The notes beneath the pieces are model-generated. The model was not told the origin of the DNA. It saw only the letters and a program-made list of their open reading frames with translations, and did not search any database. Positions 1 to 64,000 of a DNA stretch of 64,000 nt are shown here, one piece after another. Each line of letters starts with the position of its first letter. The stretch's first letter is position 1. Both the position numbers and the translations under genes were made by a program. This DNA is from Pseudomonadota bacterium (GTDB lineage Bacteria > Pseudomonadota > Alphaproteobacteria > Rhizobiales > JAKPQE01), in contig JAKPQE010000036.1 of NCBI GenBank assembly GCA_029572955.1, positions 1 to 64,000 of the forward strand, written 5' to 3'.

Positions 1-1
1 C

Positions 2-151
2 ACGGCCCTCGGCGACGCGCTCGCCACGGCCGAGGTGCTGCTGCGGCTGATCGCCCTGCTCGACGGCGTCGGGGTCAAGACGCTGCGCGACGCCTTCGAG
101 GTCTCGGAGGCGCAGGCCGCCATCCGGCGCAAGCAGAAGAAGTCGTACTGA
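2..151 (+). CDS. C-terminal fragment of an exonuclease-type protein (3'-5' exonuclease / DNA pol III epsilon-like), truncated by window start
   Basis: Frame 2 reads TALGDALATAEVLLRLIALLDGVGVKTLRDAFEVSEAQAAIRRKQKKSY*; 'H-TALGDALATAEVLL' resembles the C-terminal ExoIII motif of DnaQ-like exonucleases. Confidence 0.5.
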   Translation, partial: TALGDALATAEVLLRLIALLDGVGVKTLRDAFEVSEAQAAIRRKQKKSY

Positions 152-173
152 GCGGAGCAAGAGCCCGGCGCGA

Positions 174-453
174 CGGCCGGTCGGCCTTGCGAACCCTGCG
201 GGACCCGTCTCGCTCACGGCGAGTTCGCTTCGCTCACCGCCTCCCGCAAGTCGCATGTTGGCGACTTGCCATTCCTGGCAAGCAACACCGGGTAGACCCA
301 GTGTTGCCGGGGGCGCGCTGACCCAAGCGGCGGCCGGTCGGCCTTGCGAACCCTGCGGGACCCGTCTCGCTCACGGCGAGTTCGCTTCGCTCACCGCCTC
401 CGCGGGGGCGCGCTGACCGCGCGACGGCCGGTCGGCCTTGCGAACCCTGCGGG
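174..453. repeat. Intergenic direct repeat: 71-nt unit twice (174-244, 331-401) plus 29-nt partial third copy (425-453), with hairpins between
   Basis: cggccggtcggccttgcgaaccctgcgggacccgtctcgctcacggcgagttcgcttcgctcaccgcctcc is identical at 174 and 331; first 29 nt recur at 425; gggggcgcgctgacc recurs at 309 and 404; hairpins gcaagtcgc/gcgacttgc (246-269) and gcaacac/gtgttgc (282-307). Confidence 0.85.
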
Positions 454-526
454 TTCGATGGCACCCAGAGCGATGCGGGCGGCCCGAAGGCCGCCCGTTC
501 GTTTTTGGGAATGCTAGCGGCGGCGC

Positions 527-2131
<1,605 letters not shown>

Positions 2132-2351
2132 GGCGGTGCTTCCTCCGGGGCCTTGCGGCCGGCAAAAAATCGATGCCCGGTTATACGCACGCCGCCACTG
2201 TTGCGATATCCGGGCAATGATATCAGCACTCTTTCCATTTCAGAAAAGATCGGGGCCCGGCCCCGGCAGCGAGCCCGGTCGCCGCCGTGCCGCCTGAACT
2301 GCCGTTACGGCAGCCGCTGCAAGGAAAGGCCAAGTCGAACGGTCACGGGCG

Positions 2352-2394
2352 CCAAGAAAAGCGAACGCCGGCTCTCCGTCCGCGGAGAACCGGC
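2352..2394 (-). terminator. Rho-independent terminator downstream of mucR-like gene
   Basis: Minus strand gccggttctccg-cgga-cggagagccggc (12-bp stem, one G-U) followed by gttcgcttttcttgg. Confidence 0.6.
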
Positions 2395-2474
2395 GGCTCA
2401 CAGCCCAAGCTTGCGTCAGCTACCCGCTGCGCCCCGTTCCGCACAGTCTCGGTGCGGAAGCGGCAAGTATTCGA

Positions 2475-2894
2475 TTACTTCTTGCCGCGGCGGCGCTGCT
2501 GGCCGAGGCCCATCTTCTTGGCCAGGTCCGAACGGGCCGCAGCATAGTTCGGGGCGACCATCGGATAGTCGGCCGGAAGACCCCACTTCTCGCGGTACTC
2601 TTCGGGCGACAGATTGTAGTGGGTGCGCAGGTGGCGCTTCAGCGACTTGAACTTCTTGCCGTCTTCGAGGCAGATGATGTAATCGGGATTGACCGACTTC
2701 TTGACGGCCACGGCCGGCTTCAGCGGCTCCGGCTCGGGCTCGCTGACGACACCGCTGGTGCGCTGCAGGGCGCCATAGACATCGGCGATGAGCGCCGCAA
2801 GATCACCAGAGGCAACAGGGTTATTGCTCACATAGGCCGAAACAATTTCCGCCGTCAGGTCGATCAGGTTGTCCGCTTCCATCATATCCGTCAT
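2475..2894 (-). CDS. mucR: MucR/Ros family zinc-finger transcriptional regulator
   Basis: [60 protein letters not shown] is the MucR/Ros signature. Confidence 0.93.
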
Positions 2895-3273
2895 CTGCTC
2901 GGGTACCTTTCAAAGACCGGCAAAACGCCCTGCAACCAATCGACGAATTGCCTTGCCAATTCTGCCTAAACCAACCGATCCTTCCGGCCTTGCGCCAATA
3001 TTCGAATCGGCCTGCCGCACATAGCGCCCTGTGTATAGTTTTACGTAGGCGGTGACAATAGCGACCGATCGCAATAAGTAAATTTTTGCTGGCCATCTCC
3101 GCCGTTTGTTTTCTTGATCTTTTCCAAACAGACTAGAGCGCCTGCGGCAGTTTGGCAGATACAAATTGTCATTCGATCATATTCTGAAAATTTGCCTTAA
3201 AGACGGACGCCGGACGAAAGCCGCAATGTTTGCGGCGTTTCGCCGGGTTGCAGGTCCGACCCCCGAGGGGTCC

Positions 3274-4662
3274 TCAGAAATACGCCGCGTTTATTACCAT
3301 GTGGACTAAAATACTCGCAGCGTAGCCGAGGGCGATCGCCCAGCTCCATTTCAGGTGGCTGGAGAACGTGTAGACGCCGCGGGCCTGGCCCATCAGCGCG
3401 ACGCCGGCGGCCGAGCCGATCGACAGCAAGCTGCCGCCGACGCCGGCCGTCAGCGTGATCAGCAGCCACTGACCGTCGCTCATCTCCGGGTTCATGGTCA
3501 GCACCGCGAACATCAGCGGGATGTTGTCGACGATCGCCGAGAGCGCGCCGATGACGATGTTGGCGAAGGTCGGGCCCATGTCGACATAGAGATGCTGGGC
3601 CGCCCAGGCGAGATAGCCGATCACGCCGAGACCGCCGACGGCGAAGATGATGCCGAAGAAGAACAGCAGCGTGTCCCACTCGATGCGCGCCACCTGATGG
3701 AAGCTGTCGAGGACCATGTCCTCGTCCTTGCGCCGCTTGCCGGCCCTTTGCAGGTAGTAGGCGAGCATCTGCAGGTAACCGAGGCCGAGCATCATGCCGA
3801 GCGCCGGCGGCAGGTGCAGGAAGTTCTTGAACGACACGGCGGTGGCGATGGTCACGGCGAACAGCACGATGACGCCCCAGGCGCCGGGCTTCAGGCGCCG
3901 CCGTTCCTCGCGCGCCGGCGGCGTGACGTTCGGCACGGCGATGCTCATCAGGGCGGCCGGCACGAGGAAGTTGACGGCCGAGGGCACGAACAGCACGAAG
4001 AATTCGGTGAAGTCGAGCTTGCCCTTCTGCCAGACCATCAACGTGGTGATGTCGCCGAACGGCGAGAAGGCGCCGCCGGCATTGGCGGCGACGACGACGT
4101 TGATGCAGGCGAGTGCGACGAACTTCGGCGACTCGCGGCCGACCGCCATGACGACGGCGCCGAGGATCAGCGAGGTCGTCAGGTTGTCGAGGACGCCGGA
4201 GAGGAAGAAGGCGAGGACGCCGGTCATCCAGAACAGTCGGCGATAGCCGAGGCCGAGCGCCACGAGGCGGGCCCGCAGCACGTCGAAGACACGCCGTTCC
4301 TCGAGTGTGTTCACATAGGTGATCGCCACCATCAGGAAGAGGAACAGCTCGCCGTAGTCGAGGATCGTGACGTCGACCGCCGCCTCGAGCGCGAGATCCC
4401 GCCCCGAACCCATATAGGCGATGCCGATCAGCACCCAGATCGCGCCGGCGGCGACCATCACCGGCTTCGACTTGCGCATCTCGGTCGCCTCCTCGAGGAC
4501 GACGAGCGTGTAGGCAAGGACGAAGATCGCCAGCGCGGCGAAACCGATCGGCGATGCCGTGAGGTCGAGCGGCGCGACGGCCGCACCGGCCTCCATGGCG
4601 GCCGCCGGTCCGCCCGCGAAGAAGAACGACAACAACGCGAGAACGCGCAAGAGAAGCGCCAT
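3274..4662 (-). CDS. nhaD: NhaD-type sodium:proton antiporter, copy 1
   Basis: Polytopic; LDNLTTSLILGAVVMAVGRESPKFVALACINVVVAANAGGAFSPFGDITTLMVWQ; start placed at MALLLRVLALLSFF (ORF extends to 4722). Confidence 0.88.
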   Translation of the reverse strand: MALLLRVLALLSFFFAGGPAAAMEAGAAVAPLDLTASPIGFAALAIFVLAYTLVVLEEATEMRKSKPVMVAAGAIWVLIGIAYMGSGRDLALEAAVDVTILDYGELFLFLMVAITYVNTLEERRVFDVLRARLVALGLGYRRLFWMTGVLAFFLSGVLDNLTTSLILGAVVMAVGRESPKFVALACINVVVAANAGGAFSPFGDITTLMVWQKGKLDFTEFFVLFVPSAVNFLVPAALMSIAVPNVTPPAREERRRLKPGAWGVIVLFAVTIATAVSFKNFLHLPPALGMMLGLGYLQMLAYYLQRAGKRRKDEDMVLDSFHQVARIEWDTLLFFFGIIFAVGGLGVIGYLAWAAQHLYVDMGPTFANIVIGALSAIVDNIPLMFAVLTMNPEMSDGQWLLITLTAGVGGSLLSIGSAAGVALMGQARGVYTFSSHLKWSWAIALGYAASILVHMVINAAYF

Positions 4663-4989
4663 CACGGCCTCCAGAATGGGCCGCGCCGGAACCGGGTCGC
4701 CACGCATGCGCTGCCTCGCCACGCCCCCTCGACGAGGAGGTGCGCTGGCGGAAGCGATCGATGTTCACGGCTGCAGGCTGGAAAACGCGCCCGCGCACAA
4801 AAAGGGCGGGCAGCTGCGTGTCCTGAACGGCAAAGCGGGGCGATTGGCGGGCTGGCGCGCGGCCGATGATCTCCGATCGATGCTCGTCCGTGCCGGCACG
4901 GCCCTGCCGGGCCGGACGCGAACAGGAGCGGACCATATCAGAGTCACCGGCGCCAGCGACAGTGCATTTCTTGGGCAATAGCCATGGCC

Positions 4990-5026
4990 ACAAAGAAAAC
5001 CCGCCCCCGACATCGTCGGGGGCGGG
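4990..5026 (-). terminator. Intrinsic terminator downstream of NhaD copy 2
   Basis: Minus strand cccgcccccgacgatgtcgggggcggg followed by ttttcttt. Confidence 0.75.
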
Positions 5027-5047
5027 CCGTTCCTGTCCGTTCTTCGC

Positions 5048-6451
5048 TCAGAACTTGGCGGCGTTGACGATCAGATGCACCACGATGCTGGCCGCGTAGC
5101 CGACCGCGATCGCCCAGGTCCACTTCAGATGGCTGAAGAAGGTGTAGACGCCGCGGGCCTGGCCCATCAGGGCGACGCCCGCCGCCGAGCCGATCGACAG
5201 GAGACTGCCGCCGACACCGGCCGTGAGCGTGATCAGCAGCCACTGGCCATGGCTCATGTCCGGGTTCATGGTCAGCACCGCGAACATCAGCGGGATGTTG
5301 TCGACGATCGCCGAGAGCACGCCGATGGCGATGTTGGCGAAGGTCGGGCCCATGTCGACATAGAGGTACTGCGACATCATTCCGAGATAGCCGAGGAGGC
5401 CGAGGCCGCCGACGGCGAAGATGATGCCGAAGAAGAAGAACAGCGTGTCCCACTCGACGCGGGCGACCTGGTGGAACGAGTCGAACACCATGTCGTGGTC
5501 GTTCTTGCGGTGCATGCGCAGCTTGTGCACATAGGAGAACATCTGCAGGTAGCCGAGGCCGAGCATCATGCCCATGGCCGGCGGCAGGTGCAGGAAGTTC
5601 TTGAAGGACACGGCGGTGAAGATGGTCAGGCCGAACAACACCATGACGGTGCGCGCGCCCGGCTTCATCCGGCCGAACTGCTCGACCTTCGGCGGCGTCA
5701 CGTTGGGCACCGCGAAGTGCATGATCGCCGCGGGAATGACCGCATTGACCACCGACGGCAGGAAGATGGCGAAGAATTCGATGAAGGTCACCTTCTCCTT
5801 CTGCCAGACCATCAGCGTGGTGATGTCGCCGAACGGCGAATAGGCACCGCCGGCATTGGCGGCGACCACGACGTTGATGCAGGCGAGCGCGACGAACTTC
5901 GGCGATTCACGCCCGACCGCCAGCACCACGGCGCCGAGGATCAGCGAGGTCGTCAGGTTGTCGAGGATCGGCGACAGGAAGAAGGCGATGACGCCGGTCA
6001 GCCAGAACAGCTTGCGATAGCTGAGGCCGGCGGCGATCAGCTTGGCACGCAGCACGTCGAAGACGTGGCGCTCCTCGAGGGTGTTCACGTAGGTGATGGC
6101 GACCATCAGGAAGAGGAACAGCTCGCCATAGTCGAGGATGGTGTGCTGCACGGCGGCATCGAGCGCGGCGATGTTCTCCGGCGCGGCGCCGGAATAGGCG
6201 ATGCCGATGAAAATCCAGATGATGCCGGCAGCCATCATGACCGGCTTGGATTTGCGCATCTCGGTGGCTTCTTCGAAAATGACCAGCATGTAGGCCAGCA
6301 CGAAGAAGACCAGCGACGCGACACCCATCAGGTCGGCCGTGAGGTCGAGCGGTACGGGCACGACGCCCTCCGTCCCGCCCATCGCGAAGGCCATGCCGGT
6401 GCCGGCGGTCCATGCGACGATGGCCGCGAGACATGCAAAAAGAAGCTTCAT
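5048..6451 (-). CDS. nhaD: NhaD-type sodium:proton antiporter, copy 2 (tandem paralog)
   Basis: Very similar to 3274-4662 throughout (LDNLTTSLILGAVVLAVGRESPKFVALACINVVVAANAGGAYSPFGDITTLMVWQ); start placed at MKLLFACLAAIVAW. Confidence 0.88.
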   Translation of the reverse strand: MKLLFACLAAIVAWTAGTGMAFAMGGTEGVVPVPLDLTADLMGVASLVFFVLAYMLVIFEEATEMRKSKPVMMAAGIIWIFIGIAYSGAAPENIAALDAAVQHTILDYGELFLFLMVAITYVNTLEERHVFDVLRAKLIAAGLSYRKLFWLTGVIAFFLSPILDNLTTSLILGAVVLAVGRESPKFVALACINVVVAANAGGAYSPFGDITTLMVWQKEKVTFIEFFAIFLPSVVNAVIPAAIMHFAVPNVTPPKVEQFGRMKPGARTVMVLFGLTIFTAVSFKNFLHLPPAMGMMLGLGYLQMFSYVHKLRMHRKNDHDMVFDSFHQVARVEWDTLFFFFGIIFAVGGLGLLGYLGMMSQYLYVDMGPTFANIAIGVLSAIVDNIPLMFAVLTMNPDMSHGQWLLITLTAGVGGSLLSIGSAAGVALMGQARGVYTFFSHLKWTWAIAVGYAASIVVHLIVNAAKF

Positions 6452-6767
6452 CCTTGCTCCTCCATCCCCTTGTTCGATCGCCAGCCGGGCATCCGGCTTG
6501 CGCTTTCCGGTGCCGGGCCCAGGCGCCGGCGCGGCCGGCGGGCAAGGATCGGCGTGACGATCGGTCGATCGGTCGGCACCGCCCCGCGACGGCGGGCGCA
6601 GTACCATCGCCCAACCGAATACCGTTCAAAATTTAAGATTTGCCGAAACCCTTGATCGACGATCGTCTCAGGCTGCATTTCGAGCGAAAACCGGCGACAT
6701 CTGGAAAAGAGCGTGAATTTTCTATTTCTGAACGCATGACGGTCAGATCACACGGAGGATTGCGGCC

Positions 6768-7187
<420 letters not shown>

Positions 7188-7206
7188 TCACCCGGGAGCC
7201 GAACCG

Positions 7207-7758
7207 ATGCTGATGTCCGCCGCCCGCTCGCAGCTCCTCGTCATCGACATCCAGGAGCGCCTCCTGCCGGCAATGGCCGACAGCGCGGCGGTGCTGCGCA
7301 ATGCCGGGATCGTCATCGCCGCGGCGCGGCGGCTGAAGGTGCCGGTGGTGCTGACCGAGCAATACCCGAAGGGTCTCGGCCCGACGGTGCCGGAAATCGT
7401 CGCGGCGGCCGGCGAGGCGCGGGTGTTCGAGAAGCTCGCCTTCTCGGCGATGCGCGACGCGCGCACCGCCAAGGCCCTCGTCGACCGGCGCGGCAGCGGC
7501 CGCCCGCAGGTCGTCGTCTGCGGGATCGAGGCCCATGTCTGCGTGCTGCAGACCGCGCTCGACCTCAAGGAGCGCGGCTTCGACGTGTTCGTCGTCGCCG
7601 ATGCCGTCTCCTCGCGGGTGCGCGGTTCGCACGAAACGGCCCTGCAGCGCATGGCGGCGGCCGGCGTCGTTGCCGTCACCGCCGAGATGGTCGCCTTCGA
7701 ATGGGTCGAGGCCGCCGGCACCGACGACTTCAAGGCGATCGCCCGGCTCGTCAAGTAA
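7207..7758 (+). CDS. Isochorismatase-family hydrolase
   Basis: LLVIDIQERLLPAM, VPVVLTEQYPKGLGPTVPEI, VVVCGIEAHVCVLQTALDLKERGFDVFVVADAVSSR. Confidence 0.92.
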   Translation: MLMSAARSQLLVIDIQERLLPAMADSAAVLRNAGIVIAAARRLKVPVVLTEQYPKGLGPTVPEIVAAAGEARVFEKLAFSAMRDARTAKALVDRRGSGRPQVVVCGIEAHVCVLQTALDLKERGFDVFVVADAVSSRVRGSHETALQRMAAAGVVAVTAEMVAFEWVEAAGTDDFKAIARLVK

Positions 7759-7887
7759 CGCCGGCGATCGCGGCAAAGGAAATGCCGGGTCCGGGGTGGC
7801 GAGGCCGGGGGCAAGGCTCTATGTCTGTCTGCGACGCGCCCGCCCGGCGCGAAACCGATCGAATTTCATTCCATTGGGGGACTATCC

Positions 7888-8487
7888 ATGGCTTTCGAAC
7901 TTCCCGCCCTTCCCTACGCCCGTGACGCGCTGCAGCCGTTCATGTCGGCCGAGACCTTCGAGTACCATCTCGACAAGCATCACCAGGCCTATGTGACCAA
8001 CGCCAACAAGCTGATCGAGGGCTCCGGCCTCGAGGGCAAGTCGGTCGAGGAGATCATCACCGGCAGCTTCGGCAAGAACCCGGGCCTGTTCAACAACGCC
8101 GCCCAGTGCTTCAACCACTCCGAGTTCTGGAAGTCGATGAAGCCGAACGGCGGCGGCAAGGCGGTCCCGGGCGCGCTCGCCAAGGCGATCGATTCCGACC
8201 TCGGCGGCTACGACAAGTTCCGCGCCGACTTCATCAATGCCGGCATGACGCAGTTCGGTTCGGGCTGGTGCTGGCTCGCGGTCAAGGACGGCAAGCTCGA
8301 GATCATGAAGTCGCCGAACGCGGAGAACCCGCTGGTCGCCGGCGCCAAGCCGATCGTCACCTGCGACGTGTGGGAGCACGCCTACTACATCGACTATCGC
8401 AACGCCCGTCCGAAGTTCCTCGAGGCGTTCGTCGACAGCCTGCTGAACTGGGACTACGCCCTCGAGCTCTACGAGGCGGCGCGCTGA
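7888..8487 (+). CDS. sodB: Superoxide dismutase (Fe/Mn family, Fe-type)
   Basis: MAFELPALPYARDALQPFMSAETFEYHLDKHHQAYV... NNAAQCFNHSEFWKSM... DVWEHAYYIDYRNARPKFLEAF. Confidence 0.96.
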   Translation: MAFELPALPYARDALQPFMSAETFEYHLDKHHQAYVTNANKLIEGSGLEGKSVEEIITGSFGKNPGLFNNAAQCFNHSEFWKSMKPNGGGKAVPGALAKAIDSDLGGYDKFRADFINAGMTQFGSGWCWLAVKDGKLEIMKSPNAENPLVAGAKPIVTCDVWEHAYYIDYRNARPKFLEAFVDSLLNWDYALELYEAAR

Positions 8488-8540
8488 AGCAGCGCCGCGG
8501 CCCGGCGACGCGCGTCGGGCCGCCCCTTCCCGGAAAAACG

Positions 8541-8575
8541 AAACGCCCGGCGGAGCCTTCGCCGGGCGTTTTTTT
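8541..8575 (+). terminator. Intrinsic terminator after sodB
   Basis: acgcccggcg-gagcctt-cgccgggcgt followed by a T run. Confidence 0.85.
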
Positions 8576-8664
8576 CCGATCGGTGTCATTTTCGGCAAAT
8601 CGACACCCGTTTGGCAATCATTCGTTAGGCGCCCACCTCCTATAGTCGCGGCGAAACGGGGGAG

Positions 8665-9279
8665 TTGGTGCCGGTGTCCGAAGACCTGTCCAAGCTGCAT
8701 GTGCTGCTGCTCGACGACAACAGGAACTTCCTGTCGATCCTGCGTTCGGTGCTGCGCGACTTCGGCATTCGCGACATCGTCGAGTTCACGAGCCCGGTTG
8801 CCGCGCTCGAATATCTGCGCAACACCCCGGTCCACATCGCCCTCATCGATCTGGCGATGCCGGAAATGAACGGCCTCGAATTCGCCGATCGGGTGCGGCG
8901 CATGACCGACGCCGCCAATCCGTTCATGCCGATGATCATGATCACCGGGCACGCCGACCGCTCGCTCGTCCAGAAGGTGATCAACCACGGCATCGAGGGC
9001 CTGCTGGTCAAGCCGCTGCGCCCCAGCGCGCTGAAGGACAGGATCGTCGCCCTCGCCTCGCGGCCGCGCCACTATGTGCGCACCAAGACGGGCTATTTCG
9101 GCCCGGACCGGCGGCGGCGCGACGATCCGGCCTATTCTGGCGGGGAACGGCGCAAGGACGAGCTCGCCGAGAAGATCCGGCGTCCGGGCGTCGTCAACGA
9201 CATGCCGAACCCGAAATGGATCCCGGTCGGCACGGCCAAGCGGCCGCAGGACGAGCACGACACCTTCATCATCGATTGA
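8665..9279 (+). CDS. Response-regulator receiver (CheY-like) protein with C-terminal extension
   Basis: VLLLDDNRNFLSILRSVLRDFGI, ALIDLAMPEMNGLEF, MIMITGHAD, VKPLRPSAL; TTG start with purine-rich upstream ggggga. Confidence 0.88.
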   Translation: MVPVSEDLSKLHVLLLDDNRNFLSILRSVLRDFGIRDIVEFTSPVAALEYLRNTPVHIALIDLAMPEMNGLEFADRVRRMTDAANPFMPMIMITGHADRSLVQKVINHGIEGLLVKPLRPSALKDRIVALASRPRHYVRTKTGYFGPDRRRRDDPAYSGGERRKDELAEKIRRPGVVNDMPNPKWIPVGTAKRPQDEHDTFIID

Positions 9280-9302
9280 GGACCGAGGCGCCGACCGGCG
9301 CC

Positions 9303-9629
9303 TCAATGCTTGCGGTAGCCGCCGTAGCCGAGGCTGCAGCCGGCAACGCGGGTGCGGTCGGGATAGCCGCTGCGGGTCCAGTAGAGCCAGTTCTGGCAGT
9401 CGGTCTCGCTCGTGAAACAAGCCTCGACCGAGATCGATTCCTCGCACCAGTCGCAATTGTGACCGGTGCGTGCGCCGGCGTAGCGGCCCCACCAGATCGA
9501 TTCGGCCGGCATCTGGCCGAGCATGACGCCGCAATCGCCACCCTCCGGCCGCGGCTTGATGCTGTCGGCAAGCACCGGACCGGTCGAGACGAGGAAAAGC
9601 GCCGTGAGAGTGGCCGCGAGGAGTTTCAT
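9303..9629 (-). CDS. Small exported cysteine-rich hypothetical protein
   Basis: Signal-like MKLLAATLTALFLVSTGPVLA then multiple Cys (CGVML, CDWCEES, ACFTSETDC, GCSLGYGG). Confidence 0.65.
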   Translation of the reverse strand: MKLLAATLTALFLVSTGPVLADSIKPRPEGGDCGVMLGQMPAESIWWGRYAGARTGHNCDWCEESISVEACFTSETDCQNWLYWTRSGYPDRTRVAGCSLGYGGYRKH

Positions 9630-9736
9630 CCGAACACCTGTTCCTGAGAGCATCGCTCGATCATAATACACCCCTGCCGCATCCCCGGCGAGACAGCAAA
9701 CACGCGTCGCGAACGCGCGAGCAAGCGGATCGAACC

Positions 9737-10408
9737 ATGGCCGTCGACGCCTCGTCCCTCGACAAGCTGCTGCTGCCCTGGACGGGCAAGAGCGAGGCCG
9801 AGATCGAACGCCTTGCCGGGGCGGTCGACATCGTGCGCCTGCCGGCCGGGTTCCAGGCGTTCTCGCCGGGCAGCCCCTGCCAGTCCTATCTGGTCGTGCT
9901 GGAGGGTTCCGTCCGGGTGCAGATGCTCTCGGAGAACGGCCGCGAGATCCTGCTCTACCGGGTCCATCCGGGCGAGAGCTGCGTCCTGACCACCGCCTGC
10001 CTGCTCGGCGCCGAGTCCTATCCGGCCGAGGGCGTGGTCGAGACCGACACGGTCGCCGCCTCGATCCCGATCGGCCGGTTCAAGACGTTCCTCGCCGAAT
10101 CGGAGACCTTCCGCAACCAGGTCTTCACCAGCTTCGGGCGGCGCATCTCCGACATCCTCACGCGCATGGAAGAGACGGTGTTCCGCCGCCTCGACGTGCG
10201 GCTCGCCCGGCTTCTGACCGACAGCGGCGCCGACGGCATCGTCACCGCCACCCATCAGGACATCGCCGCCGAGCTCGGCACGGCGCGCGAGGTGGTGAGC
10301 CGTCAGCTCAAGGCGTTCGAGCGCGACAACCTCGTCGCCCTGCAGCGCGGCCGCATCGAGATCGTCAACCGGCGGCGGCTGGCGGAACTCGCCGCATCGG
10401 TGACTTGA
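9737..10408 (+). CDS. Crp/Fnr family transcriptional regulator
   Basis: cNMP-like fold plus HTH: THQDIAAELGTAREVVSRQLKAFERDNLVALQRGRIEI. Confidence 0.9.
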   Translation: MAVDASSLDKLLLPWTGKSEAEIERLAGAVDIVRLPAGFQAFSPGSPCQSYLVVLEGSVRVQMLSENGREILLYRVHPGESCVLTTACLLGAESYPAEGVVETDTVAASIPIGRFKTFLAESETFRNQVFTSFGRRISDILTRMEETVFRRLDVRLARLLTDSGADGIVTATHQDIAAELGTAREVVSRQLKAFERDNLVALQRGRIEIVNRRRLAELAASVT

Positions 10409-10499
10409 TCACAGACTCCACCGCAACAATGGCGTTTGGTCGTGCCGTGCTCAGACGCCCCGCCCCTCCGGCCGGGGCGGTAACAAGGGGAATTGTTCC

Positions 10500-10703
10500 A
10501 TGTTTTCGTCCAACGTCGGCGGCGTCGATCGCATCGCCCGCATCCTCGTCGGTATCGCCCTCATCGCTTTCGCGCTGTTCGCCCCGGCGACCATCACCTG
10601 GTCGTGGGTCGGCTGGATCGGCGTCGTGCCGCTGCTGACCGGCGCCCTCGGCTGGTGCCCGGCCTACATGCCGTTCGGCATCAAGACCTGCCGCGTCAAG
10701 TAA
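10500..10703 (+). CDS. DUF2892 family (YgaP-like) inner membrane protein
   Basis: NVGGVDRIARILVGIALIAFALF...LTGALGWCPAYMPFGIKTCRVK. Confidence 0.88.
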   Translation: MFSSNVGGVDRIARILVGIALIAFALFAPATITWSWVGWIGVVPLLTGALGWCPAYMPFGIKTCRVK

Positions 10704-10832
10704 TCGGCAAGGCGCAGGTTCCGTCGAGCGTCGGGCCACCCCGTTCGACCCGAGCCCGGCACCGCGCACCCGCCCGAGAAGGACTGCCGGACGGGCGGCG
10801 CTGTGAACCTCGAGGGAACCATGCATCGGGAG

Positions 10833-10864
10833 CGGCGCATCGGCAACGGTGCGCCGTTTTCCTT
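10833..10864 (+). terminator. Intrinsic terminator after DUF2892 gene
   Basis: cggcgca...tgcgccg followed by ttttcctt. Confidence 0.65.
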
Positions 10865-10891
10865 TGCGGAAGTGCCGGGGGCAAATCCCGT

Positions 10892-12337
10892 TCAGGCGCC
10901 CGGATCGCGGCGCTTGACGTCGCGTTCCTCGTCCTCGGGCGGATAGGCGTCGGCAGTGGCGATGAGCGCGAGGGCGCCAGTGTCCTCGGCGGCATGGCGC
11001 ATCTTGTGGCGCAGCGCCCGCTCGACGCGGGAGCGGCGCCAGCCGCGGCGCAGCGCCCGGCTGCGCCGGCGGGCGAGATAGGGCAGCACCCGCATCACCT
11101 GGACGCGGCGGCCGATGCCGCCGATCTCCTCGGCATAGACCTCGGCAAGGGCGGCCCGGAGGTCGGTGATGCCGTTGACGGCGATGTCGTGGAAGCGGCG
11201 CACCGTCACCATCCACAGCGGGCTGATCAGCAGCGAGATGGCGATGACGGCGATCGCCAGACGATAGCCGTCGTAGTCGAGGGCCCCGACCTGCCAGCCG
11301 GCGGCGGCGAGCACGAAGGAGAACTCGCCGATCTGCGCCATGATCAGGCCGCCGGGAAAGGCACGTTCCCAGGGCTGGCCGACCAGCCGCAGGATGGCGA
11401 CGTTGACGACCGTCTTGATCGCGGTGACGCCGAGCACGAAGGCGAGCACCGAGCCGAAATTGGCGATCAGGTAGTCGAGGTCGATGAGCAGGCCGATCGA
11501 CAGGAAGAACACCACCATCAGCACGCTCTGCACCGGCTCGGTGGCGCGGATCGCCTCGACGCGCAGCGTCGACGAGGCGATGACGAGGCCGGCGACGAAG
11601 GCGCCGTAGGCCGGCGAGAGGCCGAAGACACCGGAGAGCGCCGCGACACCGAAGCAGAAGGCGATCGCGGCGAGGGCGAGGATGTCGACGCGGCCGCGGA
11701 CGACGTCGGTGAAGGGCATGTTGAACTTGCCGCGGCGCACCAGCAGGCGGATCAGCACGGCAAGACCGCCGACGGCGACGACGAGCTTGACGAGCACCAT
11801 GCCCCAGTCGGCGCCGCCGCTGGCGAAGGAACCGACCATCAGCATCATCGGCACGACGGCGATGTCCTGGGCAACGAGGACGCCGACGGTGATCCGGCCG
11901 GTATGGGTGCGCAGCTCGCCGATTTCCTCCAGCATCTTCATGGCGACGGCGGTCGAGGACAGCGCGACGATGAAGGCGAGCACGGTCGCCTCGGCGACGG
12001 TCCAGCCGAGCAGGAAGCGGAAGCCGAAGGTGACGGCGACCGCGATGGCGATCTGGGCGAGTGCGGTTATCAGCGCCGGCCGCAGCACCAGCACGAAGGC
12101 ACGCAGCGAGATCTCCATGCCGATCAGGAACAGCAGCATGATCACGCCGAGCTCGGCGAGCACGGTGATCGACTCGGTGCTGGTGACGAGGCCGAAGCCG
12201 GTCGGACCGAGCACGATGCCGGTCAGGATGTAGCCGACAATCGCCGGCTGGCGCAGATGCATGAACAAGAGGCCGAGCAGCACCGCCAGCGTCATGATGA
12301 CGGCGATGCCGGTCAGGTCGGTGGCATGCTCGGCCAA
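10892..12337 (-). CDS. Cation:proton antiporter, CPA2/KefB-like, no RCK domain seen
   Basis: LRQPAIVGYILTGIVLGPTGFGLV, FLIGMEISL, SSTAVAMKMLEEIGE, GAFVAGLVIASS; TTG start at 12337 with gggagg upstream. Confidence 0.85.
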   Translation of the reverse strand: MAEHATDLTGIAVIMTLAVLLGLLFMHLRQPAIVGYILTGIVLGPTGFGLVTSTESITVLAELGVIMLLFLIGMEISLRAFVLVLRPALITALAQIAIAVAVTFGFRFLLGWTVAEATVLAFIVALSSTAVAMKMLEEIGELRTHTGRITVGVLVAQDIAVVPMMLMVGSFASGGADWGMVLVKLVVAVGGLAVLIRLLVRRGKFNMPFTDVVRGRVDILALAAIAFCFGVAALSGVFGLSPAYGAFVAGLVIASSTLRVEAIRATEPVQSVLMVVFFLSIGLLIDLDYLIANFGSVLAFVLGVTAIKTVVNVAILRLVGQPWERAFPGGLIMAQIGEFSFVLAAAGWQVGALDYDGYRLAIAVIAISLLISPLWMVTVRRFHDIAVNGITDLRAALAEVYAEEIGGIGRRVQVMRVLPYLARRRSRALRRGWRRSRVERALRHKMRHAAEDTGALALIATADAYPPEDEERDVKRRDPGA

Positions 12338-12369
12338 ATCGGCCTCCCCGTTCGAATGGTCCCGCCGGC

Positions 12370-13239
12370 TCAGGCGCCCTTGGCGAACTGCCAGTAGAGC
12401 TCGCGCGCCCTCGTGGCGACCGGCCCGACCGGGATCCTGCGATCCTCGATGCGGTCGGCCGGCATCACCTTGGCGTAGTTGCCGGTCGAGAAGATCTCGT
12501 CGGCCTCCTGGAAGTCGCGCCACCTGAGGGTCGTCTCCTCGACGGTGAAACCGTCGGCGCGCAGCAGGAAGATGATGCGCTGGCGGGTGATGCCGTTGAG
12601 GAAGGTGCCGTTCGGTGCCGGCGTCCTGACGACGCCGTCCTTGACCATGAAGAGATTGGCGGTGGCGAGTTCGGCGACATTGCCGAGGGCATCGCACAGC
12701 ACCGTGTTGTCGAAGCCCTTTTCCTTGGCCTCCAGCAGCGCCCGGCCATTGTTGGGATAGAGGCAGCTCGCCTTGGCGTTGACCGGCGCGGAGTCCAGCG
12801 TCGGCCGGCGGAAGCTCGACAGCATGATCGAGAAGCCCTGCGGCTCGGGCATCGGCACCTCGAAAAGGCTCATGCAGAAGCGCGTCGATTCGGGCAGCGG
12901 CGGCACCGAGAAATAGCCGCCGGCCTCGGCCCAGTAGAGCGGCCGGATATAGAGCGCCGCCTGCGGATCGAACCTGGCAAGGCCTTCGCGCGCGATCGCC
13001 AGCATCTCCTCGACGGTCATCGTCGGGGCGAGGCCGAGGGCGCGGGCCGAATCGTTGACCCGGGCGCAATGCAGATCGAGGTCCGGCGTCACGCCCTCGA
13101 AGGCGCGGGCGCCGTCGAAAACCGTCGAGCCGAGCCAGGCGGCGTGGGTGCGCACGCCGTAGAGCGGGACATTGCCTTCGTGCCAGCTGCCATCGATCCA
13201 CGACCAGGTCGTCGACCAGTCGATCGCGTGTCCACCCAT
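12370..13239 (-). CDS. ilvE: Branched-chain amino acid aminotransferase (class IV PLP)
   Basis: GVRTHAAWLGSTVFDGARAFEGVTPDL, LYPNNGRALLEAKEKGFDNTVLCDALGNVAELATANLFMVKDG, GITRQRII. Confidence 0.88.
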   Translation of the reverse strand: MGGHAIDWSTTWSWIDGSWHEGNVPLYGVRTHAAWLGSTVFDGARAFEGVTPDLDLHCARVNDSARALGLAPTMTVEEMLAIAREGLARFDPQAALYIRPLYWAEAGGYFSVPPLPESTRFCMSLFEVPMPEPQGFSIMLSSFRRPTLDSAPVNAKASCLYPNNGRALLEAKEKGFDNTVLCDALGNVAELATANLFMVKDGVVRTPAPNGTFLNGITRQRIIFLLRADGFTVEETTLRWRDFQEADEIFSTGNYAKVMPADRIEDRRIPVGPVATRARELYWQFAKGA

Positions 13240-13372
13240 GTCTCTCTCCTGTCGCAACACGACCGGCCGGCGGGCAGGCGCCCCTTGACCGATGCGTTTG
13301 TTCGCGTAATGTTCCATATCAAACGCTATCTCCAACGACCATAAGGCGTTCAGCCAAAAGGGGGAAGGCGCA

Positions 13373-13810
13373 ATGGACCAGCGCATCAACATGATCACGC
13401 TCGGAGTCGACGATCTCGCCGCGGCGCGGCGCTTCTTCGAGGACGGGCTCGGCTGGCGGCCGGCCGGTTTCGACAGCGAGGCGATCGCCTTCTACGACGC
13501 CGGCGGGACGGCGCTGGCGCTCTTCGGGCGCGGCGATCTTGCCGCCGATGCCGGGATCGCCGACGACGGCCGCGGCTTTTCCGGCGTCACCATCGCCTGG
13601 AACGGGGCGAGCGAGGCCGCGGTCGACGCCGCCTTCGCCCGCGCCGTCGCGGCCGGGGCCGAGCCGGTCAAGACGCCGGTCGCCGTGTTCTGGGGCGGCT
13701 ATTCGGGCTATGTGCGCATTCCCGGCGGCCATCTCCTCGAAATCGCCTTCAATCCGGTCTTTCCGCTCGACGATTGCGGCCGCGTGACCCTTCCTTCGCC
13801 CAAGGAATGA
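13373..13810 (+). CDS. VOC family (glyoxalase-like) protein
   Basis: INMITLGVDDLAAARRFFEDGLGWRPAGFD...YSGYVRIPGGHLLEIAFNPVF. Confidence 0.88.
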   Translation: MDQRINMITLGVDDLAAARRFFEDGLGWRPAGFDSEAIAFYDAGGTALALFGRGDLAADAGIADDGRGFSGVTIAWNGASEAAVDAAFARAVAAGAEPVKTPVAVFWGGYSGYVRIPGGHLLEIAFNPVFPLDDCGRVTLPSPKE

Positions 13811-13890
13811 GCAGTTGCGCTTGACGGGCCGGCGCGCACGGCCTTTTCTTGGGCGCCTGAGCGAAGCGCTTCCCAAGGAGAGCCGGCCCC

Positions 13891-14553
13891 ATGAGTTACT
13901 CGGCCTATGTGTTCGATGCCTATGGCACGCTTTTCGACGTCCACGCGGCGGTGCGCCGACACGCCGAGGCGGTCGGGCCGGACGGACCGCTCCTGTCGGA
14001 CATCTGGCGTACCAAGCAGCTCGAATATTCCTGGGTGCGCAGCCTGATGGGCCGCTACAAGGACTTCTGGCAGCTGACCGAGGACGCCCTCGACTACGCT
14101 TTCGACAAGGTGCCGGGGGCCGACCGGTCGAGCCGCGAGCAGCTGCTCGACGCCTATCGCCGGCTCGACACCTATCCGGAGGTGGTGCGGGTGCTGCGCG
14201 CACTGAAGGATCGCGGCATGCGGCTTGCCGTCCTCTCCAACGGTTCGCCGGAAATGCTCGCCTCGGCGGTCGCCTCGAACGGCCTCGACACGCTGCTCGA
14301 CGACGTCTTCTCGGTCGACGAGCTGCGGACCTACAAGACCGACGAGCGGGTCTACGAGATGGTGACGACGCGCTACCGGATCTTCCCCGAGGCGGTGTCG
14401 TTCCAGTCGTCCAACCGGTTCGACGTCGCCGGCGCCTCGGCCTACGGCTTCCGCACCGTGTGGATCAACCGCAGCGGCCTTCCCGACGAGTACAAGGACC
14501 TGCCGCCGGCGGCGGTGCTGAACTCGCTCGACGGCGTGCTCGCCCTCGCCTGA
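13891..14553 (+). CDS. Haloacid dehalogenase type II
   Basis: YVFDAYGTLFDVHAAVRRH, LAVLSNGSPEML, SVDELRTYKTDERVYEM, FQSSNRFDVAGASAYGFRTVWINRSG. Confidence 0.92.
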   Translation: MSYSAYVFDAYGTLFDVHAAVRRHAEAVGPDGPLLSDIWRTKQLEYSWVRSLMGRYKDFWQLTEDALDYAFDKVPGADRSSREQLLDAYRRLDTYPEVVRVLRALKDRGMRLAVLSNGSPEMLASAVASNGLDTLLDDVFSVDELRTYKTDERVYEMVTTRYRIFPEAVSFQSSNRFDVAGASAYGFRTVWINRSGLPDEYKDLPPAAVLNSLDGVLALA

Positions 14554-14579
14554 GCGGCGCGGCGGCCGGAGGGCGTCCG

Positions 14580-14921
14580 ATGCACGAAATGTCGCTCGCC
14601 GAGAGCATGATCGAAATCGTCGAGGCGGAAGCGGCGAGCCAGGGCTTCTCCAAGGTGCGCACCGTCGTCCTCGAGCTCGGTGCGCTCGGCCATGTCGACC
14701 CGCAGGCGATGCTGTTCTGCTTCGACGCGGTCTGCCGCGGCACCATCGCCGAGGGAGCCGGGCTCGAGATCGTCACCGTCCCCGGCACGGCCTGGTGCAT
14801 GGATTGCGGCAAGCCGGTGGCGATTGCCGCCCGCTACGACCCCTGCCCCGACTGCGGCGGCCACCAGCTGCAGATGACCGCCGGCACCGAGCTGCGCATC
14901 CGCGAACTCGTCGTCGACTGA
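14580..14921 (+). CDS. hypA: Hydrogenase maturation nickel metallochaperone HypA
   Basis: MHEMSLAESMIEIVEAEA... C-x2-C zinc pairs CMDCGKP and CPDCGGH; RIRELVVD. Confidence 0.93.
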   Translation: MHEMSLAESMIEIVEAEAASQGFSKVRTVVLELGALGHVDPQAMLFCFDAVCRGTIAEGAGLEIVTVPGTAWCMDCGKPVAIAARYDPCPDCGGHQLQMTAGTELRIRELVVD

Positions 14922-14928
14922 AACCGGC

Positions 14929-15651
14929 TCAATCGCGCAGGAACACGCCGTCGATCTGGTCGATCGGCCCGAGACGGCGCCGGTTGGTCACCGGCACGAG
15001 GAACTTCATCTTGAAGCCGAGCCGGTCGATCTCGGCGAGAAGGTCGATCATCGTCGCCTCGCCCTCGTACATCGGGGCGAGCGGCAACTCGACCTGCAGG
15101 CCGGCGATGCGATCGAGGACACCGCTCGCGCCGGCCAGCACCTCGCGCTCGGCGCCCTGCACGTCGATCTTCAGGTACACCTTGTCGTCGGGCCGCACGA
15201 ACTCGGCAAAGACGGCATCGAGGGTGACGACGGGCACCGTCTCGGTCGAGACGAGGTCGCGGCCCTTCTCGCCGGCGGCGGCCGGCACGAAATCGTGGAT
15301 CGAGGAGAGGCTGTCGTCGCGATAGACGTTGATGGTGACGCTCGCCGGCGCGGCGCCGAGCGCCGCCGGCGGATAGACCATCCAGCCGGCGTCCCGGGCG
15401 GCGGCCTTCTCGAGTTCGGCGCGCGGGCCCGACAGCGGCTCGAAGGAGAGGATGCGGCCCTGGTAGCCGGCGCTTCTCAGCCGCTCGGCGTACTGGCCGC
15501 GATTGGCGCCGACGTCGAGGACGAAGGTGATGCCGGCGCCGTTGACAAGATGGACGAGGTTGCGCGTCTCGAAGGGCGGGAACCACTTGGCGAAGGTCTT
15601 GCGCTTCGGAAACGGAATGTACTTCCGCAGCTTCTTCTTCAACGCACCCAT
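14929..15651 (-). CDS. FkbM family methyltransferase
   Basis: VLDVGANRGQYAERLRSAGYQGRILSFEPLSG... KIDVQGAEREVLAGASGVLD. Confidence 0.88.
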   Translation of the reverse strand: MGALKKKLRKYIPFPKRKTFAKWFPPFETRNLVHLVNGAGITFVLDVGANRGQYAERLRSAGYQGRILSFEPLSGPRAELEKAAARDAGWMVYPPAALGAAPASVTINVYRDDSLSSIHDFVPAAAGEKGRDLVSTETVPVVTLDAVFAEFVRPDDKVYLKIDVQGAEREVLAGASGVLDRIAGLQVELPLAPMYEGEATMIDLLAEIDRLGFKMKFLVPVTNRRRLGPIDQIDGVFLRD

Positions 15652-15818
15652 GCTTGTCCCACCTACGAATACTGGCGCCTGTCCCATTCCCCCGCCCGGC
15701 CTTCGCTAACATTTTGTCGTTCAACGACAAAATGAAGCTGCGGCAGCTCTCCCCCTGAATGGAGAGGGATGGGGCCGTACTTTTGGCAAAGGCCCCTCCC
15801 CCGGCGCACAGTGCCAAG

Positions 15819-15839
15819 CCCTCCCCCGCCGGGGGAGGG
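15819..15839. repeat. Near-perfect GC palindrome in intergenic spacer (candidate terminator or intergenic repeat)
   Basis: ccctcccccgccgggggaggg between FkbM gene and scpA end. Confidence 0.5.
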
Positions 15840-15945
15840 ATGGGAGGGGGATGACGCAGGCGACAGCCCTGCCCTGGCCGTCACTTCGTCGCTGGCGACC
15901 CTAGCAGAGCCGCGCCGTGTCGCAAGGCGCCTCGCGGATGGGCGG

Positions 15946-18111
15946 TTATTCGGCGGCGCTCTTGCTCGAATAGCCGAGGCGTTCGTTGAGTTCGACGAGG
16001 AGCTTGCCCGCCGCCTCGGCGATGACCGTGCCGGGCGGGAAGATCGCCGAGGCACCGGCGGCGTAGAGGGCGTCGTAGTCCTGCGGCGGCACGACGCCGC
16101 CGACGACGATCATGATATCGGGGCGGCCCTGCGCCTCGAGTTCGGCCTTCAGCTCGGGCACCAGCGTCAGGTGGCCGGCGGCGAGCGAGGAGACGCCGAC
16201 GATGTGGACGTCGTTCTCGACCGCCTGACGGGCGGCCTCGGCCGGGGTCGCGAAGAGCGGACCGATATCGACGTCGAAGCCGAGATCGGCAAAGGCGCTG
16301 GCGATCACCTTCTGGCCGCGGTCGTGGCCGTCCTGGCCCATCTTGGCAACGAGCAGGCGCGGCCGGCGGCCGTCGTTCTCCTCGAAGGCCTCGACCGCCT
16401 TCAGAACCTTTTCGACGGCGTCGCTCATGGCGCCGACCTCCCGCTTGTAGACGCCAGAGATTGCCCGGATCTCGGCGGTATGGCGACCGTAAACCTGCTC
16501 CATGGCGGCAGTGATCTCGCCGACCGTCGCCTTGGCGCGGGCCGCCCTGATCGACAGGTCGAGGAGATTGCCGGTGCCGCTCGCCGCCGCCTCGGTGAGG
16601 GCGGCAAGGGCGCTCTCGACGGCGGCCGGGTCGCGCTCGCCGCGCAGGCGCTCGAGCTTCTCGATCTGGCGGGCGCGGACGGCCGAGTTGTCGACCTTCA
16701 GCACGTCGATCGAGGCCTCGCTCGTCGGCTTGTACTTGTTGACGCCGACGACGGTCTGGCGACCCGAGTCGATGCGCGCCTGGGTCTTGGCCGCGGCTTC
16801 CTCGATCCGCAGCTTCGGGATGCCCTTCTCGATCGCCTTGGCCATGCCGCCGAGGCTTTCGACCTCGGCGATGTGGGCGAGCGCCTTGACGGCGAGGTCG
16901 TTGGTCAGGCGCTCCAGGTACCAGGAGCCGCCCCAGGGATCGATGACCCGGCAGGTGCCTGATTCCTGCTGCAGCACGATCTGGGTGTTGCGGGCGATGC
17001 GGGCCGAGAAATCGGTCGGCAGCGCCAGCGCCTCGTCGAGGGCGTTGGTGTGCAGCGACTGGGTATGGCCTTGCGTCGCGGCCATCGCCTCGACGCCGGT
17101 GCGCACGACGTTGTTGAAGACGTCCTGGGCGGTCAGCGACCAGCCGCTGGTCTGGCAGTGGGTGCGCAGCGACAGCGACTTCGAATTCTTCGGCGCGAAG
17201 TTCTCCTTGACCAGCTTGGCCCAGATCAGCCGGGCGGCCCGCATCTTCGCCACTTCCATGAAGAAGTTCATGCCGATCGCCCAGAAGAACGACAGGCGCG
17301 GCGCGAAGGCGTCGACGTCGAGGCCGGCGGCGCGGCCGGCGCGGATGTATTCGATGCCGTCGGCAATGGTGTAGGCGAGCTCGAGGTCGGCCGTCGCCCC
17401 GGCTTCCTGCATGTGATAGCCGGAGATCGAGATCGAGTTGAACTTCGGCATATGGCTCGAGGTGAAGGCGAAGATGTCCGAGATCACCCGCATCGACGGT
17501 GCCGGCGGGTAGATGTAGGTGTTGCGGACCATGAACTCCTTCAGAATGTCGTTCTGAATGGTTCCGGCGAGCTTCTCGTGCGGAACGCCCTGCTCCTCGG
17601 CGGCGACGATATAAAGCGCCATCACCGGCAGCACGGCGCCGTTCATCGTCATCGACACGCTCATCTGGTCGAGCGGAACGCGGTCGAAGAGCGTGCGCAT
17701 GTCGTAGATCGAATCGATCGCGACGCCGGCCATGCCGACATCGCCCCGGACGCGCGGATTGTCGGAATCATAGCCGCGGTGCGTCGCGAGATCGAAGGCG
17801 ATCGAGAGGCCCTTCTGGCCGGCGGCGAGATTGCGCCGATAGAAGGCGTTGGAATCCTCGGCCGTCGAGAAGCCGGCATACTGGCGGATGGTCCAGGGCT
17901 GCTGGACGTACATCGTCGGATAGGGGCCGCGCAGGAACGGCGCGAGGCCCGGCCGACCGTCGAGGAAATCGAGGCCGTCGCGGTCGCCCGCCGCGTAGAC
18001 CGGCTTGACCGGAATGCCCTCCGGCGTGACCCAGGCCTCGGTCGCGCCCGCGTCGGCGGCGCCCGGCGCGATGCCGAACTCGACCTTGCTGAAATCGGGA
18101 ATGCGGCTCAT
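15946..18111 (-). CDS. scpA: Methylmalonyl-CoA mutase, large (B12-binding) subunit
   Basis: [48 protein letters not shown]-terminal B12-binding [31 protein letters not shown]. Confidence 0.96.
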
Positions 18112-18164
18112 CGATTTCACTCTCTTGCAAAGGACGGCTGTTGCCCGCGGCGGCTCGCGCCGGC

Positions 18165-20033
18165 TCAGGCGGCCGCGATCATGTCGTGGGCGCGGCTCAG
18201 GATATCGAGAACGTCGGCGCCGACAAAGACATAGCTGCCGACGCCGGCCGCGCCGAGCGCCGCCTCGAGGTCGCCCGGACGGCCGGCGAGATAGACCTGT
18301 CCGGCACCGGCCGCTTTCAGGGCCCGCGCCGCGTCCGCGGCCTTCTCGGCATAGACGACATCGCTCGAGCAGATGCAGGCGAGCTGCGCGCCGCTGTCGC
18401 GGAAGGCCGCGACGAGGGCGTCGGCATCGGCATATTCGACGCCGCCGGCCGAAGCGAAGCCGCCGGCGGCGAAGAAGTTGCGGGCGAAGGTGACACGGGC
18501 GGTGAAGGCCGCGACCGGTCCGAGGGTCGCGAGGAACACCCCGGGGGCGGCGCCCTTCGCGGCCGCTGCATCGGCCCGCTCGCGCAGCGCCTCGAAGCTC
18601 TCGGCGACGCGGTGCGGGGCGAGCGCTGCGACCTCGTCCGGGCCGCTGCCGGCGCCAAGGCCGGCGAACGCGGCCGGCACGGCCATGTCGAGCACCTCGA
18701 CCCGCGCCTCGGCGAGGTCGGGGAATTCGCTGGTGCCGGTGATCGGCTCGCGCCGCGTGGCGACGGCGGAAAGACGCGCCGCCTTGACCTTGTCGATCGC
18801 CGCCTTCAGCGAGCCGGACTTCAGCGCGGCGAGCAGGCCGCCCTCGGCCTCGATGCCCTGGAAGAGGCCCCAGGCCGCCGCGGCGAGTTCGTGCGTCAGG
18901 CTCTCGACATAACCCGAGCCCGCCGCCGGATCGGCGACGCGGGCAAGGCTCGACTCCTCGATCAGCACCGTCTGGGTGTTGCGGGCGAGGCGCCGGGCAA
19001 AACCGTCGGCAAGGCCGAGCGGCGCGGTGAAGGGCAGCACGGTGACGCTGTCGGCGCCGCCGATACCGGCGGCGAAACAGGCGATGGTCGTGCGCAGCGA
19101 GTTCACGTAGACGTCGCGCCGGGTCATCATCCGCCAGGCGGTCTCGGCGTGCAGCGCCAGCGGCACCGGGCCGACGCCGCAGCCCTCGGCGATGCGGTTC
19201 CAGAGAAGACGCATGGCACGGAACTTGGCGATGGTCGCGAACTGCTCGGCATCGGCGGCGAGCGTCACGCCGATGCGGGCGAGCGCCGCCTCGGGCGCGA
19301 TGCCGGCGGCCTCGAAGGCGCGCAGGAAGGCGACGATGGCGGCCGCGGCCGCGGCGAGCTCCTGCGCCTCGGAGGCACCGGCGGCGTGCCAGACCCGGCC
19401 GTCGGCGGAAAGCACCCGGCCCTTCACGCCCTTTGCGGCGAACTCGCCGGCAAGAGCGGCGGCGGCGGCAAGATCGGCCGAGACGTCGCCCGCCCCGGTC
19501 GCGGCGAGCCGGGCGAGCGGATCGTCGACGAAGGCGACGTCGAGGTCTGCGGCGGCGACCCCGTTCGCCGCTGCCTCGGCAAGGAGAATGCGGCCAAGAC
19601 CGGCGCTCGCCGAACCGGCGTCGACGCGCAGGGAAATCGCCTCGAGGGCAACGCCGGCGAGGGCCTTGGCGAAAGCGTCGGCATCGGCGAGCGGGACGCC
19701 GCCGCCGTGCGCCGCCGGTACGCCGGGCAGCACGATCTCGAGACCGGTCGCGCCGCCTTCGAGATCGGTGAGCACCTGGGCATTGGCCGCCGCGAGATCG
19801 GGCAGGTCGACGCGCTGGATCACCCGCCAGGGCTCGGCCGCCGGGCGTCCGGCAACGAACAGGCCGGCCTCGCGCTGCGAATAGAGCGGCGAGAGGGCAA
19901 TGCCGTCGCGGGTGCGGCTGACGAGTTTCTTTTCGAACGGCGCTCCGGCGAGCGATTTCTCGACGAGACGGCGCCAATCGTCTTCGGTCTGCGCCGGAAA
20001 AATCTCGGACAGGGACAGGTCTTGTTCCGCCAT
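18165..20033 (-). CDS. mutA: Methylmalonyl-CoA mutase, small subunit
   Basis: 623-codon ORF immediately upstream of scpA; diverged mutase fold ([50 protein letters not shown]). Confidence 0.9.
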
Positions 20034-20437
20034 ACGGGTGTCTCGCGCAGCCGCGCGCCCTCGCTCTTCTAGTTGAACCCGTTGTACCGACCGCATTTCC
20101 GGGCGGCAAGCTCGCCAATCGACCAAGCTTTCAGGCTTTGCCGCCGGCCGCGCGCGATCTCTGAAACACAAACGGACACAATTTCAGATTTCATCCGCAA
20201 CTGAACACCCGCGGCACAAATCAGCCGGTTTCAGTATCGCGCAGCTACAGCCAAAAGTCGGGCGCGACGCTTTTTCGCTGCCAAAATTGCAGGCTTTTGT
20301 CCATCTTCGTAGCCACGACGACTTTTTTGGGCACACTTGTCAAATTCCACAATTGCGCTGAATGCGCGGCTGTCGGTAGCTGATCCACGGGACAGAAAGT
20401 CAGAAGGGGGCGGGACGCGCGAGACGTTCCACTGAGC

Positions 20438-21118
20438 ATGAATCTTGAGGACATCCACGAGATAGTCGCCCTCGTCGACCGGGAGGCGATCCTCGACCGT
20501 ATGGTCGGCACATTCCGGTCATGGGGCGCCGAGTACTATCTCGTCGGCGGGCTGCCGCTGCCGGGACGCCGCCTCGATCCGCTCGTGCTTTGCGACAACT
20601 GGCCCGACGGGCCGGTCGAGCCGGAATGGTCCGACCCGCTGCTGCGCACCTGCCTCAGGTCGTTCCGGCCGTTCGTCTGGTCGCGCGGCACGATGGCGGC
20701 GAAGGCCGACCATTCGGCATTGTTCGGCGCGCTCGGCAATCTCGACACCGCCAGCATCTGGGCGATCCCGATCCACACGCTGTCGCCTTACCAGGCCTGC
20801 GTGCTGCTCGGCGGCCACGGCATGGCCACCGACATGGCAGACATGCATGTCAGGTGCTACGTCTGCGAGCGGGCGTTCGACCACCTCGTCGCGGTCGGTC
20901 ATGTCGAGATGCATCGGCCGGGCGAGCTTTCGGCCCGGGAGCGCAGCGTCATCGAACTCGCGGCGCAGGGGCGCACGGCGAACGACATCGCCGAGGCGCT
21001 GCAGATCTCGCAGCGCACGGTCCACGCGCATCTGCACAACGCGAGCGAAAAGCTCAGCGCCTCCAACAAGACGCAGACGGTCGTGGAAGCGATCCGCTAT
21101 TCGCAGATCGATTTCTGA
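20438..21118 (+). CDS. LuxR family transcriptional regulator (autoinducer-domain-like N-terminus, LuxR solo in window)
   Basis: HTH ELSARERSVIELAAQGRTANDIAEALQISQRTVHAHLHNASEKLSASNKTQTVVEAI; N-terminus resembles autoinducer-binding domain. Confidence 0.87.
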   Translation: MNLEDIHEIVALVDREAILDRMVGTFRSWGAEYYLVGGLPLPGRRLDPLVLCDNWPDGPVEPEWSDPLLRTCLRSFRPFVWSRGTMAAKADHSALFGALGNLDTASIWAIPIHTLSPYQACVLLGGHGMATDMADMHVRCYVCERAFDHLVAVGHVEMHRPGELSARERSVIELAAQGRTANDIAEALQISQRTVHAHLHNASEKLSASNKTQTVVEAIRYSQIDF

Positions 21119-21198
21119 CGGTTCCGGTTCGCCCTGGCGCGCGACGTCGCACCGCCGCGGTGAGCGGTGCGACGGCAGTCGCCCGGCAGGCCGGCCGA

Positions 21199-21609
21199 TC
21201 AGTAGGTCAGGACCGCGGGCAGTTCCTTGGCCATCTCGATCCAGCGGACCACGGCCTTCTCGCCCGGGATCTGGCGCACCAGCTTCTTTTCGGCGTTGAC
21301 CTCGGCCATCCTGGCGGTGAGGTTGTCGGCGCGCCGGTGCTTCAGTTCTTTGACGGTGTCGACGCCGGCGGCCTCGAGCAGCTCGGAATATTCCTCGCCG
21401 ACGCCCTTGATCCGCATCAGATCGGCCATGTTCGCCCATTTCAGGATGCGCGACTCGTCGATGCCGGTGGCTTCGGCCAGCGCCTTGCGATCCTTCGGAG
21501 TCGCCGCCCGCTTCAGAAGCGCGCCGGTCGAGCGGATGCCCGCCGCCTTGAGCTTCTCGCCGAACGCCGGACCGATCCCCTCGATGTCCATGATCGGATA
21601 GGACGACAT
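21199..21609 (-). CDS. DUF4332 (helix-hairpin-helix-like) protein
   Basis: MDIEGIGPAFGEKLKAAGIRSTGALLKRAAT...LMRIKGVGEEYSELLEAAGVDTVKELKHR. Confidence 0.85.
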   Translation of the reverse strand: MSSYPIMDIEGIGPAFGEKLKAAGIRSTGALLKRAATPKDRKALAEATGIDESRILKWANMADLMRIKGVGEEYSELLEAAGVDTVKELKHRRADNLTARMAEVNAEKKLVRQIPGEKAVVRWIEMAKELPAVLTY

Positions 21610-21684
21610 ATACTCCTCCCTCTCGCTGCTGCCCGCCAGGTCGCCTCGCCCGGCGGGTGAGTTTCGCTACCCCCGTCCCGGCGG

Positions 21685-22068
21685 TCAGACGAACTGACCG
21701 ATGCCCGGAATCGAGCCGACGATCTGGTCGACCACCTCGTCGCCCGCCTTCTCCTTGGCGTAGGCGACGATCTCCTTGATGGTGCCCTGCACCTCGCCCA
21801 TGCCGAGGCCGGCCGAGGTCAGCTCGTTGAGCGCGGCCATGGCGGCGCCCATGCCGCCGAGGCCGCCGAGCAGTCCGCCGCCGCCGAACAGCCCGCCGCC
21901 AGACGCTGCGCTGGCGATGTTGAATTCCGGCAGCGCCGCCTTCAGCTGCTCGATCTGCTCCTGCGGCCCTTCCTTGCCGAGGAAGTCGAGCACGATCTGC
22001 ACCGCCTTTTCGGCAACGCCCTGGTCGACGCCGACATGCTCGACGATGCGACTGATGAGTTCCTGCAT
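21685..22068 (-). CDS. Small DUF2267-like / hypothetical protein
   Basis: MQELISRIVEHVGVDQGVAEKAVQIVLDFLGKEGPQEQIEQLKAALPEF then Gly-rich linker. Confidence 0.6.
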   Translation of the reverse strand: MQELISRIVEHVGVDQGVAEKAVQIVLDFLGKEGPQEQIEQLKAALPEFNIASAASGGGLFGGGGLLGGLGGMGAAMAALNELTSAGLGMGEVQGTIKEIVAYAKEKAGDEVVDQIVGSIPGIGQFV

Positions 22069-22253
22069 GATCTGCCTCCGCGAATCCCGGCTAACGGTTC
22101 AAACTTGGCGGCATCATCGGGGATGGTCACGACAATGACAAGTCGCGCTTTTCTATGGAAATCGAGGCTATGGTGGACTATTCCGCTGTGTGGGGGGCAG
22201 AGGACCGCGCACCGGCGCGGCCGCAGCCGGACTGCAGACGAAGGGGACACGGC

Positions 22254-23861
22254 ATGCTCGAAGACGGCAAGATCTACCTCGGCACCAGCGTCAAGCCGGA
22301 ATATCTGACGCTGAAGCTGGCGAACCGCCACGGCCTCGTCACCGGCGCGACCGGTACCGGCAAGACCGTGACTTTGCAGGTCCTCGCCGAGGGCTTTTCG
22401 CGGGCCGGCGTTCCGGTATTCTGCGCCGACATCAAGGGCGACCTTTCGGGCCTTGCCGAGGCCGGCCAGCCGAAGGACTTCCTGATGAAGCGGGCCGAGC
22501 AGATCGGCTTTGCAAAGGAGTACAAGTTCGAAGCCTCGCCGACCGTCTTCTGGGACCTCTTCGGCGAGCAGGGCCATCCGATCCGCGCCACCGTCTCGGA
22601 GATGGGGCCGCTGCTCCTGTCGCGGCTGATGGACCTCAACGACACCCAGGAAGGCGTCCTCAACATCGCCTTCAAGATCGCCGACGACGAAGGCCTCCTG
22701 CTGCTCGACCTGAAGGACCTGCAGGCGCTGCTCGCCAGCCTCGCCGAACGGGCCCAGGAAATCTCGGGCAAATACGGCAACGTCTCCAAGGCCTCGATCG
22801 GCGCCATCCAGCGCCAGCTCCTGGTGCTCGAGCAGCAGGGCGGCGAGGCGTTCTTCGGCGAGCCGGCCCTCGAGATCGCCGACATCATGCAGACGACCTA
22901 CGACGGGCGCGGCTTCATCAACGTGCTCGCCGCCGACAAGCTGATGATGTCGCCGCGGCTCTACGCGACCTTCCTCTTGTGGCTGCTCTCGGAGCTCTTC
23001 GAGGAGCTGCCGGAAGTCGGCGATCCGGAGAAGCCCAAGCTGGTGTTCTTCTTCGACGAGGCGCACCTGCTGTTCGACGAGGCGCCGAAGATCCTCATCG
23101 ACAAGGTCGAGCAGGTCGTGCGGCTGATCCGCTCGAAGGGCGTCGGCGTCTATTTCGTCACCCAGAACCCGCTCGACGTGCCGGAGTCCGTGCTCGCCCA
23201 GCTCGGCAACCGCATCCAGCATGCGCTGCGCGCCTATACGCCGCGCGAGCAGAAGGCGGTGCGCACCGCGGCCGAGACCTTCCGGCCCAACCCCGACCTC
23301 GACACCGAGCAGGTGATCACCGAGCTCGGCGTCGGCGAGGCGCTCGTCTCGATGCTGGAAGGCAAGGCCGTGCCCTCGATGGTCCAGCGCACGCTGGTCC
23401 GCCCGCCGGCCGGCCGGCTCGGCCCGCTGAGCGACGACGAACGCCGGGACGTGATGACCCGCAGCCCGGTGCGCGGCCGCTACGACGAGGCGATCGACCG
23501 CGAGTCGGCGTTCGAGATCCTGGCCAAGCGGGCCGAGAAGATCGCCGCCGAGGCGGAGCGCGCGGAGGCCGAGCGCAAGGCGGCCGAGGAAGAGGAAGCC
23601 CGGGCCAAGAAGGCGGCGCGCGAGGAAAAGACATCCTCGCGCCGGCGCGACGAGCCCGAGGAGCAGGAGGAATCCGGCGGCTTCTTCGACTCGATCTTCG
23701 GCGGCGGTTCGTCGTCGAAGTCGCGCAGCCGCTCGCGCCGTTCCGATTCCGTCACCGAGGCGGTGGTCAAGTCGGTGGCGCGCAACGTCGCCTCCTCGGT
23801 CGGCCGCCAGATCGGCCAGGCGGTGGTGCGCGGCATTCTCGGCTCGATGAGCCGGCGCTGA
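22254..23861 (+). CDS. HerA-like ATPase / DUF853 family (YjgR-type)
   Basis: Walker [17 protein letters not shown]; Walker [19 protein letters not shown]; charged low-complexity C-terminal tail. Confidence 0.92.
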
Positions 23862-24090
23862 CCGCGGCGCCGCGAACGGCATGGCAGGCGCGCCCCTCGC
23901 GGGCGCGCTTTGCGTTCGGGGCTCCCGTCATGTGCGGGACGCATGGCTTGCCGGCGCCGTTGCATCCCCCCCTTTTTTTGGCGCACGGAACAGTTCACAC
24001 TCCGGCCCGAACGGACCCGAGCCATCCCCCGGCCCCGCGTCCCCGGGCGCCGCGACCGTGCCCGGCAAAGCCCCTAGGAGAGAAATCCCC

Positions 24091-25428
24091 ATGTCATCGC
24101 TCGTCGCACCCTTGCAGAAGTTCGCCACCAACTCGCTGGAGCAGCACTGGGAGCCGTTCACGGCCAATCGTGCCTTCAAGGCGGACCCGCGGCTGATCGT
24201 CAAAAGCGAGGGCGTGCACCTGTGGGACCACAAGGGCGGCAAGATCATCGACGGCTCGTCGGCCCTCTTCAACGTCGCGGCCGGCCACGGCCGGCGCGAG
24301 ATCGCCGATGCGGTCCACGCCCAGATGCTCGAGAACGACTACACGCCGCATTTCCAGATCGGCCATCCGGGCTCCTATGCCTTCGCCGCCCGGCTGGCGA
24401 AGATCCTGCCCGAGCCGATCAACCACGTCTTTTTCGTCAATTCCGGCTCCGAATCGATCGACACGGCGATGAAGATCGCGTTCGCCTATCACCGCGCTCG
24501 CGGCGACGACCGGCGACTGCGGCTGATTTCCCGCGAGCGCGCCTATCACGGCGTCAATATGGGTGGCGTGTCGCTCGCCGGTCTCGTCAAGAACCGCGAA
24601 CAGTTCCCCGTCACGCTGCCGAACGTCGTGATGATGCGGCACACCTGGCTCGACGAGAACCGTTTCCAGAGGGGCCAGCCGGAAACCGGCGCCGAACTCG
24701 CCAACGACCTGCAGCGCTTCTGTGACTTTTATGGCGGCGACACGATCGCCGCCGTGTTCATCGAGCCCGTCGCCGGCTCGACCGGCTGCCTGCCGCCGCC
24801 CAAGGGCTATCTCGAGCGGGTCCGCGAGATCTGCGACAAGTACGGCATCCTGCTCGTCTTCGACGAGGTCATCACCGGCTTCGGCCGTCTCGGCACGCCG
24901 TTCGCCGCCGACTATTTCGGCGTCGTCCCGGACATCATGACGATGGCCAAGGCGCTGACCAACGGCGCGATCCCGATGGGCGCGGTCGCCGTCAAGGACG
25001 ACGTCTACACGACGATCACCGAGGCCGCCCCGGAAGGCGCCATCGAGTTCTTCCACGGCTACACCTATTCGGCCCATCCGGCGGCCTGCGCCGCCGGCCT
25101 CGTCACCCTCGACATCTACGAGCGCGAGGGCCTGCTGACGCGCGCCGCCGAGCTCACCGACTATTTCCTCGACGGCATCTGGTCGCTGAAGTCGAACGAC
25201 GTCGTCTTCGATCTGCGCGGCATCGGCCTGATGGCCGCCGTCGAGGTGGCGCCGAAGCCGGGCGCGCCGGGGGCGCGCGGCGGCGAGCTGACGAAGAAGC
25301 TGTTCTGGTCGGGGCTGCACGTCAAATTCACCGGCGATGCCGGCATCGTCGCGCCGCCGCTGACCATCGAGAAGAGCGAGATCGACCGGATCGTCGAGAT
25401 CTTCGACAAGACCCTGAAGACGCTCTGA
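24091..25428 (+). CDS. Class III aminotransferase (aspartate aminotransferase family / omega-aminotransferase)
   Basis: FFVNSGSESIDTAMKIAFAYHRARG, LLVFDEVITGFGRLGTPFAADYFGVVPDIMTMAKALTNGAIPMGAV. Confidence 0.93.
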   Translation: MSSLVAPLQKFATNSLEQHWEPFTANRAFKADPRLIVKSEGVHLWDHKGGKIIDGSSALFNVAAGHGRREIADAVHAQMLENDYTPHFQIGHPGSYAFAARLAKILPEPINHVFFVNSGSESIDTAMKIAFAYHRARGDDRRLRLISRERAYHGVNMGGVSLAGLVKNREQFPVTLPNVVMMRHTWLDENRFQRGQPETGAELANDLQRFCDFYGGDTIAAVFIEPVAGSTGCLPPPKGYLERVREICDKYGILLVFDEVITGFGRLGTPFAADYFGVVPDIMTMAKALTNGAIPMGAVAVKDDVYTTITEAAPEGAIEFFHGYTYSAHPAACAAGLVTLDIYEREGLLTRAAELTDYFLDGIWSLKSNDVVFDLRGIGLMAAVEVAPKPGAPGARGGELTKKLFWSGLHVKFTGDAGIVAPPLTIEKSEIDRIVEIFDKTLKTL

Positions 25429-25440
25429 GGTCGCGAGGAC

Positions 25441-26346
25441 TCACCCCAGCCGATAGGTGCCGCCGATCGCGGCGGCACCGTCGGTCCGAACGAGACCGCG
25501 CGCGACAAGGTCCTCGAGGTGGGCGAGGACGTTGAGGCTCGCCGCGCCGAAGAGGCGGGCGTCGAGCCCCTCGTAGATCGCCCGCACCATGTCGGCGATC
25601 TTCTCGTCGCCGATGGCGAGGCGGTCGAGCACCGCCTTCTCGCGCCCGAGGCGATGCGCCTTGAGGCCGGCGACATAGTCGAGCGCATCGCGGATCGGCG
25701 CGCCGTGGGCCGAGAGGTAGAGGCTGTCGTCGCGGGCGAGCAGGAGATCGAGCGAGGCCATGTAGTCGACCATGGCGCCGTCCGGCGGGGCGACGATCGA
25801 GGTCGACCAGCCCATGACGTGATCGCCGGAAAAGAGCATCCCGGCCCCCTCGATCGCGAAGACGAGGTGGTTGGCGGTGTGGCCGGGCGTCGCCAGCGCC
25901 TCGATGGTCCAGCCGGCGCCGGCGATGCGATCGCCGTCGGCGAGCTTCACGTCGGGCATGAAATCCTTCTCGCAGGAAGCGTCGAGCGGATTGATCTCGC
26001 CGATTTCGAGCGGCCGGGCGGCGCGATGCGGCCCCTCGGCATAGACCGGCGCGCCGGTCGTGCCGGCGAGCGGGCGGGCCGCCGGGGAATGGTCGCTATG
26101 GGTATGGGTGACGAGAATGTGGCTGATCGTCTCGCCGCCCGTCGCCGCAAGGATCGCGGCGATGTGGGCCGGATCGTCCGGGCCCGGATCGATGACGGCG
26201 ACCTCGCCCTCGCCGACGATGTAGGTGTTGGTGCCGTGGAAGGTGAAGGGTCCCGGGTTCTCGGCGGTGATGCGGCGCACGCCGGGCGCCACCTCGACGG
26301 CACGGCCGTAATTCGGCTCGAACTCGCGATCGAAAACCAGCGCCAC
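25441..26346 (-). CDS. MBL-fold metallo-hydrolase
   Basis: ILVTHTHSDHSPAARPL, GHTANHLVF, FSGDHVMGW; GTG start at 26346 chosen, ATG ORF extends to 26415. Confidence 0.9.
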   Translation of the reverse strand: MALVFDREFEPNYGRAVEVAPGVRRITAENPGPFTFHGTNTYIVGEGEVAVIDPGPDDPAHIAAILAATGGETISHILVTHTHSDHSPAARPLAGTTGAPVYAEGPHRAARPLEIGEINPLDASCEKDFMPDVKLADGDRIAGAGWTIEALATPGHTANHLVFAIEGAGMLFSGDHVMGWSTSIVAPPDGAMVDYMASLDLLLARDDSLYLSAHGAPIRDALDYVAGLKAHRLGREKAVLDRLAIGDEKIADMVRAIYEGLDARLFGAASLNVLAHLEDLVARGLVRTDGAAAIGGTYRLG

Positions 26347-26520
26347 CCGCTCTCTCCTCTTCTTCCTGCCCCGTCCCGGCGACCTTTCCACGAGACGCGC
26401 CACCCGGTCATCCAAAAAAGGTAGGGCGCGGGAGCGTCTGTGACCTTGTCGCGGGCGGACCGAAAATCTATACAGGTCCGATCAATAAAGAAGGTTGGCC
26501 TTCCCGAGGGAGATTTCTCG

Positions 26521-27123
26521 ATGACCAACATGGTGATTTCGAGCCGCAGCCTGGCCGGCAAGCTCATGGGCGACGACGCCGCCCACGGTCTTCTGCGCGC
26601 GGTGTTGCTGGTGATCGTCGGCACGGCGTTCCTGACGCTTTCGGCCAAGATCAGGGTGCCGTTCTGGCCGGTCGAGATGACGCTGCAGACCTTCGCCATC
26701 ATGGCGCTCGCGGCCGCCTATGGCTGGCGCCTCGGCACCGTCACCGTCGTCGCCTATCTCGCCGAAGGTGCGCTCGGCCTGCCGATCTTCACCGGCACGC
26801 CCGAGAAGGGCATCGGCCTTGCCTACATGTTCGGCCCGACCGGCGGCTACCTCCTCGGCTTCATCGCCGCGACCGCGATCGTCGGCTGGTTCGCCGAGCA
26901 GGGCTGGGCCCGCTCGGTGCTGAAGATGGGCGCGGTGATGCTGCTCGCCGACGCCGTGCTCTTCGCCCTCGGCCTCCTGTGGCTCGGCACGCTGCTCGGC
27001 TGGGACAAGCCGATCTTCGAGTGGGGCCTCTATCCGTTCATGCTCGGCGAGTTCGTCAAGATCGCGCTGGCGGCGACCACCATCGCGGCGGCGAGCAATC
27101 TCATCGAGCGCCGCAAGCGCTGA
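26521..27123 (+). CDS. bioY: Biotin transporter BioY
   Basis: KIRVPFWPVEMTLQTFAIMALAAAYGWRLGTVTVVAYLAEGALGLPIFTG...GLAYMFGPTGGYLLGF. Confidence 0.94.
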   Translation: MTNMVISSRSLAGKLMGDDAAHGLLRAVLLVIVGTAFLTLSAKIRVPFWPVEMTLQTFAIMALAAAYGWRLGTVTVVAYLAEGALGLPIFTGTPEKGIGLAYMFGPTGGYLLGFIAATAIVGWFAEQGWARSVLKMGAVMLLADAVLFALGLLWLGTLLGWDKPIFEWGLYPFMLGEFVKIALAATTIAAASNLIERRKR

Positions 27124-27149
27124 TCCGGGCCGCGGCCGACGAAAAGACC

Positions 27150-27180
27150 AAAGGCCGCGTCCTCGGACGCGGCCTTTTTT
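27150..27180 (+). terminator. Intrinsic terminator after bioY
   Basis: aaggccgcgtcctcggacgcggcctttttt. Confidence 0.85.
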
Positions 27181-27212
27181 CTTGGCACGACAAATCGCCA
27201 GCGAGAAAACCG

Positions 27213-27974
27213 ATGTCGACCCTCTCCCTGCGTCTCGCCGCCCTCGGCTCCTGGGTGCTCCTGCCGGTCTATGTCTTCCAGGGCATCGGCGTGCGCCTGC
27301 GGTCGCGCCGCCTGCCGCCGGCGATCGGCCCGGTGCGGGCCCGCCTCGGCGGCGCCGAGCCGGCCGTCTCGATCCTCGTCGTCGGCGATTCCTCGGTCGC
27401 CGGCACCGGCATCGCCCGCACCGAGCACGGCTATGCCCACCAGATCGCCGCCTCGCTCGCGGCGACGACCGGCCGGGCCGTCGCCTATCGCGCCGCCGGC
27501 TTTCCGAGCGCCACGGCCGGGCAGCTCCGCGACGCGGTGGTGCCGAACCTCGAGCGCGGTCCGTTCGACGCGGTGGTGCTCGCCGTCGGCATCAACGACG
27601 CCAAGAACTGGCACACGGCGCGGCGCTGGAAGCGCGAATTCGGCACCCTCGTCTACGCGCTGAAGGCACGCTATCCGGAGGCGGCGGTGCTGTGGTCGCA
27701 GAACATGAGCTTCAAGAACGTGCCGATGCTGCCGAAGGCGCTCGCCGCGACGCTCGCCACGCGCGGCGACCTCTTCAACGCCATCGCCACCCAGCTCTGC
27801 CGCGAGCGCGGCGTCGCCGTGCTGCCGCGCTTCACGACGATCGCGCCCGATGCCTTCGCCGTCGACGGCTTCCACCCGTCCGAGGCGGCGAACCGCGCCT
27901 GGGGCGAGGCGACCGCCGCGCTCCTCCTCAAATCCGACGCGCTGACCCAGCCCGGCACCGGGCCGGGCGCCTGA
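27213..27974 (+). CDS. SGNH/GDSL hydrolase family protein
   Basis: ILVVGDSSVAGTGIARTEHGYA, VVLAVGINDAKN, VDGFHPSEAANRAW. Confidence 0.88.
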   Translation: MSTLSLRLAALGSWVLLPVYVFQGIGVRLRSRRLPPAIGPVRARLGGAEPAVSILVVGDSSVAGTGIARTEHGYAHQIAASLAATTGRAVAYRAAGFPSATAGQLRDAVVPNLERGPFDAVVLAVGINDAKNWHTARRWKREFGTLVYALKARYPEAAVLWSQNMSFKNVPMLPKALAATLATRGDLFNAIATQLCRERGVAVLPRFTTIAPDAFAVDGFHPSEAANRAWGEATAALLLKSDALTQPGTGPGA

Positions 27975-27987
27975 GGGAAGACCCGAC

Positions 27988-28755
27988 ATGCCGCTTTCCG
28001 CCCTGATCTTCGACGTCGACGGCACCCTCGGCGAGACCGAGGAGGCGCACCGGGCCGCCTTCAACGAGGCGTTCGAGAAATTCGGCTATCCGTTCTTCTG
28101 GGACGAGACGCTCTATGCCGACCTGCTGAAGGTCGGCGGCAGCCGCGAGCGCATGCTGCATTTCGTGCGGACCTACGAGCCGGCGACGGCGGCGCGCTTC
28201 GAGGCGGAGGTCGACGAGATCTTCGCCTTCAAGTCGGGGCTCTACAAGGCCAAGGTCGAGAGCGGTGCGATCGCGCTCCGGCCCGGTGTCGCGCGCCTGA
28301 TCGAGGAAGCGGCGGCCGCCGGTGTCCGCCTCGCCGTGGCGACGACGACCGGGCGCAGCAATGTCGAGACGCTGATCCGGCAATGCCTCGGCGAGCGGGT
28401 CGTCGGCCTTTTCGAGGCATGGGCGACCGGCGACATGGCGCAGCGCAAGAAGCCCGACCCGGAGCTCTATCTGATGGCGCTCGACCAGCTCGGCCTGCCG
28501 GCGTCCGCATGCATCGCCATCGAGGATTCGGAGGTCGGTGCGACGGCGGCGGCACGGGCCGGCATCGCCGTCGTCATGTCGCCGAGCCGCTATACGGCCG
28601 AAGACCCGCTCGACCTCGCGGTCGCGGCCCTCGACCATCTCGGCGATCCGGGCCTGCCCTGCCGCGCGCTTGCCGGCGAGCGGCCGGCGGGGGATTTCGT
28701 CACCCTCGCCGACCTCGACGCCTGGAACGCGGCCGCGACCGCGGCGGCTACTTGA
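27988..28755 (+). CDS. HAD-IA family hydrolase (CbbY-like)
   Basis: ALIFDVDGTLGETEEAHRAAFNEAFEKFG, VATTTGRSNVETLI, KKPDPELYLMALDQLGLPASACIAIEDSEVG. Confidence 0.9.
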   Translation: MPLSALIFDVDGTLGETEEAHRAAFNEAFEKFGYPFFWDETLYADLLKVGGSRERMLHFVRTYEPATAARFEAEVDEIFAFKSGLYKAKVESGAIALRPGVARLIEEAAAAGVRLAVATTTGRSNVETLIRQCLGERVVGLFEAWATGDMAQRKKPDPELYLMALDQLGLPASACIAIEDSEVGATAAARAGIAVVMSPSRYTAEDPLDLAVAALDHLGDPGLPCRALAGERPAGDFVTLADLDAWNAAATAAAT

Positions 28756-29914
28756 TCCGCTCGAGGATCGAGACGTAGTTGGCGACCGCTGCACCGCCCA
28801 TGTTGAAGATGCCGCCGACGGTGGCATCCTTGACCTGCATGTCGCCGGCCTCGCCGGCAAGCTGCATCGCCGTCAGCACGTGCATCGAGACGCCGGTGGC
28901 ACCGATCGGGTGACCCTTGGCCTTGAGGCCGCCGGACGGATTGACCGGCAGCGGGCCGCCGATCTCGGTCCAGCCTTCGAGGATGGCGCGGGCGCCCTCG
29001 CCTTCCGGCGCAAGGCCCATGGCCTCGTATTCGATCAGCTCGGCGATGGTGAAGCAGTCGTGGGTCTCGACGAAGGAGAGATCGTCGAGGTCGACGCCGG
29101 CCTCGGCGCGGGCCCGCTCCCAGGCGACCTTGCAGCCCTCGAACTTCAGGATGTCGCGCTTCGACATCGGCAGGAAGTCCTGGACGTGCTGGGCGGCGCG
29201 GAAGGCGACGGCGCGCTTCATGCGCAGCGCCGTCTGCGGGTCGGTGAGGACGAGCGCGGCGGCGCCGTCCGAGACCAGCGAGCAGTCGGTGCGCTTCAAG
29301 GGACCGGCGACGAAGGGGTTCTTCTCGCTCTCGGCACGGCAGAAATCGTAGCCGAGGTCCTTGCGCATCTGGGCGAAGGGATTGGCGACGCCGTTGCGGT
29401 GGTTCTTGGCGGCGATCGCGGCGAGCGCGTCCGACTGGTCGCCATGGCGCTGGAAGTAGCCATGGGCGATCTTGCCGAAGACGCCGGCGAAACCGGCCGG
29501 GGTGTCGCCGTCCTCGGGCAGGTAGGAAGCCTTGAGCAGGTTGCGGCCGATTTCCGGCCCCGGCGTCGTCGTCATCTGCTCGACGCCGACGACGAGGACG
29601 AAGCGCGCCTTGCCGGCGGCGATCGCCTTGAGGCCCTGGTGCACGGCGGCCGAGCCGGTGGCGCAGGCGTTCTCGACGCGGGTCGCCGGCTTGAAGCGGA
29701 AGGCCGGATCGGCCTGCAACACGAGGCCGGCGGTGAAGTCCTGCTGGCTGAAGCCGCCGTTGAAATGGCCGAGATAGATCTCGTCGATGTCGGCGGCCTC
29801 GAGCCCGGCATGGGCGACGGCCTCGGACGCGACGCGCACGATCAGGCTCTCGACGGTTTCGGTGTCGAATCTTCCAAAGGGCGTATGCGCCCAGCCGACG
29901 ATGCAGCCGGTCAT
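28748..29914 (-). CDS. Thiolase / acetyl-CoA acetyltransferase
   Basis: ATRVENACATGSAAVHQGLKAIAAGKA, VETHDCFTIAELIEYEAMG, NPSGGLKAKGHPIGATG. Confidence 0.9.
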   Translation of the reverse strand: MTGCIVGWAHTPFGRFDTETVESLIVRVASEAVAHAGLEAADIDEIYLGHFNGGFSQQDFTAGLVLQADPAFRFKPATRVENACATGSAAVHQGLKAIAAGKARFVLVVGVEQMTTTPGPEIGRNLLKASYLPEDGDTPAGFAGVFGKIAHGYFQRHGDQSDALAAIAAKNHRNGVANPFAQMRKDLGYDFCRAESEKNPFVAGPLKRTDCSLVSDGAAALVLTDPQTALRMKRAVAFRAAQHVQDFLPMSKRDILKFEGCKVAWERARAEAGVDLDDLSFVETHDCFTIAELIEYEAMGLAPEGEGARAILEGWTEIGGPLPVNPSGGLKAKGHPIGATGVSMHVLTAMQLAGEAGDMQVKDATVGGIFNMGGAAVANYVSILERIK

Positions 29915-30060
29915 GTTTCACCTCGTGTTGCGGTTTGTCGCAGTGATCCTAACGAAGCCGGCAAATCCGGGCAAACGACTTACATGAGTCTAGAGCGGCC
30001 GGAGAGAAGAACATTTCCAGAGAGGATCGGCCGCCGGGGGGGAAGAAGCCGGAGGATGAC

Positions 30061-30339
30061 ATGCTGTCGATCGAAGACTGCATCGCCTTCTGTGGGTTGG
30101 ACCTCGACGAACTGGAAGCGATCGCCGAGCACGAGCACGTGCCCGAGATCGCCGCGGCGGCGCTGGCCTCGTATCTCCTGCATCAGGAACACGGCGCCGA
30201 GAAGATCCGCGACATGATCGTCGACGACATCCGCATTGCGGTCGGCCGGGAGGATTTCAATCACGCCGCCCAGCTGTTCGCCGCGCTGCGCCACTTCATG
30301 AGCGAGCATCCCGAGCTCGCCGAAGGCGCCGAGGCCTAA
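30061..30339 (+). CDS. Conserved hypothetical protein (92 aa)
   Basis: MLSIEDCIAFCGLDLDELEAIAEHEHVPEIAAAALASYLLHQEHGAEKI. Confidence 0.65.
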   Translation: MLSIEDCIAFCGLDLDELEAIAEHEHVPEIAAAALASYLLHQEHGAEKIRDMIVDDIRIAVGREDFNHAAQLFAALRHFMSEHPELAEGAEA

Positions 30340-31496
30340 CGGCCCGCGATATAGCGCCGAAGCCTCGATACGGCCTCGTCGAGCACTTCGTCACGCTTGG
30401 AGAAACAGAAGCGCACGAAGTTGCGCGGCGCATCGTTCTCGTAGAACGCACTGACCGGCACCGCGGTGACGCCCGCCTCGATCGTCAGCCGCTTGCAGGC
30501 CTCGGCATCGTCGCCGAGGCCGAGTTTGCCGATGTCGGCGGTGAGGAAGTAGGTGCCGGCCGAATGGGCGACGGGAATGCCGATCGCCTCGAGGCCGGCG
30601 GCGAGCCGGTCGCGCTTCTTCTCGAGATCGCCGGCAAGGGAGGCATAGTAGTCGTCGCCCTTGGCAAGGCCCCGGGCGACCGCCTTCTGCAGGTTCGGCG
30701 TCGTCGTGAAGGTCATGAACTGGTGTGCCTTGGCGACGGGGGCGAGCAGCGCCGGGGCGGCGGTGACATAGCCGATCTTCCAGCCGGTGAAGGAGAAGGT
30801 CTTGCCGGCCGAGCCGATGCGCAGGGCGCGCTCGCGCATGCCCGGCAGCGTCATCAGCGGGATGTGGCCGGCGCCGTCGAAGACGATGTGCTCGTAGACC
30901 TCGTCGCAGACCGCATAGGCGTCGTGGCGCACGCAGAGCTCGGCGATCATCTCGAGCTCCTCGCGCGGATAGACCTTGCCGGCGGGATTGAGCGGATTGT
31001 TGACGACGATCAGCTTGGTCTTGTCGGAAAAGGCGGCTTCGAGCGCCGCCCGGTCGACCTTCCATTCGGGCGGCGTCAGACGCACGAATTTCGGCACGCC
31101 GCCGGCGAGGCGGACGATCGGCAGATAGCAGTCGTAGAGCGGCTCGAAGAGGACGACCTCGTCGCCCGGCTCGATCAGCGCCAGCAGGCAGTCGGTCAGC
31201 GCCTCGGTGGCGCCGGAGGTCACCATCACCTCGCGCTGCCAGTCGACGTCGAGGCCGTAGAAGCGCTTGTTGGCGTCGGCAACGCCCTGGCGCAGCTCGG
31301 GAATGCCCATCATCGAGGGATACTGGTTCGGCCCGGCCATCACCGCCTCGGCGGCGGAGGCGCGCAAATCCTCGGGGCCGTCGACATCGGGAAAGCCCTG
31401 GCCGAGATTGATGCTGCCATGCTTGACCGCGAGCTGCGACATCACCTCGAAGATGGTCGTGCCGAGGGAGGTGAAGACCCTGTTCGCCGGTTTCAT
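30336..31496 (-). CDS. PLP-dependent aminotransferase class I/II
   Basis: NLGQGFPDVDGPEDLRASAAEAVMAGPNQYPSMMGIPELRQGVA... GSAGKTFSFTGWKIGY. Confidence 0.92.
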   Translation of the reverse strand: MKPANRVFTSLGTTIFEVMSQLAVKHGSINLGQGFPDVDGPEDLRASAAEAVMAGPNQYPSMMGIPELRQGVADANKRFYGLDVDWQREVMVTSGATEALTDCLLALIEPGDEVVLFEPLYDCYLPIVRLAGGVPKFVRLTPPEWKVDRAALEAAFSDKTKLIVVNNPLNPAGKVYPREELEMIAELCVRHDAYAVCDEVYEHIVFDGAGHIPLMTLPGMRERALRIGSAGKTFSFTGWKIGYVTAAPALLAPVAKAHQFMTFTTTPNLQKAVARGLAKGDDYYASLAGDLEKKRDRLAAGLEAIGIPVAHSAGTYFLTADIGKLGLGDDAEACKRLTIEAGVTAVPVSAFYENDAPRNFVRFCFSKRDEVLDEAVSRLRRYIAGR

Positions 31497-31664
31497 CCGC
31501 TGTCGCCTTTCGAGGAGAGATGCCGTTCGGTCGGCGGACGATAGGGGCGGCACAAAGCCGTGACAAGGGGCGGCGGCGACGCGCCCGTTGCGGTGGCGCG
31601 GCATCGGGGAGGGCTTGCGTGTGACGGCCCGGCGTGCTGCGCTCCGCTCGGGCACACCGCATCG

Positions 31665-32021
31665 ATGGAGAAGGACATGCGTTCGTCGATCGCGCTTTTC
31701 GGGGCTCTCGTCGTCTCGGGCGCCGCGCTCGCCGCCGAGCCCTACGAGGGCAAATGGGCAGCCGAGGCGGCCTGGTGCAGGAACACGCCGGCGACCACAG
31801 ATCAGGTGCCGATCACCGTCAGCGCCCGGGGAATCGAGGGCTACGAGAGTTCCTGTCCGTTCACGAGCGTGACGCGAAAGGACGGCAATTACGTCGCCAA
31901 GGCGAAATGCTCCGGCGAAGGCGAGACCTGGACCGAGACCTATGTGATGGCGGTCGAGGGCCGGACGCTGACGCTGACCTACGAGGACGGAAGCTCGGTG
32001 AAATTCGTCAAGTGCAAGTGA
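31665..32021 (+). CDS. Small exported hypothetical protein
   Basis: Signal-like MRSSIALFGALVVSGAALAAEP; four Cys; alternative start 31677. Confidence 0.65.
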   Translation: MEKDMRSSIALFGALVVSGAALAAEPYEGKWAAEAAWCRNTPATTDQVPITVSARGIEGYESSCPFTSVTRKDGNYVAKAKCSGEGETWTETYVMAVEGRTLTLTYEDGSSVKFVKCK

Positions 32022-32869
32022 CAGCGACCCATAGGCTGCCCGAGCGGCTGGCGGCCACCATCGGCGGCGCCATCGACTATCTCGGCGACGAGACGCTCGA
32101 TCAGGACCGCCGGGTCCACAAGGCACGGCTCGCGATCAAGCGGTCGCGCACGCTGCTGCGAACGCTGCGCCCGGAGATCGACGCGGCGGCCGCGACCGAG
32201 ATCGCCGGCCATCTGCGCAAGGCGGCGGCAACCCTCGCGGGGCCGCGGACCGTCGACGCCCTCGTCTTCGTCGCCCGGCTCGCCGCCGAGACGCTGCCCG
32301 GGGAGCCGGAAGCGGCAGTGCTCGCCATCGTCCTCGACCGGCTCGCGACCGAGGCCGAGGCCGCACACCGCGCGGTGATCGACATCGAGGTCGCGGCGGC
32401 GCCGCTGCGGGCCGCCCGCGATATCGCCGGTGGTCTCGCGACGCGGCGTTCCGACGACGAACTCCTGTCCCGCGCGATGATGCGCTGCTATCGCCGCGGC
32501 CGGCGCGACTACCGGCGGGTGCGCGCCTCGTCGGCCGACATCGAGGCGCTGCACGACTGGCGCAAGCGCGTCAAGGACCGGCTCACCCTCGACCGGCTCG
32601 CCGGCCAGCGCGGCCCGGACGGCCACGGCATGCGCGCCAAGCTCGACACGCTGCAGGAGCTGATCGGCCTCGAGCGCGACCTCGGCTTCCTCGCCGAGCG
32701 GGTCGCCGACATGACGGACCTCGAGCCGGCCGGGCGTGCCGCCCTGATCGACCATCTGGCGCGGATGCGGGCCTCGCGCCTCAACAGCGCCCTCTTTCTC
32801 GGCAAGCTCACCTATGGCCGGCCGCCGCGCCGGCTCCGGCGCCGGCTGCGGCGCGGCATCCGCATCTGA
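32018..32869 (+). CDS. CHAD domain-containing protein
   Basis: VHKARLAIKRSRTLLRTLRP and HDWRKRVKDRLTLDRL; GTG start overlapping upstream stop by 4 nt. Confidence 0.85.
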   Translation: MTATHRLPERLAATIGGAIDYLGDETLDQDRRVHKARLAIKRSRTLLRTLRPEIDAAAATEIAGHLRKAAATLAGPRTVDALVFVARLAAETLPGEPEAAVLAIVLDRLATEAEAAHRAVIDIEVAAAPLRAARDIAGGLATRRSDDELLSRAMMRCYRRGRRDYRRVRASSADIEALHDWRKRVKDRLTLDRLAGQRGPDGHGMRAKLDTLQELIGLERDLGFLAERVADMTDLEPAGRAALIDHLARMRASRLNSALFLGKLTYGRPPRRLRRRLRRGIRI

Positions 32870-33099
32870 CCTTCGGCAAAGTGTGGACGGATGAGCACAG
32901 TGTCGCCGCTCTGCTGCAATTTTCCGCATGGCGGGGCGTCGTGTGCGCCGATAATTCGTGCTAGCAACGGGGTTCTGCCTTCGTTGAAGGAACGTTGGAT
33001 TTCACCCTCCTCGGCCGGCCCCTTTCCAGGGTGGCGTACGGCCCCTGCCGACAGATCGAGGACTTGGCCCTTGCGCCAGCCAGACAGGACGACTGCGAC

Positions 33100-35547
33100 A
33101 TGAGCCATACCGAACGTTTTCCGCTGCCGCACCGCGCCGCCGACGAGGGAGAGCTGCGCAAGGCCCTGCTCGAGCGGCTGGTCTATTCGGTTGGCAAGGA
33201 CCCCGAGCACGCCGTGCCGAAGGACTGGTGTACGGCGCTGACGCTGGTCGTGCGCGACTACATCATCGATCGCTGGATGCCCTCGACGCGGCGCGTCTAC
33301 GACACCGGCCAGAAGCGCGTCTATTACTTCTCGATGGAGTTCATGATCGGCCGGCTGCTGGTCGATTCCATGTGCAATCTCGGCATCGAGGACGAGTGCC
33401 GCGCGGCGATCGAATCGTTCGGCCTCAACTATGGCGAGATCGTCGCCTACGAGGCCGACGCGGCGCTCGGCAATGGTGGTCTCGGCCGGCTCGCGGCCTG
33501 CTTCATGGACTCCATGTCGACCCTCGGCATCGCCGCGCACGGCTACGGCATCCGCTACGAGCACGGCCTGTTCAAGCAGCGCCTCGCCGACGGCTGGCAG
33601 ATCGAGGAGGCCGAGGACTGGCTGATCTCCGGCCACCACTGGGAGTTCGAGCGGCCGGAAGTCGCCTACGAGATCAATTTCGGCGGTCGCGTCGAGGTCG
33701 ACGGCGAAGGCCGGGCCAAGTGGCGCGGCGACGACCGGGTGATCGCGGCGGCCTACGACACGCCGATCGTCGGCTGGCGCGGGCGCCACGTCAACACGCT
33801 GCGCCTGTGGTCGGCCAAGCCGACCCATCTCATCGATTTCGACAGCTTCAACCGCGGCGAATTCCTGCATGCCGCCGAGCAGGCGGTGCTGGCCCAGACG
33901 ATCTCGCGGGTGCTCTACCCGAACGACGCGACGCCGAAGGGCCGCGAGCTGCGCCTCAAGCAGGAATATTTCTTCACCTCGGCCTCGCTGCAGGACCTCT
34001 TGCGCCGCTACGTGAACCAGCACGGCGACCTGCGTCGCCTGCACGAGCACGTCGCCATCCAGATGAACGACACCCATCCGGCGATCGCGGTCGCCGAGCT
34101 GGTGCGGCTGATGGTCGACGAGCACGACGTGTCGCTGGAACAGGCCTTCCTGACGGTGCGCAACTGCATCGGCTACACCAACCACACCCTTCTGCCGGAA
34201 GCGCTGGAGCGCTGGCCGGTCGACATGTTCCGCCGCATCCTGCCGCGGCATCTGCAGATCATCGAATGGCTCGACGAGTGGCAGATGCGCGAGGTGCAGC
34301 GCATGCAGTCGCCGGTGCCGTTCGACGCCGTGCGAATCATCGATCACGCCAATGGCGGTTCGGTCCGGATGGGCAACCTCGCCTTCCTAGGCAGCCGGCG
34401 CATCAACGGCGTGTCGGCGCTGCACACCGCGCTGATGAAGGAGACGGTGTTCTACGACCTGTCGCGGCTCTATCCCGAGCGCATCGTCAACGAGACCAAC
34501 GGCATCACGCCGCGGCGCTGGCTCTACCAGTGCAACCGGCCGCTCCGGAAACTGCTCATCGAGGCGATCGGCGACCGCTGGGTCGGCGACCTCGAGCAGA
34601 TCGAGGACATCCGACCGTTCAGCGAGGATGCGGAGTTCCGCCATCGCTTCAGCCAGGCCAAGCGGCAGAACAAGCAGCGGCTGATCACCGAAATCCAGCG
34701 CCGGATGGGCCTCACGGTCGATCCGAACGCGATGTTCGACATCCAGATCAAGCGCATCCACGAATACAAGCGCCAGCTGCTCAATCTGCTGGAGACCGTG
34801 GCGCGCTATTTCGCCATCCGCAACAATCCGGGCGCCGACTGGACGCCGCGCGTCAAGCTGTTCGCCGGCAAGGCCGCGCCGAGCTACGTGATGGCGAAGT
34901 ACATCATCAAGCTGGCCAACGACATCGCCCAGATCGTCAACCACGACCCGGTCGTCGGCGACCGGCTGAAGGTGGCGTTCCTGCAGAACTACAACGTCTC
35001 GCTGGCCGAGCTGATGATCCCGGCGGCCGACCTTTCCGAGCAGATCTCGACGGCCGGCATGGAAGCGTCGGGCACCGGCAACATGAAGCTGTCGCTGAAC
35101 GGCGCCCTCACCATCGGCACCCTCGACGGCGCCAATGTGGAGATCCGCGACCGGGTCGGCGACGAGAACATCTTCATCTTCGGCCTCACCGCCGCCGATG
35201 TGAACGACATCCGCGCCCGCGGTTTCGATTCGCGCTCGACGATCGAAAGCGACCCGCTGCTGACCGAAGTGCTGTCGGCGATCGAGTCGGGGTATTTCTC
35301 CCCGGACGACCCGGGCCGCTACCGCGGCCTCGTCGACAAGCTGCGGCACGACGACTACTTCCTCGTGACGGCAGATTTCAGGTCTTATGTAGAGAAGCAG
35401 AAAGAGGTCGACGCGTCCTATGTCCACCAGGACGAATGGCTGCGGAAGGCCGTGATCAATACTGCCCAGGTCGGCTGGTTCTCCTCCGACCGCACCATCC
35501 GCGGATACGCGCACGACATTTGGCGTGTGCCGATCGGCACGTTCTGA
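33100..35547 (+). CDS. glgP: Glycogen/starch phosphorylase
   Basis: [90 protein letters not shown]. Confidence 0.97.
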
Positions 35548-35557
35548 CGGAGACACG

Positions 35558-37831
35558 ATGGCTGGCAAGAAGCCTGCAAGCGACACCGCCACGGCGGCGC
35601 CGAAAAAGCCCCGGAGCAAGCGCAGCAAGGCTGCAGCCCCGATCCCGCTGATCGACCAGCGCGACATCGACACGCTGGTGGCGGCCGATCATGCCGACCC
35701 GTTCGCGGTTCTCGGCCTGCACCAGGCCGGCGACCAGCTCGTCGTCCGCGCCTACCTGCCCGGCGCCGATGCCGTCACGGTGGTGGCGCGCGGCGACAGC
35801 TCGGACCTTGTCGAGTTGACGCGGGTGCACGATTCCGGCCTCTTTGCCGGCATCGTCCCGGAGCAATGCCGCGAGTTCGCCTATCGGCTGAAGGCGCGCT
35901 GGGGATCCTCGACCTGGGAGTTCGAGGACGCCTACCGCTTCGGTCCGATCATCGGCGAAATCGACGAGCACCTGATCTCGGAGGGCTCGCACCGCCGGCT
36001 CTACGAAGTGCTCGGTGCGCATCCGCGCGTGCTCGACGGCATTTCCGGTACCAGCTTCGCGGTCTGGGCCCCGGCGGCACGGCGCGTTTCGGTGGTCGGC
36101 GACTTCAACGGCTGGGACGGCCGGCGGCACATGATGCGGCCGCGCGGCACGACCGGCGTCTGGGAAATCTTCCTGCCCGATATCGGCGAGGGCGCCTGCT
36201 ACAAATACGAGGTCCGGGGTCCGGACGGGCGGGTGCAACCGCTGAAGACCGACCCCTTCGCCTTCTATTGCGAGCAGCCGCCGGGCAACGCCTCGATCGT
36301 CCATCGCCTGCGCGAGCCGAGTTGGCACGACGCCAATTTCCTGCAGGCGCGCGGCGGCGGCGACCTCGTCCACCAGCCGGTGTCGATCTACGAGGTGCAT
36401 CTCGGCTCGTGGCGGCGCGGCGAGTTCGGCCGCCAGCTCTCCTATCGCGAGCTGGCCGAGACGCTGCCCGACTACGCCGCCTGGATGGGCTTCACCCATA
36501 TCGAGCTCCTGCCGGTCAACGAGCACCCCTACGAGCCGTCCTGGGGCTATCAGCCGACCGGGCTCTACGCGCCGACCAGCCGCTTCGGCCCGCCGGACGA
36601 TTTCGCCCTCCTCATCGATGCCTGCCATCGGGCCGGGCTCGGGGTCATCCTCGACTGGGTGCCGGGCCATTTCCCGAGCGACGCGCACGGGCTTGCCCGC
36701 TTCGACGGTACCTGCCTCTACGAACACGAGGACCCGCGGCTCGGCTACCACCCGGACTGGGACACCTACATCTACAATTACGGCCGTCCGGAGGTCCGCA
36801 ACTTCCTCATCGCGAATGCCCTTTACTGGCTGAAGCGGTTCCACATCGACGGCCTTCGCGTCGATGCCGTCGCCTCGATGCTCTATCTCGACTATTCGCG
36901 CCGCGCCGGCGAGTGGATCCCGAACATCCACGGCGGCCGCGAGAACCTCGAAGCCGTCGACTTCCTCCAGCGCTTCAACGAGATCGTCTATTCGGAAGCG
37001 CCCGGCATCGCGACCATCGCCGAGGAATCCACCGCCTGGCCGCAGGTGTCGCGGCCGACCAGCGGCGGCGGCCTCGGCTTCGGCTTCAAGTGGAACATGG
37101 GCTGGATGAACGACACGCTCGACTACATGCGGCGTGATCCGATCCATCGCTTCTACCACCACAACCAGATGTCGTTCGGCCTCACCTACGCCTTCTCGGA
37201 GAACTTCGTGCTGCCGCTCAGCCACGACGAGGTGGTGCACGGCAAGGGCTCGCTGATCGGCAAGATGCCCGGCGACGACTGGCAGAAATTCGCCAATCTG
37301 CGCGCCTATTTCGCCTTCATGTGGTGCCACCCGGGCAAGAAGCTCCTGTTCATGGGCGGCGAGTTCGCGCAGTGGGCGGAGTGGAACCACGACCGGAGCC
37401 TCGACTGGCATCTCGTCTCCGAGCCGCGCCACCGGGGCATGCAGATCCTCGTGCGCGACCTCAACCACCTCTACCGGAGCCTGCCGGCGCTGCATCGCTA
37501 CGATGCCGAATGGCGCGGCTTCTCGTGGCTCGAGGTCGACAACGCCGCCGAGTCGATGTTTGCCTTCGCCCGCTGGGGCGAGGAGGACGACAAGCCGGTG
37601 CTCGTCCTTTGCAACTTCACGCCGGTGCCGCGCACGGCCAGGCGCATCGGCCTGCCGCGACCGGGACGCTGGCGCGAGGCGATCAACACCGACGCCTACG
37701 ACTATGGCGGCTCGGGCCAGGGCAATGGCGGGGCGATCGAGAGCGAACCGGTGCCGAGCCACGGCTTCGGCCAGTCGGCCCTCGTCGACCTGCCGCCACT
37801 CTCGGTGCTGGTGCTGACGCTCGAAGACTGA
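35558..37831 (+). CDS. glgB: 1,4-alpha-glucan branching enzyme
   Basis: [99 protein letters not shown]. Confidence 0.97.
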
Positions 37832-37846
37832 CGGGGCGGCGCCCCG

Positions 37847-38887
37847 TCAGCAGATGCGCGGCAGCTGATCGCCGGAGAGCCAGTCGACCATGCGGCCGCC
37901 GCCGAAGGCGGTCGTCATCTGCACGAAATGATGATCGTCCTCGACGACGCGGCCGACGATCGCCGCGTCGCGGCCGGCGGAATCGGCCTGCATCGCGGCA
38001 AGCACGGCCTCGGCCTTGTCCGGCGCGACGATGGCGACGAGCTTGCCCTCGTTGGCGACATAGAGCGGATCGAGGCCGAGGAGCTCGCAGGCCGCCGCCA
38101 CTTCGGCACGGATCGGGATCGCCTCCTCCTCGACGACGATGCCGACCCGGGAACTCTCCGCGAGTTCGTTGAGGGTCGCGGCAAGGCCGCCGCGGGTCGG
38201 ATCGCGCATCACCCGGATCGCATCGCCGCCGGCCGCGACCATCGCCGCGACGAGGCCGTTGAGGGCCATCGAATCGGAGACGATCGCGGTCTCGAACGAG
38301 AGATTCTCGCGCTTCGACATGACGGCGATGCCGTGGTCGCCGATGGTGCCCGAGAGGATCACGACATCGCCGGGCCGGGCGCGATCGGCCGAGAGCGCGA
38401 GGCCGTCCGGCACGACGCCGACGCCGGTCGTCGTGATGAAGACGCCGTCGGCCTTGCCGCGCTCGACGACCTTGGTGTCGCCGGTGACGATGGCGACCCC
38501 GGCCGTGCGCGCCGCCTCGGCCATGGCATCGACGATCGCCTTCAGGTCGGCGAGCGGCAAGCCCTCCTCGATAACGAAGGCGGCCGAGAGCCAGAGCGGC
38601 GTCGCGCCGGCCATGGCGACGTCGTTGACCGTGCCGTTGACGGCGAGGTCGCCGATATTGCCGCCGGGAAAGAACAGCGGCGTCACCACATAGCCGTCGG
38701 TCGACATGACCATGCGGCCGGCCTCGACCGAAAAGGCGGCCTGGTCGTTGCCCTTCAGGAGCTCGGCATTGGCGAAGGCGGCATGGAAAAGTTCGCCGAC
38801 GAGCTTGGCCATCGCCCGCCCGCCGGAGCCATGGGAGAGCTCGACGCGGCCCGACTTCAGGTCGAGTTTCCGGTTATTGGCCTTCAC
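37847..38887 (-). CDS. hypE: Hydrogenase expression/formation protein HypE
   Basis: ELSHGSGGRAMAKLVGELF; C-terminus ends QLPRIC typical of HypE; GTG start. Confidence 0.94.
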   Translation of the reverse strand: MKANNRKLDLKSGRVELSHGSGGRAMAKLVGELFHAAFANAELLKGNDQAAFSVEAGRMVMSTDGYVVTPLFFPGGNIGDLAVNGTVNDVAMAGATPLWLSAAFVIEEGLPLADLKAIVDAMAEAARTAGVAIVTGDTKVVERGKADGVFITTTGVGVVPDGLALSADRARPGDVVILSGTIGDHGIAVMSKRENLSFETAIVSDSMALNGLVAAMVAAGGDAIRVMRDPTRGGLAATLNELAESSRVGIVVEEEAIPIRAEVAAACELLGLDPLYVANEGKLVAIVAPDKAEAVLAAMQADSAGRDAAIVGRVVEDDHHFVQMTTAFGGGRMVDWLSGDQLPRIC

Positions 38888-40032
38888 GAGGCTTTCCTCC
38901 TGGCTCCGGCCGGATCGCGGAAGCGGCCATAGGTCCAGTGGGCGGCGCAGGCGCCCTCCGAGGAGACCATGCAGGACCCCATCGGCGTCTCGGGCGTGCA
39001 GACCGTGCCGAAAAGCTTGCAGTCCCGCGGTTCCTTGACGCCGCGCAGGATGGCGCCGCAGTCGCAGGCCGGATTGTCGGGGGCCGGGACGTAGGGAATG
39101 TCGAAGCGCTTTTCGGCGTCGAAGCCGGCATAGGCCGGCCGGATGCGCAGGGCGCTGTAGGGCACCTCGCCGAGACCGCGCCACTCGAAGCTTTCGCGCA
39201 GCTCGAACACCTCGGCGACCTCGCGCTGGGCGGTGAGATTGCCTTCCGGCCGGACGGCGCGGACATACTGGTTCTCGACGACGTGGCGGCCGTCGTTGAC
39301 CTGGGTCACCAGCATCAGGATCGCCTGCATCACGTCGAGCGGCTCGAAGCCGGCGACGACCACCGGCTTTTCGAACTCCTCGGCGAAATAGTCGTAGGGC
39401 CGCGTGCCGATCACCGTCGAGACGTGGGCCGGGCCGATGAAGCCGTCGATGCGCACCGTGCCGAGCTTCCTGACCTCCGGGCTTTCGAGGATGTGGCTGA
39501 TGGCGGCCGGGGTCAGCACGTGGTTGGAATAGACGGTGAAATTGGCAAGGCCCTTGTTCTTCGCCAGCTTCAGGGCGAGCGCCGTCGGCGGCGTCGTCGT
39601 CTCGAAGCCGATGGCGAAGAAGACGACCTCGCGGTCGGGCTCGCTCTCGGCGATCTTCAGCGCGTCGAGGGTCGAATAGACCATGCGGATGTCGGCGCCC
39701 TCGGCCTTCGCCCGAAGCAGGCTGACACCGCCGGAACCCGGCACGCGCATGAGGTCGCCATAGGTCAGCAGCGTCACCTCGGGCCGGCGGGCAAGCCGGA
39801 TGGCGGCATCGACGCGGCCGACCGGCAGCACGCAGACCGGGCAGCCGGGCCCGTGGATCATGCGCACGTTATCGGGCAGCAGGTCCTCGATGCCGTATCG
39901 CGAGATGGCGTGGGTGTGGCCGCCGCAGAACTCCATGAAGCGGTAGTCGCGGGCCGGATCGGCGGCTTCGGCGATCGCCGCGGCGAGGCGGCGGGCGATC
40001 TTGCCGTCGCGGAACTCGTCGACATACTTCAT
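38884..40032 (-). CDS. hypD: Hydrogenase formation protein HypD
   Basis: MEFCGGHTHAISRYGIEDLLPDNVRMIHGPGCPVCVLP, VFFAIGFETTTPPTAL, PACDCGAILRG. Confidence 0.96.
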   Translation of the reverse strand: MKYVDEFRDGKIARRLAAAIAEAADPARDYRFMEFCGGHTHAISRYGIEDLLPDNVRMIHGPGCPVCVLPVGRVDAAIRLARRPEVTLLTYGDLMRVPGSGGVSLLRAKAEGADIRMVYSTLDALKIAESEPDREVVFFAIGFETTTPPTALALKLAKNKGLANFTVYSNHVLTPAAISHILESPEVRKLGTVRIDGFIGPAHVSTVIGTRPYDYFAEEFEKPVVVAGFEPLDVMQAILMLVTQVNDGRHVVENQYVRAVRPEGNLTAQREVAEVFELRESFEWRGLGEVPYSALRIRPAYAGFDAEKRFDIPYVPAPDNPACDCGAILRGVKEPRDCKLFGTVCTPETPMGSCMVSSEGACAAHWTYGRFRDPAGARRKAS

Positions 40033-40039
40033 CGCCCGT

Positions 40040-40273
40040 CTACTCCGCGGCGGTGCCGACGACGCCGGCTTCGGCAAGGAGCGCGAGGGTCTTTGCCGCC
40101 TCGTCCGGATCGATGCGCGACAGGGCGTAGCCGACGTGCAGGATCACGTAGTCGCCGACCTCGACTTCGGGCACGAGGGCGATCGAGGCGTCCTTGACGA
40201 CGCCGTCGAGGCTGACACGGGCCATCTCGTCGGGCAGGAGCTCGATGACCTTCGCGGGAATCGCAAGACACAT
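40040..40273 (-). CDS. hypC: Hydrogenase assembly chaperone HypC/HupF
   Basis: MCLAIPAKVIELLPDEMARVSLDGVVKDASIALVPEVEVGDYVILHVGYAL. Confidence 0.95.
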   Translation of the reverse strand: MCLAIPAKVIELLPDEMARVSLDGVVKDASIALVPEVEVGDYVILHVGYALSRIDPDEAAKTLALLAEAGVVGTAAE

Positions 40274-40284
40274 GCCGGGATTTC

Positions 40285-41211
40285 CTATTCGGCCGCGGCG
40301 ACGCCGGCGCTGCGGCGCGCGTCGATCCAGGCGAGGAAATCGGCAAGGCCTTCGCCGGTGCGGGCCGAAAGGCGCAGCACCTCGATCCCGGGATTGATGC
40401 GCCGGGCGTAGTCGACGGCCCTCTCGATATCGAAGTCGACATGCGGGGCAAGGTCGGTCTTGCCGATCACCATGAGATCGCTGGCGGCGAACATGTCGGG
40501 ATATTTCAGCGGCTTGTCGTCGCCTTCGGTCACCGAGAGGATGACCACCTTGGCCGCCTCGCCGAGGTCGAAGGCGGCCGGGCAGACGAGATTGCCGACA
40601 TTCTCGATGAAGACGACGCCGCCGGGCTGCAGCACCAGTTCGTCGAGGGCGCGGCCGACCATGTCGGCATCGAGGTGGCAGCCCTTGCCGGTGTTGATCT
40701 GCACCGCCGAAACGCCGGTCGCCCGGATGCGGTCGGCATCGTTCGAGGTCTGCTGGTCGCCCTCGATGACGGCGACCGACATGCGGTCCTTCAACCCCTC
40801 GATCGCCTTGACGAGGAGGCTCGTCTTGCCGGCGCCGGGGCTCGAGACGAGGTTGAGCGCCAGGGTGCGGGTGCGGGCGAAATAGCGCCGGTTGTCGGCG
40901 GCGAGCGCGTCGTTCTTTGCAAGGATGTCGCGCTCGATGCGGATCACGCGCTCCTGGGAAAGGCCGGGCACATGCACCCCGGCGATGCCGCCGCCATAGT
41001 CGACGGTGCCGGCGGCGACCGCCGGCTCGTGCGGATGGTCGTGCGGGTGGTCGTGGGCGTGCCCGTGGTGATGGTCGTGCCCGTGGTCGTGGTGATGATG
41101 GTGATGTTCGTGGTCATGGGCGTGGCCGTGATCATGGGCATGATCGTGAGTGTGGTCATGGCCCTTGCCGGCCTCGACCTTGCCCTCGCCGCATCCGCAA
41201 ACCGTGCACAT
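40285..41211 (-). CDS. hypB: Hydrogenase nickel incorporation GTPase HypB with His-rich N-terminal region
   Basis: [10 protein letters not shown], long [34 protein letters not shown] tract, GTPase [18 protein letters not shown]. Confidence 0.96.
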
Positions 41212-41397
41212 CTCGTCTCTCCCCATGGGGCCGGGTCCGGTGCCCTCGCGCAGATGACGCGAACCGTCCCGCGCCGCGCAGCATAGAGCCGGAGCGCCGA
41301 CCGTGCATGCCAAAACCGCCAGGGCGCCATGACATCATAGATCGGCCGCGACGGAAATGGCGATGGCCGCGCACGAAGGCGACGCCGCCCGACGGGA

Positions 41398-42369
41398 TCA
41401 GCCGGGAAAATGGCAGGCGACGCGCGACGCGCCGACGGCGGCAAGCTCGGGGCACTCGGCCCGGCATTTCGGCGTCGCCCGCGGGCAGCGGCCGGCGAAG
41501 GCGCAGCCCGGCGGCGGATCGATCGGACTCGGGGGTTCGCCGGCAAGGGCACATCGGGCCGCCCTGCCCTGCGAACGGCGATGCGCCAGCGAGGGCGCGG
41601 CGGCCAGCAACGCCCGGGTATACGGGTGGCGCGGGCGGGCGAACAGCTCGTCCCGCCCGGACAACTCGACGATGCGGCCGAGATACATGATGGCGATCTC
41701 GTCGCAGATCCGGCGCACGGCGCCGAGATCGTGCGACACGAACAGCAGGGCGAGCCCGAAATCGTCGCGCAGGCCGGCCAGCAAATCGAGGATCTGCCGC
41801 TTGGTGATCATATCGAGCGCGCTGACGGGCTCGTCGCAGACGAGGAGGCGCGGACCGGTCGCCAGCGCCCGGGCGATCGCGATGCGCTGGCGCTGGCCGC
41901 CGGAGAACTGGTGCGGAAACAGGGTCGCCTGGTCGGCGCGAAGGCCGACGCGGGCAAAAAGCCCGGCAACGCGGGCAGCGCGGGCCGCCGGATCGCCGAT
42001 GCCGAGGAGGTCGAGCGGCGCGCGGACGATATCGGCGGCGCGGCGGCGCGGATCGAGCGAGGAATAGGGGTTCTGGAAGACGATCTGCAGATCGCGGCGG
42101 CGGGCGCGCATCGCCGCGGCGTCGAGGGCGTAGAGGTCCGCCCCGTCGAAGGACACGGTGCCGCCAACGGCATCGAGAAGGCGCATCACCGCAAGGGCGA
42201 CTGTGGTCTTGCCGGCGCCGCTCTCGCCGACGAGGCCGAGGGCACGGCCCTGTCCGAGGGTGAAGGACACGCCGCGCACCGCCCGCAGCGAGGGCCGCGG
42301 CGCAAAGAGGCCCGATCCCGGCTGCGGGAAGGCCACCTCGAGGTCGCGAACGTCGAGCAGCGCCGCCAT
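41398..42369 (-). CDS. ABC transporter ATP-binding protein (OppF/DppF/NikE-type)
   Basis: LGLVGESGAGKTTVALAVMRLL, FSGGQRQRIAIARALATGPRLLVCDEPVSALD. Confidence 0.93.
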   Translation of the reverse strand: MAALLDVRDLEVAFPQPGSGLFAPRPSLRAVRGVSFTLGQGRALGLVGESGAGKTTVALAVMRLLDAVGGTVSFDGADLYALDAAAMRARRRDLQIVFQNPYSSLDPRRRAADIVRAPLDLLGIGDPAARAARVAGLFARVGLRADQATLFPHQFSGGQRQRIAIARALATGPRLLVCDEPVSALDMITKRQILDLLAGLRDDFGLALLFVSHDLGAVRRICDEIAIMYLGRIVELSGRDELFARPRHPYTRALLAAAPSLAHRRSQGRAARCALAGEPPSPIDPPPGCAFAGRCPRATPKCRAECPELAAVGASRVACHFPG

Positions 42370-42370
42370 C

Positions 42371-43171
42371 TCAGCCCTCCCCGGCGAAGGCCTGCGCGCA
42401 GGCGAGCAGTTCCCGCGTATAGGGATGCAGCGGCCGGTCGAGCACCGCGTCGGCCGTCCCGGTCTCGACGATCCGGCCGGCATGCATGACGGCGACGGCG
42501 TCGGCCATCCGGGCGATCGCCGCCATGTCGTGGCTGACGAGGAGGATCGAGAGGCCGAATTCGTGCCGGATGTCGTCGAGAAGATCGAAGATCCCGGCCG
42601 CCGTGGTGACGTCGAGCGCCGTCGTCGGCTCGTCGGCGACGAGGACCCGGGGACGGCAGGCGATCGCCATGGCGATCATGACCCGCTGGCGCATGCCGCC
42701 GGAAAGCTGATGCGGATAGGCGCGGGCGCGCGACGACGGATCGGCGATGCCGACGCGGCCGAGCGTCTCGACCGCGAGCCGCCACGCCTCCCGGCGCGGC
42801 ATCGGCCGATGCAGCAGGATCGCCTCGGCGATCTGGTCGCCGATCGTGAAGACCGGATCGAGCGAGGTCATCGGATCCTGGAAGACCATCGCGATTTCGC
42901 CGCCGCGCAGGCGGCGCAGGCGCTCGCTCGCGGCACCGACCAGCTCCTCGCCGTCGAGGCGGATCGAGCCCGAGACGATCCGCGCCGCGGGTGCCGGCAG
43001 GAGACCGAGCACCGACAGGGCGGTGATCGACTTGCCTGAGCCCGACGCCCCGACGAGGCCGAGCGTGGAACCGGCCTCGAGGCGCAGGCAGACCCCGTCG
43101 AGCACCCGCACCGGGGGACGGTGCCGCATCGCGATCTCGACGCACAGATCCTCGATCACGAGAACGGCCAT
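42371..43171 (-). CDS. ABC transporter ATP-binding protein (OppD/DppD/NikD-type)
   Basis: LGLVGASGSGKSITALSVLGLLP, LSGGMRQRVMIAMAIACRPRVLVADEPTTALDV. Confidence 0.92.
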   Translation of the reverse strand: MAVLVIEDLCVEIAMRHRPPVRVLDGVCLRLEAGSTLGLVGASGSGKSITALSVLGLLPAPAARIVSGSIRLDGEELVGAASERLRRLRGGEIAMVFQDPMTSLDPVFTIGDQIAEAILLHRPMPRREAWRLAVETLGRVGIADPSSRARAYPHQLSGGMRQRVMIAMAIACRPRVLVADEPTTALDVTTAAGIFDLLDDIRHEFGLSILLVSHDMAAIARMADAVAVMHAGRIVETGTADAVLDRPLHPYTRELLACAQAFAGEG

Positions 43172-43172
43172 C

Positions 43173-44030
43173 CTAGGCTCCATCCGATTTCGGATCGAGG
43201 ATCCTGTTCAGGCCGTCGCCGAGGAGACTGACGGCGAGCACGGTGAGGAAGATCGCGAGGCCGGGAAAGGCCACGGGCCACCAGGCGTCGAGGACGTATT
43301 CGCGGTTGGCGCCGATGATCTGGCCCCAGCTCATGGTGTCGGGATCGCCGAGCCCGAGGAACGACAGCGCCGCCTCGAACAGGATCGCCGTCGTGACCAC
43401 CAGCGTTGCCGACACGATCAGCGGCGGCGCCGCATTCGGCAGGATGACCCGCCACATGAGGTGGCCGGCGCCGGCCCCGGCCGCCCGGGCCGCGACGACG
43501 TATTCGAGGTCCCGGATGCGCAGGAACTCGGCCCGCGCCAGGCGCGCGGTCGGCGGCCAGGCCACGAAGCCGATGGTCAGCGCGATCGTGGTCGGCGACG
43601 GCGACCACAGCGTCACCAGCACCATGGCGAACAGCAGCGCCGGCAGCACCTGGAAGAACTCGGTGAAGCGCATAAGGAGGTCGTCGAGGCGACCGCCGAA
43701 AAAGCCGGCCAGTGCGCCGAGCGCGACGCCGAGGACCATGGCGAGGCCGGCGGCTACGGCGGCGACAGAGAGGGTCGGCGCGGCACCAGCGAGCAGGCAC
43801 ACCGCGAGGTCGCGGCCGAGATAGTCCGTGCCGAGCGGAAGCGGTCCGACGAAGGTCGGCGCGCGGTGGGGCAAGGACACGATGTCGAACGGGTCGCGGC
43901 CGTCGAGGAACACGGAGTAGAGCGCCATGGCGCAGACGACGAGGAGGGCCGCCATCCCGACGACGGCCGACGGGCCGGTGCGACAGGCACTCAGGAACCG
44001 GCGCAGCCAGGGGTCGGCGCGGCCGGTCAT
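43173..44030 (-). CDS. ABC transporter permease (OppC/DppC/NikC-type)
   Basis: PLGTDYLGRDLAVCLLAGA... ILPNAAPPLIVSATLVVTTAILFEAALSFLGLGDPDTMSWG. Confidence 0.92.
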   Translation of the reverse strand: MTGRADPWLRRFLSACRTGPSAVVGMAALLVVCAMALYSVFLDGRDPFDIVSLPHRAPTFVGPLPLGTDYLGRDLAVCLLAGAAPTLSVAAVAAGLAMVLGVALGALAGFFGGRLDDLLMRFTEFFQVLPALLFAMVLVTLWSPSPTTIALTIGFVAWPPTARLARAEFLRIRDLEYVVAARAAGAGAGHLMWRVILPNAAPPLIVSATLVVTTAILFEAALSFLGLGDPDTMSWGQIIGANREYVLDAWWPVAFPGLAIFLTVLAVSLLGDGLNRILDPKSDGA

Positions 44031-45004
44031 CACGGCACCGTCCGCAGGCGGGGATCGGCGAGGCGATAGGCAAGGTCGGTCAGGAGATTGACCACGACCA
44101 CCATGGCCGCGGCGCAGAGCAGCACGCCGAGGACCGTCGGATAGTCGCGGCGCAGCAGCGACTCGAACGCCAGCCGGCCGAGCCCCGGCCAGTTGAAGAC
44201 GGTCTCGACGAGGAGCGCGCCGGACAGCAGATGGCCGAACTGCAGCCCGGCGACGGTCAGCACCGGCAGGGCGGCGTTGCGCAGGGCATGGCGAAACAGA
44301 ACCGTCCGTTCCGGGGCGCCTTTCGCCCGGACGACGCGGATGAAATCGGCGGCCAGCACCTCCCGCATCGCCGCCCCGGTGATCCGCGCGTATTGCGCGA
44401 GATGGACGAGCACCAGCGTGACCACCGGCAGGACCAGATGGCGGGCGACGTCGAGGGTGCGGGTGATCCATCCGGCGTCGCGCAGGCGCAGATCCGACAT
44501 TCCCTCCACCGGCAGGACCGGCAGGATCGAGGCGAAGAGGACGACGAGCATGATCCCGGTCCAGAAGACCGGCATCGCATGGCAGGCGGTGGTGAAGGCC
44601 GTGACCAGCGTCGGGACCGCACCGCCCCGGGCGCGGGCCGCCAGCACGCCGAGCGCCACCCCGACCACGAGCGCGACGATCTGGGCGCTGGCGACGAGCA
44701 GGACGGTCGGCCCGAGGCGGGCGGCGATCAGGCTGGAGACCGGCAGATTGAAATAGTGGGACATGCCGAGGTCGCCGCGGGCGATGTGGCCGAGATAGAT
44801 GGCGAGCTGGGTCGGCAGCGGCCGGTCGAGCCCGTAGTCGGCGCGGATCGCGGCAAGGACATCGGCCGTCGCACCGCCCATTTCGCCGGCGATGGCGGTC
44901 GCCGTATCGCCCGGCGCGAGACGGAGCAGGACGAAATTCACGACGACGACGCCGGCCACCAGAAAAAGGCCGTGCAGCAGTCGGCGCGCGATATAGCCCG
45001 TCAT
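44030..45004 (-). CDS. ABC transporter permease (OppB/DppB/NikB-type)
   Basis: MTGYIARRLLHGLFLVAGVVVVNFVLLRLAPGD... DFIRVVRAKGAPERTVLFRHALRNAALPVLTVAGLQFGHLLSGALLVETVFNWPGLG. Confidence 0.93.
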   Translation of the reverse strand: MTGYIARRLLHGLFLVAGVVVVNFVLLRLAPGDTATAIAGEMGGATADVLAAIRADYGLDRPLPTQLAIYLGHIARGDLGMSHYFNLPVSSLIAARLGPTVLLVASAQIVALVVGVALGVLAARARGGAVPTLVTAFTTACHAMPVFWTGIMLVVLFASILPVLPVEGMSDLRLRDAGWITRTLDVARHLVLPVVTLVLVHLAQYARITGAAMREVLAADFIRVVRAKGAPERTVLFRHALRNAALPVLTVAGLQFGHLLSGALLVETVFNWPGLGRLAFESLLRRDYPTVLGVLLCAAAMVVVVNLLTDLAYRLADPRLRTVP

Positions 45005-45081
45005 GTTGCCCCCGGGGACCGACCGGCGATCGTCTCGACTGCGCCCCCGGGGCAATCCCGGTCGCGGACCCGATGGCCGGA

Positions 45082-46650
45082 CTACTTGTCCTTTATCCAG
45101 TATAGCTCGTCCATCGGCGACAGGACGCCCCATATCGAGAGCGGCGGATTGCCGAGCCGCCTGTCATAGGCGGTGTGGAACGGCAAGAGGTTCAGCCAGT
45201 AGACGGGCAGATCGGTGGCGACGATCTGCTGGAATTCGGCATAGAGCTGCTTGCGCCGGGCCGGATCGAGTTCGACCGCCGCCGCTTCGAGCAGGGCATC
45301 GACCCGCGCGTCGGCATAGCTCTGCGTGTTCGACCAGACGACACCGGGCCGGATGTTGGAGGACAGGTAGGTGCGATGGACGCCGATCACCGGGTCGCCC
45401 CAGTTGAACACCGTGTCCATGGTCATTTCGAAGTCGTGGCCGGCGATCCGGCTGGCCCAGGTCGCCGTGTCGGGCGAGGTGCGGACGGTGACGTCGATAC
45501 CGATCTTCTTCAACTGGGACTTCAGGTATTCGGCGAGGTTCTTCTGCTGCTCGACCAGGCCGGGAACATAGTCGACGGTCAGTTGCAGGCCATCGCCGAG
45601 GCCGACCTCGGCGAGCAGTCCCCTCGCCTTGTCGAGGTCGAGGTCATAGGCCGGAACGGTCGGGTCGAAAAACGGACTGCCCTCGACGATCGGGCCACGC
45701 TGCGCCACCGACACGCCGTGATGCAGGGTGCCGACGATGTAGTCCCGGTCGATCGCGTAGGCGATGGCCTGGCGGACCCGGCGATCGGCCAGCTTCGGCG
45801 ATCGCGTGTTGAAGGCCAGCCAGTTGATCGGGCCAAGCGCGGCATAGCCGGCGTTCGTCACCGCGAGGCGGTCGACCTGCCGGAGCCGGCGTATCTCCTG
45901 CGATCCGGTCGCGAAGGGACGCAGATCGCCCTCGCCGCGCTCCATGGCGAGCAGCAGGGTCGACACGTCGGGGAGATAGCGGATGACGATCTCGTCGAGA
46001 TAGGGGCGCCCGGGCAGGAAGAAATTCTCGTACCGCTTCAGGATGATGTGCTCGCCGGGCTGAAATTCGGCGAGCCGGAACGGACCGGCGCCGACGGCCG
46101 CCACATTGGCCGGATGGGTTCTGAGGTCCTGGCCGTCGCCATAGACATGCTTCGGCAGGATCGGCGCCAATGCCGGGGATAGCGCCAGCAGCAGGGCCGG
46201 ATGCGGCCGGCCGAGGCGGATGACGGCGGTGCCGGGATCGGGCGTCTCGACCGCCTCGACCGGCGCGAACATCGACTTGAAGGGATGGTTGTCCCGGATC
46301 GCCAGGATCGAGAAGGCGACGTCCTCGGAAGTCACCGGCCGGCCGTCGTGAAAGGTGGCGCCGGCGACGAGCTTCAGCGTTACCGACAGGCCGTCGTCGG
46401 ACACCTGCCAGCTCTCGGCGAGATAGGGCTCGGGGTTCCATTCGGCGTCGTAGCGCAGGAGCGAGGCGAAGATCTGGGTGCTCGGGATCGCCACCGCAAC
46501 GCCGGACTGAAGCGCGCCATTCACATGACGCGGCACCTGGGTCGACAGGATGACGAGCGATCCGCCCGGCCTGCCGTCGGCGAGCGCCGGCGCGGCGGCA
46601 AGCACCAGGGCAAACGCCAGCCGAGCCAGAATCCGGCCAAATCGGTACAT
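45082..46650 (-). CDS. ABC transporter substrate-binding protein, family 5 (peptide/nickel-type)
   Basis: Signal peptide; ESWQVSDDGLSVTLKLVAGATFHDGRPVTSEDVAFSI; RVRQAIAYAIDRDYIV. Confidence 0.92.
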   Translation of the reverse strand: MYRFGRILARLAFALVLAAAPALADGRPGGSLVILSTQVPRHVNGALQSGVAVAIPSTQIFASLLRYDAEWNPEPYLAESWQVSDDGLSVTLKLVAGATFHDGRPVTSEDVAFSILAIRDNHPFKSMFAPVEAVETPDPGTAVIRLGRPHPALLLALSPALAPILPKHVYGDGQDLRTHPANVAAVGAGPFRLAEFQPGEHIILKRYENFFLPGRPYLDEIVIRYLPDVSTLLLAMERGEGDLRPFATGSQEIRRLRQVDRLAVTNAGYAALGPINWLAFNTRSPKLADRRVRQAIAYAIDRDYIVGTLHHGVSVAQRGPIVEGSPFFDPTVPAYDLDLDKARGLLAEVGLGDGLQLTVDYVPGLVEQQKNLAEYLKSQLKKIGIDVTVRTSPDTATWASRIAGHDFEMTMDTVFNWGDPVIGVHRTYLSSNIRPGVVWSNTQSYADARVDALLEAAAVELDPARRKQLYAEFQQIVATDLPVYWLNLLPFHTAYDRRLGNPPLSIWGVLSPMDELYWIKDK

Positions 46651-46725
46651 CGAACCCCTCCCCCGAGACCCCGGCCCTCGCGCCGGTCTTGCTGCCGGCG
46701 TCGTGCCTTGCCCTTTGCCCCGCGA

Positions 46726-48207
46726 TCACCTCGCCACGCCGGGCCGGCCATCCGGCACGGCGGCGCCTGCCGTTCTTTCGGCATAGCGCCGAAGGACGGC
46801 CTGACGCAACTCGCCACGGATGATCTTGCCGGTATCGGTGCGCGGAACGGCGTCGATCCGCACCAGCACGTCGGGCGCCTTGTCGCCGAGCAGCCCGGCG
46901 CAGCGGCTCAAGAGCGCGTGCTCGTCGAGCGGACCGCGGGCGACCACCCCGGCCCAGATCTCGACGCGGGCGGCGTCGGTCCGCATCTCGATGACGCCGG
47001 CATCGACCACCTCGTCGTGGCGCTTCAGCGCATCCTCGACCAGATGCGGCGAGACGATCGCACCGTCGCGATTGATCACCTCGATCGACTTGCCGACAAC
47101 CGCGACCAGACCGTCGCCGTGGACGGCGCCGACGTCGCCGGGGCGGAACCAGCCGTCGCCGCCGAGGATGGCGCGGTCGCGCGGCTCGGGCGCCACGAAC
47201 TCGCCGACCTTGTTGGTCCACAGGCGCAACTGCCCCTGCCGCCCGGCGGGCAGCACGGCGCCGTCCTCGTCGACCGCCTGCGCCCGCGCCCAGGGCGCGA
47301 GATAGCCGGCCGCGCCCTCGACATCGCCGAAGGTGCCGGCAAGGCCATAGGCGATGCCGCCGGTCTCGGTGGTGCCGTAGGCGAGCATCACATCGCTCGA
47401 CAGGGTGGCGCGCGCATCGGTGATCAGCTCTTTCGAGATGCGGCTGCCGCCGACGGTGACGCGGTGCAGGGTCGGGCAGGCCTCGAAACCGCCGAGCTGA
47501 TGGTCGACGATGTCGCGGAGCTGGCCGGGGAGCGCGATCAGATGGCCGACGCCGAACAGACGCACGAGATGCAACGTCTCTTCCGGATTGGGGGCAAAAC
47601 AGGCGAGGCCGCCGCTGATCAGGGCATGGAACAGGTGGAACGACCCGACGGTCGACACGCCCGCCACGCTCAGCGTGCGCCCGGCGCCGTTGGCCCACAC
47701 GACCCCGTCGAGCATGCGCCGCTCCAGCACCGCGGGCGTCAGGCCGACCGCCTTCGGCACGCCGGTCGTGCCGGAGGACAGCACGATCCGGGTATGCCGG
47801 TCCGCTGCGACGGGACGAAGTTCGCTCGGCGCCGCCGCGCGATCGCGGGCGAACCAGGCATCGTCGAGCGCGATCGTTCGGACGTCGACGAGCGGGGTGC
47901 CGAACCGGTCGAGGATCACCGCATCGGGCACCAGCCCGGACACGACGGCGCTATAGACGGTGTGCAGCGAGACCGAGGTGATGCCGCACCGTTCCAGGGC
48001 CAGGATCAGAACGAGGTGCTGGAACGGGTTGCGCACGTCGATGGCGACGAGCATCTGTGCCTCGAGCCCGAGCTCGCCGATCCGGCGCGCGGCGGCGTGG
48101 ATCGCGTCGGCCACCATGCCGTAGGTCGCGACTCCCCCCGTATAGGCGATCGCCGGCCTATGCGGACTCATGCGAGCATGATATAAGACATACGTATTGA
48201 GATTCAT
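46726..48207 (-). CDS. AMP-binding adenylate-forming ligase (acyl/aryl-CoA synthetase-like)
   Basis: TRIVLSSGTTGVPKAVGLTPAVL, AYGTTETGGIAYGLAG, GWFRPGDVGAVHGDGLVAVVGKSIEVINRDGAIVSPHLVEDALK, RTDTGKIIRGELR; alternative start 48171. Confidence 0.88.
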   Translation of the reverse strand: MNLNTYVLYHARMSPHRPAIAYTGGVATYGMVADAIHAAARRIGELGLEAQMLVAIDVRNPFQHLVLILALERCGITSVSLHTVYSAVVSGLVPDAVILDRFGTPLVDVRTIALDDAWFARDRAAAPSELRPVAADRHTRIVLSSGTTGVPKAVGLTPAVLERRMLDGVVWANGAGRTLSVAGVSTVGSFHLFHALISGGLACFAPNPEETLHLVRLFGVGHLIALPGQLRDIVDHQLGGFEACPTLHRVTVGGSRISKELITDARATLSSDVMLAYGTTETGGIAYGLAGTFGDVEGAAGYLAPWARAQAVDEDGAVLPAGRQGQLRLWTNKVGEFVAPEPRDRAILGGDGWFRPGDVGAVHGDGLVAVVGKSIEVINRDGAIVSPHLVEDALKRHDEVVDAGVIEMRTDAARVEIWAGVVARGPLDEHALLSRCAGLLGDKAPDVLVRIDAVPRTDTGKIIRGELRQAVLRRYAERTAGAAVPDGRPGVAR

Positions 48208-48235
48208 CGTCCCAACTCCGACGTTGTGCCTAAAT

Positions 48236-49147
48236 ATGAAGACATCCTTCGTCACTGCAACAAGTATCGGCACCATCGCCCTTACGAATTATTCGGCGGT
48301 GTATGAAGTAAAGGCCGAAGAAACAAACTGGAGCGGATTCTATATCGGCCTCAAGGCCGGGGCAACGTTTGGCGACGACGACTTCCAAATGGCTCGCACC
48401 GGCAGCGGGGGCGAAGATTTCGGCTTCAAATCGGGCGTTCCCCGATTTTCGCCGGCCGTTCCATTCTCCGCGGTCTCGAACAGCGGTCGCTTTTCCGCCT
48501 GGCCGGGGAGCGGGACCGTCAGCCAGAGCGTGTTCCTCGGCGGCCTCGCGGGCGGCTACAACTGGCAGCGCGGAAACCTCCTTTTCGGCCTCGAGATGGA
48601 CGGATCGCTGGCCGGCCGGGGCGACGGGGCGGTTTCCTGGGCGGCCCGGGAGAGCTTCGACGGCGGCAGCCTCACCGGCTCCGGCACGCGCATCAGTGCC
48701 GTCCAGCATTCCGCCAGGATCGACTGGCTCTACACGCTTCGGCCGCGCGTCGGCTTCACGATGGACAGGCTGCTCGTCTTCGGCACGGCCGGGCTCGCCG
48801 TCGGCCAGATGACGCTGGAGACGTCGGCGGCGGTCGACGAGCAGTACAACGATCCCGGCAAGGGCGGCGGTTCGCATACCGCCCGGAGCCGCTGGGCCGG
48901 CAGCAAGTCGTCGGTTCGGGCCGGCTATGTCGTCGGCGGCGGCATCGAATATGCCGTCGGCGACCATGTCTCCGTGGGTGTCGAGGGCCTCTATTTCGAT
49001 CTCGGCACCTCGAAGGCGACGGCAACCGGCGTCGGTTCCTATACGGCGAACGGCGGACCGGACACCGCAATGTCGGTCGAGCCCTACATGATCGAGCGGC
49101 AGGTCGAGGGAGGCATCGTCCGGGCCGGCGTCAACTGGCGTTTCTGA
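48236..49147 (+). CDS. Outer-membrane beta-barrel protein (porin/Omp25-like family)
   Basis: NWSGFYIGLKAGATFGDDDF, GGLAGGYNWQRGNLLFGLEMDGSLAG, terminal GVNWRF (C-terminal Phe). Confidence 0.82.
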   Translation: MKTSFVTATSIGTIALTNYSAVYEVKAEETNWSGFYIGLKAGATFGDDDFQMARTGSGGEDFGFKSGVPRFSPAVPFSAVSNSGRFSAWPGSGTVSQSVFLGGLAGGYNWQRGNLLFGLEMDGSLAGRGDGAVSWAARESFDGGSLTGSGTRISAVQHSARIDWLYTLRPRVGFTMDRLLVFGTAGLAVGQMTLETSAAVDEQYNDPGKGGGSHTARSRWAGSKSSVRAGYVVGGGIEYAVGDHVSVGVEGLYFDLGTSKATATGVGSYTANGGPDTAMSVEPYMIERQVEGGIVRAGVNWRF

Positions 49148-49322
49148 GCCCCGGTCGACCGGCCTTGGCCGCAGCCGCCGAGGTGTGAACGCCACCCCTC
49201 CCTGCCCGGCGCAGCCGAACGCGGGGTTTCGGTTGTTGCGGCCGACGGCCCCGGGAGGGCTTGCCTCGCCGGGCGTCACACAATCGACTTCTCCTTGGCC
49301 GTGCCGGCAGGCGCCGACGACA

Positions 49323-49691
49323 TCAATCGATGCGGCCCTGGTACGACGACGCGCAGTAGCGCCTGCTCCCCTCGGAGACATTGCCGAGCGCCACGGCGCA
49401 GGCGGTCGCGTCCTTCTGCAATTCTATGACCGCCGCACCCTCGTCGAGCACGACGAGATAGTGCCGGTGCGGCGTGTCGGCAGGCGGCGCATGGTCGAAG
49501 GGCTCGAATCGGGCGTTGCTCGGGTAGCAGCCGGAGTCGACGACGGACACGTCCGGCGCCAGGCGCAGGATCGCCTGGACACGCCCCATGCGCTCTTCGC
49601 AGGCCGGCCGGTCGTCGGTCTCGGCGAAGGAAACGGCCAGGCCGCTGCCGGTCTGCAGCGTCAGAAGAACCATCAAGACGGCACTTTCCAT
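49323..49691 (-). CDS. Small hypothetical (possibly exported) protein
   Basis: MESAVLMVLLTLQTGSGLAVSFAETDDRPACEERMGRVQAIL; four Cys. Confidence 0.55.
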   Translation of the reverse strand: MESAVLMVLLTLQTGSGLAVSFAETDDRPACEERMGRVQAILRLAPDVSVVDSGCYPSNARFEPFDHAPPADTPHRHYLVVLDEGAAVIELQKDATACAVALGNVSEGSRRYCASSYQGRID

Positions 49692-49761
49692 AGAGCCTCA
49701 CTTCCCGGCACGGCGTCATGCCGGTTTCGGTGGATCGGCGGCCGGCCGTCGTGGTGCGGGT

Positions 49762-50214
49762 TCACCAGGGGAGGCCGCCGGAGCGAAACGACACGCCGAC
49801 GAAAACGAAGGCGATCGAGAGCAGGGTCACCGCGGCGATGTGCAGGGCCATGTCGTTGAGCCGATCCGCGGTCAGGCGCGGCAGAACCCGCAGCTTGGCG
49901 TCGAGGGCGAGAGCGGCAGTGGCCAGGAGCAGCACCAGCTTGGCGAGCACCAGGTGAGCGATCGGGTCCGCTTCGGCGGGACGGAACCAGAGGCGGACAT
50001 CGGGAACCAGATCGACGGCCATCCAGATGCCGGTCGCGACCTGCACGAGGAGAGCCGGGATGCCGATCCGCTCGAAGCGGCCCTCGAAAGCCAGCAGCAT
50101 CTCGGGATCGGCAGCCTTCAGGACGCGCGGCAGAACGATCGTCGCAAGAACGACGTGGCCGCCCGTCCAGATCGTCGCGGCGAGAATGTGAAGGAACAGA
50201 AGGGCCTCGTGCAC
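49762..50214 (-). CDS. CopD-like four-helix membrane protein
   Basis: VHEALLFLHILAATIWTGGHVVLATIVLPRVL matches CopD/Hmm-like HxxxAxxWxGG; GTG start. Confidence 0.7.
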   Translation of the reverse strand: MHEALLFLHILAATIWTGGHVVLATIVLPRVLKAADPEMLLAFEGRFERIGIPALLVQVATGIWMAVDLVPDVRLWFRPAEADPIAHLVLAKLVLLLATAALALDAKLRVLPRLTADRLNDMALHIAAVTLLSIAFVFVGVSFRSGGLPW

Positions 50215-50234
50215 AGGCTCGCCTTTCCACCAAC

Positions 50235-50561
50235 CTACGCGGCTTCGCCGGCAGTCCTGTCGATGGTCTGCACCGTCTCGAATCCTTCGAAGACCGGATG
50301 GCCGAGCGTCATCGGTTCGGATCGGCCGGCATTGGCCGCGGAATGAGACTTGCGGAAGGCCTCGGACTCGGTCCAGTCGAGGAAATCGGTCTCGGTCGCC
50401 CAGAAGGTGTGCGAGGAATAGAGGATGTGATCCTCGCGCTCCGGACCCTTGAGCAGGCGGAACTCGATGAAGCCCGGCATGGTCGGCAGATCGCTCTGGC
50501 GGCCGAGCCAGACTGCCTCGAAAGCTTCGGCCTTGTCCTTTTTCACCTGGAAACGGTTCAT
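50235..50561 (-). CDS. Antibiotic biosynthesis monooxygenase-fold (ABM) protein, candidate IsdG-like heme monooxygenase
   Basis: MNRFQVKKDKAEAFEAVWLGRQSDLPTMPGFIEFRLLKGPEREDHILYSSHTFWATETDFLDWTESEAFRKSH; adjacent to hutX/hutW. Confidence 0.8.
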   Translation of the reverse strand: MNRFQVKKDKAEAFEAVWLGRQSDLPTMPGFIEFRLLKGPEREDHILYSSHTFWATETDFLDWTESEAFRKSHSAANAGRSEPMTLGHPVFEGFETVQTIDRTAGEAA

Positions 50562-50606
50562 TGCAAGATACACGGGTTTTCTCCCCTCGTTGGAATGGGT
50601 CACGGC

Positions 50607-51116
50607 TCAGTGGGCGGCCATGCGGGCACGCAGCGCCAGGTAATGCTCGATCTGCTCGGGGATGAGCTCGCGGTTCTCGCCACGTCCGAGATAGATCTTG
50701 AACATGCAGCCGCCGTCGCGGTTGTAGAACTGCACCGAATGGGTATCGCTCGAAAACAGCTTGCGCGAGACGAAGGCGATCGAGGCGCAATTGTCCGCCT
50801 TGAGGTGGCCGCCGATGGGCTTGCCGTGGAGATTGTAGAACCCGCGACCCATGCTGCCCTGCGGCACCGTTCCCTTGGCCTCGAGAATGACGTCGGGGGT
50901 ATTGACGAGGAACGTGACCTCGCCCCAGCCCGCGATAGCTGTCATGACGTCCTCGAAGCGGCTGCCCGAGATGGTCAGTGCCTCGCCGGCAGGCAGGCAG
51001 GCAACCACGTCGGCGGTGCTGACGCCATGGCGGGCGGCGATCTCCTCGAGAACGGCGCCCGGCGCCGCGGCTAGCGAGGCAGTGACTGCCTTCCGGGTTT
51101 GCACGGACAATGTCAT
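50607..51116 (-). CDS. hutX: Heme utilization cytosolic carrier protein HutX
   Basis: VLEEIAARHGVSTADVVACLPAGEA... GEVTFLVNTPDVILEAKGTVPQGSMGRGFYNLHGKPIGGHLKADNCASIAFVSRKLFSSDTHSVQFYN. Confidence 0.92.
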   Translation of the reverse strand: MTLSVQTRKAVTASLAAAPGAVLEEIAARHGVSTADVVACLPAGEALTISGSRFEDVMTAIAGWGEVTFLVNTPDVILEAKGTVPQGSMGRGFYNLHGKPIGGHLKADNCASIAFVSRKLFSSDTHSVQFYNRDGGCMFKIYLGRGENRELIPEQIEHYLALRARMAAH

Positions 51117-52537
51117 ACGGTCTCTCCTGTGGGTTTTGCCGTCGATAGGGTTCGGGCCGACGGAATGCCGGCGTCGATGTTGTGGTTGATCCATTCGATG
51201 AGGCGCTGGGTCATCGAGACCTGCCAGAAGCGGCCGGCGAGCGTCAGTTCGAGCCAGCCGTCGGACAGGCGCAGGAGACCGGCTCGGCGCCATTGCTCGA
51301 GCAGGGGCTGGATGGCGGCACCGATCGTCGCGCCGCCGATCTCGGCCAAGGCCGCGGTCGCCTGAGCGATGTCGAGCCGGCCGCTCTCCATGCCGCCCTT
51401 GATCGCATTGAGCAGGGTATGGTGCGGGGCCTGCGCCATGATGTGGGTGACCGGCGCCTCGCCGGCGGCGACGGTCGCGAGGTAGCGGCCGAGGTCGCGG
51501 TCCACCCGGTACGAGCGGCCGTCGAGAAAGCCGCCGGCCCCGGACCCGAAGGCAAGGCACGACGCCCCGGTCTTGACGAGCAGATTGTAGAGGTTCCGTT
51601 CGCGGGTCGTCCGGCGCCAGTGGCTGGTGGAAATGCCCTCCCACCGGTGCGCCGCCAGAACCTGTGAGCCGCGTTCGAAATAGCTGCCGAGACGGCCCGG
51701 CTCGACCGGTCGCGAGAACTTGCCGCGTTCCAGCGCCGGGATCAGCGGCGTGCCGGGGATGAGGTTGAGGGAATAGAGGTCGAGACCGTCGATCCCGGTC
51801 GCGGCGGCCATGCGGATATCCGCCTCGAGGTCGTCGAGCGACTGCTCCGGCAGGCCGTAGATGAGGTCGATGACGATCGCGGCCCGATCCCCGGCGACGA
51901 GACGCTCGAGAAACGAGACGATCTCGCGCCGCCCGGCCTTGCGGCCGAGCCGCCGACGCAGGCGTTCGTCGAAGGATTGCACGCCGATCGAGAACCGGTT
52001 GACCCCGGCGCCGAGACAGGCGGCCACCTTGTCGTCATCGAAGCCGTGGACCCGGCCCTCGACGGTGATCTCGCAGTCGCCGGCGAGCGGCAGGTATCTT
52101 GTCGCCGCCTCGATCATGCGGGCAAGGTCGCGCCCGGCAAGGGCGCTCGGCGTGCCGCCGCCGAAATAGACGGCGTGGACCGGACCGCTCGCCTGGCAGG
52201 GCGCATCGCGGTCACGCGCGAGATCGGCGACGACGGCGTCGGCATAGGCCGGGCCGTCGGAAGCGCGCCAGGGGTTCTGGTAGAAGCCGCAGAAAAGACA
52301 GTGATTTTCGCAGAACGGTACGTGGACGTAGGCAACGCTCTTGCCGTCACGCCGCGCCGTGCGCATCGCTGCCCATGTCGCGGGCCGGTCGCCGTCCGGA
52401 ACCGGACGCATGCCGAGGAACGGATGAACGGCGCGCTTGCCGGCGAACGCACCGGCAAGCGGGTCGTCGGTCTCGGTCGCGAAATAGGCCTCGATCGAGG
52501 CCGCTCCCGCCTCGTCGGTCCGACGCGCCTGATGCAT
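51113..52537 (-). CDS. hutW: Heme anaerobic degradation radical SAM methyltransferase ChuW/HutW
   Basis: YVHVPFCENHCLFCGFYQNPW (CxxxCxxC), VYFGGGTPSAL, NRFSIGVQSFDERLRRRLGRKAGR, C-terminal SMTQRLIEWI; 4-nt overlap with hutX. Confidence 0.92.
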   Translation of the reverse strand: MHQARRTDEAGAASIEAYFATETDDPLAGAFAGKRAVHPFLGMRPVPDGDRPATWAAMRTARRDGKSVAYVHVPFCENHCLFCGFYQNPWRASDGPAYADAVVADLARDRDAPCQASGPVHAVYFGGGTPSALAGRDLARMIEAATRYLPLAGDCEITVEGRVHGFDDDKVAACLGAGVNRFSIGVQSFDERLRRRLGRKAGRREIVSFLERLVAGDRAAIVIDLIYGLPEQSLDDLEADIRMAAATGIDGLDLYSLNLIPGTPLIPALERGKFSRPVEPGRLGSYFERGSQVLAAHRWEGISTSHWRRTTRERNLYNLLVKTGASCLAFGSGAGGFLDGRSYRVDRDLGRYLATVAAGEAPVTHIMAQAPHHTLLNAIKGGMESGRLDIAQATAALAEIGGATIGAAIQPLLEQWRRAGLLRLSDGWLELTLAGRFWQVSMTQRLIEWINHNIDAGIPSARTLSTAKPTGETV

Positions 52538-52605
52538 GGCATGCCCCTCCTTCTCGACGCGCGATGCGGCAAGGCGGCCGGGATTTTTCCGGCCGCCGCT
52601 CCGCG

Positions 52606-54720
52606 TCAGTTCAGCTTGATCGTCGCCCGGACCTCGAGGCTGCGGCCTTCGCCGGGCAGTTCGTCGAGGGTCGGCCGATACGAGGCGTCGGTGAGGTTGT
52701 TGAGGCTGATCGACAGGCCGTACTTGTCGTTTTCGCCGGCACTGGCACCGAGGGCGAGATTGAGGGTCGCCCAACTGCCTTCCGAGGTCGTCACGCCGGC
52801 GGCGCTGGTGAACCTCGACGCGGAGCCGGCCCGCACGAAGAGATCGGCCCAACCGCGGACCCGGTCGCGATAGGTCCAATCGTACCTGGCGCCGACCCGA
52901 CCCGAGTATTCCGGCACGTCGGTATTGTAGGTCGAGAAGTTGGTGTACTCGAACTTGCGGCGCGTCCAGTTGCCGTTGACGTAAGGCGTGACGTTCCAGC
53001 CCTCGAAGGTGTATTCGGCAAGGATCTCGATGCCGTAGGTCGTCGCCTTGTTGATGTTCTCCCAGCGCTCGGTATAGGTCGCCGGGCAGGTCGTGCAGGT
53101 CGTCGAGTCGATATAGTCCTCGGCGAGCGTGTAGTAGCCGGTGACGTCGAGGACGGCACGGCCGTTGTCATAGCGCGCGCCGATCTCGAAATTGTCGGAA
53201 GTCTCGGGCCTCAGATCCGGATTGGCGTAGATGTTGGTGCCGCCGGCCGATGTCGGCACGAAGAGCTGCAGCAGCGTCGGGTAGACGTAGCCTTGCGAGA
53301 AATGGGCGCGCAGCAGCGTGTCGGCGATGCCGGAATAGGTCACACCGACGCTGCCGAGGATGCGGTCGTCCTTGCCGCCTGCGAAGTTGAACCGGTTCGA
53401 GGCCTGCAGCTCCGATTCGATGTTGTAGTAACGGACGCCGGCGGTGAGCTTCAGGTAATCGGTGATCGACCATTCGTCCTGCACGAAAGCGGAGAAGGTG
53501 CGAACCTCGGCTTCGTCGTAGGTGCGGCTGGCGATCGGAATGACGATCGGCGGGAATGCCGGCCGGATCGAGCCCCAGGTGTTGCCGACCTTGGTCAGCG
53601 AGTCGCTGAGATACTGGACGCCGGTCACCACGTAGTGGCTGGGCAAGGGCTGCAGATCGACCTGCAGCGTGCCGCCCACATCGGTGATGAGGTCGTCGCT
53701 GAGGACGTGAATGTCCGAGACCGTGCCGGTGCGCGACCTGCTGTTCACTTCGTTGAGGAACAGGCGGCTGATCGTCTGGTGATAGGCGTCGAAATGAATG
53801 CGCCGGACGACCGGTCCGAGGTCGGTGGCGTCATAGCTCAGCGCGAACTTCTGGAGATCTCGCTCCGGCAGGTCGACATTGAAGCTGTTGGTGGTGCTGC
53901 CGTCGGACTGCGGGCCGAGATATGACGGATCGATCCAGGTCGAGGATTCCAGCTTGTACTCCTCGGCCTTGAGCGCGATGTAGTGATTGTCGTCCGCGCC
54001 GAAGCGGAAACCGAGATGGCCGGAGAGCGTGTCCGTCTCGTAGGCGGAGTTCGAGAGCTTGCCGCTCGGGTCGTAGCGGGTGCCGGCGACGTCGCGGTCA
54101 CGATGCTCGGCAAACGCGCCGGCGATGCGGTAGTCGACGTTCTCCACCTTGCCGAGAACCATCCCCGAGAGATGATAACCCTCGGTCGCCGAGAAATAGG
54201 AGGCCGAGGTCTCGGCCTCGATCATCTTCTCGCCGCCCTTGCGGGTGATGATGTTGACGACACCGCCGATCGCCTTGGAGCCGTAAAGGACGGAGGCCGG
54301 GCCGCGAATGACGTCGATGCGCTCGACGATGCTCGGGTCGATGAGAATCGGCGTGCCGTAGGTGCTGTGGTCGGTAATCTCCTGGCCGTCGACGAGGATC
54401 GTCACGCGGCGCGAGGACTCACCGCGAATTCTGACCCGCTTCATTCCGGCCACCGAGGCATCGACGACGTCGACGCCCGGCACGTCGCGCAGCATTTCGG
54501 CGATGCTCTCCGGGGCCTTGCGATCCAGCTCGGCACGATCCACCACCGAAACCGAATTCGGGCTCTCGAAGACCGGCTTTTCGGTCCGCGTGCCGGTAAT
54601 GTTGATGATACCGAGATACGAGCTGTCGCTTTCCTGGGCCAGAGCCGATGTTGCGGCCGGCAGCGAAGCCGGCACCGCAAGGGCCAGCAGTCCTGCTCCG
54701 ATACACAAATGTCGAGACAT
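52606..54720 (-). CDS. TonB-dependent outer-membrane receptor (putative heme/hemoglobin type)
   Basis: Plug ESIAEMLRDVPGVDVVDASVAGMKRVRIRGESSRRVTILVDGQEI... VERIDVIRGPASVLYGSKAIGGVVNIITRKGG; NPDLRPETSDNFEIGARYD; terminal LN. Confidence 0.9.
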   Translation of the reverse strand: MSRHLCIGAGLLALAVPASLPAATSALAQESDSSYLGIINITGTRTEKPVFESPNSVSVVDRAELDRKAPESIAEMLRDVPGVDVVDASVAGMKRVRIRGESSRRVTILVDGQEITDHSTYGTPILIDPSIVERIDVIRGPASVLYGSKAIGGVVNIITRKGGEKMIEAETSASYFSATEGYHLSGMVLGKVENVDYRIAGAFAEHRDRDVAGTRYDPSGKLSNSAYETDTLSGHLGFRFGADDNHYIALKAEEYKLESSTWIDPSYLGPQSDGSTTNSFNVDLPERDLQKFALSYDATDLGPVVRRIHFDAYHQTISRLFLNEVNSRSRTGTVSDIHVLSDDLITDVGGTLQVDLQPLPSHYVVTGVQYLSDSLTKVGNTWGSIRPAFPPIVIPIASRTYDEAEVRTFSAFVQDEWSITDYLKLTAGVRYYNIESELQASNRFNFAGGKDDRILGSVGVTYSGIADTLLRAHFSQGYVYPTLLQLFVPTSAGGTNIYANPDLRPETSDNFEIGARYDNGRAVLDVTGYYTLAEDYIDSTTCTTCPATYTERWENINKATTYGIEILAEYTFEGWNVTPYVNGNWTRRKFEYTNFSTYNTDVPEYSGRVGARYDWTYRDRVRGWADLFVRAGSASRFTSAAGVTTSEGSWATLNLALGASAGENDKYGLSISLNNLTDASYRPTLDELPGEGRSLEVRATIKLN

Positions 54721-55172
54721 GACGCGTCCTGTCGTTCGTTTGTTTGGGACATCCCGGCCGAGGCGTCCGGCCTATGCCGGCAGCAGCCCTAGATGCGAAT
54801 GCGTTGCATTTTCTAACCGTCGCGATCGGTCAAGTTAACTGAATAATCCGCAATACTATTTTCAAATGCGGCCGCAATAACCGCCCACCACTTATTCGAT
54901 AATTCAGAATTATATTCTTCTTCCGAATTCATTTCGCCCAATCCAAAATATCAAGATAATAAAATTCATGTCATGCGGCAGCACGTGTCGCACATTATGG
55001 GTTTACCGCACGAAACAAACCTGGATACTCTCTGTCGAATACGCTCGGAAGCAACGCTGCAGCAGCTCACGGCAAGTCGGCAGGATTGCCGCCCGCGACA
55101 CCGTTCGCGCGTGTGCCGGGGTTGCGCGGCAGCACTGCATCCGGGTTTTCGGAGGATGAGGAGCGATACCTG

Positions 55173-56036
55173 ATGCCCATGCTGCTGTGTCTCGGAATGG
55201 GGTATTCCGCGGCCGTCCTCGGTCACCGTCTTCGCCGGGACGGCTGGCGTGTCGGTGGCACCTGTCGCAGCGAGGAGAAGGCGGACCGGCTGCGAACCGC
55301 AGGATTCGACATGGCGGTCTTCGACGGCTCCGAGCCGGCCGCATCACTCGCCGCGATGATCGCCGAGGCGAGCCATCTGCTCGTCTCCATTCCGCCGGAC
55401 CGGGTCGGCGATGCGGTGCTTCGCCACCACGTCGCCGACCTTCGAGCCGCGCCGGGGCTGCAATGGGCCGGTTACCTCTCGACGATCGGCGTCTATGGCG
55501 ACCGGCACGGCGCGTGGATCGACGAGAACACGCCGCCGGACCCGCTTCACGAGACGAGCCGATGGCGCCTTTCTGCCGAAGGGGAGTGGCTCGGCTTCGG
55601 CAAGGACGCGCGGCTGCCGATCGCCGTCTTCCGGCTGCCCGGCATCTACGGTCCGGGCCGGAGCCAGTTCGATGCCCTGCGGGAGGGGCGCGCGCACAGG
55701 ATCATCAAGACCGGCCAGGTCTTCAACCGCATCCATGTGGAGGATCTGGCCGGGATCCTCGCGGCCGCCATCGCAAAAGGGAGCGAGGGGCTTTACAACG
55801 TGGCGGACGACGAGCCCTCGCCGGCCGAGGATGTGGTGGTGCTGGCAGCGGCGATGCTCGGCATCGAGCCGCCGCCGGAAATCGCCTTCGAGGCGGCGCA
55901 GCTTTCACCCTTCGCGCGCAGCTTTTATGCCGAATGCAAACGCGTCCGCAACGACCGGATGAAGGACGCGCTGGGGGTCGGCCTGCGCTATCCGACCTAC
56001 CGCGAAGGTCTGGCGGCCATCCTCGGCGCCGAATGA
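55173..56036 (+). CDS. SDR / NAD-dependent epimerase-like oxidoreductase
   Basis: LCLGMGYSAAVLGHRLRRDGWRVGGTCRS; YLSTIGVYGDRHGAWIDENTPPDP; FRLPGIYGPGRSQFDALREG; RBS ggaggatgaggag. Confidence 0.87.
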   Translation: MPMLLCLGMGYSAAVLGHRLRRDGWRVGGTCRSEEKADRLRTAGFDMAVFDGSEPAASLAAMIAEASHLLVSIPPDRVGDAVLRHHVADLRAAPGLQWAGYLSTIGVYGDRHGAWIDENTPPDPLHETSRWRLSAEGEWLGFGKDARLPIAVFRLPGIYGPGRSQFDALREGRAHRIIKTGQVFNRIHVEDLAGILAAAIAKGSEGLYNVADDEPSPAEDVVVLAAAMLGIEPPPEIAFEAAQLSPFARSFYAECKRVRNDRMKDALGVGLRYPTYREGLAAILGAE

Positions 56037-56128
56037 CGGCGCCGGGCGGCGCGCCGACGCCGCGACGGACAAAGGTCCCGGACGGGTGACGATCCGGGAT
56101 CCCTGCCCCTGTCGGCCCCGCCCTCATG

Positions 56129-58018
56129 TCACGGCTTCATCAGAACGCCGGTCGTCAGGCCCTCGCCGCGCCACCACCAGCGATCGAAAATCTCGGCGGC
56201 GGCGCCGGCATGTCGCGGCCCTTGCGGCGGCTGGCCGAACTTGTCCCACCAGGCCAGCCGTATCGAATTGGACCGCCACAACGGCAGGGCGTGATTGCGC
56301 CAGCGCATGACCCGGTCGAAGCTTCGGGCCGCGGTGCGCAGAGAGGCTTCGTCTCCGGCCGCGATCATCGCGTCGATGGTCGCATCGAGCGCGGCGTCCT
56401 CGACGCCGGCAAGCGCATAGGTTCCCTCGATCCGGGCGAGCGAGCCGTGCCAGAGCAGTCGCTCGGCACTGCCCGGAACGAGGGTCGGCGACCAGTTGAG
56501 CGTCGTCATGTCGAAATCGCGATCGAGCATCATCTTCTGCGCGGCGGTCGGCTCGAGCGACGGATAGCTGAGCTCGATGCCGAGCTGTTCGAGATTGCGG
56601 GCGACCGGTCCGAGGACACGGACGAGTTCGGGATTGAGGTAGAGGAGCCGTATGGTCAGCGGCTTGCCGGTCGCGGGATCGATGCGGCGGCCATCGACCA
56701 CCTTCAGGCCCGCCTCGTCGAGAAGGCGGTGCGCCTCGACGAGCGCCGCCCGCCGATCACCGCCGCCAAGCGTCGCCGAGGGCGCCTCGGCATCGAAGAG
56801 CCCCGCCGGCAGGCTCGATGCGGAGGAGGCGAGCAAGGCCCGTTCGTCCGGTTCGGACGGACCCGTCGCGGCCAGCGCGGTGTCGCCGAAATAGCTGTCG
56901 ACACGCTGATACTCGCCGTGGAACAGCGTCTTGTTGCTCCATTCGAAGTCGTAGGTCAGGGCGATCGCGCGGCGTACCCGGATGTCGGAGAACAGGGCGC
57001 GGCGTTGGTTGAAAACGAGCAGGAGCATCTCCCCCGGCCGGTCGAGCGTGTCGACGCGACGCCGGATACGGCCATCGGAAAGGGCGGGTCCCGCGTAACC
57101 CGTCGCCCAACGAACGGCGCTCGATTCGACACGCACGTCGAAATAGCCGGCCCGAAAAGCCTCGAGCGCGATCGAGTCGTCCCGGTAGAACTCGATCCGT
57201 ATCTGGTCGAAATTGAACCGCCCGACATTTGCCGGGTGGTCGACGGCCCAGTAGTCGGGAACCCGCCGCAGCACGATGGAGCGGCCGGCTTCGGCGGAAA
57301 CGATCTCGTAGGGACCGCCCGTGAGAGGAATGTCGAGGCTGGTCTCGGTCACCGCCCGGGTTCGCCAGTAGTGCTCCGGATGGATCGGCAGGGAGCCGAC
57401 GATACGAACGAAATCGCGGTCGCCGGCAACCGGCGTGCGGAAGACGACGGTCCGGCTGTCCTCGACTTCGACCTCGACGTCACGAAGGACACGCCGATAG
57501 TAGATCGCGCCCTGTTCGCGCAGGGTCCTGAAGGTGAAGGCGACATCGGCCGCGGTCACCGGCCGGCCGTCATGCCAGCGGGCGTCGTTGCGCAGACCGA
57601 AGCGGACGGACGTCAGGTCGGGGGCAGCCTCGACCGTCTCGGCGAGCAGGCCGTATGCCGCGGACGGTTCGTCGCCGCTCGGCGCCAGAAGGCTGTCATA
57701 GACGAGATGGCCGAGACTGATCGCGCCGGTGCGATCCCGCGGAACATTGCCCGGAAACCGCAGCGTGTTGAGGGAATCGAACGTGCCGACGACGCCGAAG
57801 CGGATCGTCCCGCCTTTCGGTGCGTTCGGCTCGACATTGGCGAAATTCTGGAAGCCCCGTGCGTAGCGGAGCGGATGGATCGACGAATGGCCGTGCCGGG
57901 CGCTCGCCGACAGATCGTCGGGCATCGCCGACGTCGCCGAAATCAGCAACCCGACCACCATGCTGGCGATCACCGCGAGTGTGCCGATCAGATTCCTCGA
58001 TCGCAAAAGACGGACCAT
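56129..58018 (-). CDS. Extracellular solute-binding protein, YejA-like (family 5)
   Basis: FANVEPNAPKGGTIRFGVVGTFDSLNTLRFPGNVPRD... VYDSLLAPSGDEPSAAYGLLAETVE. Confidence 0.88.
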   Translation of the reverse strand: MVRLLRSRNLIGTLAVIASMVVGLLISATSAMPDDLSASARHGHSSIHPLRYARGFQNFANVEPNAPKGGTIRFGVVGTFDSLNTLRFPGNVPRDRTGAISLGHLVYDSLLAPSGDEPSAAYGLLAETVEAAPDLTSVRFGLRNDARWHDGRPVTAADVAFTFRTLREQGAIYYRRVLRDVEVEVEDSRTVVFRTPVAGDRDFVRIVGSLPIHPEHYWRTRAVTETSLDIPLTGGPYEIVSAEAGRSIVLRRVPDYWAVDHPANVGRFNFDQIRIEFYRDDSIALEAFRAGYFDVRVESSAVRWATGYAGPALSDGRIRRRVDTLDRPGEMLLLVFNQRRALFSDIRVRRAIALTYDFEWSNKTLFHGEYQRVDSYFGDTALAATGPSEPDERALLASSASSLPAGLFDAEAPSATLGGGDRRAALVEAHRLLDEAGLKVVDGRRIDPATGKPLTIRLLYLNPELVRVLGPVARNLEQLGIELSYPSLEPTAAQKMMLDRDFDMTTLNWSPTLVPGSAERLLWHGSLARIEGTYALAGVEDAALDATIDAMIAAGDEASLRTAARSFDRVMRWRNHALPLWRSNSIRLAWWDKFGQPPQGPRHAGAAAEIFDRWWWRGEGLTTGVLMKP

Positions 58019-58027
58019 TTCATGCTT

Positions 58028-58055
58028 CCCCTATGTTGTTCCTCAGGAACAATAG
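58028..58055 (-). promoter_or_regulatory. Strong hairpin abutting the Shine-Dalgarno of the YejA-like gene
   Basis: Minus strand ccctattgttcc-tga-ggaaca(ac)ataggg: 12-bp stem with 2-nt bulge, directly followed by gaagcatgaaATG. Confidence 0.6.
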
Positions 58056-58121
58056 GGTCCGGACGTCGCGATAATTAATGAAAATACTTGAACTTGATTG
58101 TTTACCCTGGCTGAAATCAAC

Positions 58122-58967
58122 TTATTTGAATTCAACGCGCGTAGTAAAAGACATGCTTTTCTTGGATGCCCCGGCGGGGATGGCCGGAAAAGGCGAGGCG
58201 CGACGAACCATGGCGGTCGCTTCCGCATCGAGCGGCGGGTGCCCCGATGCCTTGGCGAGGCGCACCGACAGAACCCGGCCGGCATTGTCGATGGAAAAGG
58301 CGACGAGCACCGAGCCCCGCAGGCGTGCGCGGCGCGCCTCGGCGGGATAGCGTTTGTGTCGCGCCAGATGAGCCAGCACGCGGCCCTTGTAGTTGCCGAG
58401 CGCGGCGCCCGAAATTGCCGCCGGTCGCTGCGACTTGCCGGCAGCCGAGCCGCCGCCGCCGGCAGGCGTTGCGGGGACGACCGGTGACGGCTTTGCCGGA
58501 GCGGCGGCACGCGGCTGGGGACTTGCCGGCGCTTTCTTCTTTCGCGGGGTCTGCTTCTGGCGTTCGGGGGAAGCCTGCGGGCGAACGGCCGGCTCTTGCC
58601 GTACCGGCTCGACCACCGCCGCGACCTCCTCGGGCGGCGCGACATCCTCGGTCGGCGGGGGCACGGGTTCGACGGCTTCGGCGGCGAGTTCCCCGGCATC
58701 GGCCGGGGCGGCGGTGTCCACGACCTGCGGGGCGGCGACCGGCTCGGCCGGTGCCACGGCTTCGACCGCCTCGATCACCGGCGATACCTCGGTCGCCGCG
58801 CCGAAGAGTTCGGCGAGATCGACGAGGTCGGTGACGGCGAGATCCAGTCCGCCGGCGGGCGGCAGGGCCTCCGGCTCTCTGCCAAGGCCGAGCGCCATTG
58901 CCGCCGCGCCGTGAAGCAGCAGCGCGGCCAGCGCGGCCATGCACCACTGAGCCGGCGAAAACTTCAT
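58122..58967 (-). CDS. tonB: Energy transducer TonB
   Basis: N-terminal TM, Pro/Glu-rich spacer, C-terminal YKGRVLAHLARHKRYPAEARRARLRGSVLVAFSIDNAGRVLSVRLAKASGHPPLDAEATAMVRRASPFPAIP. Confidence 0.93.
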   Translation of the reverse strand: MKFSPAQWCMAALAALLLHGAAAMALGLGREPEALPPAGGLDLAVTDLVDLAELFGAATEVSPVIEAVEAVAPAEPVAAPQVVDTAAPADAGELAAEAVEPVPPPTEDVAPPEEVAAVVEPVRQEPAVRPQASPERQKQTPRKKKAPASPQPRAAAPAKPSPVVPATPAGGGGSAAGKSQRPAAISGAALGNYKGRVLAHLARHKRYPAEARRARLRGSVLVAFSIDNAGRVLSVRLAKASGHPPLDAEATAMVRRASPFPAIPAGASKKSMSFTTRVEFK

Positions 58968-59368
58968 GCACCCGCCTCGTGGATCGTCACCAGGCGAATG
59001 TCGCGTATTCCGGCCGCCCCGAGGGACTCGACGATCTGCAACATCAGGCCGGCCGGAAGCCGGCGATCGGCAACGATGTGCAGCGTCTGGGGGGCGGAGC
59101 CGGCCAAGGCGCCGAGATGCCCGGCCAGCCTGTCCAGGCCGACGACCGCGCCGGACACCCTGATGGTGCCGTCGAGAGCGACGACGATCGGGTTCGCCGG
59201 GTCGCCCCCCGCCTCGATGCTGCTGGTCGCCGCCGGCTCCACGCCATGGGTCGCGAACGGTCGCAACGCACCGGCAACGAGGAAGAAGATCAAAAGCAGA
59301 AAGACGACATTGATCAGCGGAACGAGGTTTTCCTCGCGAACGGGGGCAATCCTGGTGCAAACGCGCAT
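58964..59368 (-). CDS. exbD: Biopolymer transport protein ExbD (copy A)
   Basis: LVPLINVVFLLLIFFLVAGALRP; ... RRLPAGLMLQIVESLGAAGIRDIRLVT. Confidence 0.9.
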   Translation of the reverse strand: MRVCTRIAPVREENLVPLINVVFLLLIFFLVAGALRPFATHGVEPAATSSIEAGGDPANPIVVALDGTIRVSGAVVGLDRLAGHLGALAGSAPQTLHIVADRRLPAGLMLQIVESLGAAGIRDIRLVTIHEAGA

Positions 59369-59381
59369 GGCATCCCTCCGG

Positions 59382-59765
59382 CTATTTCACGACGACGACA
59401 TTGCGAATGCCGGCCCGGCGCGCCGCCTCGAGGGCCCGCACGACATGATCGAGAGCGGTTTCGGTGCGCGGCAGCACGGCGAGCCGAACCGCTTGGCCGG
59501 CGGCGATGGCGACGAGCCTTTCGACGAGCTCGTCCGCTCCGACGGGCCCGCCCGCAAGGTCGAAACCGCCGTCCTCGGCAATCCGTAACAGCAGCACGTC
59601 GTGACCTGCCGCAGCACTTCCCGCGGCGCCGCCATCCATCTCGAGACTGCGATATCGCTCGAAGGTCGATGACAGCATGAAGAAAAGCAGCAGCAGAAAC
59701 ACGACGTCGATAAGCGGGGTCAGGCTGAGCCGACGAATGCGCCGGCGCTCGGCTTCAACCCGCAT
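59382..59765 (-). CDS. exbD: Biopolymer transport protein ExbD (copy B)
   Basis: RRLSLTPLIDVVFLLLLFFMLSSTFERYRSLEMD. Confidence 0.9.
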   Translation of the reverse strand: MRVEAERRRIRRLSLTPLIDVVFLLLLFFMLSSTFERYRSLEMDGGAAGSAAAGHDVLLLRIAEDGGFDLAGGPVGADELVERLVAIAAGQAVRLAVLPRTETALDHVVRALEAARRAGIRNVVVVK

Positions 59766-60567
59766 GTCGCATCACCGCATGGGCGGGCCGAAGCGACTGC
59801 CGGTCGCCGACCCAGTCCTCGTTGCCGGTGTCTTCGGTCAGCCGGCCGGTGAAGAGGCTGGTCAGCACGTCCTCCATCCACATACGCTCGCGCTCGACGA
59901 TGCTCTCCAGCCAGTAGAGGGCAAGGCCCGAGGGGATCGCGATCGAAAGGCCGATGGCCGTGGTCAGCAGGGCTTCCCAGATGCCGCCCGCCAGGATCGC
60001 CGGATTGACGTCGGCGCCGGCATCCTGCAGGGCCTGGAACGCCTGGATCATGCCGAGGACCGTGCCGAGAAGGCCGAGCAGCGGCGCCGTCTGCACGACG
60101 GCCTCGATCGCCCGGAAATAGGAGCGCAGGACGCCGAGCCCGTGCACCGAAACGCGCTCCACATCCTCGCGGATGCTCTGGTCGTCGACGGGCCGGTGGC
60201 GCAGGCCGCGCATCGCATGGCCGAGGGCCAGCTCGACCGGATTTCGCCGCCGGCGGATCGCCTCGTAGGCCCCCTTGTGGTCGCCGGCCAACCAAAGCTC
60301 GATCGCGCGCCGCGCCCGGCCGTGACGACCGACGCCGAGGCGCGCGTATTGCCAGAGCTTGAGCAGGATGACCGCGGTCACGAACAGCGAAAGGGCGACC
60401 AGAAGAGCGACGACCGGCCCGCCCTTGAGCAGGATGTCGACGGTAGCGCCGATCTGGTCCAGTGTCGCGGCCTCGATCGCATCGGCCGCCGGGACGGGAT
60501 CCGCCGCCATTGCGGGTATGGTCGGGACGTTTGCCGCGATCGGCGCGACGCTGCTGACAGGCTGCAT
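59755..60567 (-). CDS. exbB: MotA/TolQ/ExbB proton channel family protein
   Basis: LRSYFRAIEAVVQTAPLLGLLGTVLGMIQAFQALQDAGADVNPAILAGGIWEALLTTAIGLSIAIPSGLALYWLE. Confidence 0.93.
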   Translation of the reverse strand: MQPVSSVAPIAANVPTIPAMAADPVPAADAIEAATLDQIGATVDILLKGGPVVALLVALSLFVTAVILLKLWQYARLGVGRHGRARRAIELWLAGDHKGAYEAIRRRRNPVELALGHAMRGLRHRPVDDQSIREDVERVSVHGLGVLRSYFRAIEAVVQTAPLLGLLGTVLGMIQAFQALQDAGADVNPAILAGGIWEALLTTAIGLSIAIPSGLALYWLESIVERERMWMEDVLTSLFTGRLTEDTGNEDWVGDRQSLRPAHAVMRHAG

Positions 60568-60621
60568 GAAAACCTCCTCGTTCGGACTGCGATTGTCGCC
60601 GCCGCGACTTTCGTTGCCGCG

Positions 60622-61104
60622 TCACGACCCGAAAGGCGTCCCGGCCCGGCTGGTCGTCGCCAGCGCCCCGAGGCAGGTTGCCGGTGCCAGCCCCTCGCCT
60701 TCGCAGCGGGTGACGTCGTTGACGAGAAGACGGCCGATGGTCGCGCAGTCACGATCCTTGAGATCGAACTGGCGGACGCGGGTCGCTCCAGCGGGCAGAT
60801 GTCCACCCTTCACCACGAGGATGCGGTCGACGCGCCGGTCGTCGGCGAACACGACGAGTTCCAGCGCCAGATCCGCAATGTCCGTGCCGATGCCGTTGTG
60901 GAGGACAATGCTCAACCGGCAGTCCGGGCCCTTTTGCAGCAGGTCGTTGAGCTCCAGGCCCAGACGCGCATCGCTGCCGGCCGGCTTTTCGGCGGCTTGC
61001 GAAAACGCTGCCCCGGCATTGGCCAGACCGAGGAAGGCCATGACGATCGCGTGGAGGATGAGACCGAAACCGCCCCTTCGAACAGCGATACCAAAGCGGT
61101 CCAT
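60622..61104 (-). CDS. Hypothetical exported protein heading the exbB/tonB operon
   Basis: Hydrophobic N-terminus ILHAIVMAFLGLANAGAAFSQA; single intact ORF directly upstream of exbB on same strand. Confidence 0.7.
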   Translation of the reverse strand: MDRFGIAVRRGGFGLILHAIVMAFLGLANAGAAFSQAAEKPAGSDARLGLELNDLLQKGPDCRLSIVLHNGIGTDIADLALELVVFADDRRVDRILVVKGGHLPAGATRVRQFDLKDRDCATIGRLLVNDVTRCEGEGLAPATCLGALATTSRAGTPFGS

Positions 61105-61120
61105 CGGGCGCCTCTTTTTT

Positions 61121-61139
61121 GCTAATGCATATGATTAGC
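61121..61139. promoter_or_regulatory. 19-bp palindrome, Fur-box-like operator candidate
   Basis: gctaatgcatatgattagc: perfect 6-bp arms; 13/19 identical by eye to Fur consensus GATAATGATAATCATTATC; 17 bp upstream of the start at 61104. Confidence 0.5.
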
Positions 61140-61272
61140 TTTTAGATGACGGTACCGACCAAGGCAAATGCAACATCCTGAATGCCATACCTGAACACCG
61201 TGAAATCACGGAAATTATTGACCTTTCTCGATCGACCGCTTGCGTTCCGGAAAGCAATGCGCGTATTATGCT

Positions 61273-61291
61273 ATTGCGAGGCATTCGCAAT
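61273..61291. promoter_or_regulatory. 19-bp palindrome upstream of the 61310 ORF
   Basis: attgcga-ggcat-tcgcaat, perfect 7-bp arms, 18 nt before the ATG. Confidence 0.45.
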
Positions 61292-61309
61292 TATCAAGAG
61301 GCAATCGCA

Positions 61310-61873
61310 ATGCACGGGCCTGGAGACATCGTATCGGATCATCGCCGGCACGGGGACGAGAGGGCTTGCGGACAGGAAGCCGGGTTCGACGGGCGGGCGG
61401 AACGTCTGGTCGGCGACGCGATCCGGTGCTGGCTGGAGGGATACGAGACAGGCAACATCAATTCCTGGGAAAAGGGATGGCGCCTGTTCTCGCTCGATCT
61501 CGGCTCGGAACGGGCGCGCTCCGTCGTCACCGAGCTTGCCTGCTGGGTTCGCGCGGTCACCTCGATCGCGGCTCGACGGGTCGAATATCGGTCGAGCCGT
61601 GACGAGGCGCGCGGCTTCTGCGCCGACGAGATGCTCGCCATCAGGATGATCGCCGCGGGCCAGCACAACGCCATCGGGACGATGCGCCGGTGCGGCCGCT
61701 ACCTCACCGGTGTCACGGACACTTCGTCCATCGAGGTCGCCACGCGGCGGTTGGCCGGAGCGCTCGATGCCGCCGGCGTGCATCTGCGGCCGGAACAGAT
61801 CCAGTGCCACGTCAATTGCGCGAATGCCGGCATGCCCCAGACGGCAGGCAGCAGCTCTTGGAGATCGAGATGA
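61310..61873 (+). CDS. Uncharacterised 187-aa protein upstream of the DUF2325-type gene
   Basis: MHGPGDIVSDHRRHGDERACGQEAGFDGRAERLVGDAIRCWLEGYETGNINSWEKGWRLFSLDLGSERARSVVTELACWVRAVTSIA; upstream aagag. Confidence 0.65.
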   Translation: MHGPGDIVSDHRRHGDERACGQEAGFDGRAERLVGDAIRCWLEGYETGNINSWEKGWRLFSLDLGSERARSVVTELACWVRAVTSIAARRVEYRSSRDEARGFCADEMLAIRMIAAGQHNAIGTMRRCGRYLTGVTDTSSIEVATRRLAGALDAAGVHLRPEQIQCHVNCANAGMPQTAGSSSWRSR

Positions 61874-62021
61874 CGACTATCGTGCGCATGTTGCCGGTGC
61901 CCGTGCTGGCACGCCTCGTTTCCAGCGAGTCCTGGCGGACCAGGCCGCCCTCCGCCGCCGCGGCGCAGGGCACCGGCAAGCCCGGTGCCAAGTCACGCTA
62001 GTCCGGCCGGGAGACCTCGAG

Positions 62022-62872
62022 ATGTGCGTGCTGTCCAACTGCCCACACGACGAGGGGCGACGCCGCAACCTCCGGCGCTCTCGCCTCGCCGACATTCCGA
62101 GCTCGTTCCACTGCTCGATCGTGGGGACCTGCATCGCGCTGGCGGAACTGATGAAGCTCGCCACCAAGGCCGGCCTGTCGATACCCTCCGATCTCAGCAA
62201 CTATCAGGTCCATGTCGTCTTCGTGCAGGCGGCCGGCCGCGCCGGCGGCCTCGAGCGCCTGATGAGCAAGGCTCTCGACCGCAAGCATCACATCGCGATC
62301 GAGAAGACCAGGGCGCTGACCACCTCGGCCGAACTGCGCGCCTTCTGGTCCTCGGCGATGAAGGCCGGCAATGTCGCAGGCCCCTACTGGGCATTGATGA
62401 GCCATGCCCAGGCCAATGACGAGCTCAGAAGCGAGATGTTCGGCGACGTCCATATGCTGTCTCACCTCGTCGGCTCGGCGAACCGGGCCGACCTTCAGCG
62501 TCTGGAAGCGCTCTCGGTCGAAAACCGTCAGATCGGCGACAAGCTCGCGGAACAGCGGGCCCGCGCCGCAGGGCTGGCCGCGGACCTGCGCAAACGCATC
62601 TGCGAACTGGAGCAGCAGTTCGCCGAGGCCAATATCCGCAACCGGCTCGCCACCATCGCGACCACCGATCCGATGCAGGCGCCGCGGGCCGACCTGTCGT
62701 CGCGCGTCCGGGATCTGCAGGAAGACATGGCCCGGCGGGACGCCCGAATTGCCGGTCTCGAGGAGCGGCTGGCCGAGGCAGAGAAGCGGATGGAACGCGC
62801 CTTGGAGGAACGCGACACTCTCGAGGACCTGCTCGAGCGTCGTTTGACGCTGCCGGCCGACCGGGAGCTGAC
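62022..62872 (+). pseudogene. N-terminal part of a DUF2325-type gene, interrupted by an IS30 element
   Basis: MCVLSNCPHDEGRRRNLRRSRLADIPSSFHCSIVGTCIALAELMKLATKAGL...coiled-coil; reading frame resumes at 63895 after the element. Confidence 0.75.
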
Positions 62873-63894
62873 TTCACAAACGAAGTGCAACACCCTGCTA
62901 AGGTGTTGCCGCTATGGGACAAAGGTACGGACAGCTCTCGCTTGAAGAGAGGATTTCGATTGCCCGGTTCCGGGACGAAGGTCGGTCGCTCCGGCAAATC
63001 GCTGCAAGTCTGGATCGCGCGCCATCGACGATCTCGCGGGAACTGAGGCGCAACAGCGGTCGCCAGATCGGCTACCGCGCCGGGCACGCGCAGGAGCGCG
63101 CCTGGGCTCGGCGCTGGCGTGGCAGCAAGCTGGCGCGCCAACCGCCGCTCGGTCAGGCTGTCATCGACCGGCTTGCTATGGGATGGTCGCCGCAGCAGAT
63201 CGCAGGCCGGTTGGCGCTGGAGCACGGTAGCACGGTCGTCAGCTACGAGACCATCTACCGCTTCATCTACGCCCAGATCCGCCGCACCAAGGACTACGGC
63301 TGGCGCCTTCTACTGCCGCGCGGCAAGGCCAAGCGAAGGCCACGCCGCAGTTCGCGTGGCCGTCTCGCCATGATGCCGGGCGGCATCCCCATCGCTCGCC
63401 GGCCGGCTCACATCCTGCAACGCAAGCAAGCCGGCCACTGGGAAGCGGACCTGCTGCATCCCGCCAAGTCCGGTCCGGCCATCCTCGTCGCTCAGGAGCG
63501 CCAGACCCGCTTCACCTTCATGGCCAAGGTGCCGGGCAAGCGGGCAAGTCCAATCGTCGATGTCCTGGCAGACTGGTTTGCCGCCCTGCCAGCCCAGATC
63601 AGGCGATCCGTCACCCAGGACAACGGCACCGAGTTCCGCCTGCTGCATCACCTCGCGCCGCTCGGCATCAAGACCTATTTCTGCGATGCCCACAGCCCTT
63701 GGCAAAAGGGCGGCGTCGAGAACATGAACGGCCGCATCCGCCGGTTCATTCCAAGAGGAACCGACCCGGCCTCCATCACCGAGGACGATGTCCGCCTCCT
63801 CGCCGCCATCCTCAACTCCACACCGCGAAAAATCCTCGGATACCGAACCCCTCAGGAGCTATTCTCCAAGAAACTGTTGCACTTCAAATGTGAA
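62873..63894 (+). mobile_element. IS30-family insertion sequence (about 1022 bp)
   Basis: Terminal inverted repeats ttcacaaacgaagtgcaac (62873-62891) and complement of ttcacatttgaagtgcaac (63876-63894), 16/19 identical, enclosing an IS30-type transposase. Confidence 0.88.
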
Positions 63895-64000
63895 TCCACC
63901 GGATCCGGTCGAGCGGGACGACGACCCTCCCTCCTCGCTCTTTCTGGCGGGCGCCAGCATCGTTTATGTCGGTGGCCGGCCGGCGCAGGTGGGGCGCCTT
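62914..64000 (+). CDS. IS30-family transposase; ORF stays open past the right inverted repeat and off the window edge
   Basis: MGQRYGQLSLEERISIARFRDEGRSLRQIAASLDRAPSTISRELRRNSG; DDE blocks HWEADLLH, TQDNGTEF, SPWQKGGVENMNGRIRRFIPRGTD; ends ...GYRTPQELFSKKLLHFKCE then flanking DNA. Confidence 0.9.
   Translation, partial: MGQRYGQLSLEERISIARFRDEGRSLRQIAASLDRAPSTISRELRRNSGRQIGYRAGHAQERAWARRWRGSKLARQPPLGQAVIDRLAMGWSPQQIAGRLALEHGSTVVSYETIYRFIYAQIRRTKDYGWRLLLPRGKAKRRPRRSSRGRLAMMPGGIPIARRPAHILQRKQAGHWEADLLHPAKSGPAILVAQERQTRFTFMAKVPGKRASPIVDVLADWFAALPAQIRRSVTQDNGTEFRLLHHLAPLGIKTYFCDAHSPWQKGGVENMNGRIRRFIPRGTDPASITEDDVRLLAAILNSTPRKILGYRTPQELFSKKLLHFKCESTGSGRAGRRPSLLALSGGRQHRLCRWPAGAGGAP
63895..64000 (+). 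pseudogene. Resumed 3' portion of the interrupted DUF2325-type gene (continues past window)
   Basis: Frame reads PPDPVERDDDPPSSLFLAGASIVYVGGRPAQVGRL; VYVGGRP-x-QVxRL is the DUF2325 opening motif. Confidence 0.72.

Follow-up and report, generated by a model that had tools for sequence, protein, structure and literature searches.

A recently active IS30-family element has transposed into the only DUF2325 gene of an alphaproteobacterial genome and very probably inactivated it. The gene belongs to a subfamily linked with iron and heme, for which an accessory role in heme-iron use is proposed, and we regard this explanation as a whole as probable. The window, that is, the whole stretch of 64,000 bp analyzed here, corresponds to positions 1–64000 of contig C40 in a draft genome of 3.76 Mb and 182 contigs. 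Since C40 runs on to 95437, the stretch beyond the window end could also be read. The strain of the window is a natural mutant in which the remaining heme genes of the locus are still open, and the locus offers a functional lead for the widespread DUF2325 family through the gene order with hmuQ, iron-type operator boxes, and a division of genomic contexts between iron and molybdenum.

Interruption of the DUF2325 gene

The 5′ part of the gene (62022–62866, plus strand) encodes a conserved helical N-domain and a coiled coil, and now reads into the element, as the initial annotation had described; the resulting frame has 308 aa. The 3′ part starts at 63904 on the plus strand, passes the window end at 64000, and continues to 64273 of C40. 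An out-of-frame DUF2325 part had been proposed to follow the right repeat of the element; the part is present, but its domain is at C40:63956–64234, mostly outside the window. The identity of this half, named beforehand as a point on which the interpretation could fail, is supported by a match to PF10087 (79.9 bits against a cut-off of 33.6, E = 1.6e-22). When the empty site is reconstructed with a single GGA, the halves join as ...LPADR-DPVERDDD... in one 404-aa protein. The splice proposed earlier restored the right frame but retained five surplus codons (ELTPP), which are the tips of the element.

The claim that an IS30 element broke an intact gene holds, since homologues join both halves. 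The intact homologue in a same-family genome (G001) is 45% identical across residues 16–393, and many other relatives also have both halves in one gene. The interrupted gene is the genome's only DUF2325 copy.

The position of the other element copies should be noted here. All of them break off at contig ends, which is expected, since the assembler could not cross an identical repeat; the interior of the element in C40 is the consensus of a repeat. A repeat so hard for the assembler could in principle have joined two unrelated stretches through the multicopy element. The same GGA duplication on both flanks, together with the full-length alignment of both halves to single genes in relatives, makes such an artifact highly improbable.

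Ends, transposase, and copies of the element

The element, a 1034-bp IS30-family insertion sequence, occupies 62867–63900 on the plus strand. Comparison of the ends gives a left terminal inverted repeat at 62867–62892 (plus strand) and an imperfect right one at 63875–63900 (minus strand), each of 26 nt, with 20 of the 26 positions paired. The target duplication GGA is found at 62864–62866 and 63901–63903. A search of the same genome found other left ends on C101, C170, and C66, and other right ends on C60, C170, and C164. The limits were placed at 62867 and 63900 because GCTGAC...TCCACC is common to all end copies although their flanks differ. The limits of the initial annotation, 62873–63894, were discarded: its assignment to IS30 and its restored frame were right, whereas its ends were 6 bp short on each side, as the six other end copies have these bases in common. 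The compared ends are 100% identical. At the other insertion sites, the target duplication is TTC, also of 3 bp, in place of GGA.

The transposase ORF on the plus strand runs without an internal stop from 62914 through 64000 to C40:64044 (376 aa). It matches NF033563 with 242 bits against a cut-off of 80 (E = 8.8e-72) and possesses the DDE triad (residues 179, 236, and 269) with D(33)E spacing. The inverted repeats and the target duplication are within the ranges of the IS30 family (20–30 bp and 2–3 bp, respectively). Among the matches listed, annotated plasmid-borne transposases are at most 44% identical to this protein, and a DNA-level search of plasmids found no relatives of the element. 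The transposition event itself is an ordinary, routine one. On C170 (L012, whole at 7997 bp), copies of the element are found at both ends in the same orientation, an arrangement that could be composite or merely two neighboring insertions.

Target choice and the stop codon of the transposase

The other copies occupy one arm of GGATTCCCGCnnnnGCGGGAATGACG, and every end recovered has the same placement and direction within it. About 13 further sites of the GGATTCCCGCnnnnGCGGGAATGACG type are found elsewhere in the genome at up to three mismatches, against 0 for the control; this dRS3-like repeat is scattered over C66, C132, C136, C31, C102, C129, C101, and C117. The repeat is the usual target of the element, and the copy in the DUF2325 gene is off-target. 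The insertion site in the gene contains a 7-bp palindrome, as do 1.7% of random sites, and it partly matches the repeat with a score reached by 0.4% of random sites, both being modest, post hoc observations.

The stop codon of the transposase is supplied by the TGA of GGGAATGACG in the target repeat (all three right ends; loci L010, L012, and L013), whereas in the DUF2325-gene copy the frame extends 47 codons beyond the element end. E. coli IS30 and Neisseria IS1655 have the transposase family, DDE residues, terminal repeats, and a small duplication in common with this element. The duplication, however, is 2 bp for IS30 and 3 bp here, and unlike these relatives the element lacks a stop codon of its own, which is normally provided by the target repeat. 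IS30 prefers nearly palindromic hot spots and makes small duplications (PMC9333248). Neisserial dRS3 (PMC3898611) is likewise described by ATTCCC(N8)GGGAAT, which GGATTCCCGCnnnnGCGGGAATGACG fits, but it numbers almost 700 in the meningococcus compared with the about 13 free sites here. The documented user of dRS3 as a target is a filamentous phage, whereas for IS1655 there is only a partial association with repeats of the REP type (PMC3898611).

Heme/TonB locus around the gene

The heme/TonB module reported to adjoin the gene is present, with a hemin-type receptor, HutW, HutX, HmuQ, TonB, two ExbD, and ExbB. All of these genes are on the minus strand. The TonB-dependent receptor (52606–54720) has the hemin receptor family TIGR01785 as its best match, below the cut-off of that family. 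HutW, a radical SAM heme-degradation enzyme, is encoded at 51113–52879 (TIGR04107, 527.7 bits against a cut-off of 400, ORF residues 144–564), and HutX is found within the ORF at 50607–51644 (TIGR04108, E = 1.5e-58, ORF residues 187–338). The heme-degrading protein HmuQ is at 50235–50603 (NF053649, 140.3 bits against a cut-off of 130). The genes tonB, exbD, exbD, and exbB occupy 58122–60567. A 160-aa gene at 60622–61104, also on the minus strand, is homologous (37% identity across 132 aa) to the one that lies upstream of tonB in the hemin locus of S. meliloti.

On the plus strand, a gene for a 185-aa protein (61316–61873) lies directly upstream of the DUF2325 gene, which is thus the second gene of a candidate operon divergent from exbB-exbD-exbD-tonB. 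This partner has no match in Pfam and NCBIfam. It is linked to DUF2325 in L024/L043, L025/L113, L027, L101, and L118, with a weaker link in L170, L172, and L196; it recurs beside iron-side DUF2325 genes as a second uncharacterized gene of the candidate operon. A LysR regulator gene lies beyond the DUF2325 gene. Downstream of it, genes that look phage-like by eye from their translations (L008:5900–9987) include an endolysin-like one of 228 aa and a tail-fiber-like ORF of 778 aa.

A Fur-like palindromic box, TGCGAGGCATTCGCAA, is located at 61275–61290 (plus strand), upstream of the partner/DUF2325 pair. A second copy is at 54793–54808 (minus strand), upstream of the TonB receptor gene, and a third at 65423, ahead of the LysR gene. 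When at most one mismatch is allowed, the box TGCRARNCATTCGCAW is found at five sites genome-wide, and the heme locus contains three of these; the reversed control gives 0. The pair of the G001 homologue is also preceded by this box, and Irr-type elements (TTAGAA-N3-TTCTAA and similar) are located ahead of the pair in L025 and L027. Irr boxes have a known role in alphaproteobacteria (PMC3413700), and from this role and the form of the boxes we infer that they are Fur and Irr sites. The DUF2325 gene and the heme/TonB module turned out to be more than adjacent: they have an operator-like box in common, and the subfamily is recurrently linked to iron and heme genes.

Domain organization of long-form DUF2325 proteins

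The interrupted gene encodes a long-form DUF2325 protein. An all-helical N-domain with invariant Cys and His residues is followed by a long coiled coil and, at the C-terminus, by the Rossmann-like DUF2325 domain, which carries the HHDGG and CPxxCxxH motifs. In an AlphaFold prediction based on the G001 homologue and 23 relatives, the helical N-domain is confident, the coiled coil spans about 148–307, a linker of low confidence follows at 307–324, and the Rossmann-like C-domain lies at about 326–430. The N-domain predicted alone has a pLDDT of 94.6. In comparison with PDB structures, the N-domain model has no match (best E = 3.8), the whole model has nothing below E = 0.001, and the C-domain resembles receiver/Rossmann folds only. 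Sequence matches to the PDB were dismissed as coiled-coil noise. Since neither domain is well matched in the PDB, heme or metal binding is suggested by the type of residues and the genomic context only.

The insertion point is predicted to fall within the flexible linker between the coiled coil and the DUF2325 domain. Natural stand-alone DUF2325 domains of about 125 aa exist, and the 3′ fragment retains the entire domain, so partial function is possible. The gene could accordingly have been split without loss, if the coiled-coil half and a stand-alone domain, started within the element at GTG 63890 near its right end or deeper inside at ATG 63788, were both made. The location of the cut in a low-confidence linker, the 3′ frame open from 63788, and the natural short forms of 124–125 aa in rhizobial hemin loci are consistent with such a split. 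However, the sequence upstream of GTG 63890 contains no clear ribosome-binding site, any outward promoter is putative, and the short forms are different genes found in different genomes. We therefore consider it quite unlikely that both halves are made, and the inactivation of the gene is preferred.

Genomic context of the family

DUF2325 genes are found in only 8 of 385 genomes in a wider sample of the class. In a first sample of 95 loci, recurring neighbors were clustered without prior choice and then named by Pfam. One set of neighbors comprises imelysin, di-heme peroxidase (DHOR), DUF1513, ABM/HmuQ, and TonB/ExbBD, and the other ModA, ModE-like HTH, MoeA-like Glp, and DUF2478. A tree of 93 long-form proteins separates the two sets. 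The 41 rows of the iron side include 20 with iron neighbors only (the window's gene among them), none with molybdenum neighbors only, and one with both; the 52 rows of the molybdenum side include 35, 0 and 1 with molybdenum only, iron only, and both, respectively. One change of context suffices on this tree, so that the division, however many rows it contains, is a single observation in evolutionary terms. The window's gene is placed on the iron side by nested sets with SH-aLRT values of 95–99, and it stays there on an enlarged tree.

The second sample consisted of 40 further loci of the same order and class, of which eight near-copies were set aside. Its CPxxC rows have 12 iron contexts, 6 of neither class, and 0 molybdenum, and its FPxxC rows have 1, 11, and 2, respectively. 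Once the long forms of this sample are added, the enlarged tree of 118 rows still requires only a single change each in context and in residue 351 (own numbering), but its F side then includes two rows with an iron context. In the first sample, residue 351 is Cys in 37 of the 41 iron-side rows and Phe in all 52 molybdenum-side rows. The residue was dropped as a candidate metal switch because Phe occurs with iron neighbors (L189) and with exact boxes (L189 and L208); its use is now limited to marking the split.

Upstream Fur/Irr-like boxes, scored with patterns derived in part from the very loci examined, are found in 18 of 40 iron-side loci and 2 of 52 other-side loci in the first sample (p = 3e-6; shuffles gave 0.6 and 0). 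The second sample (6 of 18 and 2 of 14, p = 0.41, not significant) repeats this enrichment in direction only.

Gene order gives a more direct link to heme. An hmuQ-like gene directly follows DUF2325 on the same strand, at a distance of 48–349 bp, in 13 loci, of which seven have a long form and six a short form: L026, L028, L039, L092, and L110 in the first sample, and L174, L175, L178, L179, L185, L191, L201, and L204 in the second. NCBIfam confirmed HmuQ in the two examples checked (L110 and L092). Of the iron-side loci, 6 of 40 have an HmuQ-like gene in the vicinity, compared with 0 of 52 on the other side (p = 0.005). According to Puri and O'Brian (2006), as cited in PMC12279742, HmuQ enzymes degrade heme.

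The long form might also be unrelated to metals, its neighbors reflecting accessory, plasmid-rich regions that came to be shared through chance or common descent. That 36 of the 93 loci have neither class of neighbor, and that the context split happened once in history, would fit this explanation. However, the direct order with hmuQ recurs in several families, the TonB/ExbBD, imelysin, DHOR, and DUF1513 neighbors recur, and boxes lie upstream; an absence of any relation to metals is thus unlikely. We favor a relation to iron and heme for the window's gene. A broader proposal, which we advance tentatively and at less than even confidence, is that long-form DUF2325 is a metal-cofactor family with a PDB-unmatched N-domain that split early into an iron/heme branch (CPxDC, Fur/Irr, HmuQ) and a molybdenum branch (FPxDC, modABC, ModE-like, MoeA-like Glp); the window's gene would then be a natural knockout of the iron branch.

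Long-form genes of Methylobacterium, Rhizobium, and others (L034, L036, L080, L103, and similar) are located beside modABC, ModE-like HTH, Glp, DUF2478, or NifQ. A link to molybdenum is absent from the small literature that mentions DUF2325.

Possible role of the intact protein and short forms in other bacteria

A Fur-type repressor would act at the box common to the genes of the locus, judging from the form of the box. The intact protein may oligomerize in the cytosol through its coiled coil and bind heme or iron at its Cys/His sites, and it may assist the release of heme iron by HmuQ/HutW or sense its outcome. Considering the context and the residue type, this functional step is possible rather than probable. 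In the window's strain, the heme uptake genes would stay open while the accessory step would be lost or reduced.

C. jejuni provides a related case. Its DUF2325 gene cj1384c is upstream of katA and near a heme-trafficking gene, bears a motif for repression by Fur (PMC9426514, PMC4491227), and is upregulated 352-fold under violet-blue light (PMC4491227, PMC9426514). Cj1384c is likewise a DUF2325 protein, iron- and peroxide-regulated and encoded beside catalase and heme trafficking, but it is the domain alone (104 aa), with neither N-domain nor coiled coil. In the S. meliloti hemin locus, a short DUF2325 gene is flanked by tonB on one side and by an HmuQ-like ABM gene on the other, and the 160-aa neighbor is common to this locus and that of the window, but the S. 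meliloti protein (137 aa) is also the domain alone.
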